Shown one piece after another: positions 1 to 37,094 of a stretch of DNA of 37,094 bases. Positions within the stretch are counted from its first letter, which is position 1. Each line of letters starts with the position of its first letter. This stretch comes from a virus, in the IMG/VR virus record IMGVR_UViG_3300044641_002715, positions 1 through 37,094 of that record; one strand, given 5' to 3'. The position numbers were made by a program, and so were the translations under genes. The notes under the pieces are model-generated. The model was not told the DNA's origin. It made no database searches and was given only the letters and a program-made list of their open reading frames with translations.

Positions 1-44
1 AGCGATGCACCCCCACTTGGTAATCTAAAACTTCCTACTGCCAT
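1..44 (-). CDS. Start of a PKD/LamG adhesin copy, cut by the window edge
   Basis: Only the first 14 codons are present, beginning MAVGSFRLPSGGAS at 44 and running off the left edge. The bases are identical to the start of the PKD/LamG gene at 36500, and the start overlaps the stop of the fibre gene (35-37) in the same way. Either this is the same gene reached by going round a circular genome, or it is a second copy. Confidence 0.6.
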   Translation of the reverse strand, partial: MAVGSFRLPSGGAS

Positions 45-284
45 ATCTGTAAAGTTACTCCTATATTTCCTGTTGGCAAATTTTTGGCATACACTTTTAC
101 CCCTCCAGATTGTGCATCTGTTTTAGGTAATATCTGTGCTGCTATCACTACATCTATATCCGCATTATTGGGTATTATATCAACACTACTTGCTGCTGTT
201 ATATTTGCGTTGCTTAATACTTGTTCTTGTAATCCTGATACTAAACTCCACCCTGCTGTTGTAAGCGTTGCACTCGCTTGTATA
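1..284. repeat. Left copy of a near-identical terminal repeat (partner 36457-36740)
   Basis: Positions 1-126 match 36457-36582 base for base. From 127 to about 284 there are scattered, mostly C/T differences, and after that the sequences diverge completely. The repeat covers the start of the PKD/LamG gene and the C-terminal module of the fibre gene. A perfect overlap would be a simple circular contig end; the substitutions and abrupt divergence instead suggest two fibre alleles or paralogues sharing one C-terminal module. Confidence 0.85.
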
Positions 285-1084
285 AAGTTGTTTTGCTTTG
301 TCGCTTGCCCTAACTTTCCGCTTCCATCGGTAATTAATACTTGGTCAGTAGTGCCACCTGTTACGCCTGTTATCCCTATGGCTATTGGAACATTCAATAA
401 CAATTGTGCGCTTATCGGGAAAAGCGTTCTTACTGGATTTGCGCCACCAAATAGAAAATCATAGTTAGGATTGCTACCACCTGCTACTCTGTCTGCATAG
501 AATTTAATTACTACTCTATCTGTTGTTAGCCACGTTCCATTATTGAATAAACAATCTACTTGAAACTGCTGATATACAGCCCCACTTATGGGTAAAGTTA
601 AATTACTTGTTCCTCGTAAAGTTTCAACGCCTAAACTTGTTCTTTGATAAATTTCAAAGTAAAATTTAGCCGTGCCTGTACCGCTTGTTCTTCTTATTTC
701 GCCAACGGTTGAAACATTAAGCACTCCGGGGTTTCCTGCAAATATATCAGCATCTGCTACTTGTTCACCTACTAATTGACCTGTTGTTGTAATTGCACCC
801 GTAGGCACGTTAACCGCAGGATTATCATAATCAACATCATCGGGGCTAATTACTAATCTTTCATAGCCTGACACGCTACTCGGTGCGGTAGTTGCATAGA
901 ATATAAGGTTAGCAGGTATATTAATATCGGTAGTTAATAACACATATTGACTGCCATCCCAATAATATTGAAAGTTGGTATCTTCAGCAATGTAGATAGT
1001 CTTTACCGTTCCGGTAACAGGAAATGCTGCTAAGTTAGCAAACGTTAATACTTGACTGTCTATATTTATAGTGGTTACTGCCAT
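35..1084 (-). CDS. Putative tail fibre / receptor-binding structural protein
   Basis: A 349-residue protein beginning MAVTTINIDSQVLTFANLAAF, with an N-terminal segment around IYIAEDTNFQYYWDGSQYVLL that resembles the particle-attachment part of Bacteroidota phage fibre proteins. The middle is rich in Thr, Ser, Gly and Asn, as in beta-structured fibres. The last 80 or so residues, from FIQASATLTTAGW to the end, recur almost unchanged in the partial gene at 36491-37094. It is last in the portal-connector operon and overlaps the preceding gene by 10 nt. The fibre role rests on position, composition and modularity, so the exact function is uncertain. Confidence 0.6.
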   Translation of the reverse strand: MAVTTINIDSQVLTFANLAAFPVTGTVKTIYIAEDTNFQYYWDGSQYVLLTTDINIPANLIFYATTAPSSVSGYERLVISPDDVDYDNPAVNVPTGAITTTGQLVGEQVADADIFAGNPGVLNVSTVGEIRRTSGTGTAKFYFEIYQRTSLGVETLRGTSNLTLPISGAVYQQFQVDCLFNNGTWLTTDRVVIKFYADRVAGGSNPNYDFLFGGANPVRTLFPISAQLLLNVPIAIGITGVTGGTTDQVLITDGSGKLGQATKQNNFIQASATLTTAGWSLVSGLQEQVLSNANITAASSVDIIPNNADIDVVIAAQILPKTDAQSGGVKVYAKNLPTGNIGVTLQIWQ

Positions 1085-1932
1085 ACGATATTAATTGTAT
1101 TGTTTTCTAAAGTAGGTGCTGTCGAACTACCTTGCAACACGCCATCTACATATACTTCAATATCTGTGTCAGGTAATACTAAAGTACCACCACTTGCAAC
1201 TGTTTGAATATATGACTGTGTGCTGTTCTCAACTGTGGCATCAGCACACCCATTACTTACTGTTATAGTGATACTATCTGTTGCTGTGCCTGCTAAATTG
1301 GTAGCACTACCGCTAAAGGTTGTTGTAGAATTAATCGTAACATCTACAAATCCAAACTGACCTTGTAAAACTCCAAAAGGTGTAATCGTAACGCTATTAA
1401 CGTTGTTAGCTATCCAACCTATTTGTATTTCAGTTCCTGCCGATACAGTTGTTTCAGTTGCGAATAGCGTTATTTCTGGTGGTAAATCATAATCTAAAGT
1501 ACACTCTGACAAAGGATAAGTTATTTGTAACAAATAGCTAAAGCCTGTCATCGTTCCGCTTAGCTGTCTTATTTCGGGCTGACCGTTTGTATATGCTACG
1601 TTTTGAAGCAAACTTTGTTCATCTATTTTAGACAACAGTTGCCTGCTTAAAACAAACATTTGTTCTTTTAAATCTTCACGCTCTAAATTACTACTTTCGG
1701 GACTGTCTTGTGTTACAAATATTATAGGAAAAGTAACCGTTTCAATATAAGACTGATTATTGCTACTTGGGTTCGGCTGTGGCTCTAAAAGAATAATCTG
1801 TGGTGTATCATCATTGTATTGTAAACTGCCGTCTGATTTACGCCCATGTATAAAAGTACCGTTAGGATTAACGTAATTAGCTGCATTGCGAATAATATTT
1901 ACAACATCTTTATAAGTCATAGCAGCAGCCAT
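1075..1932 (-). CDS. Structural protein with C-terminal Ig-like domain (head-tail completion or tail)
   Basis: This 285-residue protein follows the connector gene with a 23-nt overlap and precedes the fibre gene. The N-terminal half (MAAAMTYKDVVNIIRNAANY) includes a charged helix and matches the size of tail-terminator or head-completion proteins. Residues about 150-230 (ITLFATETTVSAGTEIQIGW to DSITITVSN) form an Ig-like/PKD-like fold common as a decoration on phage structural proteins. Which head-tail interface protein it is cannot be settled from sequence alone. Confidence 0.5.
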   Translation of the reverse strand: MAAAMTYKDVVNIIRNAANYVNPNGTFIHGRKSDGSLQYNDDTPQIILLEPQPNPSSNNQSYIETVTFPIIFVTQDSPESSNLEREDLKEQMFVLSRQLLSKIDEQSLLQNVAYTNGQPEIRQLSGTMTGFSYLLQITYPLSECTLDYDLPPEITLFATETTVSAGTEIQIGWIANNVNSVTITPFGVLQGQFGFVDVTINSTTTFSGSATNLAGTATDSITITVSNGCADATVENSTQSYIQTVASGGTLVLPDTDIEVYVDGVLQGSSTAPTLENNTINIVWQ

Positions 1933-2449
1933 TAAGCCTATCGTAATATCTTGTATTCATTCCTCTGCCTACTCGACCTATAACAGCGTTTACACCTCTT
2001 TGTGGATTAGTAACATCGTCATATTTTATGCTATCATAGGTAAAGTTATCTTCATTCATTTTCTTTCTTAAACGCAAATAATAGGTATTAGCATCGTTCT
2101 TGGTAGTGGCAAGCAAATTACTTCTATCCTGTGGTGCTAATGGTGTACTTGTATCTTCATTAATTACTACTAAACCATACTGAGAAACGTTAACCCCATG
2201 TTGAGCATAAAAAGAATAACCTACATTATACGCTATCCACGCTTTAATGTAATCGTCTAACAAATCCTCTAATTGTGGAAATAAAGTAGAACCGCCAAAA
2301 ATAGCCAATAAATTAGTAAACATTGAAGGGTCTAACAATGGTTGTACAATGGTTTCTTGAACTTTCTTAATGTGAAAGTCAATTAACCTATCTTCAATTT
2401 TATCTGAAAATTGTAAGTATGTTTTAAGTTCTGTTTTTGTTATTAACAT
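1910..2449 (-). CDS. Head-tail connector protein, DUF6712-like
   Basis: A 179-residue protein directly after the portal gene, with a 26-nt overlap. The start MLITKTELKTYLQFSDKIED followed by a mostly helical body fits the small connector/adaptor proteins that dock under the portal, and resembles the DUF6712 family of Bacteroidota phages. The C-terminus (GRVGRGMNTRYYDRL) is basic. Position next to the portal supports the call; the family match is from memory. Confidence 0.6.
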   Translation of the reverse strand: MLITKTELKTYLQFSDKIEDRLIDFHIKKVQETIVQPLLDPSMFTNLLAIFGGSTLFPQLEDLLDDYIKAWIAYNVGYSFYAQHGVNVSQYGLVVINEDTSTPLAPQDRSNLLATTKNDANTYYLRLRKKMNEDNFTYDSIKYDDVTNPQRGVNAVIGRVGRGMNTRYYDRLNGCCYDL

Positions 2450-3749
2450 TTTGGTTAGTATTTAATCCTAATGCTTCCAATAATTTTTCTTTTGGTATTA
2501 AATCAATCACTTTAGTGGCTAATAATGGTGATAATCCGTTTAACACTTCTAATATTCTTTCGCCCTCTGAAGGTATCGGTCTTTCAGTTGGTTCTAATCC
2601 CCAGAATATTCTGCGTTTTTCATCTTCAGTTAACGATTGTAATAATTGAGCATCTGCAACAGCAGCAGGTGTCTTTTGACTTATTGCCCAATCGCCTACA
2701 AATACTTCGTTTATGCTTTCTGTAATAAATCTTTGATAAGAATTAACTGTATCAATTAGCATCTTTTGCGAATTGCTTAACGCTTGTTGGTTTCCTAATA
2801 CTGTTGCTTCGCTAAATCCTACTAATACCGGAGGTACTTTAAATAATCGGCATACATCTCTATTGATAGCATCTCTTTTTGTGTTACTTGCATCTATAAT
2901 AGCCTTTGCATCGAAAGTTTGTAATACAGGCACTTCTTCTTTATTGTGCGCCCACAATGTGCCTAAACTAAATCTACCGCTAAGTCCGTTATTATCTTTT
3001 ACCGCACCGCTAAAATGTGATAAGGTATTTTCAACTACTTCTCTATTTGTTTTACCATCCTCACCTTGTACAACTTGGTTAGGGTCTCCAATAATAGTCA
3101 ATAAAGCACTTGGCATAAATCCATTTAATGCCAACTCTAAATCCATTTTAGACAATTCAGCACTTGTAATGATGTCCTCAATCCCTGCATAATAGTCGGG
3201 TATTGGGTAATATGGATTTTCTGCTGAACGGATATAGAAATATGCTATTTCACCCTGTGGATATTGAGTAGATATTCCACGTTCATTTAATTTAAACGAT
3301 GGGTAAAATTCCCATTCGCTTTCTTTATATTTAGAGTTTCCTACATTCTTATTATAATAAAATCCGCTACCATCTTTTTTTCTACGTATCTTTTCAAATG
3401 CTATTACTTCTGCTTCAACAGGAATATCAAAGCCATTTCTTTTTACCAACAAAGCAAATCCCTTAAATACAGAAATTTGCAATGCTATGTCTCTTAAAAA
3501 GTCATCGCCTGTCTGATATTTATTTACTTTTTTTGCGCTTTCTATATCACTAACAAACCCATCTGCTTCGGTGTATTCAGCTACTTTTGCGACACACATC
3601 TTTGCCGTTCCGCTATCGTTTATGTACTTTAAACACTTATTAGGCAATAGATTATCATGTCCGTAAAGTATATAATCTTTACTGCCTAAGTCTTTAATGA
3701 TTTCGACATAGCGATTAAAAAATCTAAATACACCGTTTATTGAAGCCAT
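2424..3749 (-). CDS. Portal protein
   Basis: At 441 residues this has the usual portal length. It begins MASINGVFRFFNRYVEIIKD, has a central mixed alpha/beta region (FYIRSAENPYYPIPDYYAGI) and a C-terminal stretch typical of portal crown helices (CRLFKVPPVLVGFSEATVLG, then LLQSLTEDEKRRIFWGLEPT). It would form the ring at one capsid vertex through which DNA enters. The gene overlaps the GT25 frame upstream by 13 nt and the connector downstream by 26 nt. Unusually it sits about 13 kb downstream of terL and after the capsid gene. Confidence 0.85.
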   Translation of the reverse strand: MASINGVFRFFNRYVEIIKDLGSKDYILYGHDNLLPNKCLKYINDSGTAKMCVAKVAEYTEADGFVSDIESAKKVNKYQTGDDFLRDIALQISVFKGFALLVKRNGFDIPVEAEVIAFEKIRRKKDGSGFYYNKNVGNSKYKESEWEFYPSFKLNERGISTQYPQGEIAYFYIRSAENPYYPIPDYYAGIEDIITSAELSKMDLELALNGFMPSALLTIIGDPNQVVQGEDGKTNREVVENTLSHFSGAVKDNNGLSGRFSLGTLWAHNKEEVPVLQTFDAKAIIDASNTKRDAINRDVCRLFKVPPVLVGFSEATVLGNQQALSNSQKMLIDTVNSYQRFITESINEVFVGDWAISQKTPAAVADAQLLQSLTEDEKRRIFWGLEPTERPIPSEGERILEVLNGLSPLLATKVIDLIPKEKLLEALGLNTNQNVNNKNRT

Positions 3750-4351
3750 GTAATGTTTCTATAAGTGTTAGTAATATAGGAAAAACCTACACTATGCGAA
3801 ACTATTTTTTTCTTAGCAATAAATGTATTAATTAGCCCACTTATTTTTATGAAATGCCCATCGGCTGTTAATGTTTGCCTGTTTAGTTCTTCTATAAATA
3901 AATCGTAAACGCTTTCACGAATGATATAAGCAAAAGTTCCCCATGCTCCGTAACATTGGTTAACGTTTTCTGAATATGGCGATGGGTGCGCTTTGTTTGT
4001 ACCGCCTAAATAAAACAAATCCCAATCATCTGGAAGTTCAGCAATACATTTATTAAACTTATCGTGAAAGTCTAAAGGAAACTGTACATCATCCTCAAAA
4101 ACTAAAACGTGCGGTAAGTTCTTTTCTTTGGCTTCTTTGATTATTTCTAAGTGAGAAAGTAAACAGCCAATCTCAAACCGATTAATCCATTGGCTATCTC
4201 TTAGTTTTTCACCGTCTTTTGCTTCTTTCCTTTCTGCTTTAATTCCTGTTTTGGCAATGCTTCTTTCAAAAGCGTTTCTTCTTTCGGTTGCTCGGTCAAG
4301 GTTGATGTAATAGGCGTGTTCAACTGCTTTAAATGGTCTTGGCTTTTTTTT
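3737..4351 (-). CDS. GT25-family glycosyltransferase reading frame lacking its own start (frameshift with upstream GT2)
   Basis: The frame is open from just after a TGA (4352-4354) to 3737. It contains the GT25 signature pieces: YYINLDRATERR at about 4312-4277, RFEIGCLLSHLEIIKEA, and the acidic motif HVLVFEDDVQFP. No ATG, GTG or TTG occurs between the TGA and 4018, and starting at 4018 would remove all these motifs. A run of nine A (minus strand; T9 at 4344-4352) lies where the GT2 frame would slip by -1 into this one. A shift there gives a GT2-GT25 fusion of about 462 residues. GT25 enzymes transfer sugars onto LPS or proteins. The alternatives are transcriptional slippage or a homopolymer assembly error. 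Confidence 0.7.
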   Translation of the reverse strand, partial: KKKPRPFKAVEHAYYINLDRATERRNAFERSIAKTGIKAERKEAKDGEKLRDSQWINRFEIGCLLSHLEIIKEAKEKNLPHVLVFEDDVQFPLDFHDKFNKCIAELPDDWDLFYLGGTNKAHPSPYSENVNQCYGAWGTFAYIIRESVYDLFIEELNRQTLTADGHFIKISGLINTFIAKKKIVSHSVGFSYITNTYRNITWLQ

Positions 4352-5124
4352 TCAATCGTAACTTCTGCTATTACTAAATGTGGCTGCTTATCATACAATA
4401 TTTCTAATTCAGCCTGAGTGATTTTATTAGTCAATTTGATATTGTGCTGCCCTACTACTGCAAGACCACCAATATACTTAGGATTTAATGTAAGTTTCAT
4501 ATAATATTTTTTTACTAAAGTAGGGATTTTTTCTTTAATTCCACGCAAAAGGTAAGACTGTTGTTTATTCCAAATCCTTTGTGCTATATTATGTCGTTTG
4601 ATTATTTGAGGTTGTCCGTAAATATTAAATAGTTGAAAGTAAAAATCTAAATCTAATACCATTTTTAATTGCTCATTAAACCGTACTTTACACTTATTAA
4701 ACGATATAACACTTGGCATACCTATACAGTTAGTTTCGGTTGTAATGGTACGAATAAAATCAGGATATTGATTTATTCTTTTGCCATTCTCAAAGTAATG
4801 TGTAGATGCTGATACTTTCCATGTATCGGTGATAAATTCGTGTAGACAATCAGTAATAAACCAATCATCTTGGTACATTATTTTAACACAATCATATTTA
4901 GCCATGTCAATAGCTGCATTAGTATTGGCACTTACACCAAAGGTCTTATTATTATGTTGCCATCTTGCACCATACTTGTTACAAAGGTCATAGAACGTTC
5001 CGCTATTATCGCTTACACATATCTCATAATCTTTGAAAGACTGCATATTAATAGACTGCAATAGCTTTTCAAGTGTGGCGTGTCCTTCGCCTTGTTCGTA
5101 TGCCGGTATGCAAATACTAATCAC
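4201..5124 (-). CDS. GT2-family glycosyltransferase
   Basis: Residues 1-200 are a GT-A fold family 2 glycosyltransferase: MISICIPAYEQGEGHATLEK, DYEICVSDNSG, and YQDDWF as the metal/nucleotide-sugar region, then a short C-terminal helix. The start is a GTG at 5124 overlapping the stop of the methyltransferase gene, so translational coupling is likely. From residue 209 (ATG at 4500) there is an unrelated 99-residue tail beginning MKLTLNPKYIGGLAVVGQ and ending in a Lys/Gln-rich stretch; this could be an internally initiated small protein. The last 50 codons overlap the GT25 frame. Confidence 0.8.
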   Translation of the reverse strand: MISICIPAYEQGEGHATLEKLLQSINMQSFKDYEICVSDNSGTFYDLCNKYGARWQHNNKTFGVSANTNAAIDMAKYDCVKIMYQDDWFITDCLHEFITDTWKVSASTHYFENGKRINQYPDFIRTITTETNCIGMPSVISFNKCKVRFNEQLKMVLDLDFYFQLFNIYGQPQIIKRHNIAQRIWNKQQSYLLRGIKEKIPTLVKKYYMKLTLNPKYIGGLAVVGQHNIKLTNKITQAELEILYDKQPHLVIAEVTIEKKSQDHLKQLNTPITSTLTEQPKEETLLKEALPKQELKQKGKKQKTVKN

Positions 5125-5686
5125 ATTTCAAAATTAATAGTCCGTTGTTGTTTTGTGCAAAGTAATCTATTTTCCATTGCGGATTTACTTTAAGAAACTG
5201 AAATATTGCAGGTAACAGTCCAACATTTTCGCTATGCACTTTAACTTTGTTATCTGCGTGTCCGTATATTTGTTCATCGGTATAAGCGAAACTTACAACA
5301 TCGTGAAATCCTAAATACTTTTTAGCTACGTTACCGTGTTTGTTTAGCTCCATTGACAACTGATTATAGGTGTGTAAGGTATCAATAAAAAGAAAATCTA
5401 CATCGCCTAAATTAAAATCTTCTTCTAAAGTAGAACCGTGCTTAAAGTAAAAGTTAATAGCTTTTTGCTTTGCGTAGTTCTTAGCCATTTCCAAATTAGT
5501 TGACTTGTAAACATCAACTCCAATGTAAGTCGTTTTAGGTTTGAGCCCTTCAAGAATTGCCCATGTGCTTACTACTTCACGTGTGCCAAATTCTGCAACT
5601 ATTTCGCATTCTGCTGAATAGTGTTTGATAATTTCCAAGTGTTCGTTAATATCGCTTGGTGTCTGCTTTAAATGTTCATATTTCAT
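5117..5686 (-). CDS. SAM-dependent methyltransferase (Methyltransf_24-like)
   Basis: A 189-residue class I methyltransferase fold. Motif I is IVAEFGTREVVSTWAILEG, followed by YIGVDVY as the acidic strand-2 end, a HGSTLEED stretch, and VDFLFIDTLHTYNQLSMEL, typical of small-molecule or sugar methyltransferases of the Methyltransf_24/cephalosporin-hydroxylase-like group. It sits between a DUF616-like glycosyltransferase and the GT2 with overlaps of 8-11 nt, so it probably modifies the same glycan. It lacks a DNA methyltransferase motif IV. Confidence 0.7.
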   Translation of the reverse strand: MKYEHLKQTPSDINEHLEIIKHYSAECEIVAEFGTREVVSTWAILEGLKPKTTYIGVDVYKSTNLEMAKNYAKQKAINFYFKHGSTLEEDFNLGDVDFLFIDTLHTYNQLSMELNKHGNVAKKYLGFHDVVSFAYTDEQIYGHADNKVKVHSENVGLLPAIFQFLKVNPQWKIDYFAQNNNGLLILKCD

Positions 5687-6308
5687 TGTGTGGAATTAAT
5701 TTAAAATATTCGTTATCAATTAAGGTGTTCCAAGTTATAGTATTTACTTTCATCTGTTGTGCAAAATAAGAAAACATTGGTTGGTCAATAGTTAGATATT
5801 TACATTCGCTTTCCCACCATTTATCAAATATAGCATTTACTTTATCATTATTGTATCTGGCAAATATTCCACACGCCCATAATCCCATTCTTTCAGGGAA
5901 ATTATTTGAACGTAAAAAGGCATTAACAGCCAATAAATCACTTTTATTATATCTGCTTTCTAAGTACTTGTTGCCGTTTTCTATTTCACGAATAATATAG
6001 TACATTTCAGAATATGCACAATCTCTTAAGTTATGTTTACCTATTGCAATGTCATTGTTAGCTAATTGCTCAACCATGTATTTTACAAAGTTTTCGCTTT
6101 TTACTTGTACGCTGCTGTCAATCCAAATGTGTATATCTGCATCAGAAAATAAATGCGATTGCATCTTTGGTAGTTTTGCCTTATGCCTATTATCCCCTAC
6201 AATATTCACATCATCTATTCTTATTAAATCATATTCTAAAGTCTGATTAGGAATTAATTTCGGTATATCAAACCCGCCAACGTTAGCTGTTATTACTGCT
6301 ATTTTCAT
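5676..6308 (-). CDS. DUF616 / TOD1-like glycosyltransferase
   Basis: The 210-residue protein starts MKIAVITANVGGFDIPKLI and carries the pattern of DUF616 (TOD1/MUCI70-like) proteins: a HKAKLPKMQSHLF segment, then HIWIDSSVQV as the D-x-S acidic motif and DQPMFSY near the C-terminus. These are GT-A-like putative glycosyltransferases. It is the first enzyme of a four-gene glycan block embedded in the virion genes, overlapping the next gene by 11 nt. The substrate is unknown. Confidence 0.65.
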   Translation of the reverse strand: MKIAVITANVGGFDIPKLIPNQTLEYDLIRIDDVNIVGDNRHKAKLPKMQSHLFSDADIHIWIDSSVQVKSENFVKYMVEQLANNDIAIGKHNLRDCAYSEMYYIIREIENGNKYLESRYNKSDLLAVNAFLRSNNFPERMGLWACGIFARYNNDKVNAIFDKWWESECKYLTIDQPMFSYFAQQMKVNTITWNTLIDNEYFKLIPHNEI

Positions 6309-6489
6309 GTGCTTTTATAAATGTTTGAATTGAATTATAAGCGTGTCTAATAGTGTTTAAACAACTTCTTTTTAAGTATTCGCCATAGATAGTATAATAG
6401 GCAGTGTTTAGTTCGGTGAACTTGCACTCCATCATTTTTTTATCTCCAATAATTTCTTTTGCCTTGATTGCTTTTTCTTGGTTAGTCAT
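6283..6489 (-). CDS. Small protein of unknown function before the glycosylation genes
   Basis: Sixty-eight residues (MTNQEKAIKAKEIIGDKKM), hydrophilic and probably helical, with one Cys-containing segment (KKMMECKFTELN). Not recognised. It starts directly after the terminator at 6490-6523 and overlaps the DUF616-like gene by 26 nt, so it belongs to the same transcription unit as the glycan genes. Confidence 0.6.
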   Translation of the reverse strand: MTNQEKAIKAKEIIGDKKMMECKFTELNTAYYTIYGEYLKRSCLNTIRHAYNSIQTFIKAHENSSNNS

Positions 6490-6523
6490 AAATAAAAAAG
6501 CGCAACCTTTAATGATTGCGCTT
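6490..6523 (-). terminator. Rho-independent terminator after the tail protein gene
   Basis: On the minus strand an 8-bp perfect stem (AAGCGCAA at 6523-6516, TTGCGCTT at 6505-6498) with a 10-nt loop is followed by TTTTTTATTT. It separates the capsid/tail transcript from the glycan block and overlaps the upstream region of the 68-residue gene. Confidence 0.85.
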
Positions 6524-6545
6524 CAAATTTAAACAATTTTCTTAA

Positions 6546-7106
6546 TTATGCACTAATAGCATCTAAGTACGCTATATCCTGCGCTAATGTACCTGTCTTG
6601 AATTGCTTTGGCAATCCTAACTGTGCGCCCGACAAAGTAAGAATAGTGGCTGTATTATCGTTTAACAAGGTTTGCAAACCACCTGTCAAAGCAGAAGCAT
6701 TTAAGCCTAACTCGATGCCATATATCTCAATGCCACCGTAGTTACCTTCTACCGCCATAAAAACATCATCTGCATTAAATAGGCTTTCAATCGCCTGTCT
6801 TTCAGCAGGAGTTGAGTAGTACAACGCTAAAGCAACCGATTGATTAACCGTGTTCACGTTTTCGCCTATCTCACCTTCAAAGGTTGCAGCGTGCTTAAAC
6901 TTCTTACCGATAAATTTCTTTAATGTTTGTTGGATAGAACTTACTACACCTAAAGTAATAGTATTCACATATCCATCTACATCTAAAGTATAGCCTGTCA
7001 ACTGTGATAGCTGACCAATCCATACTCTCTTGTTAATACCGCCCTGCTTATTTAGTGCAGCGCAATTCGGGTCAATCCCTTGTATAATTTCAACACATGC
7101 TGACAT
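6546..7106 (-). CDS. Putative major tail (tube) protein
   Basis: I place the start at ATG 7106 (MSACVEIIQGIDPNCAALNK); a longer GTG start at 7136 would put the hairpin at 7122-7141 inside the coding region. The resulting 186-residue protein directly follows the major capsid gene, has an even mix of beta-prone and small residues and ends with a terminator, all expected of an abundant tail tube subunit. No catalytic motif is visible. The call rests on position, size and resemblance to proteins after the capsid gene in Bacteroidota phages. Confidence 0.55.
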   Translation of the reverse strand: MSACVEIIQGIDPNCAALNKQGGINKRVWIGQLSQLTGYTLDVDGYVNTITLGVVSSIQQTLKKFIGKKFKHAATFEGEIGENVNTVNQSVALALYYSTPAERQAIESLFNADDVFMAVEGNYGGIEIYGIELGLNASALTGGLQTLLNDNTATILTLSGAQLGLPKQFKTGTLAQDIAYLDAISA

Positions 7107-7121
7107 TGTTATAAAATTTAT

Positions 7122-7141
7122 GGGCGGGTATTTCACCGCCC
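7122..7141 (-). promoter_or_regulatory. Intergenic hairpin between capsid and tail genes
   Basis: On the minus strand GGGCGG, an 8-nt loop and CCGCCC are followed by ATAAATTTTAT, 15 nt before the ATG at 7106 and 12 nt after the capsid stop. The weak U-tract suggests a partial terminator or mRNA-stabilising stem that sets capsid to tail protein ratio. Confidence 0.6.
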
Positions 7142-7152
7142 TTGTTAGTTAA

Positions 7153-8157
7153 TTAAAATCCAGCGATTACGTTCAAATCACCAAAGCCATACTCATAAGC
7201 GATAAGTGCGCTACCGATTAAGTAGTAGGTATCGTCTTTTTTCTCGTACCATGCTTCTTGTTGTGCTAAACCGTTTGCATCCATCAATAATTTGTGGTTG
7301 CTTGGGTCAGTCAAGATTACACGGTAAGGATTTGTAGGTGCAGCAGGTGAACCTGTTAAGAAATCTTCTTCTAATCTTTCGTCAACGATAGGTACAACTA
7401 AGATTGGAATGTTTAAGAAGAAGTTAGCTTCTAAGCCATTAACGATAGACTCTCTTTGAATAATACCTGCATTTGTTTGAGTTGACACATACAAGTAATT
7501 CAAGTAAGCATCATTAACCGCTTCATTCCAAATCCATGTCTTAGCATTCTTAGCCACGCCTTTTAACTGTCTGCTTTGCTTATCATAAATGCCTTTCATA
7601 GTAGCAAAGAAGTTAGTAGGACTCAAATCAGAAGCCGTAATAGCACCTGCAAAAACAGTACCATCTGAAGCGTTTGCACCTGCTTTCAACTTCTTATAAA
7701 TACCATCAAACGGAGTGTAGTAAGGTACTGCGCTAATAGTATCACCTAAGAACAAGAATGATAATAAATCTCTGTTAAATGCATACTGTTGTTGTGTAGC
7801 CATGAACGCTAATACTTCTGCACTTAACTCACCACGTCTCCAACCATCAGGCAAACCACCTGCATAGATAGTGTTGATTAATGGAGTGTAGCATTGTTCT
7901 ACTGCTGCTTCAATTTCAACAGGAACTAATGTCTTTTTCGTTACATCTGTTGAACCGTTGAAGTTCCAACCACATGCTACTTTCTTGCTTGAAATCTTAT
8001 CCAAGTTTTGAGTAAAGTAAAGCTCGTGGTTCTTAAAAGGACCTACCAACATATCAAACGGTAAAGATTGAATTTGTGGGTCGTTCAATAAAGGTTTAAC
8101 GTACAGGTTATATCCTTCTGTTTCCTGTACAGGTACTGTGTTAATTACGTTTGCCAT
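7153..8157 (-). CDS. Major capsid protein
   Basis: A 334-residue protein starting MANVINTVPVQETEGYNLYV, directly after the protease/scaffold gene with only 3 nt between them. It has a long-helix-like region with VEIEAAVEQCYTPLINTIYA, a central domain (TWIWNEAVNDAYLNYLY) and a C-terminal beta-rich part ending VIAGF, compatible with an HK97-fold shell protein. Length, gene order (protease, scaffold, capsid) and a more GC-biased codon use than its neighbours support high expression. Confidence 0.85.
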   Translation of the reverse strand: MANVINTVPVQETEGYNLYVKPLLNDPQIQSLPFDMLVGPFKNHELYFTQNLDKISSKKVACGWNFNGSTDVTKKTLVPVEIEAAVEQCYTPLINTIYAGGLPDGWRRGELSAEVLAFMATQQQYAFNRDLLSFLFLGDTISAVPYYTPFDGIYKKLKAGANASDGTVFAGAITASDLSPTNFFATMKGIYDKQSRQLKGVAKNAKTWIWNEAVNDAYLNYLYVSTQTNAGIIQRESIVNGLEANFFLNIPILVVPIVDERLEEDFLTGSPAAPTNPYRVILTDPSNHKLLMDANGLAQQEAWYEKKDDTYYLIGSALIAYEYGFGDLNVIAGF

Positions 8158-8160
8158 GTC

Positions 8161-8709
8161 TTATTTTTTTTTATTTTGATTAATAATTTCTATTGCTTTA
8201 GCTTTAGCAGAAACTTTTTCAGGCTCACCGCCTTTAGGAAAGTCTTGCTCATTTTCTATTTTGCCTGTAAGGATTTGATTTTTGAAATTCAAAAACTCAC
8301 GATTAGCGTTCTCGAAGTTGGTTTCAACTTCTGCTTTTACTGTTTCTAATTCGGTAACTTTAGCGTTTAATGCTTCTGCATTTGCTTTAGCTTCTGCTAA
8401 TTCTCTTTTTAATGCTTCTACATCTTCTGCTTCTTTTACTTCCGTAACGATACCGCCTGCTACTACAATGGTTCTGCCATCTTCTGTAACGTGTTCGCCA
8501 TCAGGTGCAGGTGTGTCGGTCATGTTGCCATCTTCCATAAGGAAAACTCTTTTACCCATGAAGTCGCCATCTTCTGTTTCAACAAAAACTTCGTTACCAT
8601 CTTCAAGTTTTACTACTTGGTTTTTAATGGTTAGCTTAAAAAGGTTTTTAATAGTGTTGAATTTTTTTTCAATCCAACTTTTTTGTTCATCGGTAAACTG
8701 TGTTGCCAT
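8161..8709 (-). CDS. Possible internally started scaffold protein
   Basis: In frame with the protease gene, codon 193 is an ATG preceded by ATAAAAATAGATAAC, an A-rich context like other starts here. The product would be a 182-residue acidic, coiled-coil scaffold without the protease domain. Nested scaffold genes inside protease genes are well known (lambda C/Nu3), but internal initiation here is inferred only. Confidence 0.4.
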   Translation of the reverse strand: MATQFTDEQKSWIEKKFNTIKNLFKLTIKNQVVKLEDGNEVFVETEDGDFMGKRVFLMEDGNMTDTPAPDGEHVTEDGRTIVVAGGIVTEVKEAEDVEALKRELAEAKANAEALNAKVTELETVKAEVETNFENANREFLNFKNQILTGKIENEQDFPKGGEPEKVSAKAKAIEIINQNKKK

Positions 8710-9285
8710 GTTATCTATTTTTATTTGTGCTTTAATTGGTAATTGATTTCTAAATGATGTTGAGATTGAATTTTCTATGCTGCCTATCAATCCGATTTCA
8801 AGCATTTTATCAGCAGTAAGTTTTATTTCATTTTGCATTAAGTGCAATATTTCTTCTGCTTTTGCTGTTAATCTTTTTAAATAGAAATTGTAAATCTTTT
8901 CTTCTTCATGCTTCAAGTCCTCTGATAATTTTTTCAAATCGTCAGCTTCCATTGGAGTAGGTGATTGCGGTGTCCAAATGGGATTGTGAATGTAGCCTGT
9001 TGAGTTCTTTGTTGACCTTACATTATCTTTAGGCAAAGCACCAATTATAATAGTTGTTATTGAAGCAACCATGCCTTCAATTTTTGCTGTTACCTTTTTA
9101 GTATTCTGTAGCGAAACTAAGTAGTCATGTATTGCCCACCCCTCATAAACATCGCCACCTTCTGAATTAATAAACAACTCTATTTCGGTAACATCGGGAT
9201 TGCTTTCAACCATAGATTTTAAAGTAGAAAGGCTAAACCCTCCGTACTTGTCAATATATCCATCTATGTTTATTTTTAACTTCAT
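8161..9285 (-). CDS. ClpP-like prohead protease fused to scaffold domain
   Basis: Residues 1-180 are a ClpP/S14-type serine protease: NSEGGDVYEGWAIHDYL, catalytic Ser75 in GMVASITTII and His100 in GYIHNPIW. The rest (193-374) is acidic and coiled-coil rich (ALKRELAEAKANAEALNAKV) with a DGEHVTEDGRTIVVAGG segment, as in scaffold domains of Bacteroidota phages. ATG 8709 (MATQFTDEQKSW) after an A-rich stretch may start a separate 182-residue scaffold. The protease would cleave scaffold during head maturation. The gene diverges from the plus-strand RHH gene, leaving 57 bp for both promoters. Confidence 0.85.
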   Translation of the reverse strand: MKLKINIDGYIDKYGGFSLSTLKSMVESNPDVTEIELFINSEGGDVYEGWAIHDYLVSLQNTKKVTAKIEGMVASITTIIIGALPKDNVRSTKNSTGYIHNPIWTPQSPTPMEADDLKKLSEDLKHEEEKIYNFYLKRLTAKAEEILHLMQNEIKLTADKMLEIGLIGSIENSISTSFRNQLPIKAQIKIDNMATQFTDEQKSWIEKKFNTIKNLFKLTIKNQVVKLEDGNEVFVETEDGDFMGKRVFLMEDGNMTDTPAPDGEHVTEDGRTIVVAGGIVTEVKEAEDVEALKRELAEAKANAEALNAKVTELETVKAEVETNFENANREFLNFKNQILTGKIENEQDFPKGGEPEKVSAKAKAIEIINQNKKK

Positions 9286-9342
9286 GGTGTAAAAATTTGT
9301 ATTTTACTACCAATTCATTATATTTAAGCCCAAATTAGCCCA

Positions 9343-9516
9343 ATGGATAAACTGCCCTATAAGAAACAAGTAAAAACTACATTAAAAGGGGATTTGTTAA
9401 GTAAGTTTCGTTTCTTTATGCACGATGAAGGAATGAGGGAAAGTGAAGCACTTAAATACTTTGTAGTAAAAGGATTGAGAGAATTAACCTACAATAAAAA
9501 CTTAGAAAAAAAATGA
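9343..9516 (+). CDS. Small ribbon-helix-helix-like protein
   Basis: A 57-residue basic protein, MDKLPYKKQVKTTLKGDLLS, with a strand (QVKTTL) then two helices (DLLSKFRFFMHDEGMRESEA, LKYFVVKGLREL), the pattern of Arc/MetJ-type ribbon-helix-helix DNA-binding proteins. It is on the plus strand, opposite to the surrounding virion genes, and its TGA overlaps the ATG of the lipoprotein gene (ATGA), so the two are coupled. It may repress its own small operon or the divergent protease promoter. Confidence 0.6.
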   Translation: MDKLPYKKQVKTTLKGDLLSKFRFFMHDEGMRESEALKYFVVKGLRELTYNKNLEKK

Positions 9517-9803
9517 AATTACTAACAACATTAGCAGTAGCACTATTATTATTTAGCTGCGGGAAAAGAGATTGTAATGGGCATTACATGGATTTTGAAA
9601 ACACTACATTTAGAGTAATGTGGGTAAAATTAGGTAACGAAGTATTAGCTACCATACCGCCCTCTGGAATGGAGGTTGTAAAGTTTGCTAAATGTGATAC
9701 TACTTATAGTATTGCCTTTATATCACATGGGTATAAGGATAAGTTACACCAAGTCTATGTGCCTTGTTGCGACACTACTTATTATCACGGTAACGTGCAG
9801 TAA
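9513..9803 (+). CDS. Small Cys-rich lipoprotein
   Basis: A 96-residue protein with a signal peptide and lipobox (MKLLTTLAVALLLFSCGKRD; acylated Cys16), then a short extracytoplasmic domain with paired Cys (KRDCNGH, AKCDTTY, VPCCDTTY). It would be anchored in the outer or inner membrane of the host. It is coupled to the upstream RHH gene and converges tail to tail with the tape measure gene with no spacer. A lipoprotein in an independent minus-to-plus island suggests a moron, perhaps for superinfection exclusion, but no family was recognised. Confidence 0.65.
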   Translation: MKLLTTLAVALLLFSCGKRDCNGHYMDFENTTFRVMWVKLGNEVLATIPPSGMEVVKFAKCDTTYSIAFISHGYKDKLHQVYVPCCDTTYYHGNVQ

Positions 9804-12308
9804 TTATAGTTCGCTAACCCTAACTGATTTATTTCTCTTAGCTGTTTTGCGGTCTAATTCAACTATACTTAATTCCGGTGCAGGCATTGCGCTTAATGCC
9901 CTTACTATTTCTCTATTCTGTTGTATTTGTTCATTCACTCTTATACGTGCTGTTTGTCTTGGTAATGTGGTATTGATAGCCCCACCATCTTGTAAAAATG
10001 AACTTGTAGTATTCCACGATTTACCGCCAAATGCTTTATTGATATTTGAATAGTGCTTAATAGCTTGGTAGGCGTTTTTCTTCATCACGAATAGACCTTC
10101 GCCTTGTTCTACTTCTGCAACAGGCTTACCATCTAAAGCCAATTGTACACCACCCTGACTATGTGATTTACCGCCTATTTCTATTTCACCGCCTTGCTCA
10201 AATTGTGGAACTGTTTGTGCAATTGTTTGTGCTGCAATTGTTGCGATACTTATGCCCGCTTGTACGTTATTTCTTACCCTTAATGCTGCTGCTGTTCCTT
10301 GTGCTGCGAAAAATGCAGGATTTGGAAAACCTAAAGGGTTAATAGGTGCAACGCTTGTAGCATTAGCTGTTATTAACGCATTGGCTCGCTGTGTATTAAT
10401 TATTACATCTGCTATTGCTGCTGCTTTTTCCGCTACTAAAAAAATTGTTTGTAATTCATTATTGTTTTTTGCAAGTTCTTTAGCAATTCCTATAACACCT
10501 TGTGCTGCTGCTAATTTTGCGTCTTGTATTGCTTGTTCGGCTTGTACAACTTGTTCTAATATTTCTATACGTTCTTGAGCTGCTTCACGCTCTGCATTGA
10601 GTTCTAATTGTAGTTTATCAAATTGAGCATCTGTTTCTTTTTGGTTAAACTCATCAATAACCTCTAATCTTTCCTCTCTAAACTTTGCAGTTATTTCCGC
10701 TTCTGTTAAACCTGATTGCTCTAAGAAATTACGCCTTTGTTCTTGCTGAAGGTCTAATAGCTCTAATTCTTTTTCTACTCCTTTTGTAAATTCTTCAATA
10801 GCTTTCTGTTGGTTTTCAGTGGCTATTTTTTGATAATCAATAACGGCTTTAGTAGTTTCCTTTATTGCTTTCGTTTGGTCTTTCTGCTCTTTATTCAACA
10901 ATTTTATTAATGATAACTGCTTTTCTTTGCCAGCTGCCTGTACTTTTATTAATTCCGCTTCAAGGTCTTGTAATTCTTTATTACCCTCCCTATCTGTTAT
11001 GTTTTGAGATTGAGTAAGTTTTAATTCTTCGATTTTTTTCTTTACAATATCCTCTTCTAACTTTTGTAGTTCGGCTGTATTTTTTAGTATTTCATCTGTT
11101 GCTGCTTTGCGTTCTTTTTGCGTTGAGTTTACAGACTTAGCAATGATTAACAACTCTGTTTCTCTTGTTGCTGTTTCTGCTCTACGTTTATTTATTGCCC
11201 CCTCTAAATCTTCAAGTTCTCTTTGTATGTTTACTATTTGCTGTTGTTTCTTGGCTGCATCGCTTAAAAACTTTCCTGCATTCTTAGCACCTTGCTCTAA
11301 TTTATCTGTTAGGTTTTCTACTCCTGTTCCGATTTGCGCTATGCCATTAGTTATTTTTTTAGTATCTCTTTCCAATATGCCATCTAACACTACTTTAAAC
11401 CCTTGTAATCTATTTATTAAATTGCCTTGTAAAAATGTAATTAAATCGGTAATGGCTTTCTTTGGATTAGAAAATATATCAATTAACTGCACTCCTAACT
11501 TTTGCGCTTCCCCAAATAGTGCTTTAAACACTCCTGTAACATTGGCTATTGCATCTTCTAATAAGTCTGCACCCCTTTCAGTTGTGGCAAATGCAGCTAC
11601 TAATGAGCCTAATAAAACTACAAAAGCACCAATACCGGTGGCAATTAAAGCTAATCTAAGCACGTTCATTGCTGCTGATAACCCAGCAGTTGAAATTATA
11701 CTTAGTTTAGTCGCCCCATCTGCTGCCTTTTGTCCTGTTATGTATCCTGCTAATTGCACTTTAGCATCTGCAAGGGCTGCCTTATAAGTATTAAATGTAG
11801 TGTTTAATGAGCCTAAAGAAACACCAAAGATTTGAATTTCACTTACTGCATCTTTTAAAGCACCTTCATAATTACCTACGTTACGCCTTGCATCACCTAT
11901 TACACCTTCTTGTTGTTTAAGAGTATCGCTTAATGTTTTAATTTGGTTTGTTGCTTCTGTACTTGGGTTCTTTAAATTAATATATTGAGCCGTTAATTGT
12001 TTTAGTAAATCTCTGTTTTGCTGAATTGAATTATTGGCAAAGTTTACAGTATCGGTTGCTTGTTTTTGAACTTGGGCATAGCCTTCAACCTGTCGGCTTA
12101 GATTGCGTTGCTCATTAGATAAGTTCTTTAATATAATAGCATTGGCTTCATAGCTCTTAGCTGCTTCGGCACTTGTGGCATTACCTGCTTTTACTTGCTC
12201 TGCTAACTTCTTTTGCTCTTCTTTAAGCAATAGAGTGCTTTCACGAAGTTGTGCTAACTTCTGAATTGCACTTGCTGCATCTATATCGAATACTACTACT
12301 TCTGCCAT
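9804..12308 (-). CDS. Tail tape measure protein
   Basis: An 834-residue protein with long heptad-rich coiled coils (residues about 1-130 and 360-620), a hydrophobic transmembrane-like segment near 205-240 (ALIATGIGAFVVLLGSLVAA) and a C-terminal globular part (EIGGKSHSQGGVQLALDGKP). This is the composition of a tape measure, which sets tail length and is ejected with the DNA. It is the longest gene here and lies between tail genes and the protease. At 834 residues it predicts a tail of roughly 120 nm by the usual 0.15 nm per residue. Confidence 0.85.
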   Translation of the reverse strand: MAEVVVFDIDAASAIQKLAQLRESTLLLKEEQKKLAEQVKAGNATSAEAAKSYEANAIILKNLSNEQRNLSRQVEGYAQVQKQATDTVNFANNSIQQNRDLLKQLTAQYINLKNPSTEATNQIKTLSDTLKQQEGVIGDARRNVGNYEGALKDAVSEIQIFGVSLGSLNTTFNTYKAALADAKVQLAGYITGQKAADGATKLSIISTAGLSAAMNVLRLALIATGIGAFVVLLGSLVAAFATTERGADLLEDAIANVTGVFKALFGEAQKLGVQLIDIFSNPKKAITDLITFLQGNLINRLQGFKVVLDGILERDTKKITNGIAQIGTGVENLTDKLEQGAKNAGKFLSDAAKKQQQIVNIQRELEDLEGAINKRRAETATRETELLIIAKSVNSTQKERKAATDEILKNTAELQKLEEDIVKKKIEELKLTQSQNITDREGNKELQDLEAELIKVQAAGKEKQLSLIKLLNKEQKDQTKAIKETTKAVIDYQKIATENQQKAIEEFTKGVEKELELLDLQQEQRRNFLEQSGLTEAEITAKFREERLEVIDEFNQKETDAQFDKLQLELNAEREAAQERIEILEQVVQAEQAIQDAKLAAAQGVIGIAKELAKNNNELQTIFLVAEKAAAIADVIINTQRANALITANATSVAPINPLGFPNPAFFAAQGTAAALRVRNNVQAGISIATIAAQTIAQTVPQFEQGGEIEIGGKSHSQGGVQLALDGKPVAEVEQGEGLFVMKKNAYQAIKHYSNINKAFGGKSWNTTSSFLQDGGAINTTLPRQTARIRVNEQIQQNREIVRALSAMPAPELSIVELDRKTAKRNKSVRVSEL

Positions 12309-14308
12309 TATCTTAATTTTACTAATTCTACTTCTGTTGCTTCACTACTGCCATAATCAAAACCACTTATCTTACTAATATAAAAATACGCATTATGTTT
12401 ATCTAAATAAATAGGCTTCAAAAAATCAAGTTGCTGAATGTCTAAAGCATTTAACCTAATGTTTTCGGTTACTATTTTAGTTCGTGTTAAAACGCTTTGT
12501 AATCCACCATAATAAAGCGGAATAAGGTTATTGGCAAATCCTAAGTTTACTTCTTTACCTGCCAACATAAACCACGGTAATGGCAAATCAACGTTTGTGG
12601 TTAAGGTGCTGCTACCATCTGAATAAATTACACTCGGAACGGTGGTTTCTCTATTTAAAAATAATATTCTTGATTCTACTTTGTCTGTTGGTTTTGTTTC
12701 TGGTGGGCTATCATCATTTGTCCTAAATATTTTTATTTTAGGTATTACAAACGCTTGTAGCCTGCTATCCATTTCTGTTGCTGCAAAAGGCAACTCCACA
12801 AATTCTTCTTCGCTGTCTAAAGTTTCATCGTCAATATTTATCGTGCCATTTGAACCCTGAATAAATGTAGGGTCAATGCTGCCATCTTCTTTATACGTTA
12901 GCGTGTTGCTTTGAGCATATTTATCTAATTCAAATTCTAATTGCTCATTGTCTGTATAATCTAACTTTGAACTCCAATCTAAAGCTAATCCTATATTATT
13001 ACTAATGTCGTTAAACTTATTAATATAAACAGTCTTAGTATCTTCATTCACATTTATTAATAAACAAAACATTTGTAGATAGGCTTTCAGTAAATCGGAT
13101 TGCTTTAGTTTGCTTTCTAAATATTCAAATAATAATTCCCTACCAAATTTTATTGATAAGTCTAAACTTTTTATATCATATCTTGAATTTTGTATAGTTA
13201 CAGGTGGAGAAACTACTATGCCTTCTAAAGATATTACTATACACCCTACTTTATCCCCTGCGCTAAATTCTGCTTGATATGTTAATGGCAAATCAAATGA
13301 TGTTACTGAAGTCACATTATCTGACTTTGCTATTTCTTCTAATACCGTTCCATTTAATTTATATATCACTCCTGCTGTTACACCTGCTGCATTCTTTATG
13401 CCTTGAATATTAAATGTCAACTGATACTCACCATCAAAAGGTATTTCATAATACTCTAATGTAGTAGTAAATGGGTCTAATGGTTCACCTGTCAATGCTC
13501 CATCACTTGTAAATGTATTAGTTTCTGTATCTAATTGTTCACCGCTTGTATTATCAAAAGTTATATTGTTGTATGTTAAATAAAATGTGGTTTTATCTTT
13601 GTTAAAAACTGAAGTATTGCTCCCTGAAAATGTTGAGGTGCTATTAATTTGATTTGGGTTGCTACTAATTATTGGCAATATTAAATCAGCCTTTTGATAA
13701 TTAATATCATTCAACAAATTATTAACTAATGTATATCCCGCATCTAAACAAATATTCTCTAACATTTCATCTACAAATAAACAAGGGTAGCAATACCTTA
13801 CATCAAAGGTTTTACTTGTATTATTCATGATGTTATTTGGGCTGTCAGCGTGCCAATCAATTAAAGGGTAAACATATCCATCTGTATTATCCCTGCTGTC
13901 GTAAACATTTGTAAGATTAAATTCATGGTTTAAAGATGGCAAATAACTTAGTTCTCTAAGTTGCTTATTTTTGATAGCATCAAAAAAACTTGCATTACCA
14001 CCATATAACCTTATGTTGAAGTTATCTTGTATGCTTTCAATATCGGCAAATCGTATGTTCTGGTCTATGCCATCTACATAAACTCTTGCTTTTAATCGTC
14101 TGTAAGGTCTTAGCGTTGTATTATTAACTATGTCGCTATTTTCTAAAATAGCTTTGTTATTGGCTGTTTTAGGAATGTCAAAGTTAATTCCCCTAAACCC
14201 TTGCCTTGTACTGAAGTTTCCTATTTCAGCAATAGAATAATCCGTTTGGATTTTCTCATCTCCAATCAAATCTATTAACTCATCTTCGATATAGAGTTCT
14301 ACTGCCAT
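12308..14308 (-). CDS. Tail-associated protein, probably baseplate/tail tip
   Basis: This 666-residue protein directly precedes the tape measure in transcription (start and stop share one base). Early residues (YIEDELIDLIGDEKIQTDYS) and later segments (LFEYLESKLKQSDLLKAYLQ; FVELPFAATEMD) are mixed beta and helical, as in large minor tail proteins of Bacteroidota siphoviruses. I see no enzymatic motif. Its position among tail genes is the main evidence, and it may be the distal tail or hub protein. Confidence 0.55.
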   Translation of the reverse strand: MAVELYIEDELIDLIGDEKIQTDYSIAEIGNFSTRQGFRGINFDIPKTANNKAILENSDIVNNTTLRPYRRLKARVYVDGIDQNIRFADIESIQDNFNIRLYGGNASFFDAIKNKQLRELSYLPSLNHEFNLTNVYDSRDNTDGYVYPLIDWHADSPNNIMNNTSKTFDVRYCYPCLFVDEMLENICLDAGYTLVNNLLNDINYQKADLILPIISSNPNQINSTSTFSGSNTSVFNKDKTTFYLTYNNITFDNTSGEQLDTETNTFTSDGALTGEPLDPFTTTLEYYEIPFDGEYQLTFNIQGIKNAAGVTAGVIYKLNGTVLEEIAKSDNVTSVTSFDLPLTYQAEFSAGDKVGCIVISLEGIVVSPPVTIQNSRYDIKSLDLSIKFGRELLFEYLESKLKQSDLLKAYLQMFCLLINVNEDTKTVYINKFNDISNNIGLALDWSSKLDYTDNEQLEFELDKYAQSNTLTYKEDGSIDPTFIQGSNGTINIDDETLDSEEEFVELPFAATEMDSRLQAFVIPKIKIFRTNDDSPPETKPTDKVESRILFLNRETTVPSVIYSDGSSTLTTNVDLPLPWFMLAGKEVNLGFANNLIPLYYGGLQSVLTRTKIVTENIRLNALDIQQLDFLKPIYLDKHNAYFYISKISGFDYGSSEATEVELVKLR

Positions 14309-14970
14309 TATTGTCGTTGGATTTGAATTTCTTTAGCAAATAAGAACCTAACTGCTACATCAAATAGTTTATCCCTCGAAGTATATTTAGTGAAGCTATC
14401 GCTGTCTAATAAAATAGGAATACCATTGTCAAATCCTGAAGGATATAAATACGCCTGTATCGAATATCTTAAACTATCTAAATAATCAACGTGCGATTTA
14501 GGTATGTTCCCTGTGGTACATATCATTGCGTTATAGACTTCTTTCTTCTCAGTATACTTAATAACTTTTTGAATAGTCTTAAAGGTATTGCCGTTATCCT
14601 GTTCAACTTCAAATGTCTTAATGCCTGTAAAGATATAATTTTGCCAACCGCCCTGCGGATTAAGCCAAACAATATTGCACTGATTATTACAACAGTTGTC
14701 ATAAGCTACTTGATTGCAGTTACTAATGTTTATGTCTACTTCGTATTCTATTGTTATATCGCCCTCTGTTTCAAAAGTAAAGCTATAACTGCCCTCAGTA
14801 GGTGGGTTAATGATAAACCCATTTACATAAAGACCACTATAAGTAAGCGTTACCCATTCCGGCAATCCAACAAAGTTTCCATATTCAAGAACTTCAGGGT
14901 CGAAGTCTGGAAACAACTCAATAGCCTGCTCACCTACACAAAGATTAAATGTTTTATAATTCGTTGCCAT
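14308..14970 (-). CDS. Tail protein of unknown role
   Basis: A 220-residue protein (MATNYKTFNLCVGEQAIELF) with a Cys cluster in the middle (ISNCNQVAYDNCCNNQCNIV), an unusual number of cysteines for this phage. It overlaps the genes on both sides (17 nt and 1 nt), so it is co-translated with the tail genes. The later part (KYTSRDKLFDVAVRFLFAKE) looks like a structural domain. The family is not recognised; the tail assignment is from position. Confidence 0.5.
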   Translation of the reverse strand: MATNYKTFNLCVGEQAIELFPDFDPEVLEYGNFVGLPEWVTLTYSGLYVNGFIINPPTEGSYSFTFETEGDITIEYEVDINISNCNQVAYDNCCNNQCNIVWLNPQGGWQNYIFTGIKTFEVEQDNGNTFKTIQKVIKYTEKKEVYNAMICTTGNIPKSHVDYLDSLRYSIQAYLYPSGFDNGIPILLDSDSFTKYTSRDKLFDVAVRFLFAKEIQIQRQ

Positions 14971-15682
14971 CTAAGTATACTTTGTTTTGTATGGTATCAC
15001 CAATAATGAAAGATTGAACTGTATAACCACAATTGAATATAATCGTATCATATTGATTTAATGGTTGCCCTGTATTAGCGTAGATAGTATCAAACTCGGT
15101 GTTATCTATACTTGCGTTCGCTACTTGATATGTTTCTAATTCTTCGTTATCGAAAACTAACCTAAATCGGTTAAACATATTGAAGTCAATGCCCGATGTT
15201 GGCGGTACTATTGAAAAGATACTTTGCAAGTAACCAGATACATTCCAAGTATAGTCTAAAGTCTTCGTATTTGGCTCAACTTTAAACGTGGCTATCTTAG
15301 TATAGGGTAATTCAACATCGTATGTTTCGCCTGTCATATATCCCGAATATAAATCGAATTGTAAAACAGGTAAGTAGATAATTAATCCTGTACCTGATAA
15401 CGCACCACTGTATGCCGTTTCAACTACGAACTCGGTAGTTGAAGTAATGCTTTTAATAATGTGAAACCCCTCATAATTGCTATCTACGATATGAACTAAC
15501 TGCCCTACTTGGTAGGCAATAGGCAAAGCTATGTTAACTTCTATTTCAGCAAAACCGCTATTGTCTGTAACTGCCGTTACTGAAGTACCATAAGGAACGC
15601 CATTAAATATTATTGGCGTATGCGCTGCACTCCATTCAGCAGGCTCTACTTGAACATCTATGTAATCGTTAAGACTTGCCAC
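14954..15682 (-). CDS. Tail protein of unknown role
   Basis: A 242-residue, beta-rich protein (MASLNDYIDVQVEPAEWSAA) starting at a GTG inside the end of the preceding gene (14-nt overlap). Segments such as TEFVVETAYSGALSGTGLII and TNTGQPLNQYDTIIF-like stretches suggest a receptor-facing or tube-like beta structure. No motif identifies its function. Position among the tail genes supports a virion role. Confidence 0.5.
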   Translation of the reverse strand: MASLNDYIDVQVEPAEWSAAHTPIIFNGVPYGTSVTAVTDNSGFAEIEVNIALPIAYQVGQLVHIVDSNYEGFHIIKSITSTTEFVVETAYSGALSGTGLIIYLPVLQFDLYSGYMTGETYDVELPYTKIATFKVEPNTKTLDYTWNVSGYLQSIFSIVPPTSGIDFNMFNRFRLVFDNEELETYQVANASIDNTEFDTIYANTGQPLNQYDTIIFNCGYTVQSFIIGDTIQNKVYLDGNEL

Positions 15683-16214
15683 TTAATATTGATTTAAACT
15701 CTAAAGTTAATAACCCTGATATTTCGTTTTTAATAGCACTTGTAAAGGCTTCGTTGATAACACTACTCAACATATCACTCCCGCCCTTTTGTGCTATTAC
15801 CGTTCCTTTTTCTTTCATTTTTCTGCTAATGGCAAATATTAACCCTGCTTTCTCACTATCTGATTTGGAAGCAAAATTAAATCTACTGTTAGCACTTTGT
15901 TTCGTTTCTATCCAATCCGCTATATTGGGGAACGTTCCTCTCGGCTTGCCTTTATTCTCCCCACGTGTTTTAAATCCGTAGCGTGTATCGTTGGGATTAT
16001 ATGGTGGGTATTTGCCCGCTTTCCTGCCCTCTGAAACATTAAAGACATAACCTTCTGCATAAACTGTTACCCTACTGTCAGTCGCTTCATATCTTACGCT
16101 ATTGGCTAATTTACCTGTGTTATTAGCTGCACCAAATCCCGAATAGTCAACATTGCGGATATTATTCTGCAACCTTGTTACCGCTTGTTGTCCTATCTGG
16201 TCTAACCAACTCAT
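15669..16214 (-). CDS. Putative tail completion / head-tail joining protein
   Basis: A 181-residue protein beginning MSWLDQIGQQAVTRLQNNIR with an early basic patch and a segment SEGRKAGKYPPYNPNDTRYG, a pattern seen in HK97 gp10-like head-tail joining or neck proteins (an amphipathic helix, a GKLANSVRYEA strand, then a basic loop). It starts with an ATGA overlap after the preceding gene. The match is by feel, so the role is tentative. Confidence 0.5.
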   Translation of the reverse strand: MSWLDQIGQQAVTRLQNNIRNVDYSGFGAANNTGKLANSVRYEATDSRVTVYAEGYVFNVSEGRKAGKYPPYNPNDTRYGFKTRGENKGKPRGTFPNIADWIETKQSANSRFNFASKSDSEKAGLIFAISRKMKEKGTVIAQKGGSDMLSSVINEAFTSAIKNEISGLLTLEFKSILSGKS

Positions 16215-16891
16215 TTAATGGCTGATTTAATTTTATGCAATTTTTCCTGATATTCACTACTTTCTAAGTCATACAGCAACTTAGTATAAACTATTTCAGC
16301 AGGCATTGCTAAGACTTCATCGTGTGTCTTTCCATAAGCTATTGCCAAACGGTCAATAGTAGGAAAGCTACCAAACTTACTTAACACTTCCACCCCTGCC
16401 ATCTGTTCTTCTGCTTCAACCTCGCCTTCAAACAACTTTCTGTACTTTTCTAAAAACTCATTTATCTTATCGAATACAGGTCTAATCTTAGCTATTGCTA
16501 AAGGCAAATGTAATTCACTAATATCCTCTTTTAAGTAAATTAGCCCAACTTTATTTGCTGCTTTAATCCATGAACCACTTTGATTTATTTCTTGGCGTGC
16601 TTTCTCTAAATCTCCATAACTTTCTTTTCCTATGTTTAAATCTATTTCTAAGCCACCGTAATACTGTACTATATCTAATACATCGGTAAACCCTATTATG
16701 TCGCATAGTTTGCCAAAGTCCTCTAAACTAAATTCTAATAAGTCATCAATCGGAATGTTACTAATAATGTGTATTCGCTCTAATATCGGTCTACCTTGAG
16801 CTGAATGTATCTTAACAAAGTGTTGCCATGTCAATTCATCAAAGTTCGTAGGCACATTGTAAATCGTTTCTTTAACTTTAAGTTTAATCAT
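16211..16891 (-). CDS. Tail assembly chaperone-like or unknown virion protein
   Basis: A 226-residue acidic, mostly helical protein (MIKLKVKETIYNVPTNFDEL). The C-terminal segment IDRLAIAYGKTHDEVLAMPA resembles tail assembly chaperones that bind the tape measure. It starts with ATGA overlap on the terL stop and ends with ATGA overlap on the next gene. No slippery site or second overlapping chaperone frame was found, so I mark it as tentative. Confidence 0.45.
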   Translation of the reverse strand: MIKLKVKETIYNVPTNFDELTWQHFVKIHSAQGRPILERIHIISNIPIDDLLEFSLEDFGKLCDIIGFTDVLDIVQYYGGLEIDLNIGKESYGDLEKARQEINQSGSWIKAANKVGLIYLKEDISELHLPLAIAKIRPVFDKINEFLEKYRKLFEGEVEAEEQMAGVEVLSKFGSFPTIDRLAIAYGKTHDEVLAMPAEIVYTKLLYDLESSEYQEKLHKIKSAIK

Positions 16892-18849
16892 ACATCAAAA
16901 GTCTTTTTAAAGTTTCGTGCAGGTGCTTGTACTGTTCGTGTCATCGACTGTAAGCTATATCTAATAGGGTCAATGCAATTGTGAACTAATATGCCATTAG
17001 CAAAGTATTCGTGGCAATCTTCAACCATTAAATCATAAACGTATTCATATTTGCTTTCGCCTTGCTCGAAGTGCTTTAGCTTTGCAGTTTTGATGGCAGT
17101 ATTTTGAAACACCCCCATGTCTTGTAATGTATTCTTTTCCGCAAACTTCACAAATTTTTTCTTTATAAGGTCTATTAATCCAACCTTCTTTTGATTGTTG
17201 TATGTGCCAGTTTCTTCCCTCTTCAGATTTATGCCATTCTTTTGCTGCTTCAATTCCTTTTGCATGAAATTGCTTTGCAAATTCGGGATTGTTTTTAAAT
17301 CTTTTTTTTGCTTCAAATCTAAGATGTAATTTACCATGAACCATAGATAAATTGGTAATATCGTTATTATGCGGATTGCCGTCAATATGATGAACATGGT
17401 AGCCTTTTGGAACATTACCTTTATAATGTTTCCAAACTTCAACATGAAGCCTTTTACAGCCCCTGCTAAAGTATCTTTCGTTTGGGTATAATCTATATTC
17501 TTTTCCGTTAAAGACTTGTAATGGTACAATAAGTCGTTGCTCTGTAACTGTGATATTTGTTTCCATTCTTTTTCAGTTTTTATTTTATGTTCTTTTGTTG
17601 CACATAAAGATAATGAAAATGTATCGAATTGCATCGTGTATTTATTTACTTGTTTCAATCCGTTATTAAATTTAATTAGCACCTTCCTATAACCTTTACT
17701 TGTTAAAACTAAATCACCTTCTTTTATATCTTTTATTGGTATTTCCCCGCTAATAGTTGTAATTAACGTTTCACCTATAAAGCAATGGTTGTAGTCATCT
17801 ATCGGTATTCCTGCTTTCTTATCGTTCCAGCAATAGTTACTAAGTTCTTTCTTTAGGTTTGTTGACTGTGGCGTGATTACTATTCTATAATCTTGCATTT
17901 GGGTTATGCCGGCTGTTACGCTGCCTTGACCTTTAACCGCTCCTCGAATGTTTAAGCCCTTTCGGCTTAGTTCATCTATCAATCTCGGTTCAGCACTATC
18001 AGCAATAATTAAATCGTTTGGCTTATGTATCAATCGTTTGTTAGCTTCAAAGATTGCATCTGTACCCATGCCCGCTTGGCTGTAAAGTAGTTCTTCAGCA
18101 TAGATTATCTTTAACTTGTTATCTACTGCTACCTTAACCAACGTTGTAGGGTCTACGCTAAAACCGTAATCTTGACCGTAACAGTAAGGTAATGAATTGT
18201 CAAAGTCGCCTGTTATCCAATTAGTAAATATTGCACCCTCACGATTAGCACGTTGACCGCTTCCGTAAACCTGCCACCAATATTGATTATTCTTTCTGCT
18301 TTCAATGTCTTGTATTTGTGCTTCGGTTAAGTGTGGGTTGTCTTTATAGGTAGTTATGCAGGGTGGGTATTGGTCTATGTAAGTATCTAACCAATGTTCT
18401 AAACCTAATGCAGGGTTGTAGTCGGCTATTATCTTATGCCTTGTTCTTGGAAAAAGTTGGTCTATTGTTTCGGCAGGGAACTGATGTGCTTCATTTACCC
18501 AAAGTATATCGCGCGCGCGTCCATGTATCTTCGCGGGGGTGTCCGCGCCATAGTAACTAATAACATTGCCATTTAACTCATATTCGTGGTCGGTCTTATT
18601 ATGGTTGCTTTCTTTATAAAGGTTGCAATTAATTAAAACATCGCGAAAGTCTTTCCATGCCGTTGACTTTAGCGCGGTGAATGTATCGCGCACTATGTCA
18701 ATTTCCATACCGCGATATTGCAAACAGTAGTCAATTAAGAAAAGTATTGTTGAATAAGTCTTTCCAGAGCGAGTGCCGCCTTGAAGCAATATAACGCGGT
18801 CTTGTTCAATCTTATCGTATAGATGGGTAAAGTTAGGGTTTACTTTCAT
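16888..18849 (-). CDS. terL: Terminase large subunit containing an intein
   Basis: The 653-residue reading frame is a Terminase_3-type packaging ATPase/nuclease interrupted by an intein. Walker A is GGTRSGKT (24-31) and Walker B is DILWVNEAH (114-122). Nuclease acidic motifs are GQDYGFSVDP (about 225-234), IADSAEP (282-288) and the final DDYNH/CIDPIRY, split by the intein at Cys356-Asn624. After splicing the protein would be 384 residues, slightly short for the family. It would cut and pump phage DNA into the prohead. The first 113 codons carry many CGCG-rich codons (see the 18510-19214 island). The start overlaps terS by 17 nt. Confidence 0.9.
   Translation of the reverse strand: MKVNPNFTHLYDKIEQDRVILLQGGTRSGKTYSTILFLIDYCLQYRGMEIDIVRDTFTALKSTAWKDFRDVLINCNLYKESNHNKTDHEYELNGNVISYYGADTPAKIHGRARDILWVNEAHQFPAETIDQLFPRTRHKIIADYNPALGLEHWLDTYIDQYPPCITTYKDNPHLTEAQIQDIESRKNNQYWWQVYGSGQRANREGAIFTNWITGDFDNSLPYCYGQDYGFSVDPTTLVKVAVDNKLKIIYAEELLYSQAGMGTDAIFEANKRLIHKPNDLIIADSAEPRLIDELSRKGLNIRGAVKGQGSVTAGITQMQDYRIVITPQSTNLKKELSNYCWNDKKAGIPIDDYNHCFIGETLITTISGEIPIKDIKEGDLVLTSKGYRKVLIKFNNGLKQVNKYTMQFDTFSLSLCATKEHKIKTEKEWKQISQLQSNDLLYHYKSLTEKNIDYTQTKDTLAGAVKGFMLKFGNIIKVMFQKATMFIILTAIRIITILPIYLWFMVNYILDLKQKKDLKTIPNLQSNFMQKELKQQKNGINLKREETGTYNNQKKVGLIDLIKKKFVKFAEKNTLQDMGVFQNTAIKTAKLKHFEQGESKYEYVYDLMVEDCHEYFANGILVHNCIDPIRYSLQSMTRTVQAPARNFKKTFDV
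16978..17784 (-). mobile_element. Intein in TerL, with an out-of-frame HNH gene inside
   Basis: The insert is 269 codons, from Cys356 to Asn624 of TerL, with Cys625 as the +1 residue. Block A is CFIGETLITTISGEIPIKDI, block B is LCATKEHKIKT, and blocks F/G are YDLMVEDCHEYFANGILVHN followed by Cys. Between B and F the TerL frame is a long hydrophobic/basic filler with no endonuclease motif. An HNH endonuclease is encoded there in a different frame (17045-17566). The insertion splits the last nuclease motif, YNH^CIDPIRY, a highly conserved site typical for inteins. Unspliced TerL should lack nuclease activity. Confidence 0.9.
17045..17566 (-). CDS. HNH homing endonuclease, nested out of frame in the intein
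   Basis: A 173-residue HNH_3-type endonuclease. The core is GYHVHHIDGNPHNNDITNL followed by MVHGKLHLRFEAKKR, holding the His/Asn/His residues, preceded by a DNA-contact module (EYRLYPNERYFSRGCKRLHV). The C-terminus has a possible zinc-binding pair (ICEVCGKEY, KYCHQNC). It has its own ATG in an A-rich context and its own stop. The frame differs from TerL by one base throughout, so it overlaps intein codons 429-602. It would cut intein-free terL alleles and spread the insertion. Confidence 0.85.
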   Translation of the reverse strand: METNITVTEQRLIVPLQVFNGKEYRLYPNERYFSRGCKRLHVEVWKHYKGNVPKGYHVHHIDGNPHNNDITNLSMVHGKLHLRFEAKKRFKNNPEFAKQFHAKGIEAAKEWHKSEEGRNWHIQQSKEGWINRPYKEKICEVCGKEYITRHGGVSKYCHQNCKAKALRARRKQI

Positions 18850-19214
18850 TGGCGCGCATGAATGGTGGTAAATTTAGACTTTCACCTTTAGTTGTAAAAT
18901 CACTATCTATTCTATCCGCGTATTTTTTAGGGTATAATTTAGATGCTTTCCACTTTCGCGCGTCAACTCTTAACCTACTGCGGGCAATAACTTCATGGTT
19001 AGTTACTTCATAACCTTGTTCATTTACGCTAGTATCTGAATGTGTTTCGTCTGCAATCTCAATTATTTGGTCGGCTAAATAATCAGCTTGAATTTCTCTC
19101 GCGCGCGCGTATTTGTTGGCAAATTCTAAATTATTATTAATCCAATCATAAACAGTTGAAGCATTTAAGCCTAATTCTTTGCATATAGAAACTAATCCTT
19201 TATCTGAATGCGCG
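18510..19214. other. CGCG-rich island over terS and the 5' end of terL
   Basis: All 20 (overlapping) CGCG tetranucleotides that I found by eye are here: first at 18510, last at 19211, including two runs of CGCGCGCGCG (18510-18519 and 19100-19109). The other 36.4 kb appear to have none. Inside the island Arg and Ala use CGC and GCG codons, unlike the rest of terL. This may be a packaging recognition region or a recently recombined segment from a phage under different restriction pressure. Confidence 0.8.
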
Positions 19215-19270
19215 ATGTTTTCGCATATCTGATTGGCTAGTTCTTCACTAAATTTTGATGGTCTACCCAT
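18833..19270 (-). CDS. terS: Terminase small subunit
   Basis: The 145-residue protein starts MGRPSKFSEELANQICENIA and has a helix-turn-helix near residues 25-45 (ICKELGLNASTVYDWINNN), then a helical body (YLADQIIEIADETHSD) and a basic segment (RVDARKWKASKLYPKKYADR). This is the arrangement of DNA-binding small terminases that recognise the packaging site and recruit TerL. The gene overlaps terL by 17 nt. A TAACTTTG element (19275-19282, minus strand) lies only 4 nt before the ATG. Confidence 0.85.
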   Translation of the reverse strand: MGRPSKFSEELANQICENIAHSDKGLVSICKELGLNASTVYDWINNNLEFANKYARAREIQADYLADQIIEIADETHSDTSVNEQGYEVTNHEVIARSRLRVDARKWKASKLYPKKYADRIDSDFTTKGESLNLPPFMRANESKP

Positions 19271-19274
19271 ACTT

Positions 19275-19282
19275 CAAAGTTA
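19275..19282 (-). promoter_or_regulatory. Possible -7 element immediately before terS
   Basis: Minus-strand TAACTTTG fits the Bacteroidota -7 consensus TAnnTTTG, but the spacing to the ATG at 19270 would give a leaderless transcript, and no clear -33 TTG is present. A second TAACTTTG at 19686-19693 lies at the far end of the leader. I give it low weight. Confidence 0.3.
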
Positions 19283-19570
19283 ATACTTTTTTCTTTTATT
19301 ATTTCCGAGAAAAGATTTTGAGTGAGGTAGGTGAGTAAAAGTGTTTATTACCTCCCCTCCCCAAAGAGATAACAAACAAATTCACTACCAATTATTTCCT
19401 CGAATGAGTTTCTCGCTCGGCTTTGGCTGTTGTAGGAAAGTGTTACGTCCATACACAACATTTAAGAGTGATTAATCAAATACTGTTGATTACAGATGCT
19501 TTTGGCTCGGCACATACACATTACTGTTGCTATCCTTATGCTTGTTTCTAATGTAGGCTAAAAAGCAAAA

Positions 19571-19649
19571 AGCCCTAACAAGTTCTCGGGCTCGCTAAGG
19601 CTTTTGTGTGGCAAAGTCCTACCACTTTAAATCTTTATGCACCCGAGAA
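19571..19649 (-). ncRNA. Predicted pseudoknotted RNA with terminator-like tail
   Basis: In the minus-strand RNA, AGCCTTAGCGAG (19602-19591) pairs all 12 positions with CTTGTTAGGGCT (19582-19571), three as G-U. The 8-nt loop CCCGAGAA is the exact complement of TTCTCGGG 51 nt upstream (19649-19642), so a pseudoknot can form around a second hairpin GTGG-N10-CCAC (19625-19608). The complementary strand has three A-C mismatches in the main stem, so the RNA is most likely made from the minus strand. TTTTTGCTTTTT follows the stem. Confidence 0.55.
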
Positions 19650-19690
19650 AATGCGAATGCAAGATAGTAATTATTTTTTATTGTGCAAAG

Positions 19691-19852
19691 TTACTTCTTA
19701 AACTTAGCAACAATACTCCATACAGTTCCAGCGATAGTTATTACACCGCCAATGATTTCTGATGTCAAGCCTTCGCTTAATAAGCCTTGTGAAACTAATA
19801 TACCGCCTACGAATGTAAGTACGTGTCTGATTACTCCTAATGTCTTTTCCAT
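19691..19852 (-). CDS. Small holin-like membrane protein (Pam3-gp28-like)
   Basis: Fifty-three residues: MEKTLGVIRHVLTFVGGILV, then two hydrophobic segments (HVLTFVGGILVSQGLL and EIIGGVITIAGTVWSIVA) and a basic end AKFKK. This matches the size and the RHxLTxxGGxLVxxGxL / AGTVWSxxAK pattern of the Pam3-gp28 family of putative holins. It lies at the end of the early genes, before the terS leader, and far from the other holin (34646-35119). Function is inferred from resemblance only. Confidence 0.6.
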   Translation of the reverse strand: MEKTLGVIRHVLTFVGGILVSQGLLSEGLTSEIIGGVITIAGTVWSIVAKFKK

Positions 19853-19886
19853 TGTTTTTGTTTTTTGTAATTCAAATATAATTATT

Positions 19887-20003
19887 TTATCCTTGTCCTA
19901 CGCTTTTTTTAACTTGCTTATCCTTTGGGCTGTATCTCTTTTTAGCTTTACCGCCTTTGCGTTTGCCAAAGTTTACTTTATTGCTGTTAGTTTCTTTTCT
20001 CAT
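19887..20003 (-). CDS. Very small basic protein
   Basis: Thirty-eight residues, MRKETNSNKVNFGKRKGGKA and a Lys-rich end; no hydrophobic or catalytic motif. The frame ends in TAA at 19887, 34 bases before the holin-like gene. Small basic proteins of this kind are frequent in Bacteroidota phages and may bind nucleic acid. It lies directly after the preceding gene (3-nt gap), supporting that it is real. Confidence 0.5.
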   Translation of the reverse strand: MRKETNSNKVNFGKRKGGKAKKRYSPKDKQVKKSVGQG

Positions 20004-20006
20004 TGC

Positions 20007-20300
20007 TTATGCCCAATATGATGAACGGTCATCGCTATCTATGTGTCTATATTCTTTTTGTTTTGGCTCTTCTTTAGGCTCTTCTTTAGGCTTTTCTTCT
20101 GGCTTATACTCATCAATTGAAATGCTTACATCTTTTCCAAACTTATTAGGCTTATCAAAAATGTTAATATCTACCTTTACATAAGTTTTGCCGTTGTACT
20201 CAAAGGTATTTTCTTTTGGTATGTCTGTTAAGCATATTGAACTCTTAAGCCATTTGTCGCTTTTCTTAGTTCCGTTTCCTATTCTTATTTTTTCGCTCAT
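20007..20300 (-). CDS. Phage protein of unknown function with Pro/Lys/Glu tail
   Basis: Ninety-seven residues: MSEKIRIGNGTKKSDKWLKS, a small folded part with NTFEYNGKTYVKVDINIF, then a low-complexity linker of repeated KPKEEPKEEPK and a short acidic C-terminus ending SSYWA. I recall similar proteins in early regions of Bacteroidota phages but no function. It is 13 nt after the preceding gene on the minus strand. Confidence 0.55.
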   Translation of the reverse strand: MSEKIRIGNGTKKSDKWLKSSICLTDIPKENTFEYNGKTYVKVDINIFDKPNKFGKDVSISIDEYKPEEKPKEEPKEEPKQKEYRHIDSDDRSSYWA

Positions 20301-20313
20301 GGTGTAAATTTAG

Positions 20314-20721
20314 TTATTTTATTGTTAGTTCTTCACCTGTTAAAGAAAAATAAAGGTTTTGAAGTTCGTGAACCGTATTGACATACTTTAAAATAGTCCA
20401 ACTATCCCAGTCATCAATAGCTGATGAGTGTCCTTGATAAAAACCATAAAAATTATCTTCATCTGAAATTATTCCATAAATAGTATGTTCTTCTTTTGTT
20501 TGTTTTTTTAAAAGGTAACAAACAGTTTCAATTTCATTTACTTTAAATCCCATCCTAAACAACCATTCTTCTGTTAATGCTATTGGCTTAAACCACTTTG
20601 GGAAATCATTGCACGTTTTTATGTGTTCTGCTGTTACCGTTACTACTACCCATTTATTAGGATTTCCATTCGTATATTTTGATTTAACTTTATTGCCTAT
20701 CCTTAATTGATTTGCTTTCAT
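20314..20721 (-). CDS. Phage protein of unknown function
   Basis: A 135-residue protein (MKANQLRIGNKVKSKYTNGN) with a basic beta-rich start, a TEEWLFRMGFKVNE helix and a C-terminal VHELQNLYFSLTGEELTI that recurs in hypothetical proteins from many Bacteroidota phages and prophages. No enzymatic residues are recognisable. It lies three bases before the 69-residue gene's stop and is likely part of the same transcript as the primase. Confidence 0.6.
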   Translation of the reverse strand: MKANQLRIGNKVKSKYTNGNPNKWVVVTVTAEHIKTCNDFPKWFKPIALTEEWLFRMGFKVNEIETVCYLLKKQTKEEHTIYGIISDEDNFYGFYQGHSSAIDDWDSWTILKYVNTVHELQNLYFSLTGEELTIK

Positions 20722-20724
20722 AAT

Positions 20725-20934
20725 CTATTTTTTAGGTTTTTGTTTCTTTCTTCTTTCCCTTCTCTTTTCTTGACCGCTAGGGTAGTGGTATTGAATAGTT
20801 GGAATTTCGGGTAATGGCTTGATTTTATAGCTTAGTTCTTCTTCAATAATTTCTTGAATGGTTTTCTTTTTAATTGCTTCTTTAGCAACTTCATTCATTA
20901 GTTCTTTAGTATATGCTTCTGCGTTTGTCATCAT
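20725..20934 (-). CDS. Small basic protein of unknown function
   Basis: Sixty-nine residues starting MMTNAEAYTKELMNEVAKEA, an amphipathic helix, and ending in a very basic tail (GQEKRRERRKKQKPKK). This suggests nucleic-acid or membrane contact, but no family was recognised. Two ATG codons follow each other at the start, so the exact initiation is ambiguous by one codon. Confidence 0.5.
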   Translation of the reverse strand: MMTNAEAYTKELMNEVAKEAIKKKTIQEIIEEELSYKIKPLPEIPTIQYHYPSGQEKRRERRKKQKPKK

Positions 20935-20992
20935 CTATAATTTAAAACGTTAAAATTATTATCTACTTCTATTTCTGATTGTAATATTATTT

Positions 20993-21238
20993 TCATAGTT
21001 TTTCGATTTCGGTTTTTATTTCAATTAATTCTTTAATATAATATTCAACATTATAGGCTTCGTTTTCATCTATATGTTTTAGCAAGTCTATGCTGTTTTG
21101 AATATCAATTAAAGCGTTTCTCTTGGCAGTTTCATTGCTTAGTATTTTATCTACATCATATCCATTACCAACCCACACGTACATGTCAAAATAATACTTA
21201 TCTACTAACTCCTTTGCTTTTTGTTTTGGTGTTTCCAT
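20993..21238 (-). CDS. Small helical protein of unknown function
   Basis: Eighty-one residues (METPKQKAKELVDKYYFDMY), predicted almost entirely helical, with an acidic/basic C-terminus (YIKELIEIKTEIEKL). Similar PKxKAKELVDKY proteins occur in the replication regions of Bacteroidota phages. The gene lies 48 bases downstream of the primase-helicase gene. Function unknown. Confidence 0.55.
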   Translation of the reverse strand: METPKQKAKELVDKYYFDMYVWVGNGYDVDKILSNETAKRNALIDIQNSIDLLKHIDENEAYNVEYYIKELIEIKTEIEKL

Positions 21239-21286
21239 ATTTATTTGTTTTTGGTTTTAAAAATCTGTAAAATCTTTTTCTCTGCC

Positions 21287-23065
21287 TTAGAAATAATTGA
21301 ATGGCTCATCTTCAAAGTCTTTTTCACTTCCCTTGCTTTCTATTCTTTTGTTAATATATTCAGCAGGGTAACTATTTGGTATTGATATAGTTTGTGTTAC
21401 ATCTCTATTGTTCAATTCATGGTAACGGCATGTTTCAGTATCGTAAATAAAATCTACACAACCTTTCCTACCATAAATACCTTCAAATTTTACTTTCTGA
21501 ATGAATACTTTAGTACAGTCATCTTCACGATAAACCACTATTCCAACATCTGTTTTGTTGAAAAAATAACTACTTCCGTTTATCGAATAGAGTGTAGGTA
21601 CTTCAAAACTTCCGTTGCTTTGCTTTGGCATTTTAACTGGGTGTGCTACTAAAAATATTGCTATCTCTAAATTGTTTTTAGCAAAATGCAACTTACTAAA
21701 TGACTTTTTTACGTGCAAGGTTTCGTTGTCAAATTCTTCATCTAAGCTACCCCAATTATCTATTATCAATGCCTTTACCCCATATCTTGAAACTAATTCT
21801 TTTGTCTTAATCAAAACAAAGTCTAAGTTATTTTCTTCAACTTGTGGCGTAATAAAATATAATTTGTCTTTTAGCCATTCAGTTACAACCGTTACCGTTT
21901 GTTCCGGCATTCTGTTTTCACCAAAAAAATGTTGGTTTGCGATAATTCGGGCAATCCTTTGTAACTGCATTACTGTTGGGTGTTCGGGTGAATAAACAGC
22001 AAACTTCCAATTATCTAACAACCTAACCATTAATTGGTCTAACCAACTTGATTTACCATGTGATGGTATTCCTGTTACTGTAATCAAACATGGCGTGTAC
22101 CATTTGACAAATTCGTTTAATTCTTGGTATTGTTTAATTTTTATGGCTTCCGCAAATCCGTTGTGATAAAGGTCTTTTAGTTGCTCTAAGTAATCTCCTG
22201 CTGAATGAACTCCATCTATCGGGTATTCTTTAGCCGTTTCTTTTAACGCTAATAAACTTTCTTTACCATGCTTAACCAAATACTCGTTTGCATCTTTGCA
22301 GTCGTTAAATTCAATTATAAAGCATTTTTCCTTTCCTAACCTTCGAGCAAGTTCACGCCTTAGGCATAATCCCGCTTCATCGGTATCGGTGGCTAAATAA
22401 ATTCTTTTAATATTTTGGAAATAGTCAATGCAATTATCTATGTATTGAAGTTTTTTATCACTGTATTCGTTTTCCGTTTTTATCGCTCCATCTGGGACAC
22501 TAATCGCATTTAATATCCCTGCTTCCTCAAAACTTAAAGCATCTATTTCACCTTCCGTAATGATACACCAATCAAACCCTTTAATGTCATCTATTTTGTA
22601 AAATGTCTTTTTTGCGTTTTTTACTTGGGTAAACTTTTTATTACCTGTACGAAATTTAGTATTAACGTGTTCACCATTTTCAAAATAATTAAACCAAATG
22701 CAGTTCATTTCTTTACCTTCCTGTGGGATAAAGTGATTGCCTTCCGTTATTTGATTTCTAATCAAAGTATTGTTTGATATTTTGCGCTCATTAAAAAACC
22801 AATCGAATACCTTATCACTTAGCTTAGTTCGGTTTAGCTTTGGCAATTCTATTGGTTCGGCTTTCATAATTGGTTCAAATTTATTTATCGTTCCTTTCCA
22901 CCCACAATTGAAGCAATGGTAAAGACCTGTATCGTGGTTTACTGATAGGCAAGGGTCTTTCTTCTTTTTTCGTGTATGGCTACATTTAGGACAAAGTGTT
23001 TTTTCTTCACCTCTATTTCTTTTTGTTTCTATTCCTAATTCTTTAAATGTCATAATACAGTCCAT
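21287..23065 (-). CDS. TOPRIM primase-helicase
   Basis: A 592-residue T7 gp4-type fusion. Residues 25-54 carry a zinc ribbon (Cys25, Cys28, Cys51, Cys54). The TOPRIM core is ITEGEIDALSF (169-179) with ATDTDEAG (225-232). The C-terminal half is a DnaB-like helicase with Walker A TGIPSHGKSS (331-340) and Walker B ALIIDNW (432-438). It would lay primers and unwind DNA at the phage fork. The likely true start is the ATG at 23053 (MTFKELGIETKR), which overlaps the upstream stop as ATGA; the ATG at 23065 adds four residues. Confidence 0.9.
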   Translation of the reverse strand: MDCIMTFKELGIETKRNRGEEKTLCPKCSHTRKKKKDPCLSVNHDTGLYHCFNCGWKGTINKFEPIMKAEPIELPKLNRTKLSDKVFDWFFNERKISNNTLIRNQITEGNHFIPQEGKEMNCIWFNYFENGEHVNTKFRTGNKKFTQVKNAKKTFYKIDDIKGFDWCIITEGEIDALSFEEAGILNAISVPDGAIKTENEYSDKKLQYIDNCIDYFQNIKRIYLATDTDEAGLCLRRELARRLGKEKCFIIEFNDCKDANEYLVKHGKESLLALKETAKEYPIDGVHSAGDYLEQLKDLYHNGFAEAIKIKQYQELNEFVKWYTPCLITVTGIPSHGKSSWLDQLMVRLLDNWKFAVYSPEHPTVMQLQRIARIIANQHFFGENRMPEQTVTVVTEWLKDKLYFITPQVEENNLDFVLIKTKELVSRYGVKALIIDNWGSLDEEFDNETLHVKKSFSKLHFAKNNLEIAIFLVAHPVKMPKQSNGSFEVPTLYSINGSSYFFNKTDVGIVVYREDDCTKVFIQKVKFEGIYGRKGCVDFIYDTETCRYHELNNRDVTQTISIPNSYPAEYINKRIESKGSEKDFEDEPFNYF

Positions 23066-23787
23066 TTACCATCTAATAAAATATATTGATTGCTTGGTCT
23101 TGGCTTGCCGTATTTGTCTACCTGTACTTCTTCTTTTGGTTTTTTTTCTGGCTTAGTTGCTAGCCAATTCCTAAAATGTAAAGCATAATCTTTTAATGAA
23201 GTATGCACCTTGTCTAATAATTTTAGTTGTGAATTAAATTCAATATAATCGTTGTCATCAGGAAATTTTCTTTTAACTCTGTACAATTCCTGATTATAAA
23301 ATTGTGAGTTTGCGCTTTCATTTTTATAGAGTTCGGTTGCAAAATCTTTATTTGGTAAAAATTTATTTTTTAATTCTTCTAATGTAATTTCTTTTTTTTC
23401 TACTAGTGTATTATTAAATAAAGAATTATCATTTTCATTTTCATTTTCCATATGTGGAACATATGTTTTAGATATGTTATTCTCTTCTTTAGGCTCTGTA
23501 CCTTTTTTTAACCTATTTTTCCGCCTACTCTCTGAGTAATTCTTACGTTTTTCAATTTCTTCTGCTAGTCTTTTGTTTATAAATTTTAAACCTACTCTTT
23601 GAAACTTAGAAAATATATCTTCATCATATGTTCCACATATGAATAACATGTCTTTTTCAGATAACTCTCCTTTTTGATGTTGCATACATAATAATCTTAT
23701 GTATTTTCCTATTTGCTCATTACTCATAGTCATAGTTCCTGTTAGGAAGTCTGATGTGTAAAATAAAAATGCAGGGTCTCGGCTCAT
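23050..23787 (-). CDS. Putative replication initiator / helicase loader (DUF1376-like N-terminus)
   Basis: A 245-residue protein starting MSRDPAFLFYTSDFLTGTMT, the pattern of DUF1376/YdaU-like and DnaD-like phage replisome organisers, followed by a winged-helix-like segment (NEQIGKYIRLLCMQHQKGEL). A low-complexity linker (HMENENENDN) leads to a C-terminal helical domain (ALHFRNWLATKPEKKPKEE). It sits immediately before the primase-helicase, as initiators do in lambda-like modules. The gene itself contains paired inverted CATATG sites (23453-23643) that could be its binding sites. Confidence 0.6.
   Translation of the reverse strand: MSRDPAFLFYTSDFLTGTMTMSNEQIGKYIRLLCMQHQKGELSEKDMLFICGTYDEDIFSKFQRVGLKFINKRLAEEIEKRKNYSESRRKNRLKKGTEPKEENNISKTYVPHMENENENDNSLFNNTLVEKKEITLEELKNKFLPNKDFATELYKNESANSQFYNQELYRVKRKFPDDNDYIEFNSQLKLLDKVHTSLKDYALHFRNWLATKPEKKPKEEVQVDKYGKPRPSNQYILLDGKWTVL
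23436..23643. repeat. Inverted 17-bp CATATG sites and CATTTT repeats: candidate origin
   Basis: CATATGTGGAACATATG at about 23453-23469 and its exact reverse complement CATATGTTCCACATATG at about 23625-23641 lie about 170 bp apart inside the initiator gene. Each is itself a near-palindrome with two CATATG halves five bases apart. Just left of the first are three direct CATTTT repeats. Origins inside initiator genes with iterons are known in lambda (O gene). The role here is inferred. Confidence 0.5.
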
Positions 23788-24056
23788 AGGTCAAAACTTT
23801 TAATATTTATATTAATATCAATGCCATTAAACTTATGCTGTAGGTCATATTCATTAAATCCATTCCATGCTCTGGAAGCTATTATTAAGTCTCCTATTGT
23901 TGGCGGTTTAATCCAATTGATTTCTAAATAGCCTTTATGGTCATGTAGTAGGTCAATTTTATCCTCAAGACCAAAATGATTGAATAAATTTCTTAATGAT
24001 ATTAGTCTTTCATTTTCATTGAAAGTGCCACATCCATCTGTTCTAATAATTTTCAT
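23784..24056 (-). CDS. Small protein of unknown function upstream of the replication initiator
   Basis: I place the start at ATG 24056 (MKIIRTDGCGTFNENERLIS), giving 90 residues; the longer frame to 24104 would run through the hairpin at 24068-24118. The protein ends GIDININIKSFDL and overlaps the initiator gene's start by 4 nt (ATGA). No motif is recognised beyond a possible helical core (LRNLFNHFGLEDKIDLL). Confidence 0.5.
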   Translation of the reverse strand: MKIIRTDGCGTFNENERLISLRNLFNHFGLEDKIDLLHDHKGYLEINWIKPPTIGDLIIASRAWNGFNEYDLQHKFNGIDININIKSFDL

Positions 24057-24061
24057 AAAAT

Positions 24062-24118
24062 AAAAAAGGGCTTTAACACTAATGGCGGGTGGAACTCCGC
24101 TCATTAATACTAAAACCC
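24062..24118 (-). terminator. Long hairpin with U-tract between early gene groups
   Basis: On the minus strand the stem runs from GGGTTTTAG (24118) to TTAAAGCCC (24068), with an inner part TAATG-a-GCGG / CCGCCATTA and an AGTTCCAC loop, followed by TTTTTT. It is an extended terminator or attenuator, placed just upstream of the gene starting at 24056. Confidence 0.7.
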
Positions 24119-24226
24119 AATTTAGGATTAACCTATATTATCTCTCTTATTATTGCTGTTCCACTTTAAACAATAACAAAAGCTATTTTCTACGCTAAGA
24201 TAGCGGTTTATTTTGGGAAATTAAAA

Positions 24227-24469
24227 TTATCTTCTAACTATTTTAAAATGTTGCCAAAAATTATCCAATCCAACATCTTTAGTTGGTGCAAATACACTAC
24301 TAGCTAATTGCAACCTGTATCCGCTTACTTCGAGTTTAAAATTAAAAAGAGGCGAAATAACTTTAAACTGTTCTTTGGTTTCAATTACTTCTACTGTTGT
24401 TCCCTTAATAGGGTTGCCCTCTTTTTGGTTTAAGTTTCTATGGCTGCTGAACATTGGTATAGGTTTCAT
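24227..24469 (-). CDS. Small protein of unknown function
   Basis: Eighty residues (MKPIPMFSSHRNLNQKEGNP), beta-prone in the middle (FKVISPLFNFKLEVSGYRLQ) and ending in basic residues. It overlaps the preceding gene by 32 nt and is followed by a 160-base stretch with the strong hairpin at 24062-24118. No function recognised. Confidence 0.5.
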   Translation of the reverse strand: MKPIPMFSSHRNLNQKEGNPIKGTTVEVIETKEQFKVISPLFNFKLEVSGYRLQLASSVFAPTKDVGLDNFWQHFKIVRR

Positions 24470-24653
24470 TGTAGTAATTTTGACCTATCGTTTCAGTAGC
24501 ATCATAAACCTCTTGTCTATTTCCGTGCGTTACTGCATCAATTATTTGTTGCTTGTGCATTTCTTTTGCCTGTTCATAGCATTTAATAATTTCTTTATGT
24601 GGCGGAAGTCCACGCCTTGTTAATTCGATAAAAAACCATTGTATTGCTGTCAT
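24438..24653 (-). CDS. Small helical protein of unknown function
   Basis: Seventy-one residues (MTAIQWFFIELTRRGLPPHK). The helical ELTRRGLPPHKEIIKCYEQA segment and the size resemble small accessory proteins near ninG genes. It lies 42 bases after the NinG-like gene and overlaps the next by 32 nt. Not recognised further. Confidence 0.5.
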   Translation of the reverse strand: MTAIQWFFIELTRRGLPPHKEIIKCYEQAKEMHKQQIIDAVTHGNRQEVYDATETIGQNYYNETYTNVQQP

Positions 24654-24695
24654 GTTTGTTTATTTAAGTTGATTTAATACTTCTTGTTAGTGCTG

Positions 24696-25340
24696 TTATT
24701 GTTGGTTTAAGGTGTAAATGCCTAATTTTTCGTTGTATATTTTTCTTAATTCAATTCTTTCTTTAAAATCGTAAGTTAAATCATTAGACTTTAATTCTTT
24801 GATAATTTCCTTAGCAATAGCAATCTTTTCTTTTACTTCCTCTTTTCCCAATTGTATCGGCTGAATTAATGATAGGCTATTTACGAACTCAAAATAATCT
24901 TCGCCATACACTTTCTTCAATCCTGCCTGATACCTTAATGTATCTCCCGAACGATATGTATTAGAGTGTTCGCTTTGTAAATGTATGTTGTCCAAATGAA
25001 ATCTAATTGTAGGGTGAGATTGTACGCTTCTGTAATGCCCCGCATTTTTCTTGCCATTTGTGCTATCAGTACAAATACACCCACACCCTTTATCAATTAG
25101 CCTAACTATTGCGTTTATGTTTGTCTGCAAATCCTTTAAATAATCTGAAAGCGTCTTTATCTTTTCCCTTAAAACAATCTTTTCTGCATTCCACTTTCTT
25201 TTTTCCTCTTGCTTGTTTCGTTTTAGCTTATTGTTAGCTACGTTCTTTGCAAATGCTACCATACAGTCATAACTCTTACAAGTAGGCTGTATTGGTCTTG
25301 TTTTAACAAATGGTTCTTTGCAGATTTTACACTTTGGCAT
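24696..25340 (-). CDS. NinG-like recombination protein
   Basis: The 214-residue protein begins with a Cys pair knuckle (MPKCKICKEPF, then TCKSYDCMVAF), has a helical basic linker, and then the NinG-type core CGCICTDSTNG, NAGHYRSVQSH and FHLDNIHLQSEHSN, with a conserved His/Asn pattern (HNH-like). In lambda NinG (Rap) resolves recombination intermediates. It follows the HTH gene with a 1-nt overlap and lies in the same block as NinB-like and ERF genes, which strengthens the call. Confidence 0.75.
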   Translation of the reverse strand: MPKCKICKEPFVKTRPIQPTCKSYDCMVAFAKNVANNKLKRNKQEEKRKWNAEKIVLREKIKTLSDYLKDLQTNINAIVRLIDKGCGCICTDSTNGKKNAGHYRSVQSHPTIRFHLDNIHLQSEHSNTYRSGDTLRYQAGLKKVYGEDYFEFVNSLSLIQPIQLGKEEVKEKIAIAKEIIKELKSNDLTYDFKERIELRKIYNEKLGIYTLNQQ

Positions 25341-25606
25341 TATAGCTCTATTTTTAAATCAAAGAAAATACTTTTTTGATGTTGTAATTCTTTTGTGTGT
25401 TTTTCAATGTAATCATAAATAGTGCCCTTTGAAATATCAAATAAATCAGCTATTTCTAACACATGGCAGCCGTTTTTATATAGCCAATAAGACATACACC
25501 CTCTTATGTAAGAATGTTCGTTATTTGCGCCTTTTAAAGCATCTATTGACAAATTCCATGTATTGGCTAATGCTGTTTCTAATTCTTTTAATATTTTCGC
25601 TGTCAT
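25340..25606 (-). CDS. Small DNA-binding protein, DnaA-C-terminal-like HTH
   Basis: Eighty-eight residues (MTAKILKELETALANTWNLS) with a helical bundle and a helix-turn-helix (HVLEIADLFDISKGTIYDYI). The HSYIRGCMSYWLYKNGCHVL stretch resembles the DNA-binding C-terminal domain of DnaA, and such small proteins occur in Bacteroidota phage replication regions. It overlaps the neighbouring genes by 4 nt and 1 nt. A role in replication or early control is inferred. Confidence 0.55.
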   Translation of the reverse strand: MTAKILKELETALANTWNLSIDALKGANNEHSYIRGCMSYWLYKNGCHVLEIADLFDISKGTIYDYIEKHTKELQHQKSIFFDLKIEL

Positions 25607-26289
25607 AGTAAAGGGTTTTTATCTGAGCAAAATTGAAAATACTTTGTACCAAAAAAGTAAGGAAAGTTAATGTTATTGCTTATCTGTTTTAGCCTGCCAT
25701 ATCCAACGCAATCATTCATTATTGTTTCAACATTCCAAAAATAATAATACTCATCCACTTCTGGAGTAAACGGTCTTTCTTGCGTAAATCCTTCGAGTTT
25801 ATAAGGAGCAAATGAAAGTAGCGTTAATTCTGAATGCCAATAGCTTTTGTCTTCATATTGAACTAATACTGTGTCATTTTGAACTTCTATTACTTTACCT
25901 TCACCATATTTGTAATGATAAACGGTGTCTTTTTCTTTAAATGGGTTCATTGTTTCTGTTTTGGTTAATAATTCTTTCCATTGTTCTAGGGTGATTATAA
26001 TTAAGGGGTCTTTAATAAAATTATTGTTTGCTAGTGTTTTTGGTATTCCATCAACAATACCATAATAAATATTATTATTACCGAGATATTTATGAGTTAC
26101 CTTTGTGTTCAACCACTCAATTAACTCTTTCCAAATTGGGTTATTGCCATCCCATTTTACTAAAAAATTGTCTAATGTTGCTTTCATGTTGTTTGTTTTA
26201 GGTTTTAATAATTCTTTGCATTCAGTACAACGTGTAACTACTTCTCTAATGTTGTTGTAGGCTTGGCAGTTATTACATTGTATGTCCAT
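25603..26289 (-). CDS. Protein of unknown function with N-terminal zinc ribbon and KOW/Tudor-like segment
   Basis: Residues 1-30 hold a CxxC-like pair (CNNCQAYNNI, CTECKELL), a possible zinc ribbon. The middle (WKELIEWLNTKVTHKYLGNN) is helical. Around residue 130 the sequence DTVYHYKYGEGKVIEVQNDT looks like a small beta-barrel of the CarD/Tudor kind. No single family fits, so this may be two short domains joined. It overlaps the HTH gene by 4 nt and touches the NinB-like gene by 1 nt. Confidence 0.5.
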   Translation of the reverse strand: MDIQCNNCQAYNNIREVVTRCTECKELLKPKTNNMKATLDNFLVKWDGNNPIWKELIEWLNTKVTHKYLGNNNIYYGIVDGIPKTLANNNFIKDPLIIITLEQWKELLTKTETMNPFKEKDTVYHYKYGEGKVIEVQNDTVLVQYEDKSYWHSELTLLSFAPYKLEGFTQERPFTPEVDEYYYFWNVETIMNDCVGYGRLKQISNNINFPYFFGTKYFQFCSDKNPLL

Positions 26290-26720
26290 TATAATAGTTG
26301 TAAATTTTCGTTAGGATATGGTATAGTAATATTAAATTGTTCTGCTGCCCACCTTATCATGTTTTCAATAAATTCGTTCATCTCAAACGTAGATAGTTCA
26401 GTAGTAGATTTTATTCGTGTGCCAATTACTTCACCACTATTTTCGTTTATCATGTCAACAGTTAGAAATTTACACTTTACAATATCCTTAACCATTGCAG
26501 CGGTGTATCTTTCATCACCTGTATAATTAATCAACTCTTTAGATAAAACAGTAAATGCTGCGTGTAAATATCTGTTCTGTTGGCTACTACGCACTTTCTT
26601 TGCTTTCTGAATAGTAATAGACACACGCCCCGAAAAAGTGGCTAAGGTATCAGCTAATAACTTTCTATTGCTAATTACCTTGCCATTTTCAACATTGCAG
26701 TATATTTCTGTCTTTATCAC
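26289..26720 (-). CDS. NinB-like recombination protein
   Basis: A protein of 143 residues. The start is probably the GTG at 26720, overlapping the upstream TGA as GTGA; a TTG at 26726 is the alternative. It has the NinB hallmark KVRSSQQNRYLHAAFTVLS at about 44-62. The rest is helical with an aromatic C-terminus (MIRWAAEQFNITIPYPNENL). NinB/Orf family proteins load or modulate recombination proteins on single-stranded DNA. Its neighbours ERF and NinG-like complete a recombination module. Confidence 0.7.
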   Translation of the reverse strand: MIKTEIYCNVENGKVISNRKLLADTLATFSGRVSITIQKAKKVRSSQQNRYLHAAFTVLSKELINYTGDERYTAAMVKDIVKCKFLTVDMINENSGEVIGTRIKSTTELSTFEMNEFIENMIRWAAEQFNITIPYPNENLQLL

Positions 26721-26998
26721 TTCCAATGTTTTTTACCAAAGTAAATATATTGTTTTGGGAACTTAGATTTAAGTTCTTCAAATCGCTTGCAAAATTCGCT
26801 ATCGTAAACGTGTTCGGGAAACTTCATAGCTTTTATTACAGCGTTTTCAAGTTCGGTTAATTTCGCTTCGTTTGCTTTTTCCCACTTCTGAATATTTCGG
26901 TGGTAACGACCTGACAACCCTATGTTGTCAAGTCGCTCTCCGTTGTCCGAATATCCAGCAGGAAGGTTGTTACCTAAATTTTGCCAGTTATTATACAT
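26717..26998 (-). CDS. Protein of unknown function between ERF and NinB-like genes
   Basis: I use ATG 26998 (MYNNWQNLGNNLPAGYSDNG), which overlaps the ERF stop by 8 nt; the longer alternative runs into ERF. Ninety-three residues, basic at both ends, with a helical segment (NEAKLTELENAVIKAMKFPE) and a positively charged end (FGKKHWK). Not recognised. Its place suggests a recombination accessory protein. Confidence 0.5.
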   Translation of the reverse strand: MYNNWQNLGNNLPAGYSDNGERLDNIGLSGRYHRNIQKWEKANEAKLTELENAVIKAMKFPEHVYDSEFCKRFEELKSKFPKQYIYFGKKHWK

Positions 26999-27524
26999 AA
27001 AGTTGTTCCTCCGTTGCTTTAGATACTTTGTATTTCTTCTTAACATCGGCTAATGTGTGTGTGCCTGCTTTAATGGCTTGTTTGGCTTTCTCAAATGCCG
27101 GAGTGCCAATGTTTAGCCATTCTTTATTATCGGTAGGCTTTTCTTCTTTAGGTGCTTGTTCACCTGCTGCATCGGTGTCCTTATCGGTAACTAAGCCTAA
27201 TGCTGCACTAAGTGCATATCTACGAATGTAGGTTATTGCTGAACCTAATACTTGAAAATCGTTCATGCCTTTAAGTTGTACGCCTTGTGGAATTTCGGTG
27301 CTACACTCTAACTGTTCACCACTTTCAGCATGAAATACAATAGTTTTAACTGATTGTCCGCAAATTAATTGCGTAAAACCTAAGCCATGTTTTTTTAGTA
27401 GTGGATTAATGACTTCAAATATTGCAGGTAAATCTGCATAAGTGTAACCGTAACCGCTTGTGCCTTTGTGTATTACAGGCACTTCTTGTTGAAATGTTGC
27501 TAATGCTTTTAATAAGTTTTTCAT
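26991..27524 (-). CDS. ERF-family single-strand annealing protein
   Basis: A 177-residue protein with the ERF core: GTSGYGYTYADLPAIFEVI at about 21-39, then LLKKHGLGFTQL and the aromatic MNDFQVLGSAITYIRRYALS at about 87-106, ending in a Lys-rich C-terminus after a Pro/Glu linker. ERF proteins anneal complementary single strands during phage recombination. The gene is within an early recombination cluster with NinB- and NinG-like genes. Confidence 0.85.
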   Translation of the reverse strand: MKNLLKALATFQQEVPVIHKGTSGYGYTYADLPAIFEVINPLLKKHGLGFTQLICGQSVKTIVFHAESGEQLECSTEIPQGVQLKGMNDFQVLGSAITYIRRYALSAALGLVTDKDTDAAGEQAPKEEKPTDNKEWLNIGTPAFEKAKQAIKAGTHTLADVKKKYKVSKATEEQLYV

Positions 27525-27763
27525 AATTTGTAATTGGATTGGTTAGATAATCTTTTAATTTTTTCTGCAATTTCGTAATAATACATCTTTTGGTCATCGG
27601 TCAATTCTTGTGTGTCATTTTCAGACATATCTACATATTCGCAATGGTCTCCACATTCTGGACAAATACCAATATCTGAAGTATCACTATCGCCATTGCT
27701 ACGAGGTGGAACAGCACAGCAGTCGCTTACATATTCCATTGATGATAAATAGTTCTTACTCAT
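27521..27763 (-). CDS. Small Cys-rich protein, zinc-ribbon-like
   Basis: Using ATG 27763 (MSKNYLSSMEYVSDCCAVPP), which overlaps the stop of the previous gene by 8 nt, gives 80 residues. The Cys pairs SDCCAVPP and GICPECGDHCEYV suggest a zinc ribbon. The longer upstream start would add a poor, hydrophobic N-terminus from another gene. Function unknown; it immediately precedes the ERF gene. Confidence 0.55.
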   Translation of the reverse strand: MSKNYLSSMEYVSDCCAVPPRSNGDSDTSDIGICPECGDHCEYVDMSENDTQELTDDQKMYYYEIAEKIKRLSNQSNYKL

Positions 27764-28112
27764 GGCTGTTAAGAAGTTGTGTTTGTTCACTAATGTAATA
27801 GTCGCCTTGTTCATCGTTGGTAACAGAAGAAGAAACACCGTAAGTTTTGATAGTTTCTTTGGCATCATTTAAAGCCTGCATAAATTCGGTTTGGCTTATT
27901 GGCGTGCCTTCTAAAACTCTGTTAATATTATACCAATTCATAAAGCATGATAGCTTGCCATCTTTAACACGAAAGTAAATGTTGTCATCATCTTTCTCAC
28001 CGTAATAAGCAATGAACTCGGTACTTGCTATTGTATCATTTCTTCTGAACTGTGGCAATGATACCTCTACTTCTTGAGTAGTAATTGTTTTTACTTTAAT
28101 TGTTGTTTTCAT
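27756..28112 (-). CDS. Protein of unknown function
   Basis: A 118-residue protein (MKTTIKVKTITTQEVEVSLP) with a beta-rich first half (FRRNDTIASTEFIAYYGEKD) and a helical middle (EFMQALNDAKETIKTYGVSS). No Cys or catalytic motif. It overlaps its neighbours by 8 and 17 nt. A regulator or anti-defence role is possible for a protein of this size in an early operon, but nothing specific is seen. Confidence 0.5.
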   Translation of the reverse strand: MKTTIKVKTITTQEVEVSLPQFRRNDTIASTEFIAYYGEKDDDNIYFRVKDGKLSCFMNWYNINRVLEGTPISQTEFMQALNDAKETIKTYGVSSSVTNDEQGDYYISEQTQLLNSHE

Positions 28113-28281
28113 ATTTGTTTGTTTTTGGGTTAAAATTATAAATGGTTGTTAAATTCGCTTTAGGCTGTGTTTTAGGCTTGTTTTCTAGTTTTATAGCGAT
28201 TAGTATAAATGAATAACAAACTCCTGCTAATAAAGCTAATAAGCCTAAATCTCGCAATATGCGTTTAGTGTAGTGTGTCAT
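28096..28281 (-). CDS. Small single-span membrane protein
   Basis: Sixty-one residues with one clear transmembrane segment (DLGLLALLAGVCYSFILIAI) after a basic start (MTHYTKRILR) and a hydrophilic C-terminus (NPKTNKYENNN). Small membrane proteins of this type occur in early phage regions; no family was recognised. It overlaps genes on both sides (17 and 4 nt). Confidence 0.5.
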   Translation of the reverse strand: MTHYTKRILRDLGLLALLAGVCYSFILIAIKLENKPKTQPKANLTTIYNFNPKTNKYENNN

Positions 28282-28583
28282 GGGTTTTGGTTTTCGAGTT
28301 GTTTTAATAGTTCGTCAGCTTGCCTTATTGCGTCACGTGACATATCGTCCGCATTAGATGAGCACCATTGAAGCGTTATTAAAGGAAAAAATAATTGAGC
28401 AATTCTAATAAATACGTTTGACGTATGCTTGCTTTGTTTTGGATTTGCCAATAGACCTTGTAAAGCCATAATAGCAAAATACTCACGCTTGGTTAAGCCA
28501 TTGTATTCGTCAAAATCACTTGTAATAAGTCCATTTTTATCGAATGCTACTCTTGCATTAATTGGTTGGTTTCCGTTTTTCAT
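28278..28583 (-). CDS. Protein of unknown function
   Basis: One hundred and one residues (MKNGNQPINARVAFDKNGLI) with a helical segment LFPLITLQWCSSNADDMSRD. It is preceded by the HTH gene with a 4-nt overlap and followed by the membrane protein with a 4-nt overlap. No recognised domain. Confidence 0.5.
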   Translation of the reverse strand: MKNGNQPINARVAFDKNGLITSDFDEYNGLTKREYFAIMALQGLLANPKQSKHTSNVFIRIAQLFFPLITLQWCSSNADDMSRDAIRQADELLKQLENQNP

Positions 28584-28762
28584 TGCGTTAATTGTTTTTC
28601 TAACTCCAACACCTTATTAAAGGTCATGTCGTTTTGGTTTATAAAAAATCCGTTTATTCGATTAGCAGATACGCCCACTTGCCTTGCAATAGCGGTCTGT
28701 TGTTTGGGGCTTAACTTTTTCCATTTGTTAAGCAATGCGAATGTAATTTGATTGAGTACCAC
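28580..28762 (-). CDS. Small helix-turn-helix regulator-like protein
   Basis: Sixty residues from a GTG start (MVLNQITFALLNKWKKLSPK). The segment QTAIARQVGVSANRINGFFI is a helix-turn-helix of the Cro/C1 or XRE kind, with recognition helix ANRINGFF. Alone it is too short for a full repressor. It lies near the early promoter at 29264-29295 and could be an early regulator. Confidence 0.55.
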   Translation of the reverse strand: MVLNQITFALLNKWKKLSPKQQTAIARQVGVSANRINGFFINQNDMTFNKVLELEKQLTQ

Positions 28763-28775
28763 TTGTTTTATTTGT

Positions 28776-28886
28776 TTAGTTAAAAAATCCGTTTCTTGAA
28801 GCCCATATAAAAAGGGCTGTTAATGCTATCGTAATAAGATAGTCTTTGTTGCTATTCCAAAACTTTATAGTTTCTTCTTTAGCCAT
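28776..28886 (-). CDS. Tiny membrane protein
   Basis: Thirty-six residues (MAKEETIKFWNSNKDYLITI) with one transmembrane helix (YLITIALTALFIWASRN). It lies between the HTH gene and the 112-residue gene. A short inverted repeat AGCCC-N9-GGGCT (28800-28818) lies inside its coding region. Short single-span proteins are common in early phage operons; the function is unknown. Confidence 0.45.
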   Translation of the reverse strand: MAKEETIKFWNSNKDYLITIALTALFIWASRNGFFN

Positions 28887-28899
28887 TTTATATTCTTCT

Positions 28900-29238
28900 T
28901 TAAGCATTGGTAGCGTTTTTAATTGCTGTTAAAGATTGATGTAATACTTCTGGTGTTAATTCAACACAGCTATCAACGGCATCATAAAGTTTTGTTAATG
29001 CCTTTAACAACTCATTTCTTTGCTTCAATAACTCGCTTGGTAATATTGAAGTGGTGTTGTATGTTAAAAAGCTATCTTGAATTAATTGAGCATTACTTAT
29101 TACCTCTTCTTGCGATTTATTTCTTTCGCTTAATTGGCAAATAGTTTCTACTTTTCCTTGTTGTTCGGCAACAATTAATTTAGTAAATGGTTCGTGGCTT
29201 ATTTTTACTTCGCCTTGAGTAATGTTTAATTTTTTCAT
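28900..29238 (-). CDS. First gene of the early operon, unknown function
   Basis: A 112-residue protein (MKKLNITQGEVKISHEPFTK), mostly helical with a heptad-like C-terminus (LKQRNELLKALTKLYDAVDS). It starts about 25 bases after the promoter at 29264-29295, so it is the first gene of the leftward early transcript. No domain recognised; helical small proteins at this place are often early regulators. Confidence 0.5.
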   Translation of the reverse strand: MKKLNITQGEVKISHEPFTKLIVAEQQGKVETICQLSERNKSQEEVISNAQLIQDSFLTYNTTSILPSELLKQRNELLKALTKLYDAVDSCVELTPEVLHQSLTAIKNATNA

Positions 29239-29263
29239 TGTGTGTTGTTTTTGTTTACGAAAT

Positions 29264-29295
29264 CAAAGATATAATAGTTAATTTAATTCTGCAAA
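29264..29295 (-). promoter_or_regulatory. Strong Bacteroidota-type promoter for early genes
   Basis: On the minus strand TTTG (29295-29292) is followed after 20 bases by TATCTTTG (29271-29264), matching -33 TTTG and -7 TAnnTTTG, and then a 26-base leader to the ATG at 29238. This is the best promoter I see in the window and should drive the early operon to the left. Confidence 0.75.
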
Positions 29296-29400
29296 TCTTT
29301 TTTCAAAATAATTTTATCTATTTTTATTTTCCTTTATTTTATTAGGCTTTCAGCGTGTAAATATTTTTGAAATATTTTTTATTTGGTGGATAAATGGCAT

Positions 29401-29433
29401 AAAAAAAGCCCGATGTTTCGCAACAACAGGCTT
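29401..29433 (-). terminator. Rho-independent terminator after the metallophosphoesterase gene
   Basis: The minus strand reads AAGCC, a 3-nt internal loop, an inner TGTT/AACA stem with a 4-nt loop, and GGCTT, followed by a run of seven T. It ends the transcript of the 29478-30881 genes before the early promoter. Confidence 0.75.
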
Positions 29434-29477
29434 CAATTCCCAACCAAAATCAATATGAAAGTGCTAAGATAATAATA

Positions 29478-30467
29478 TTAATAGACTTTGCCGTTTATTA
29501 TTTTTTTGTTATAAACTGTAAACATTTCTTTGTCGTGTAATTCAATTAAAGCAAAGCCGTGATTATGGTTATTGTAAGGCATATATTCCGGTGTAAGTTC
29601 AGATAAACATCCGGTACTCCAACAACCGATTAATTTTCCATCGTGTGTCTTTTCAGTGTGTTCTGAAACTCTATGAACGTGGCTCATTAAAGCGCTTTGT
29701 TTAGTTCTTAAAAATAAGCCCCTTGCAGGATTTACAGGTGCTATCATGCCGTATTTATGTTCGTGTCCGTGAATAATCGCCAATTTATTAGCCCATATGG
29801 TTGCCATGCTTTTAACTTCCGTTATTCCTAATTCTTGAAACTTTAAAAGCCCCGAAAGCTCAATATCGTCTATTCCTTTAAGTTCGTTTCTCAAAAGAAA
29901 TTGGCTCCATCTATCATCATGGTTTCCAATTTTGTAAACTATGTGTGCTAAAGGAAAAACATCTCTTATAACTTGTAAGATGTTTTTAGCAATCATTATT
30001 TCGTTCGCAAAGTTTCTTTTTCTGTAATCGGTTTCCCACCTAGAAACAGCGTAGAAATCAATAAAATCTCCGTTCAAAATAATACAGTCTATTTCTTGTT
30101 CTATTCCATATTCTAAAGCGGTTTGCAAAGCTACTTCATCATGATAAGGCACGTGAATATCTGAAAGCAATAATATCTTTTTTACCTTACTTGGTATCTT
30201 GTAGTGTTTAATTTCGTTTTTTTCACCGTATGGAATGTTTAATTTATCTCTATAAAACTGATTAGATGCCATTTTTTCTCTATTTTTTTGTCCCAATTTA
30301 CCCATGTAACACCGGACTATATTTCGAGCATCTTCAATATTTTTAAAATGATTTTTTGAAATATCATTACTCATTATTCGGTGAGCCATTTGAGTAGGGT
30401 TTAGTTTTGGAAATTCAGCTAAATATCTCTTAACTATTTCGCCTTTAATTGTGGATTTGTTTGGCAT
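29478..30467 (-). CDS. Calcineurin-like metallophosphoesterase
   Basis: A 329-residue protein. An N-terminal helical part (residues 1-95, with YLAEFPKLNPTQMAHRIMS) precedes a metallophosphoesterase core with all metal motifs: LSDIHVPYHD (101-110), NGDFIDF (132-138), GNHDD (181-185), HGHEH (233-237) and SHVHR. The enzyme should hydrolyse phosphate or phosphodiester bonds with a two-metal centre; phage relatives act on DNA ends or nucleotides. The helical N-terminus may be an HTH. It overlaps the SprT-like gene by 34 nt. Confidence 0.85.
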   Translation of the reverse strand: MPNKSTIKGEIVKRYLAEFPKLNPTQMAHRIMSNDISKNHFKNIEDARNIVRCYMGKLGQKNREKMASNQFYRDKLNIPYGEKNEIKHYKIPSKVKKILLLSDIHVPYHDEVALQTALEYGIEQEIDCIILNGDFIDFYAVSRWETDYRKRNFANEIMIAKNILQVIRDVFPLAHIVYKIGNHDDRWSQFLLRNELKGIDDIELSGLLKFQELGITEVKSMATIWANKLAIIHGHEHKYGMIAPVNPARGLFLRTKQSALMSHVHRVSEHTEKTHDGKLIGCWSTGCLSELTPEYMPYNNHNHGFALIELHDKEMFTVYNKKIINGKVY

Positions 30468-30706
30468 ATATTTGTTTTACGATAACCTTGTTTCCATAAA
30501 AATTCAGCCATTTCATTACCTATCTTTTCAACTTTATCTTCATCTAAATACGGCTGTATGTGGTGTGTAAATTCGTGTATTAATGTATCTAATAATTCAA
30601 TGTCTGTTAATGTGCTGTCAATTTCTATTTTAGCAGGCTTATTATAGCAATAACCTCTTGCATCTTTTAATTTTTTGTAAATAACTTTTATGTTACTCGG
30701 TTTCAT
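30434..30706 (-). CDS. Small SprT-like zinc metalloprotease
   Basis: A 90-residue protein (MKPSNIKVIYKKLKDARGYC) with the zinc-binding motif HEFTHHIQPY (HExxH at about 44-48). An upstream segment RGYCYNKPAKIEIDSTL is the short substrate-facing strand of such proteins. At this length only the HExxH core is present, as in phage SprT/ImmA-like mini-proteases. It lies next to the metallophosphoesterase with overlapping ends. Confidence 0.65.
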   Translation of the reverse strand: MKPSNIKVIYKKLKDARGYCYNKPAKIEIDSTLTDIELLDTLIHEFTHHIQPYLDEDKVEKIGNEMAEFLWKQGYRKTNICQTNPQLKAK

Positions 30707-30881
30707 CGAAATTAAAATATTCGCAAATCTCGTTCATTATTGCGAGATTTTGATTAGATAATAATAATTCTTCGTCAATATTACTTATATCCTCTGAATG
30801 GTCTATTGTCGTGTTTAGCCCATTAATTAATCCTCTGTCTATACAGTCTTGTAATATCTGATATGTTTTAGGCTTTAGCAT
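30693..30881 (-). CDS. Small acidic protein of unknown function
   Basis: Sixty-two residues (MLKPKTYQILQDCIDRGLIN), with an acidic and helical C-terminal half (NEICEYFNFDETE). It overlaps the genes before and after it (14 and 7 nt). Proteins of this appearance occur next to lysis or early genes in Bacteroidota phages. No function recognised. Confidence 0.5.
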   Translation of the reverse strand: MLKPKTYQILQDCIDRGLINGLNTTIDHSEDISNIDEELLLSNQNLAIMNEICEYFNFDETE

Positions 30882-31258
30882 ATTAGTAATTCAAACTCAT
30901 TAGGCATTACAGTTAATATTTCTTTCATGGCTTGTTTAGAACTTGTTACATCTAACCTACCATCATTATTAATGTCTTTTAAGCCTTTACCTGGTAATAT
31001 ACAGCCTAAAATATCAGTGTGGTAATTACCAAAATGAATAAGAATAAAATCTCTATTCTTTACGTCAAGTATATGGAAATGTTCGCCATACTTTGCGCTT
31101 GTTCTTTTCCTTACTTTATATTTTCCTTTAGGTATACAACTAACTTTTCTGTTGTTGTTTTTCCACGCTAATTCTAATGTGTGGTACACTTTGCCATTAG
31201 GTAATGTCATTATTCCTAATGTTTGTACTCCATCGTCTGAAAGTCTTTTTATAATCAT
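30875..31258 (-). CDS. DUF5675-family putative endolysin
   Basis: Using ATG 31258 (MIIKRLSDDGVQTLGIMTLP) gives 127 residues; a TTG at 31264 adds two codons. The family pattern is clear: KVSCIPKGKYKVRKR, HFHILDVKNRDFILIHFGNY, and TDILGCILPGKGL, with the His/Cys arrangement (HFGN, GC) of DUF5675. These proteins are thought to act on peptidoglycan and often stand in for endolysins. Unlike usual, it is separated from the holin and spanin-like genes by the plus-strand cassette array. Confidence 0.7.
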   Translation of the reverse strand: MIIKRLSDDGVQTLGIMTLPNGKVYHTLELAWKNNNRKVSCIPKGKYKVRKRTSAKYGEHFHILDVKNRDFILIHFGNYHTDILGCILPGKGLKDINNDGRLDVTSSKQAMKEILTVMPNEFELLIC

Positions 31259-31284
31259 ACTCAAAAATAATTATTTTTTTTATT

Positions 31285-31314
31285 TGTTGGTTTAAATATT
31301 TTGGTTTAGTTTTG
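31285..31314 (+). promoter_or_regulatory. Promoter reading into the cassette array
   Basis: TTG at 31287-31289 is followed after 17 bases by TAGTTTTG (31307-31314), a good Bacteroidota -7 element. The RHH-like gene starts 17 bases later. As in integrons, one promoter at the array's head could serve several cassettes, but here it precedes the RHH-like gene and not an attI site. Confidence 0.6.
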
Positions 31315-31331
31315 TAAACGAAATAAATAGA

Positions 31332-31484
31332 ATGTTAAAAAATAAAGTAGGAAGACCCCTTAAATTTAAACAACAAACATCTGTTATAGGTGTTCGTGTG
31401 CCAATTGAAACTAAATTAATCTATAAAATAGAAATTGATAAAACAGTGCAAAAATTAGCAAAAGAAAGAGGGGATTTAAAGTAG
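31332..31484 (+). CDS. Small ribbon-helix-helix-like protein at the head of the cassette array
   Basis: Fifty residues (MLKNKVGRPLKFKQQTSVIG), basic, with a GRP-x(n)-strand (SVIGVRVPIETKL) followed by a short helix, resembling RHH antitoxin or copy-number regulators. Its TAG overlaps the first base of the R'' box of attC1, so the gene lies in the position of cassette 1. I could not find its own 5' cassette boundary. It has the promoter at 31285-31314 directly upstream. Confidence 0.55.
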   Translation: MLKNKVGRPLKFKQQTSVIGVRVPIETKLIYKIEIDKTVQKLAKERGDLK

Positions 31485-31615
31485 GTTAACGTTTTGCATA
31501 TACCCGAAGGAGGGGATTACGAAGCATGTAACTATCAATTAACAATGAATATTAACCGAAGCACATACGTTCATTTCAGCACTAAAACCCCTCTTTTGGG
31601 TATATGCTGTTATAG
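31484..31615 (+). repeat. attC site 1
   Basis: R'' ends GTTAAC (31490) and R' is GTTATAG (31609-31615). Arms GCATATACCC (31496-31505) and GGGTATATGC (31598-31607) are perfect inverted copies. Length 132 nt. The loop holds an ATG with a frame reading NRSTYVHFSTKTP before R'. Confidence 0.85.
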
Positions 31616-31641
31616 CCAGTGCTTCTTAAATCTAAATTAAA

Positions 31642-31821
31642 ATGACAAAGAAATTTTCAGACCTTTATGTGGTTGTCAAAACTGATAACCTACTTTACAC
31701 CGATGCTGTTTATGATTTCAAGACTGCGGAAAGTGTCTGTGCAATCGCTAAAGATAGCGGGTATCCAAATGCAGAAGTAATTACTTTATCTTATGCGATT
31801 TGTAATGGATACCAGTTTTAG
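31642..31821 (+). CDS. Cassette 2 protein, unknown function
   Basis: A 59-residue protein, MTKKFSDLYVVVKTDNLLYT, with no Cys-rich or catalytic motif. It uses its own ATG 24 bases after the cassette start. The frame ends TAG only 6 bases before the R'' of attC2, as cassette genes usually do. The product is unknown, as is common for integron cassettes. Confidence 0.65.
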   Translation: MTKKFSDLYVVVKTDNLLYTDAVYDFKTAESVCAIAKDSGYPNAEVITLSYAICNGYQF

Positions 31822-31827
31822 CATTGG

Positions 31828-31959
31828 CTATAACGGTTTATTGCTTTGCGAAGTGGCGGATTTGGAACACCACATCTTCAATATAGAACTACCGTTCAAT
31901 AAAATTACAAGGGTTCAAATTAGCACTTCACCCGCCATTTTGCAAAGCAAGTGTTATCG
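31828..31959 (+). repeat. attC site 2
   Basis: R'' is CTATAAC (31828-31834) and R' GTTATCG (31953-31959). Inverted arms: TTGCTTTGCGAAGTGGCGG (from 31841) against CCGCCATTTTGCAAAGCAA (31932-31950), with two mismatches. Length 132 nt. There is no ATG in the loop, unlike the other four. Confidence 0.85.
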
Positions 31960-32007
31960 GTTCGGGCTTCTCCAATTTTAGAAGTCCACAATTTTATTAT
32001 CAAGAAA

Positions 32008-32289
32008 ATGAAAAGAGTAATTTGGAAATTCCCATTAGAAGTAACCGATGTTCAGGACATTGAAATTCCACACGGTTCAATTTTATTATCAGTTCAAACC
32101 CAAAATGAAACACCTTGCTTATGGGCTTTGATTTACAACACAGAAGCGGAAAAAGAAGTAATCCGATTAAGAACAATTGGAACGGGCAATCCGATAAGTG
32201 ATGAAGATTTTGACCCACGTGATTTTTTAGGTACTTATCAATTAGGTGGCGGTTCATTTGTCGGACACGTTTTTCAGGTCACGTCTTAG
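32008..32289 (+). CDS. Cassette 3 protein, DUF7352-like
   Basis: A 93-residue protein from ATG 32008: MKRVIWKFPLEVTDVQDIEI, then LLSVQTQNETPCLWALIYN, RTIGTGNPISDEDF and GTYQLGGGSFVGHVFQV. This order fits a small family seen in phages and bacterial accessory DNA (DUF7352-like; K-W-x-x-P-V-x-D-x-Q, L-W-A-L, G-T-G-x-P). A GTG frame starting at 31951 would include part of attC2; the ATG is the better start. The function of the family is not known to me. Confidence 0.65.
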   Translation: MKRVIWKFPLEVTDVQDIEIPHGSILLSVQTQNETPCLWALIYNTEAEKEVIRLRTIGTGNPISDEDFDPRDFLGTYQLGGGSFVGHVFQVTS

Positions 32290-32295
32290 CCTGAC

Positions 32296-32427
32296 CGCTA
32301 ACGTTTTGCAGCTAACCGAAGTTGGCGATTGCAAAGCACAAAAATTGAATATAAAAAGAATGTTAAACCGAAGCACAACAGTTCATTTCAGCACTACACC
32401 GCCAATTTTGGTTAGGTGCTGTTATGT
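32296..32427 (+). repeat. attC site 3
   Basis: R'' is CGCTAAC (32296-32302), R' GTTATGT (32421-32427). Arms CAGCTAACCGAAGTTGGCG (32309-32327) and CGCCAATTTTGGTTAGGTGC (from 32400) are imperfect inverted copies. Length 132 nt. The loop contains an ATG (32360) with NRSTTVHFSTTPP, very similar to attC1's loop peptide. Confidence 0.85.
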
Positions 32428-32456
32428 GCCGTTTTTCTTCACAAATCAATAATAAA

Positions 32457-32696
32457 ATGTCAAAACAATTACCAAACACAAGAGAAGAAGCATTTGCTTA
32501 CCAATTTGAGGATGATGTTAAAATTCTTCATTCTATGGCTGTAATGAGCAAAGAAGGATTTAGGAAACATTTGTCAGTATTACAAGCACACATTGATGCT
32601 TATAATAATTTAGATTTACAAAAATTTTGCGAAGAAGCCGAAAGAAAACACAAAATTCAAAAGCAGTATATGTTGGATAATTATGGGTTGTCTTAA
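32457..32696 (+). CDS. Cassette 4 protein, unknown function
   Basis: A 79-residue charged helical protein (MSKQLPNTREEAFAYQFEDD; then FRKHLSVLQAHIDAYNN and EEAERKHKIQKQYMLDN). The ATG at 32457 lies 35 bases after the cassette start. It ends 6 bases before the R'' of attC4. The composition suggests an all-helical fold, perhaps a DNA-binding or toxin-antitoxin-type protein, but there is no recognised domain. Confidence 0.6.
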   Translation: MSKQLPNTREEAFAYQFEDDVKILHSMAVMSKEGFRKHLSVLQAHIDAYNNLDLQKFCEEAERKHKIQKQYMLDNYGLS

Positions 32697-32702
32697 AATG
32701 GC

Positions 32703-32834
32703 ACATAACGTTTCGGGCATTGCAGAAGGCAGGGATTAATAGTACAAACTTTCAATATAGCACAAATGATAAAAGAACTTACAACAGATGAATTAAAGCA
32801 GTCAAGCCCTGCTTTTTGCAATGCCTTGTTATAC
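32703..32834 (+). repeat. attC site 4
   Basis: R'' is ACATAAC (32703-32709), R' GTTATAC (32828-32834). Arms GGCATTGCAGAAGGCAGGG (from 32717) and CCCTGCTTTTTGCAATGCC (32807-32825) are inverted with two mismatches. Length 132 nt. The loop holds the ATG (32766) of the cassette 5 reading frame. Confidence 0.85.
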
Positions 32835-33074
32835 GCAGGGCATTTGTCAACGGATGAACTTTTTGCGGTTTTTGACCAATTAAAGTACAAGGCTTTTGGA
32901 TTTCCTGCTGTGATGCTTTACAAGATGGAGCATAATGACTACTGGGAAGCAGGATTAAGAAACGATGTAAACTGGGTAGAACCAAAGATTGATTGTAAAG
33001 GAAAAACCGCAAAAGATGCAATGGTTTTAATGTACGCTTGGTGTGTCCACAAGGGATACTTGCCTTGCGTATAA
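32766..33074 (+). CDS. Cassette 5 protein, unknown; start lies in the preceding attC
   Basis: A 102-codon frame whose first 21 codons (MIKELTTDELKQSSPAFCNA...) lie in attC4, upstream of the recombination point (32828/32829). The rest (GHLSTDELFAVFDQLKYKAF, WEAGLRNDVNWVEPKIDC, AKDAMVLMYAWCVHKGYL) belongs to cassette 5. No ATG near the crossover exists; a TTG at 32844 is the only early alternative. It ends in the first bases of attC5 (TAA 33072-33074). The domain is unknown, though the C-terminal AKDAMVLMYAW helix recalls small phage proteins. Confidence 0.55.
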   Translation: MIKELTTDELKQSSPAFCNALLYAGHLSTDELFAVFDQLKYKAFGFPAVMLYKMEHNDYWEAGLRNDVNWVEPKIDCKGKTAKDAMVLMYAWCVHKGYLPCV

Positions 33075-33200
33075 CGTTTCTCGGCTTTGTGCAGTGCCGA
33101 ATTAAAATGCACAAAACTTTAAATTAAGCAAAAATGATATTAGAAAACGAAAACTTTAAATTAGCACTGAACTCGGCATTGCACAAAACCGATGTTAGCG
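33069..33200 (+). repeat. attC site 5
   Basis: R'' is GTATAAC (33069-33075), R' GTTAGCG (33194-33200). Arms GGCTTTGTGCAGTGCCGA (from 33083) and TCGGCATTGCACAAAACC (33173-33190) are inverted with two mismatches. Length 132 nt. The loop holds the ATG (33134) of the methyltransferase frame. Confidence 0.85.
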
Positions 33201-33838
33201 GTAGTGTTTTATTCCACGCAGATTGCTTGGAAGTATTACCTAAATTATTTGAAAATTCAGTTGATTATAGTTTTACTTCTCCGCCTTACAACAGAAAGAG
33301 AAATGATAAATATTCAGATTTTACAGATATAAACGAAAATTGGTTACAACTAAATATTGATGTTATTACGGAACTTTTGAGAGTTACAAAAAAACACATA
33401 TTCTACAATATACAAGCTAATTATTACAACCGCCAAGATGTTTATAAATTGATTGGTCATTTTAGTAAAAAAATTGTTGATGTGCATATTTGGGAAAAAT
33501 CAAATCCGATGCCAGCAAGTGGTAAAAATATCACAAATGCAGTTGAATACTTTTTGATATTAGGAAGCGAAAGTTTAAAGTCAAATACAACTTACACTAA
33601 AAATATTATTACAACTTCTGTAAATTCAAGTATGCCAAAAGAGCATAAAGCAGTAATGAAAACAGATGTAGCTGAACACTTTATTAGTAAGTTTACACAA
33701 GAAAATGATATTATTTTAGATTGTTTTTTTGGATATGGAACAACTGGTTTAGTGGCAAAAGAAATGAATAGAAGATATATTGGAATTGAAAAAGAAAAAT
33801 CTTATTTCGATATGTCGGTTGAGCGGTGTGGTTTGTAA
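33134..33838 (+). CDS. Beta-class DNA methyltransferase (cassette 6)
   Basis: A 234-codon frame. The N-terminal motif is FHADCLEVLPKLF, motif IV is FTSPPYNRKRND (TSPPY at 48-52), and motif I comes at the end, DCFFGYGTTG (196-205), so the order is that of beta-class N6-adenine or N4-cytosine methyltransferases. About 40 residues upstream, AVMKTDVAEHFISKF is the SAM-binding motif X. Codons 1-20 lie in attC5 before the crossover (33194/33195), so the start codon comes from the preceding cassette. No restriction gene is nearby. It could shield phage DNA from host restriction. Confidence 0.8.
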   Translation: MILENENFKLALNSALHKTDVSGSVLFHADCLEVLPKLFENSVDYSFTSPPYNRKRNDKYSDFTDINENWLQLNIDVITELLRVTKKHIFYNIQANYYNRQDVYKLIGHFSKKIVDVHIWEKSNPMPASGKNITNAVEYFLILGSESLKSNTTYTKNIITTSVNSSMPKEHKAVMKTDVAEHFISKFTQENDIILDCFFGYGTTGLVAKEMNRRYIGIEKEKSYFDMSVERCGL

Positions 33839-33841
33839 CAT

Positions 33842-33851
33842 TACCGCTAAC
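33842..33851 (+). repeat. Remnant R'' box of the sixth attC
   Basis: TACCGCTAAC here is the exact reverse complement of the start of cassette 6 (GTTAGCGGTA at 33194-33203), so it is the R'' box of the cassette 6 attC. The following bases have none of the inverted arms or R' box. The array therefore ends by truncation. Confidence 0.75.
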
Positions 33852-33895
33852 TGCTAATAGACGAAATTACTAGTAAAATAAAACATTGATTATTA

Positions 33896-34114
33896 ATGTA
33901 CATTTTTACAACACACCTCTGTTATGATGGAAAAATTGGCGTAACTTGTAATGGTGAATATTACGAATTAGAAAGCGGGTTAAGATTAAATCGTGAATAT
34001 CATAATGGCGCAATATACTATCGTTGTATTGGAAGTAAAAAAAGGTATAGCTGGAAAAAATGCAATGACACCAAAATAGCTAAAGCAGTAAAGATAATAG
34101 AAATGCCTTTTTAG
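33896..34114 (+). CDS. Small basic protein of unknown function after the array
   Basis: Seventy-two residues (MYIFTTHLCYDGKIGVTCNG), beta-rich and basic (RCIGSKKRYSWKKC). Its stop overlaps the stop of the minus-strand spanin-like gene by 4 nt, so the two genes converge. It lies 45 bases beyond the last attC remnant and has no attC of its own, so it may be phage-native or a leftover of a cassette. Not recognised. Confidence 0.5.
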   Translation: MYIFTTHLCYDGKIGVTCNGEYYELESGLRLNREYHNGAIYYRCIGSKKRYSWKKCNDTKIAKAVKIIEMPF

Positions 34115-34677
34115 CGCAAAAACTTCCTTCTAATCGTTAATAAAAGCCCCATAGGTGTATTGACCTTGTAATATGTTTTAAGCCCCTTATAGGCTATGTA
34201 AATGGCTATAATTAAGAATGCGCAACCGCCAAATTGTATTTTCACTTTTTCCCACCAATTTAAGTTGGGTTCAACTAATTTAGGCACGAATACTGTTGAC
34301 TGTTCGCTCTTAAACTTATTAATCGTGGTATTTAATGTTTTAATGCTATCTAAGTATGCTAAACAAGTAGCCTGAATAGTTAGCGTATTATCTTTAATTG
34401 AACTGCTTAAAATGCTTCTATTGCCATTAGTAGTTGTTTTATTAACGATGGTTGCCTTTCCTGTACTATCGCAAACTATTTTTATGATTTGAATGGAAGT
34501 ATCAGCAGGAACTTTCACATAGTATGTGATAGTATCAAACGTTATTGAAAGACTGTCTTTAATTACTATCGAAGTATCACTAAATTGATTAAAGCACTTC
34601 TCACATTTTTTTATTTGTCTTGAAGTTGAGCAAGAAAATAAAGTACTAATTAGTAGGAGCGTCAATACCTGTTTCAT
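34111..34677 (-). CDS. Spanin-like lipoprotein (possible unimolecular spanin)
   Basis: A 188-residue protein with a lipoprotein signal (MKQVLTLLLISTLFSCSTS; lipobox LFSC, Cys16), a periplasmic beta-rich region with repeated Thr/Ser (NKTTTNGNRSILSSSIKDN), then a coiled-coil-like stretch and a C-terminal transmembrane segment (GGCAFLIIAIYIAYKGL). A lipid anchor at one end and a transmembrane anchor at the other is the topology of unimolecular spanins that fuse the two membranes during lysis. The neighbouring holin supports this. Its start overlaps the holin gene by 32 nt. Confidence 0.6.
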   Translation of the reverse strand: MKQVLTLLLISTLFSCSTSRQIKKCEKCFNQFSDTSIVIKDSLSITFDTITYYVKVPADTSIQIIKIVCDSTGKATIVNKTTTNGNRSILSSSIKDNTLTIQATCLAYLDSIKTLNTTINKFKSEQSTVFVPKLVEPNLNWWEKVKIQFGGCAFLIIAIYIAYKGLKTYYKVNTPMGLLLTIRRKFLR

Positions 34678-35119
34678 TGTATTGTTTTAAACGATTAACA
34701 ATCCATTTCGGAATTAAATTTGGTTGAATTACAGCGCATTTTTCAAATAGGCTTAATATTTCTCTTACCACTATTCCAGAATAAATTACACTATCTAACC
34801 ATGCTAATATCATTATGTCATTTCCGTTTGCTTTTACATGGGTTGCTGAATGACTACATATAAGCATAACCATATAGACTATAATCTTTGTAAATAACTT
34901 GGCGAATTTATCAGAGGAAACATTTTTTTTTACAAAGGCTACATAAAATCCTAATATCGTGTCAAGGGCAATAAGTACGGTTAGCATAGCGATAAACTCC
35001 CAATCGTTAAAAACATATTTATCAATAATCATAATGACAAAAGATAACACGCTTGAAATTGCCCCAAATTCAGCAAGCGACAATATCTTTTTTCCAATTA
35101 CAAAACTAAGTGATTTCAT
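34646..35119 (-). CDS. Holin (phage_holin_4-like)
   Basis: A 157-residue protein with hydrophobic segments (FGAISSVLSFVIMIIDKYVF, FIAMLTVLIALDTILGFYVA, and ILAWLDSVIYSGIVVREILS) separated by short charged loops, and a hydrophilic C-terminus. The LTVLIALDTILG motif recalls the TcdE/holin-4 family (D-x-x-x-G after a hydrophobic stretch). It would form the membrane lesion at lysis. It overlaps the spanin-like gene; the endolysin-like gene lies on the other side of the cassette array. Confidence 0.75.
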   Translation of the reverse strand: MKSLSFVIGKKILSLAEFGAISSVLSFVIMIIDKYVFNDWEFIAMLTVLIALDTILGFYVAFVKKNVSSDKFAKLFTKIIVYMVMLICSHSATHVKANGNDIMILAWLDSVIYSGIVVREILSLFEKCAVIQPNLIPKWIVNRLKQYNETGIDAPTN

Positions 35120-35137
35120 AATACTACGTATTTATTC

Positions 35138-35320
35138 TTATTTTTTTTTAGTTTTTTTCTTTTTTAAATCCGCTTCAATTTCATTAAATAAATCAGCATC
35201 GGCTTTAGGTTCTTTGCCTTTTAATTTTTCTTTATCCTGAATAGCTTTAAAATCTCTACCTAAAAGAATAGCAATTTTTTTGGCTTCGTTTATGTCAATA
35301 TCTTTTATAAGCAGGTTCAT
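35138..35320 (-). CDS. Small Lys-rich protein of unknown function
   Basis: Sixty residues (MNLLIKDIDINEAKKIAILL) with a strongly Lys-rich tail (LKKKKTKKK) after a coiled-coil-like middle (ADLFNEIEADLK). It overlaps the preceding gene by 4 nt. No family recognised; small basic proteins next to adhesin genes may be assembly helpers, but that is only a guess. Confidence 0.45.
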   Translation of the reverse strand: MNLLIKDIDINEAKKIAILLGRDFKAIQDKEKLKGKEPKADADLFNEIEADLKKKKTKKK

Positions 35321-35553
35321 ATTTCGTAGGTTTCTTCTTCACTTTCAATATAAGGAACTGCATCTGCTATTTCTTCTATACTAAAATATTTTTCATATCC
35401 GCTAACTATCTGTAACCAATATCCCTTGGCTGTAGGACATGTCTTAGTAGCGTATGTTGTAAACAAAGTATCTTCTGAAATGTCTACTTTTATCTGTTCG
35501 CTTATTTGCGAATTTCTTAAATCAAACTCTAACTCTGTTAAATCTATTCCCAT
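35317..35553 (-). CDS. Small protein of unknown function
   Basis: Seventy-eight residues (MGIDLTELEFDLRNSQISEQ), acidic, with a Cys and a Trp (ATKTCPTAKGYWLQIVSGYE). It overlaps the PKD/LamG gene's end by 10 nt and the next gene by 4 nt. Not recognised; it may be a chaperone or accessory protein of the adhesin. Confidence 0.45.
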   Translation of the reverse strand: MGIDLTELEFDLRNSQISEQIKVDISEDTLFTTYATKTCPTAKGYWLQIVSGYEKYFSIEEIADAVPYIESEEETYEI

Positions 35554-36500
35554 AATCCAAATTTACTTGAAAAATATTGAATAACACTTGTTTCATTTGC
35601 TCCTGTTACAATGGCGTTATAAATAGCTATTTCTACTGTTACAAATTGCGCAGGAACGCTTGTGTTGCCTAATCTAAAACCAACCCCTGCTGTTACTCCT
35701 GTTGCCCCTACTAATCTATTTAGTAAGTCGTTTATTCTGATTTCAAACGCTGTTGAACTAAATGTGAATTTTATTAAAAAATACTCACCAACAGGATAGG
35801 CTGTATACGTTTGTGTAGCACCATTAACTACATAGCTCATTGAGTTAGCTAATGTAGTTATGAATTGGGTTGCTGATGTGTCTGTAATTAAATTTCTGTT
35901 ACCTGTAAAAACTGCTGTATGTTTTAGAAGTATAAACACAGTATTACCATTAGGTCTAATATACAGCACGTTTGAATTAGCTAAAGTATCATTAGTTCCA
36001 TCTACTAATGCCCCCCCATAAACGTTACCATCGGGTGCAGTAATTTCTGTTTGATTATATGTTGGTCTATTTGCTGCCGTTCCTTGAGTTAAGTGATAAG
36101 CATTAGCAGTGTCATCATTCCATTGAGATATTACACCGCTTACCAATGTCATATTACTTGGGCTTGCGCCTTGTGGGGCTTTATAATACGCTTGTAAGTT
36201 TGTCTGAACTATTGTCTGTAAAGTAACTACTATAAATCCTACCTTAGTTTCTATAGCTCCTGTTGTAGCGTTTTCGGCTGCTAATGTAACAGTGTAAGTG
36301 CCTGCATAACGATAAGACTTTGTAGGGTTCTGTAATGTTGATGTAGTGCCATCACCAAAGTTCCAAACCCATGAAGTTGCACCTACTGTTAAGTCGGTAA
36401 AGGTTACGGTTTGGTTGGTGTCGGGCGTGGCATCATTTACGCTGAAATCTACGATTAGCGATGCACCCCCACTTGGTAATCTAAAACTTCCTACTGCCAT
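35544..36500 (-). CDS. PKD and LamG-like adhesin / receptor-binding structural protein
   Basis: A 318-residue protein. Residues about 15-95 form a PKD domain (SFRLPSGGASLIVDFSVNDA; WVWNFGDGTTSTLQNPTKS as the typical WxFGDG core; YAGTYTVTLAAENATTGAIE). From about 100 on is a LamG/concanavalin-like beta sandwich (AYYKAPQGASPSNMTL, VISQWNDDTANAYHLTQ, VFILLKHTAVFTGNRN, FKFTFSSTAFEIRINDL). Such pairs bind carbohydrates on the host surface. It starts inside the end of the fibre gene (overlap 10 nt) and is followed by two small genes and the holin. Confidence 0.7.
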   Translation of the reverse strand: MAVGSFRLPSGGASLIVDFSVNDATPDTNQTVTFTDLTVGATSWVWNFGDGTTSTLQNPTKSYRYAGTYTVTLAAENATTGAIETKVGFIVVTLQTIVQTNLQAYYKAPQGASPSNMTLVSGVISQWNDDTANAYHLTQGTAANRPTYNQTEITAPDGNVYGGALVDGTNDTLANSNVLYIRPNGNTVFILLKHTAVFTGNRNLITDTSATQFITTLANSMSYVVNGATQTYTAYPVGEYFLIKFTFSSTAFEIRINDLLNRLVGATGVTAGVGFRLGNTSVPAQFVTVEIAIYNAIVTGANETSVIQYFSSKFGLWE

Positions 36501-36740
36501 ATCTGTAAAGTTACTCCTATATTTCCTGTTGGCAAATTTTTGGCATACACTTTTACCCCTCCAGATTGTGCATCTGTTTTAGGCAATATTTGTGCTGCTA
36601 TTACTATATCTATATCTGCATTATTTGGTATTATATCAACACTACTTGACGCTGTTATATTTGCGTTGCTTAATACTTGTTCTTGTAATCCTGATACTAA
36701 ACTCCACCCTGCTGTTGTAAGCGTTGCACTCGCTTGTATA
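36457..36740. repeat. Right copy of the near-identical terminal repeat (partner 1-284)
   Basis: Same sequence as 1-284 with no difference in the first 126 bases and scattered mismatches after. It covers the end of the fibre gene copy and the start of the PKD/LamG gene. After 36740 the sequence differs completely from positions 285 onward. Confidence 0.85.
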
Positions 36741-37094
36741 AATCTATTTTGCTTGCCGTTAAATGTACTCCAATCTGCACTACTTAAAGCACCTCTATTT
36801 AATGCACTTGCGGTCGGAAGATTGAATGTATGTGTATCTGTTACTGAATTTATTGCAAAATCAGTTCCACTTGTACCTGTTGCAAAGTTTTGTACTTGAG
36901 CAATTAAGCCATTTAGTGCCGTTAAGCCTGTTGAAAAAGTAGTTATTACTTGACAAAGGTTGTTATCTTCTGTATGTAAAGTTACAGTTCTATTGCCTGA
37001 TGTATTTACATGTACTCTTACAGCTAGCCTATCAGTAGCTAATAATGTAGTTTGTGGTACAGGTATTGCTGTAGTATATAAATCTACTTGAGTA
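36491..37094 (-). CDS. Second version of the tail fibre, C-terminal part only
   Basis: The partial protein (201 codons to the edge) shares its last 80 or so residues with the fibre at 35-1084, but its upstream part is unrelated: DRLAVRVHVNTSGNRTVTLH, NSVTDTHTFNLPTASALNRG, LSSADWSTFNGKQN, the last being a recurring segment of Bacteroidota phage fibre proteins. The start lies beyond the window. This is either an allele of the same gene in another strain or a second fibre gene. Confidence 0.7.
   Translation of the reverse strand, partial: TQVDLYTTAIPVPQTTLLATDRLAVRVHVNTSGNRTVTLHTEDNNLCQVITTFSTGLTALNGLIAQVQNFATGTSGTDFAINSVTDTHTFNLPTASALNRGALSSADWSTFNGKQNRFIQASATLTTAGWSLVSGLQEQVLSNANITASSSVDIIPNNADIDIVIAAQILPKTDAQSGGVKVYAKNLPTGNIGVTLQIWQ

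Follow-up and report, generated by a model that had tools for sequence, protein, structure and literature searches.

In textbook inteins, splicing and homing are fused: canonical large inteins carry their endonuclease in frame, and those of the HNH type place it in the linker of the Hint domain, as part of one bifunctional polypeptide. In gp41-1 type split inteins, or fractured genes, the endonuclease lies between the two halves. A further arrangement is that of the ShiLan domain and Pacc40 "hidden HNH" insertions of mycobacteriophage methylases, which, in the passages of the 2025 report that concern them, leave the host frame open, occupy a conserved site, encode an HNH endonuclease in another frame, and bear signs of mobility (PMC11855218). 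In group I introns of the I-TevI type, too, a splicing element houses an ORF for an endonuclease, which has a promoter of its own and a homing-site-like operator; for the T4 enzyme I-TevI, autorepression has been tested and the operator resembles the homing site and overlaps the promoter, and similar putative sites accompany I-TevII and I-TevIII (PMC2988022).

The TerL intein described here lies in a stretch of viral DNA of 37,094 nucleotides (IMG/VR record IMGVR_UViG_3300044641_002715; hereafter the window), and it divides splicing and homing between two genes on the same DNA. We consider it very probable that it is a mobile, presumably splicing-competent intein and that its homing endonuclease is encoded by a gene of its own, nested in the linker in another frame. 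With canonical HNH inteins, such as that of L139 (Armatimonadetes), it shares the placement of an HNH in the Hint linker, but it comprises two proteins in overlapping frames where these are a single bifunctional polypeptide. With gp41-1 type split inteins it shares a related Hint domain and an endonuclease gene that stands apart from the splicing protein, yet its own splicing protein is a single chain, whose open frame overlaps that of the nested HNH. The ShiLan and Pacc40 insertions, as portrayed in those passages, have no splicing domain, are thought to be retained in the host protein, and are described without an operator (PMC11855218), whereas the window intein possesses splicing blocks A, B, F, and G, a Hint fold, and a putative operator. 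Compared with the I-TevI type, the host element is an intein instead of a group I intron, and autorepression is a prediction. The earlier note had held that this arrangement is not a described class; this is right only in part, as an out-of-frame HNH within a non-splicing phage insertion had been published (PMC11855218). A preprint on non-canonical actinobacteriophage inteins (10.1101/2025.01.02.630785), cited in PMC11855218, may describe some members.

The host gene terL occupies positions 16888–18849 of this 37-kb virus record, on the minus strand like all features of this locus discussed below, and encodes 653 residues with matches to Terminase_3, Terminase_3C, and phage_term_2. It is uninterrupted by stops across the intein and is partitioned into an N-extein (17785–18849), an intein of 269 codons (16978–17784), and a C-extein (16888–16977). 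Profile matches, the alignment, the structure, and an empty site in the phage contig L240 together delimit the intein, which runs from C1 to HN|C+1 within D-D-Y-N-H^C-I-D-P-I-R-Y. Both the splicing motifs and the Hint fold of the intein superfamily are present. Blocks A (C1), B (T63-x-x-H66), F (D251, H258), and G (H268-N269) as well as Cys+1 are all in place, the block residues inside the intein being invariant across 37 aligned relatives. The ORF, the profile matches, and this alignment thus bear out the claim that the TerL frame stays open through an intein with intact blocks. Searched separately, as the earlier note had proposed, the splicing profiles (Pfam Intein_splicing and TIGR01443 intein_Cterm, in the intein frame) and the HNH profile (HNH_3) all exceed their cut-offs.

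AlphaFold prediction in the intein frame, based on an alignment with rows from the window, viral contigs, and genome contigs, yields two confident halves (pLDDT about 95) separated by a middle of low confidence. The Hint N half (residues 1–91; 17512–17784; pLDDT 86–97) holds blocks A and B and matches the Mtu RecA, gp41-1, and Npu DnaB inteins; the Hint C half (residues 229–269; 16978–17100), with blocks F and G, is supported by a profile match, the alignment, and the AlphaFold model. Foldseek aligns the intein model with true inteins in the PDB (Mtu RecA, gp41-1, Npu DnaB, and others) with a probability of 1.00, and gp41-1 is also the top PDB match by sequence profile. Between the halves, residues 92–228 (17101–17511) are predicted to be disordered, with pLDDT below 50 over 92–140 and 142–228. 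The splicing domain is thus a mini-intein, about 130 residues in size, that is interrupted by a disordered insert in the part overlapped by the HNH gene. This filler had been noticed from the sequence at the outset as hydrophobic, and it is so because the NAT codons of the HNH (His, Asn, Asp) are read one frame over as ATN (Ile, Met). Two PHROG families, phrog_35162 (TerL residues 473–559) and phrog_30251, match this shadow-frame filler at 17101–17511, and some orphan protein families may therefore stem from nested HNH genes read in the shadow frame.

The nested gene is a complete ATG-to-stop ORF of 173 codons (17045–17566) in the −1 frame relative to the intein, in agreement with what had been read from the sequence alone. 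Its ATG is made of the last base of codon 73 and the TG of the invariant Trp74 codon, and its stop falls within the Hint C region, 22 codons ahead of the intein end and not 24 as first counted. The HNH_3 motif (HNH residues 39–75; 17342–17452) is detected with an E value of 1.1e-11, above the cut-off; the protein also matches PHROG HNH families. Residues H60, N68, H81, and other His, Asn, and Cys residues are invariant in the family, as is a C-terminal, zinc-ribbon-like element with four cysteines (C139, C142, C157, C161; 17084–17152). The structure model is confident (pLDDT 88), with no significant fold match in the PDB. The endonuclease thus lies outside the intein frame, unlike that of a canonical bifunctional (large) intein, and the window intein is one ORF, unlike a split intein, in which HintN and HintC occupy separate ORFs. 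That this is a nested, functional HNH gene is close to certain.

The arrangement recurs widely. An HNH query collected 80 IMG/VR loci, in which HintN, HintC, and HNH were each located independently and an open frame was not required. Among them are 47 distinct inteins, the window's included and mostly exactly 807 nt long, with the HNH in the same register and not a single stop in the intein frame; the third frame of these inteins contains 22–47 stops in nearly all cases (8 in L065). Addition of GTDB genomes, phage records, and two more viral scans extended the set to about 78 nonredundant loci in the register of the window (register 1) and 32 in the other (register 2), all defined by an open frame, so that zero stops there are partly by construction, which is not so for the 47. 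In all, more than 100 further viral or genomic sequences share the double-coded design. In a census from a HintN query, blind to the HNH, all contiguous TerL inteins retrieved from the D-N-H / D-A-x-R-Y site proved to carry a nested HNH. The design is old and common in phage terminases of many host groups. Named or cultured phages with a nested HNH include Tetrasphaera phage TJE1, Acinetobacter phage Highwayman, and Rhodobacteraceae phage MD07 (L083, L085, and L086); in each, it is unannotated within an annotated terL, an instance of how annotation overlooks such genes by showing terL only. In L138 and L238, the host protein of a register-2 nested HNH intein is not TerL and is possibly a head morphogenesis protein.

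Other states of the same HNH family coexist with the nested one. At 13 loci, HintN and HintC are on separate ORFs with a same-family HNH between them, forming a split intein. In Lactobacillus phage CL2 (L089:1-4940), HintN ends the N-terminal TerL ORF and is followed by the HNH and by an unannotated ORF with HintC and the C-terminus; the host gene is likewise divided by a split intein in L093, L094, L101, L102, L105, L109, L113, L117, L119, L177, L226, and L231. The remaining HNH relatives are mostly free-standing. An in-frame homologue, had one existed, would have spoken against the earlier reading; none was found for the window HNH, and its Hint-flanked relatives are all out of frame or split with a separate HNH, the one in-frame fusion among relatives being the distant HNH core of L139.

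The absence of stops is far from what the HNH gene alone would produce. When the window HNH is recoded with the codon usage of the phage, 7.7 stops are expected in the intein frame, which stays open with a probability of about 5e-5; when its own codons are shuffled, that chance is 6e-3. Across register 1, 5.0 stops are expected under host codon usage and 2.9 with shuffled HNH codons, and across register 2, 16.6 and 9.5; none is observed in either. In contrast, HNH relatives that lie within split inteins have 7.7 stops observed versus 7.6 expected (range 4–14), and free-standing relatives 8.8 versus 8.7 (range 1–22).

Codon-position analysis resolves what is maintained in each part. Divergence in the filler peaks at position 3 of the HNH codons (0.42 vs. 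0.20 and 0.25), while in the Hint-only DNA on both sides of the HNH, variation is highest at position 3 of the intein codons; where the C-terminal end of the HNH overlaps block F, both frames are constrained (0.11, 0.15, 0.20). Within the filler, changes that are silent in the HNH and alter the intein exceed expectation threefold (59 HNH-synonymous changes observed vs. 19 expected), and HNH-altering changes reach roughly one third of expectation irrespective of their effect on the intein residue, a pattern which implies that the filler is kept open without its sequence being conserved. Selection keeps the amino acids of the HNH throughout, those of the Hint domain at both ends, and the filler merely free of stops. 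The proposed check for second-frame conservation is answered positively by the HNH frame, whereas purifying selection in both frames, also raised in the earlier note, operates at either end of the HNH, the filler being constrained only against stops.

These observations bear on three other accounts of the locus. Frameshift errors from sequencing or assembly could make a canonical intein look like one with a nested gene, given that canonical large inteins have an in-frame endonuclease and that L139, with its distant HNH core, is such an HNH intein. However, 47 distinct inteins share one register with no stop, a second register has a large group of its own, and annotated phage genomes exhibit the same arrangement; the reading was rejected on the strength of the 47 inteins, and we regard it as scarcely credible. 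Splicing at the RNA level is no more credible: phage terL genes can contain introns, as in ICP1 (PMC10448857), but Rfam gave no intron family, the Hint fold is intact, and the frame is open. A group I or other RNA element was rejected for want of a relevant Rfam match. If ribosomes reached the HNH by programmed frameshifting out of the terL frame, the product would be a HintN-HNH fusion and not a separate protein, and this would be compatible with the −1 position of the HNH in register 1. Yet the conserved ATG is closely preceded by a stop in the HNH frame (median 12 nt; ATG in 71 of 78), no conserved slippery heptamer is found near the HNH start, and register 2 would require a different (+1) shift, which renders frameshifting highly improbable. 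A separate HNH gene nested in the linker remains the reading that we carry forward.

Evidence for mobility comes from occupied and empty alleles at one site and from an element whose history is unlike that of its host gene. The L240 contig carries the empty site D-D-Y-N-H|L-I-D-P-I-R-Y in a TerL 98% identical in protein to that of the window, with DNA 92% identical over 3.4 kb. Among 300 pairs, median identity is 34% for TerL and 57–70% for HNH and Hint, HNH similarity exceeds TerL similarity in 289, and HNH identity correlates with HintN (rho 0.69) and much less with TerL (rho 0.22). Across very different terminases, insertion is usually into the conserved D-N-H / D-A-x-R-Y region, near the TerL end. 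The empty site and the far greater likeness of the inteins than of their host TerLs indicate, at the level of sequence comparison, that the intein is mobile. With an HNH motif whose catalytic residues are conserved, the nested protein very likely has a homing role, in which it would cut the empty allele.

If the endonuclease has its own expression, as the earlier note surmised, signals may be sought in the Hint coding DNA upstream, and promoter-like and operator-like elements there now lend support to that suggestion. The octamer TATCTTTA (17605–17612), a putative promoter element, is a one-mismatch version of the Bacteroidota −7 box TAnnTTTG (consensus from PMC7366714); the host of this phage is a presumed one, and the window shows no clear −33 element. 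In relatives, the box is fixed at −46 from the HNH ATG: TAnnTTTG occurs exactly there in 16 of 26 divergent inteins, compared with 11% under synonymous recoding, and it is present in 24 of the 155 nonredundant upstream regions, compared with 0.0012 per position. Furthermore, codon identity rises 1.3–1.6 fold over expectation at −74 to −33 (elsewhere 0.9–1.2, with a second rise near −110 to −81), a peak of synonymous-site constraint that takes in both this box and the operator-like element described below, one serine codon is TCG in 18 of 18, and register 2 has its own peak of synonymous constraint directly upstream of the HNH start. An SD-like sequence (Shine-Dalgarno) precedes just 10 of 78 HNH starts. 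We judge it likely that the HNH gene has its own promoter.

Next to the box, 69 nt upstream of the ATG and in the conserved block of the Hint coding sequence, lies GATGCAATTCGATAC (17621–17635), an exact match to the DNA coding for D-A-x-R-Y, the homing-site motif of TerL, which the intein reads in another frame; it is a putative operator. With at most one mismatch, the homing-site pattern GAYGCNNTNMGNTAY occurs upstream of the HNH in 33 of 61 register-1 and 8 of 21 register-2 members, compared with 0.35–0.8% of windows elsewhere and 0–1 for codon-shuffled patterns; the pattern was formulated by inspection of the conserved block and tested afterward. One lineage contributes 20 of the 43 register-1 matches obtained with up to two mismatches, and in several other lineages D-A-x-R-Y is in the intein frame, so that constraint on the Hint protein could explain those. 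A TATAAT overlaps the homing-site copy in 7 of 23 register-1 members outside the −69 lineage versus 0 of 19 real targets, a post hoc and weak difference (p 0.011). On balance, the data lean modestly toward an operator that mimics the homing site and mediates autorepression.

Two further accounts concern what the HNH and its upstream region do at present. The HNH could serve packaging together with the terminase, in the manner of the HNH proteins of HK97 or GVE2, given that HNH genes near terminases can aid packaging, as two reports relate (PMC10448857; PMC5304195), and that free-standing HNH relatives adjoin terL. Nonetheless, the gene resides within a mobile intein at a conserved site, is missing from a near-identical phage with an empty site, has diversified together with the Hint domain rather than with TerL, and has an upstream region that copies the insertion-site motif; a packaging role in place of homing is accordingly improbable. 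The homing-site copy itself could be a relic, carried along with its flank when the HNH came from a free-standing spot downstream of terL and devoid of regulatory function now. The free-standing L082, L087, and L088 have a similar motif 41–56 nt upstream, which in L082 lies within the real terL end. Against a relic, synonymous sites near the block are constrained in two registers even though the encoded amino acids vary by lineage, and a promoter-like box stands at fixed spacing beside the copy; we therefore hold it to be rather unlikely, though it deserves more weight than packaging.

According to the favored reading, a nested homing gene in a splicing intein, translation of the terL frame would run through Hint N, the disordered filler, and Hint C to give a precursor, from which the Hint domain would excise itself to release active TerL. 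The HNH protein, presumably translated in the −1 frame from its own start codon, would cut terL alleles that lack the intein, at the conserved site coding for D-N-H^x-D-A-x-R-Y, and the unit as a whole would thereby home. In Bacteroidota-type members, a promoter within the Hint N coding DNA probably drives the HNH gene, and because this promoter adjoins the homing-site copy, the endonuclease may well repress itself as I-TevI does. A homing-site copy at the HNH promoter would carry I-TevI-style autorepression from introns to inteins.

More broadly, we see an even chance that these elements constitute a widespread phage intein class with an autonomously regulated, linker-nested endonuclease gene, a promoter in Hint coding DNA, and a homing-site copy as operator, and that nested and split states may interconvert. 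Interconversion between nested and split (fractured-gene) inteins is conceivable since a stop in the shadow frame would yield a split intein and a free-standing HNH; if true, it represents a concrete route to split inteins. With one HNH family occurring in nested, split, and free-standing form, the origin of split inteins becomes testable. A tree with a clean single origin of the nested state was not recovered, 17 state changes being required and many branches being weak. The locus also provides a natural system for the evolution of overlapping genes, with dual-coding, single-coding, and stop-avoiding zones side by side.

Several minor observations accompany these results. In the closest intein relative of the window (L007:1974-2600), the C-terminal part of the HNH differs and has an extra zinc finger, and both frames are open. 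L078:3437-4636 comprises a mini-intein of 130 residues and a separate same-family HNH downstream, possibly an instance of collaborative homing. Toward its two ends, at positions 1–298 and 36457–36754, the window record has a 298-nt direct repeat with 96% identity.

Follow-up and report, generated by a model that had tools for sequence, protein, structure and literature searches.

The 37,094-nt viral sequence IMGVR_UViG_3300044641_002715 (positions 1 to 37,094 of the IMG/VR record; hereafter the window) carries what is most probably a mobile integron-type cassette array, on which a Bacteroidota recombinase supplied by the host would act in trans (probability about 0.82). For the window itself, the evidence supports a cassette array of integron type that has no integrase and sits in the genome of a tailed Bacteroidota phage. 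Integrons are a well-known machine for stockpiling and reordering genes. In the proposed mechanism, each unit would combine a folded single-strand site and an ORF with a 3' end whose sequence complements the start of that unit, and a tyrosine recombinase would join units at TAAC (GTTA on the other strand). New units would enter at an attI position, in the window phage the 33851 end. The phage would provide the sites and the insertion end but no recombinase, and a Bacteroidota host enzyme would work in trans, most likely from the tyrosine recombinase family that neighbours the attI end where bacteria have arrays with these sites. Lytic phages might gain, lose, and reorder small genes through such cassettes, and cassette DNA methyltransferases would guard against host restriction. 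Comparison of sequences shows the site structure and cassette boundaries; we infer the acting enzyme, the single-strand mechanism, the host as the source of the enzyme, and the benefit to the phage. The features are as follows.

31332..31484, + strand: left-edge 50-aa ORF, a phage gene common to relative L234
31491..33851, + strand: whole array, five units, each a hairpin, an ORF, and a complementary end
31488..31612, + strand: recombination site 1 (attC-like hairpin), covariance model, 114.6 bits
31642..31821, + strand: cassette ORF, 59 aa, no family
31832..31956, + strand: recombination site 2, covariance model, 106.8 bits
32008..32289, + strand: cassette ORF, 93 aa, DUF7352 (PF24043), E 5e-22; phrog_3848, E 4e-20
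32300..32424, + strand: recombination site 3, covariance model, 125.1 bits
32457..32696, + strand: cassette ORF, 79 aa, no confident family
32707..32831, + strand: recombination site 4, covariance model, 101.2 bits
32766..33074, + strand: cassette ORF, 102 aa, no confident family; listed start within the loop of site 4
33073..33197, + strand: recombination site 5, covariance model, 108.7 bits
33134..33838, + strand: cassette ORF, 234 aa, N6/N4 DNA methyltransferase, PF01555 E 5.4e-33; PADLOC MTase_II
33849..33870, + strand: array end, AAC then phage sequence (attI-like insertion position), complementary to the last cassette's start
33896-34114, strand opposite to the main phage genes: small ORF just beyond the right edge

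A covariance model (R1, filters off) finds the five hairpin sites, each 125 nt, at 101-125 bits against 14.4 bits for the best other match in the window, scores that are not independent because the model's 24 training sites include the window's five. The sequence-only reading had described five sites of exactly 132 nt; their equal length is confirmed, while the figure itself takes in wider ends, the span from AAC to GTTA being 125 nt. Beyond the model scores, the sites are supported by covariation and by relatives. The hairpins are imperfect, with structure kept over sequence as in attC sites. Both sides vary in 18 of 20 stem pairs, and the covariation score is matched by none of 500 shuffles; in an alignment to the model of 150 sites from genomes, the top-scoring 150 of 202 matches, the same holds for 17 of 20 stem pairs. 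A G.T pair in the stem is nearly invariant. In computed folding, single-stranded site 1 has a z-score of -3.67 on the + strand and site 3 one of -1.52 (15 of 200 shuffles fold equally well), and the + strand z-score lies below that of the other strand at four of the five sites.

The integron consensus is GTTRRRY for the R' box and RYYYAAC for the R'' box. The R' boxes of the five sites read GTTATAG, GTTATCG, GTTATGT, GTTATAC, and GTTAGCG; GTTRRRY fits none of them, and the canonical R' box that had been claimed is absent, although bare GTT and AAC are present in all five. G|TTRRRY is also the R' consensus given in PMC9892861. A search of the window for the tyrosine recombinase domain PF00589 gives no match, in agreement with the earlier statement that no integron integrase is seen, and five sites without such a match constitute a CALIN, which is defined by at least two attC sites in the absence of an integrase. 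An Rfam scan of the window matches no family, and a blastn search of phages and plasmids with the array as query returns partial matches only.

In the window, the start of every cassette matches the reverse complement of the end of that cassette, over 14 of 15 nt in four cassettes and 8 of 9 in one, and the true pairing of starts and ends is the best among 120 permutations. As in integrons, complementarity to the cassette's own 3' core site extends to 8 or more of the first 10 nt in 49 of 67 genome cassettes and 37 of 53 viral ones, against 650 of 4422 and 387 of 2756 unrelated start-end pairs, respectively. The predicted reverse complementarity to the R'' box thus stands, but its length is about 15 nt and not 7, usually with a G.T at position 11. 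Unit borders in the window are set by analogy with cut and paste in the lillamy phages described below.

The main phage genes are encoded on one strand and the cassette ORFs on the other, as had been read from the sequence, and the listed start of the methyltransferase ORF falls within site 5. The 93-aa product is the only small cassette protein of the window with a clear family; this DUF7352 protein has relatives in 37 phage records in a search of phage records only. PADLOC has no match for the four small cassette proteins. In the 79-aa cassette, 26-45 nt of the 5' leader match cassettes in five further viral contigs.

Relatives of the phage speak to whether the array belongs to it. The left junction is shared with L234 (93% DNA identity over 31337-31497), and at this locus the cassettes differ in close relatives of the phage recovered from other metagenomes. 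Together with the arrays of isolated phages, these observations argue against an assembly chimera and place the array in a phage genome, as first proposed, and not in a mis-joined bacterial fragment. The array stops at 33851 at an AAC without a following hairpin. Small ORFs flanking both edges run opposite to the main phage genes, like the cassette ORFs.

Isolated Flavobacterium phages bear the same type of array, and a PF00589 tyrosine recombinase is found in none of 12 such array-bearing phages. Across 15 phage arrays there are 158 units of 38 kinds; T precedes AAC at all 158 unit borders, and all 15 arrays terminate AAC|TACAATATTACATG. Nine unit kinds adjoin the insertion end, while the far end is constant, with unit 1 in 15 of 15 arrays and unit 0 in 12 of 15. 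The 439-bp unit 12, 100% identical in lillamy9-6 and lillamy9-7, is internal in one and at the array end in the other; the joints fall at TAAC, both empty joints of the unit are seen, and unit order is otherwise unchanged except that unit 0 is lost in lillamy9-7. One-unit differences at single joints separate mumin6-1 from mumin6-3 and also mark one joint of lillamy9-1 and lillamy9-7. Aligned in this way, the isolated phages show precise gains and losses and one change of place, with variety concentrated at the insertion end. Model R1 overlooks short sites (e.g., in P12002L), so some long phage units may in fact be pairs of cassettes, and the true number of sites may exceed the counts given.

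Ordinary phage mosaicism, in which homologous recombination between similar hairpins shuffles units without a site-specific enzyme, is quite unlikely to account for these differences. The hairpins do look alike, and by eye a snusmum6-1 hairpin resembles a hybrid of two filifjonk9-1 hairpins. The moved lillamy unit, however, has only about five bases (ATAAC) in common with its new joint, unit copies are nearly identical despite differing neighbourhoods, and cassette ends are complementary to their own starts.

Sites of this kind occur in at least 106 of 198 Bacteroidota genomes searched with R1, counts per genome being lower bounds, and their distribution follows that of a tyrosine recombinase in which the insertion specific to IntI is missing. 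Sites are found in 64 of 70 genomes with the recombinase and in 42 of 128 without it (raw counts, uncorrected for kinship); 42 of the 106 site-bearing genomes thus have no strong recombinase match. Among recombinase loci taken by rank, 26 of 40 have sites within about 10 kb, 24 of these 26 on the stop-codon side and convergent, and 14 have no site within the stretch examined. These loci are the next 40 by E-value, from 35 genomes, and the ranking leans toward array neighbours because 12 of the 13 recombinases in its profile adjoin arrays, the 13th coming from a site-bearing plasmid. An earlier set, with sites near 17 of 20 loci, is biased because its first 14 loci were chosen after nearby sites had been seen; the 40 loci give the fairer count. 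The recombinase occurs in 40 of 81 genomes of the genus of Flavobacterium lacus. In a control from another phylum, that of G232, four of 148 genomes matched, including the central genome, which had been selected because it has a site.

In a tree, the recombinase that neighbours bacterial arrays falls outside the IntI branch, and a branch separates it from both IntI and Xer (support 64/87; recovered in 97% of bootstrap trees). One new recombinase finds its best solved-structure matches in XerA-type enzymes (4a8e, 5hxy), followed by IntI4, which matches in two pieces, and by XerD. Like Xer (XerA or XerC-XerD), in which 33 of 42 IntI-specific columns are missing, the new enzyme lacks the IntI insertion; unlike Xer, it adjoins cassette arrays. 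All eight genomes examined also hold XerD above cut-off and a second Xer-like match, called XerC by rank only.

Movement of the same array by the host's classic IntI or housekeeping Xer recombinases is an unlikely alternative. In its favour, of the two sites attC1 and attC2 of the Bacteroidota Polaribacter phage P12002L, IntI1 acted on the second, recombining its bottom strand, but not on the first (PMC9892861). Classic IntI is above cut-off in 56 of the 198 Bacteroidota genomes. It is not positively associated with sites, which occur in 23 of these 56 genomes and in 83 of the 142 without it, and no R1 site lies near any of 20 classic IntI loci.

At 13 of 18 bacterial loci, a distance of 16-115 nt separates the array end from the stop codon of the recombinase, three of these ends being weak (L186 by score; L171 and L179 because they imply a last cassette of more than 6 kb). 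The bacterial ends have a motif in common, and when the AAC positions of a locus are ranked by its profile, the viral end comes first or second in six of nine cases, the nine having been chosen by eye from 22 rows as lacking a further hairpin, with the rest, including L006, left out. The profile fits neither the right end of the window (rank 1314 of 1576) nor the Moomin end (rank 152 of 571), so no attI sequence is claimed at the window end, which has no integrase alongside. The insertion end is visible in the lillamy phages.

The polarity of cassette genes differs between viruses and bacteria. In 63 of 69 viral intervals the genes point one way relative to the site and in one they are opposed, whereas in 62 of 63 bacterial intervals they point the other way and in none are they opposed; an earlier count had 4 of 52 decided bacterial intervals in the viral direction, against 0 of 63 later. 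A rule that genes always face the attI end is wrong for bacteria by these counts. The opposite polarity poses a clear-cut puzzle that lends itself to testing.

If the phage had merely picked up an inert piece of a bacterial integron, in effect a dead CALIN, this would explain why the phage has no integrase, and CALINs in virulent phages have been published (PMC9892861). That origin is very unlikely: viral cassettes run opposite to bacterial ones, one cargo family is phage-like, close relatives hold other cassettes at the same locus, and the arrays of isolated phages turn over. The proposal that phages carry and swap host cassettes is accordingly upheld in one half. There is good support for exchange of cassettes between phages, but not for their capture from host arrays, because viral cassette genes are reversed relative to bacterial ones and the DUF7352 protein has relatives among the phage records searched.

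A wider reading, somewhat better than an even bet, combines a second, non-IntI class of Bacteroidota integron (recombinase in 70 of 198 genomes, sites in at least 106) with a separate, enzyme-less cassette pool of lytic phages that has its own end, its own cargo, and reversed genes, and in which a host integrase in trans would reshuffle counter-defence genes during infection. If about half of Bacteroidota have arrays with other sites and another recombinase, the known reach of the integron mechanism is too small.

The arrays resemble integrons (IntI, attI, attC; sedentary chromosomal integrons included) in their single cassette orientation and very large size, in folded recombination sites with compensatory changes and a G/TT join, and in the apparent addition of cassettes at one end, which in bacteria adjoins a tyrosine recombinase. 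They differ in the recombinase, in R' boxes that in the window are not GTTRRRY, in complementary cassette ends of about 15 nt with the usual G.T at position 11, in the nearly invariant G.T of the stem, and in a putative attI on the stop-codon side of the recombinase. Spirochaetota IntIs, reported to lie generally in reverse orientation, are a precedent for a stop-side attI (PMC9668308). IntegronFinder 2.0 reports few integrons in Bacteroidota, only In0 earlier and then a complete one in Salinibacter (PMC9024848).

Integron cassettes in phages are already published. Qi et al. (2023; PMC9892861) describe integrase-less attC clusters in virulent phages, which the present arrays match in methyltransferase cassettes and in the P12002L case, where divergent attC directions were attributed to mosaicism. 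Cassette movement between phage isolates and a link to a Bacteroidota recombinase do not appear in the available text of that paper, and neither the recombinase link nor the polarity split was found in the literature searched. Where lytic isolates differ in one cassette only, they offer a natural experiment for following movement, polarity, and the precise joint. In these Flavobacterium phages, several of the annotated methyltransferases fall in the array region, and the available text of PMC7077304 links reduced plating on LMO6 to the absence of one methyltransferase, suggesting that by exchanging cassettes the phages may adjust how well they evade restriction by the host.

The window, a virus record of IMG/VR with a length of 37,094 bases, contains five recombination sites of 125 nt each (AAC to GTTA), interleaved with ORFs. 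Each site is bounded by AAC and GTT and contains a short unpaired stretch; its stem measures about 20 bp and its loop roughly 80 nt. In a covariance model built from 24 sites (window, viral, phage and genomic), 18 of the 20 stem pairs show two-sided changes, far beyond shuffles and slid controls. At one non-covarying stem position, G lies opposite T in 142/144 genome and 73/74 viral sites (sites with letters there, in model-fitted alignments); being G.T on one strand and C.A on the other, this near-invariant pair may mark the strand used. The + strand gives the better fold by z-score at four of the five window sites, and at site 3, 15 of 200 shuffles fold equally well. The array and its flanks are as follows.

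30875-31264: DUF5675 gene, one flank of the array
31491-33851: cassette array
34111-35119: lipoprotein-like ORF without a family, plus holin, the other flank

The sequence-only reading had named these flanks endolysin and spanin, which is plausible, although neither name is backed by a family match. Each cassette start in the window is complementary to the cassette's own end, as that reading had claimed for cassettes 2 onward; this is what a formerly circular unit would leave. Across genome and viral arrays, this complementarity reaches about position 15, position 10 excepted, and then falls. Of the cassettes passing an 8-of-10 filter, 39/49 from genomes and 31/37 from viruses have G.T at position 11; 18/67 genome and 16/53 viral cassettes fail the filter, for which intervening missed sites would be one cause.

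Read from its sequence, the window feature is one that would function like an integron cassette array. It has the sites and cassettes by which integrons are recognized and lacks IntI and the GTTRRRY motif, earlier proposed as its R' box. The combination points to a variant: an integron-like system with another recombinase, whose phage form would rely on the host. The sequence-only reading saw no integron integrase, and PF00589 has no match in the window, nor in 12 of 12 isolated Flavobacterium phages scanned; it matches in 1/16 other viral records and in 3/3 plasmids. CALINs in virulent phages have already been shown, in work that tested two sites from a Bacteroidota phage and reports IntI1 as active on one of them (Qi et al., 2023; PMC9892861). 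Sites are also seen here in P12002L, and the IntI1-active one may or may not be among them.

L234, which is related to the window phage, matches it with 93% DNA identity across the left junction (31337-31497), which removes the worry of a chimeric assembly for that edge; the right edge is without a base-for-base counterpart in relatives. L234 carries three different cassettes and ends GCGTATAAC|TACCGAATACACG, and a second relative, L235, differs again from both, left gene included. On the L234 reverse strand, an extra 0.6 kb or so (about 7450-8020) with a tRNA-like part lies directly left of the array.

The sites are widespread in Bacteroidota. At least 120 stretches in GTDB genomes match a fixed pattern of one common site form, and 77/80 of the matches listed are titled Bacteroidota or Ignavibacteria. 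Site-model matches occur in 106/198 Bacteroidota genomes versus 4/148 of another phylum, the four including a centre genome chosen for its site. The chromosome of CP058707 has at least 150 sites, those listed all on one strand and spanning about 500 kb (C1:3475743-3978524; a MAG titled Bacteroidota bacterium SSA2). A MAG titled Limnohabitans has 78 sites despite its non-Bacteroidota title, likely through contamination or a wrong title.

A tyrosine recombinase lies at the end of the CP058707 array, the insertion point predicted from the phage data, and other arrays have similar genes at the corresponding end. With an E cut of 1e-79, placed in a gap of the ranking, 64 of the 198 genomes have recombinase and sites, 6 recombinase only, 42 sites only and 86 neither (Fisher p 1.6e-16, kinship uncorrected); classic IntI is not positively associated with sites in these genomes. 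Sites lie within the stretch examined at 26/40 recombinase loci ranked by E-value, 24 of the 26 sharing one geometry, and near 0/20 classic IntI loci. For an attI the picture is mixed. In 13/18 bacterial loci, three of them weak cases, 16-115 nt separate the end of the last cassette from the stop codon of the recombinase; of the 20 ends found in a second set, nine lie within 134 nt. When all AAC positions of a locus are ranked by a profile of 22 ends chosen for nearness to the gene (consensus TTGTTTATATACGCAAC), the array end comes first or second for 6/9 viral ends, which had been selected by eye; the profile does not fit the array ends of the window, the Moomin phages or the locus L015.

Both array recombinases scanned have PF00589 and SAM-like domains, and the array-adjoining recombinases listed score below the integron-integrase cut-off. 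They lack 42 alignment columns present in IntI, 33 of which are also missing from Xer. In a tree, a modestly supported branch (64/87) has on one side the 23 rows of the array-recombinase type, of which two come from loci that lack sites; IntI has a branch of its own (100/99). A root on the Xer side leaves a weak fork between the two, so that IntI may have arisen from within the array-recombinase type. A large virus of 168 kb (L161, from record G006) has sites and its own recombinase, which groups with the array recombinases and does not overlap the array locus examined from that record. On the Myroides plasmid pFM-G13, typed mobilizable, a blast match to the sites (3991-4113) closely precedes a stretch (4348-6203) with a tyrosine recombinase and a transposase of the IS91 family.

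Comparison of isolated phages shows that cassettes have moved. A blast search finds the same site type in Flavobacterium phages from the Baltic Sea, the main text of whose description (PMC7077304) does not use the words integron or cassette. Among the array regions compared, from 15 of 46 Flavobacterium phage records, lillamy9-6 and lillamy9-7 share an identical unit that is internal in one and last in the other; both empty joints exist (TAAC|G and TAAC|TACAATATTACATG), and unit 0 is also missing from lillamy9-7. A single unit is present or absent at one joint between lillamy9-1 and 9-7, and a one-unit difference separates mumin6-1 from mumin6-3. The 15 arrays are composed of 38 kinds of unit, nine of which adjoin the conserved end, and their far end is near constant.

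Gene direction relative to the site divides viruses from bacteria. Of 69 viral intervals, 63 have genes running one way, 1 is opposed and 5 are undecided (four related Moomin phages contribute 34 of the 63, and loci L002 and L007 overlap); in 62/63 bacterial intervals the genes run the opposite way (0 opposed, 1 undecided). An earlier, overlapping set counted 40 to 1 for viruses and 4 to 48 for bacteria. As site and joint end are the same in both, the hairpin of a viral cassette precedes its gene, and the listed starts of two window ORFs fall within the hairpin. Searches of open PMC papers, preprints outside their scope, yielded no published parallel. A 5' leader of 26-45 nt after the site (window 32421-32459) is common to cassettes of the loci L004, L009, L011, L013 and L015, as if part of the cassette frame, and no longer match was found among these and the window cassettes.

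Elsewhere in the window, family matches among the − strand ORFs scanned include terminase, portal, virion structural protein, tape measure, primase-helicase, NinG and holin. The terminase large subunit ORF (16888-18849, − strand) contains an intein (Intein_splicing PF14890, Hint) and is overlapped in another frame by a 173-aa HNH endonuclease ORF (17045-17566) with a family match. Near-alike translations at both window ends (84-464 and 36540-36899), each beginning MAYTFTPPDCASVLGN, may reflect duplication of a tail-gene domain or an end repeat that has diverged.
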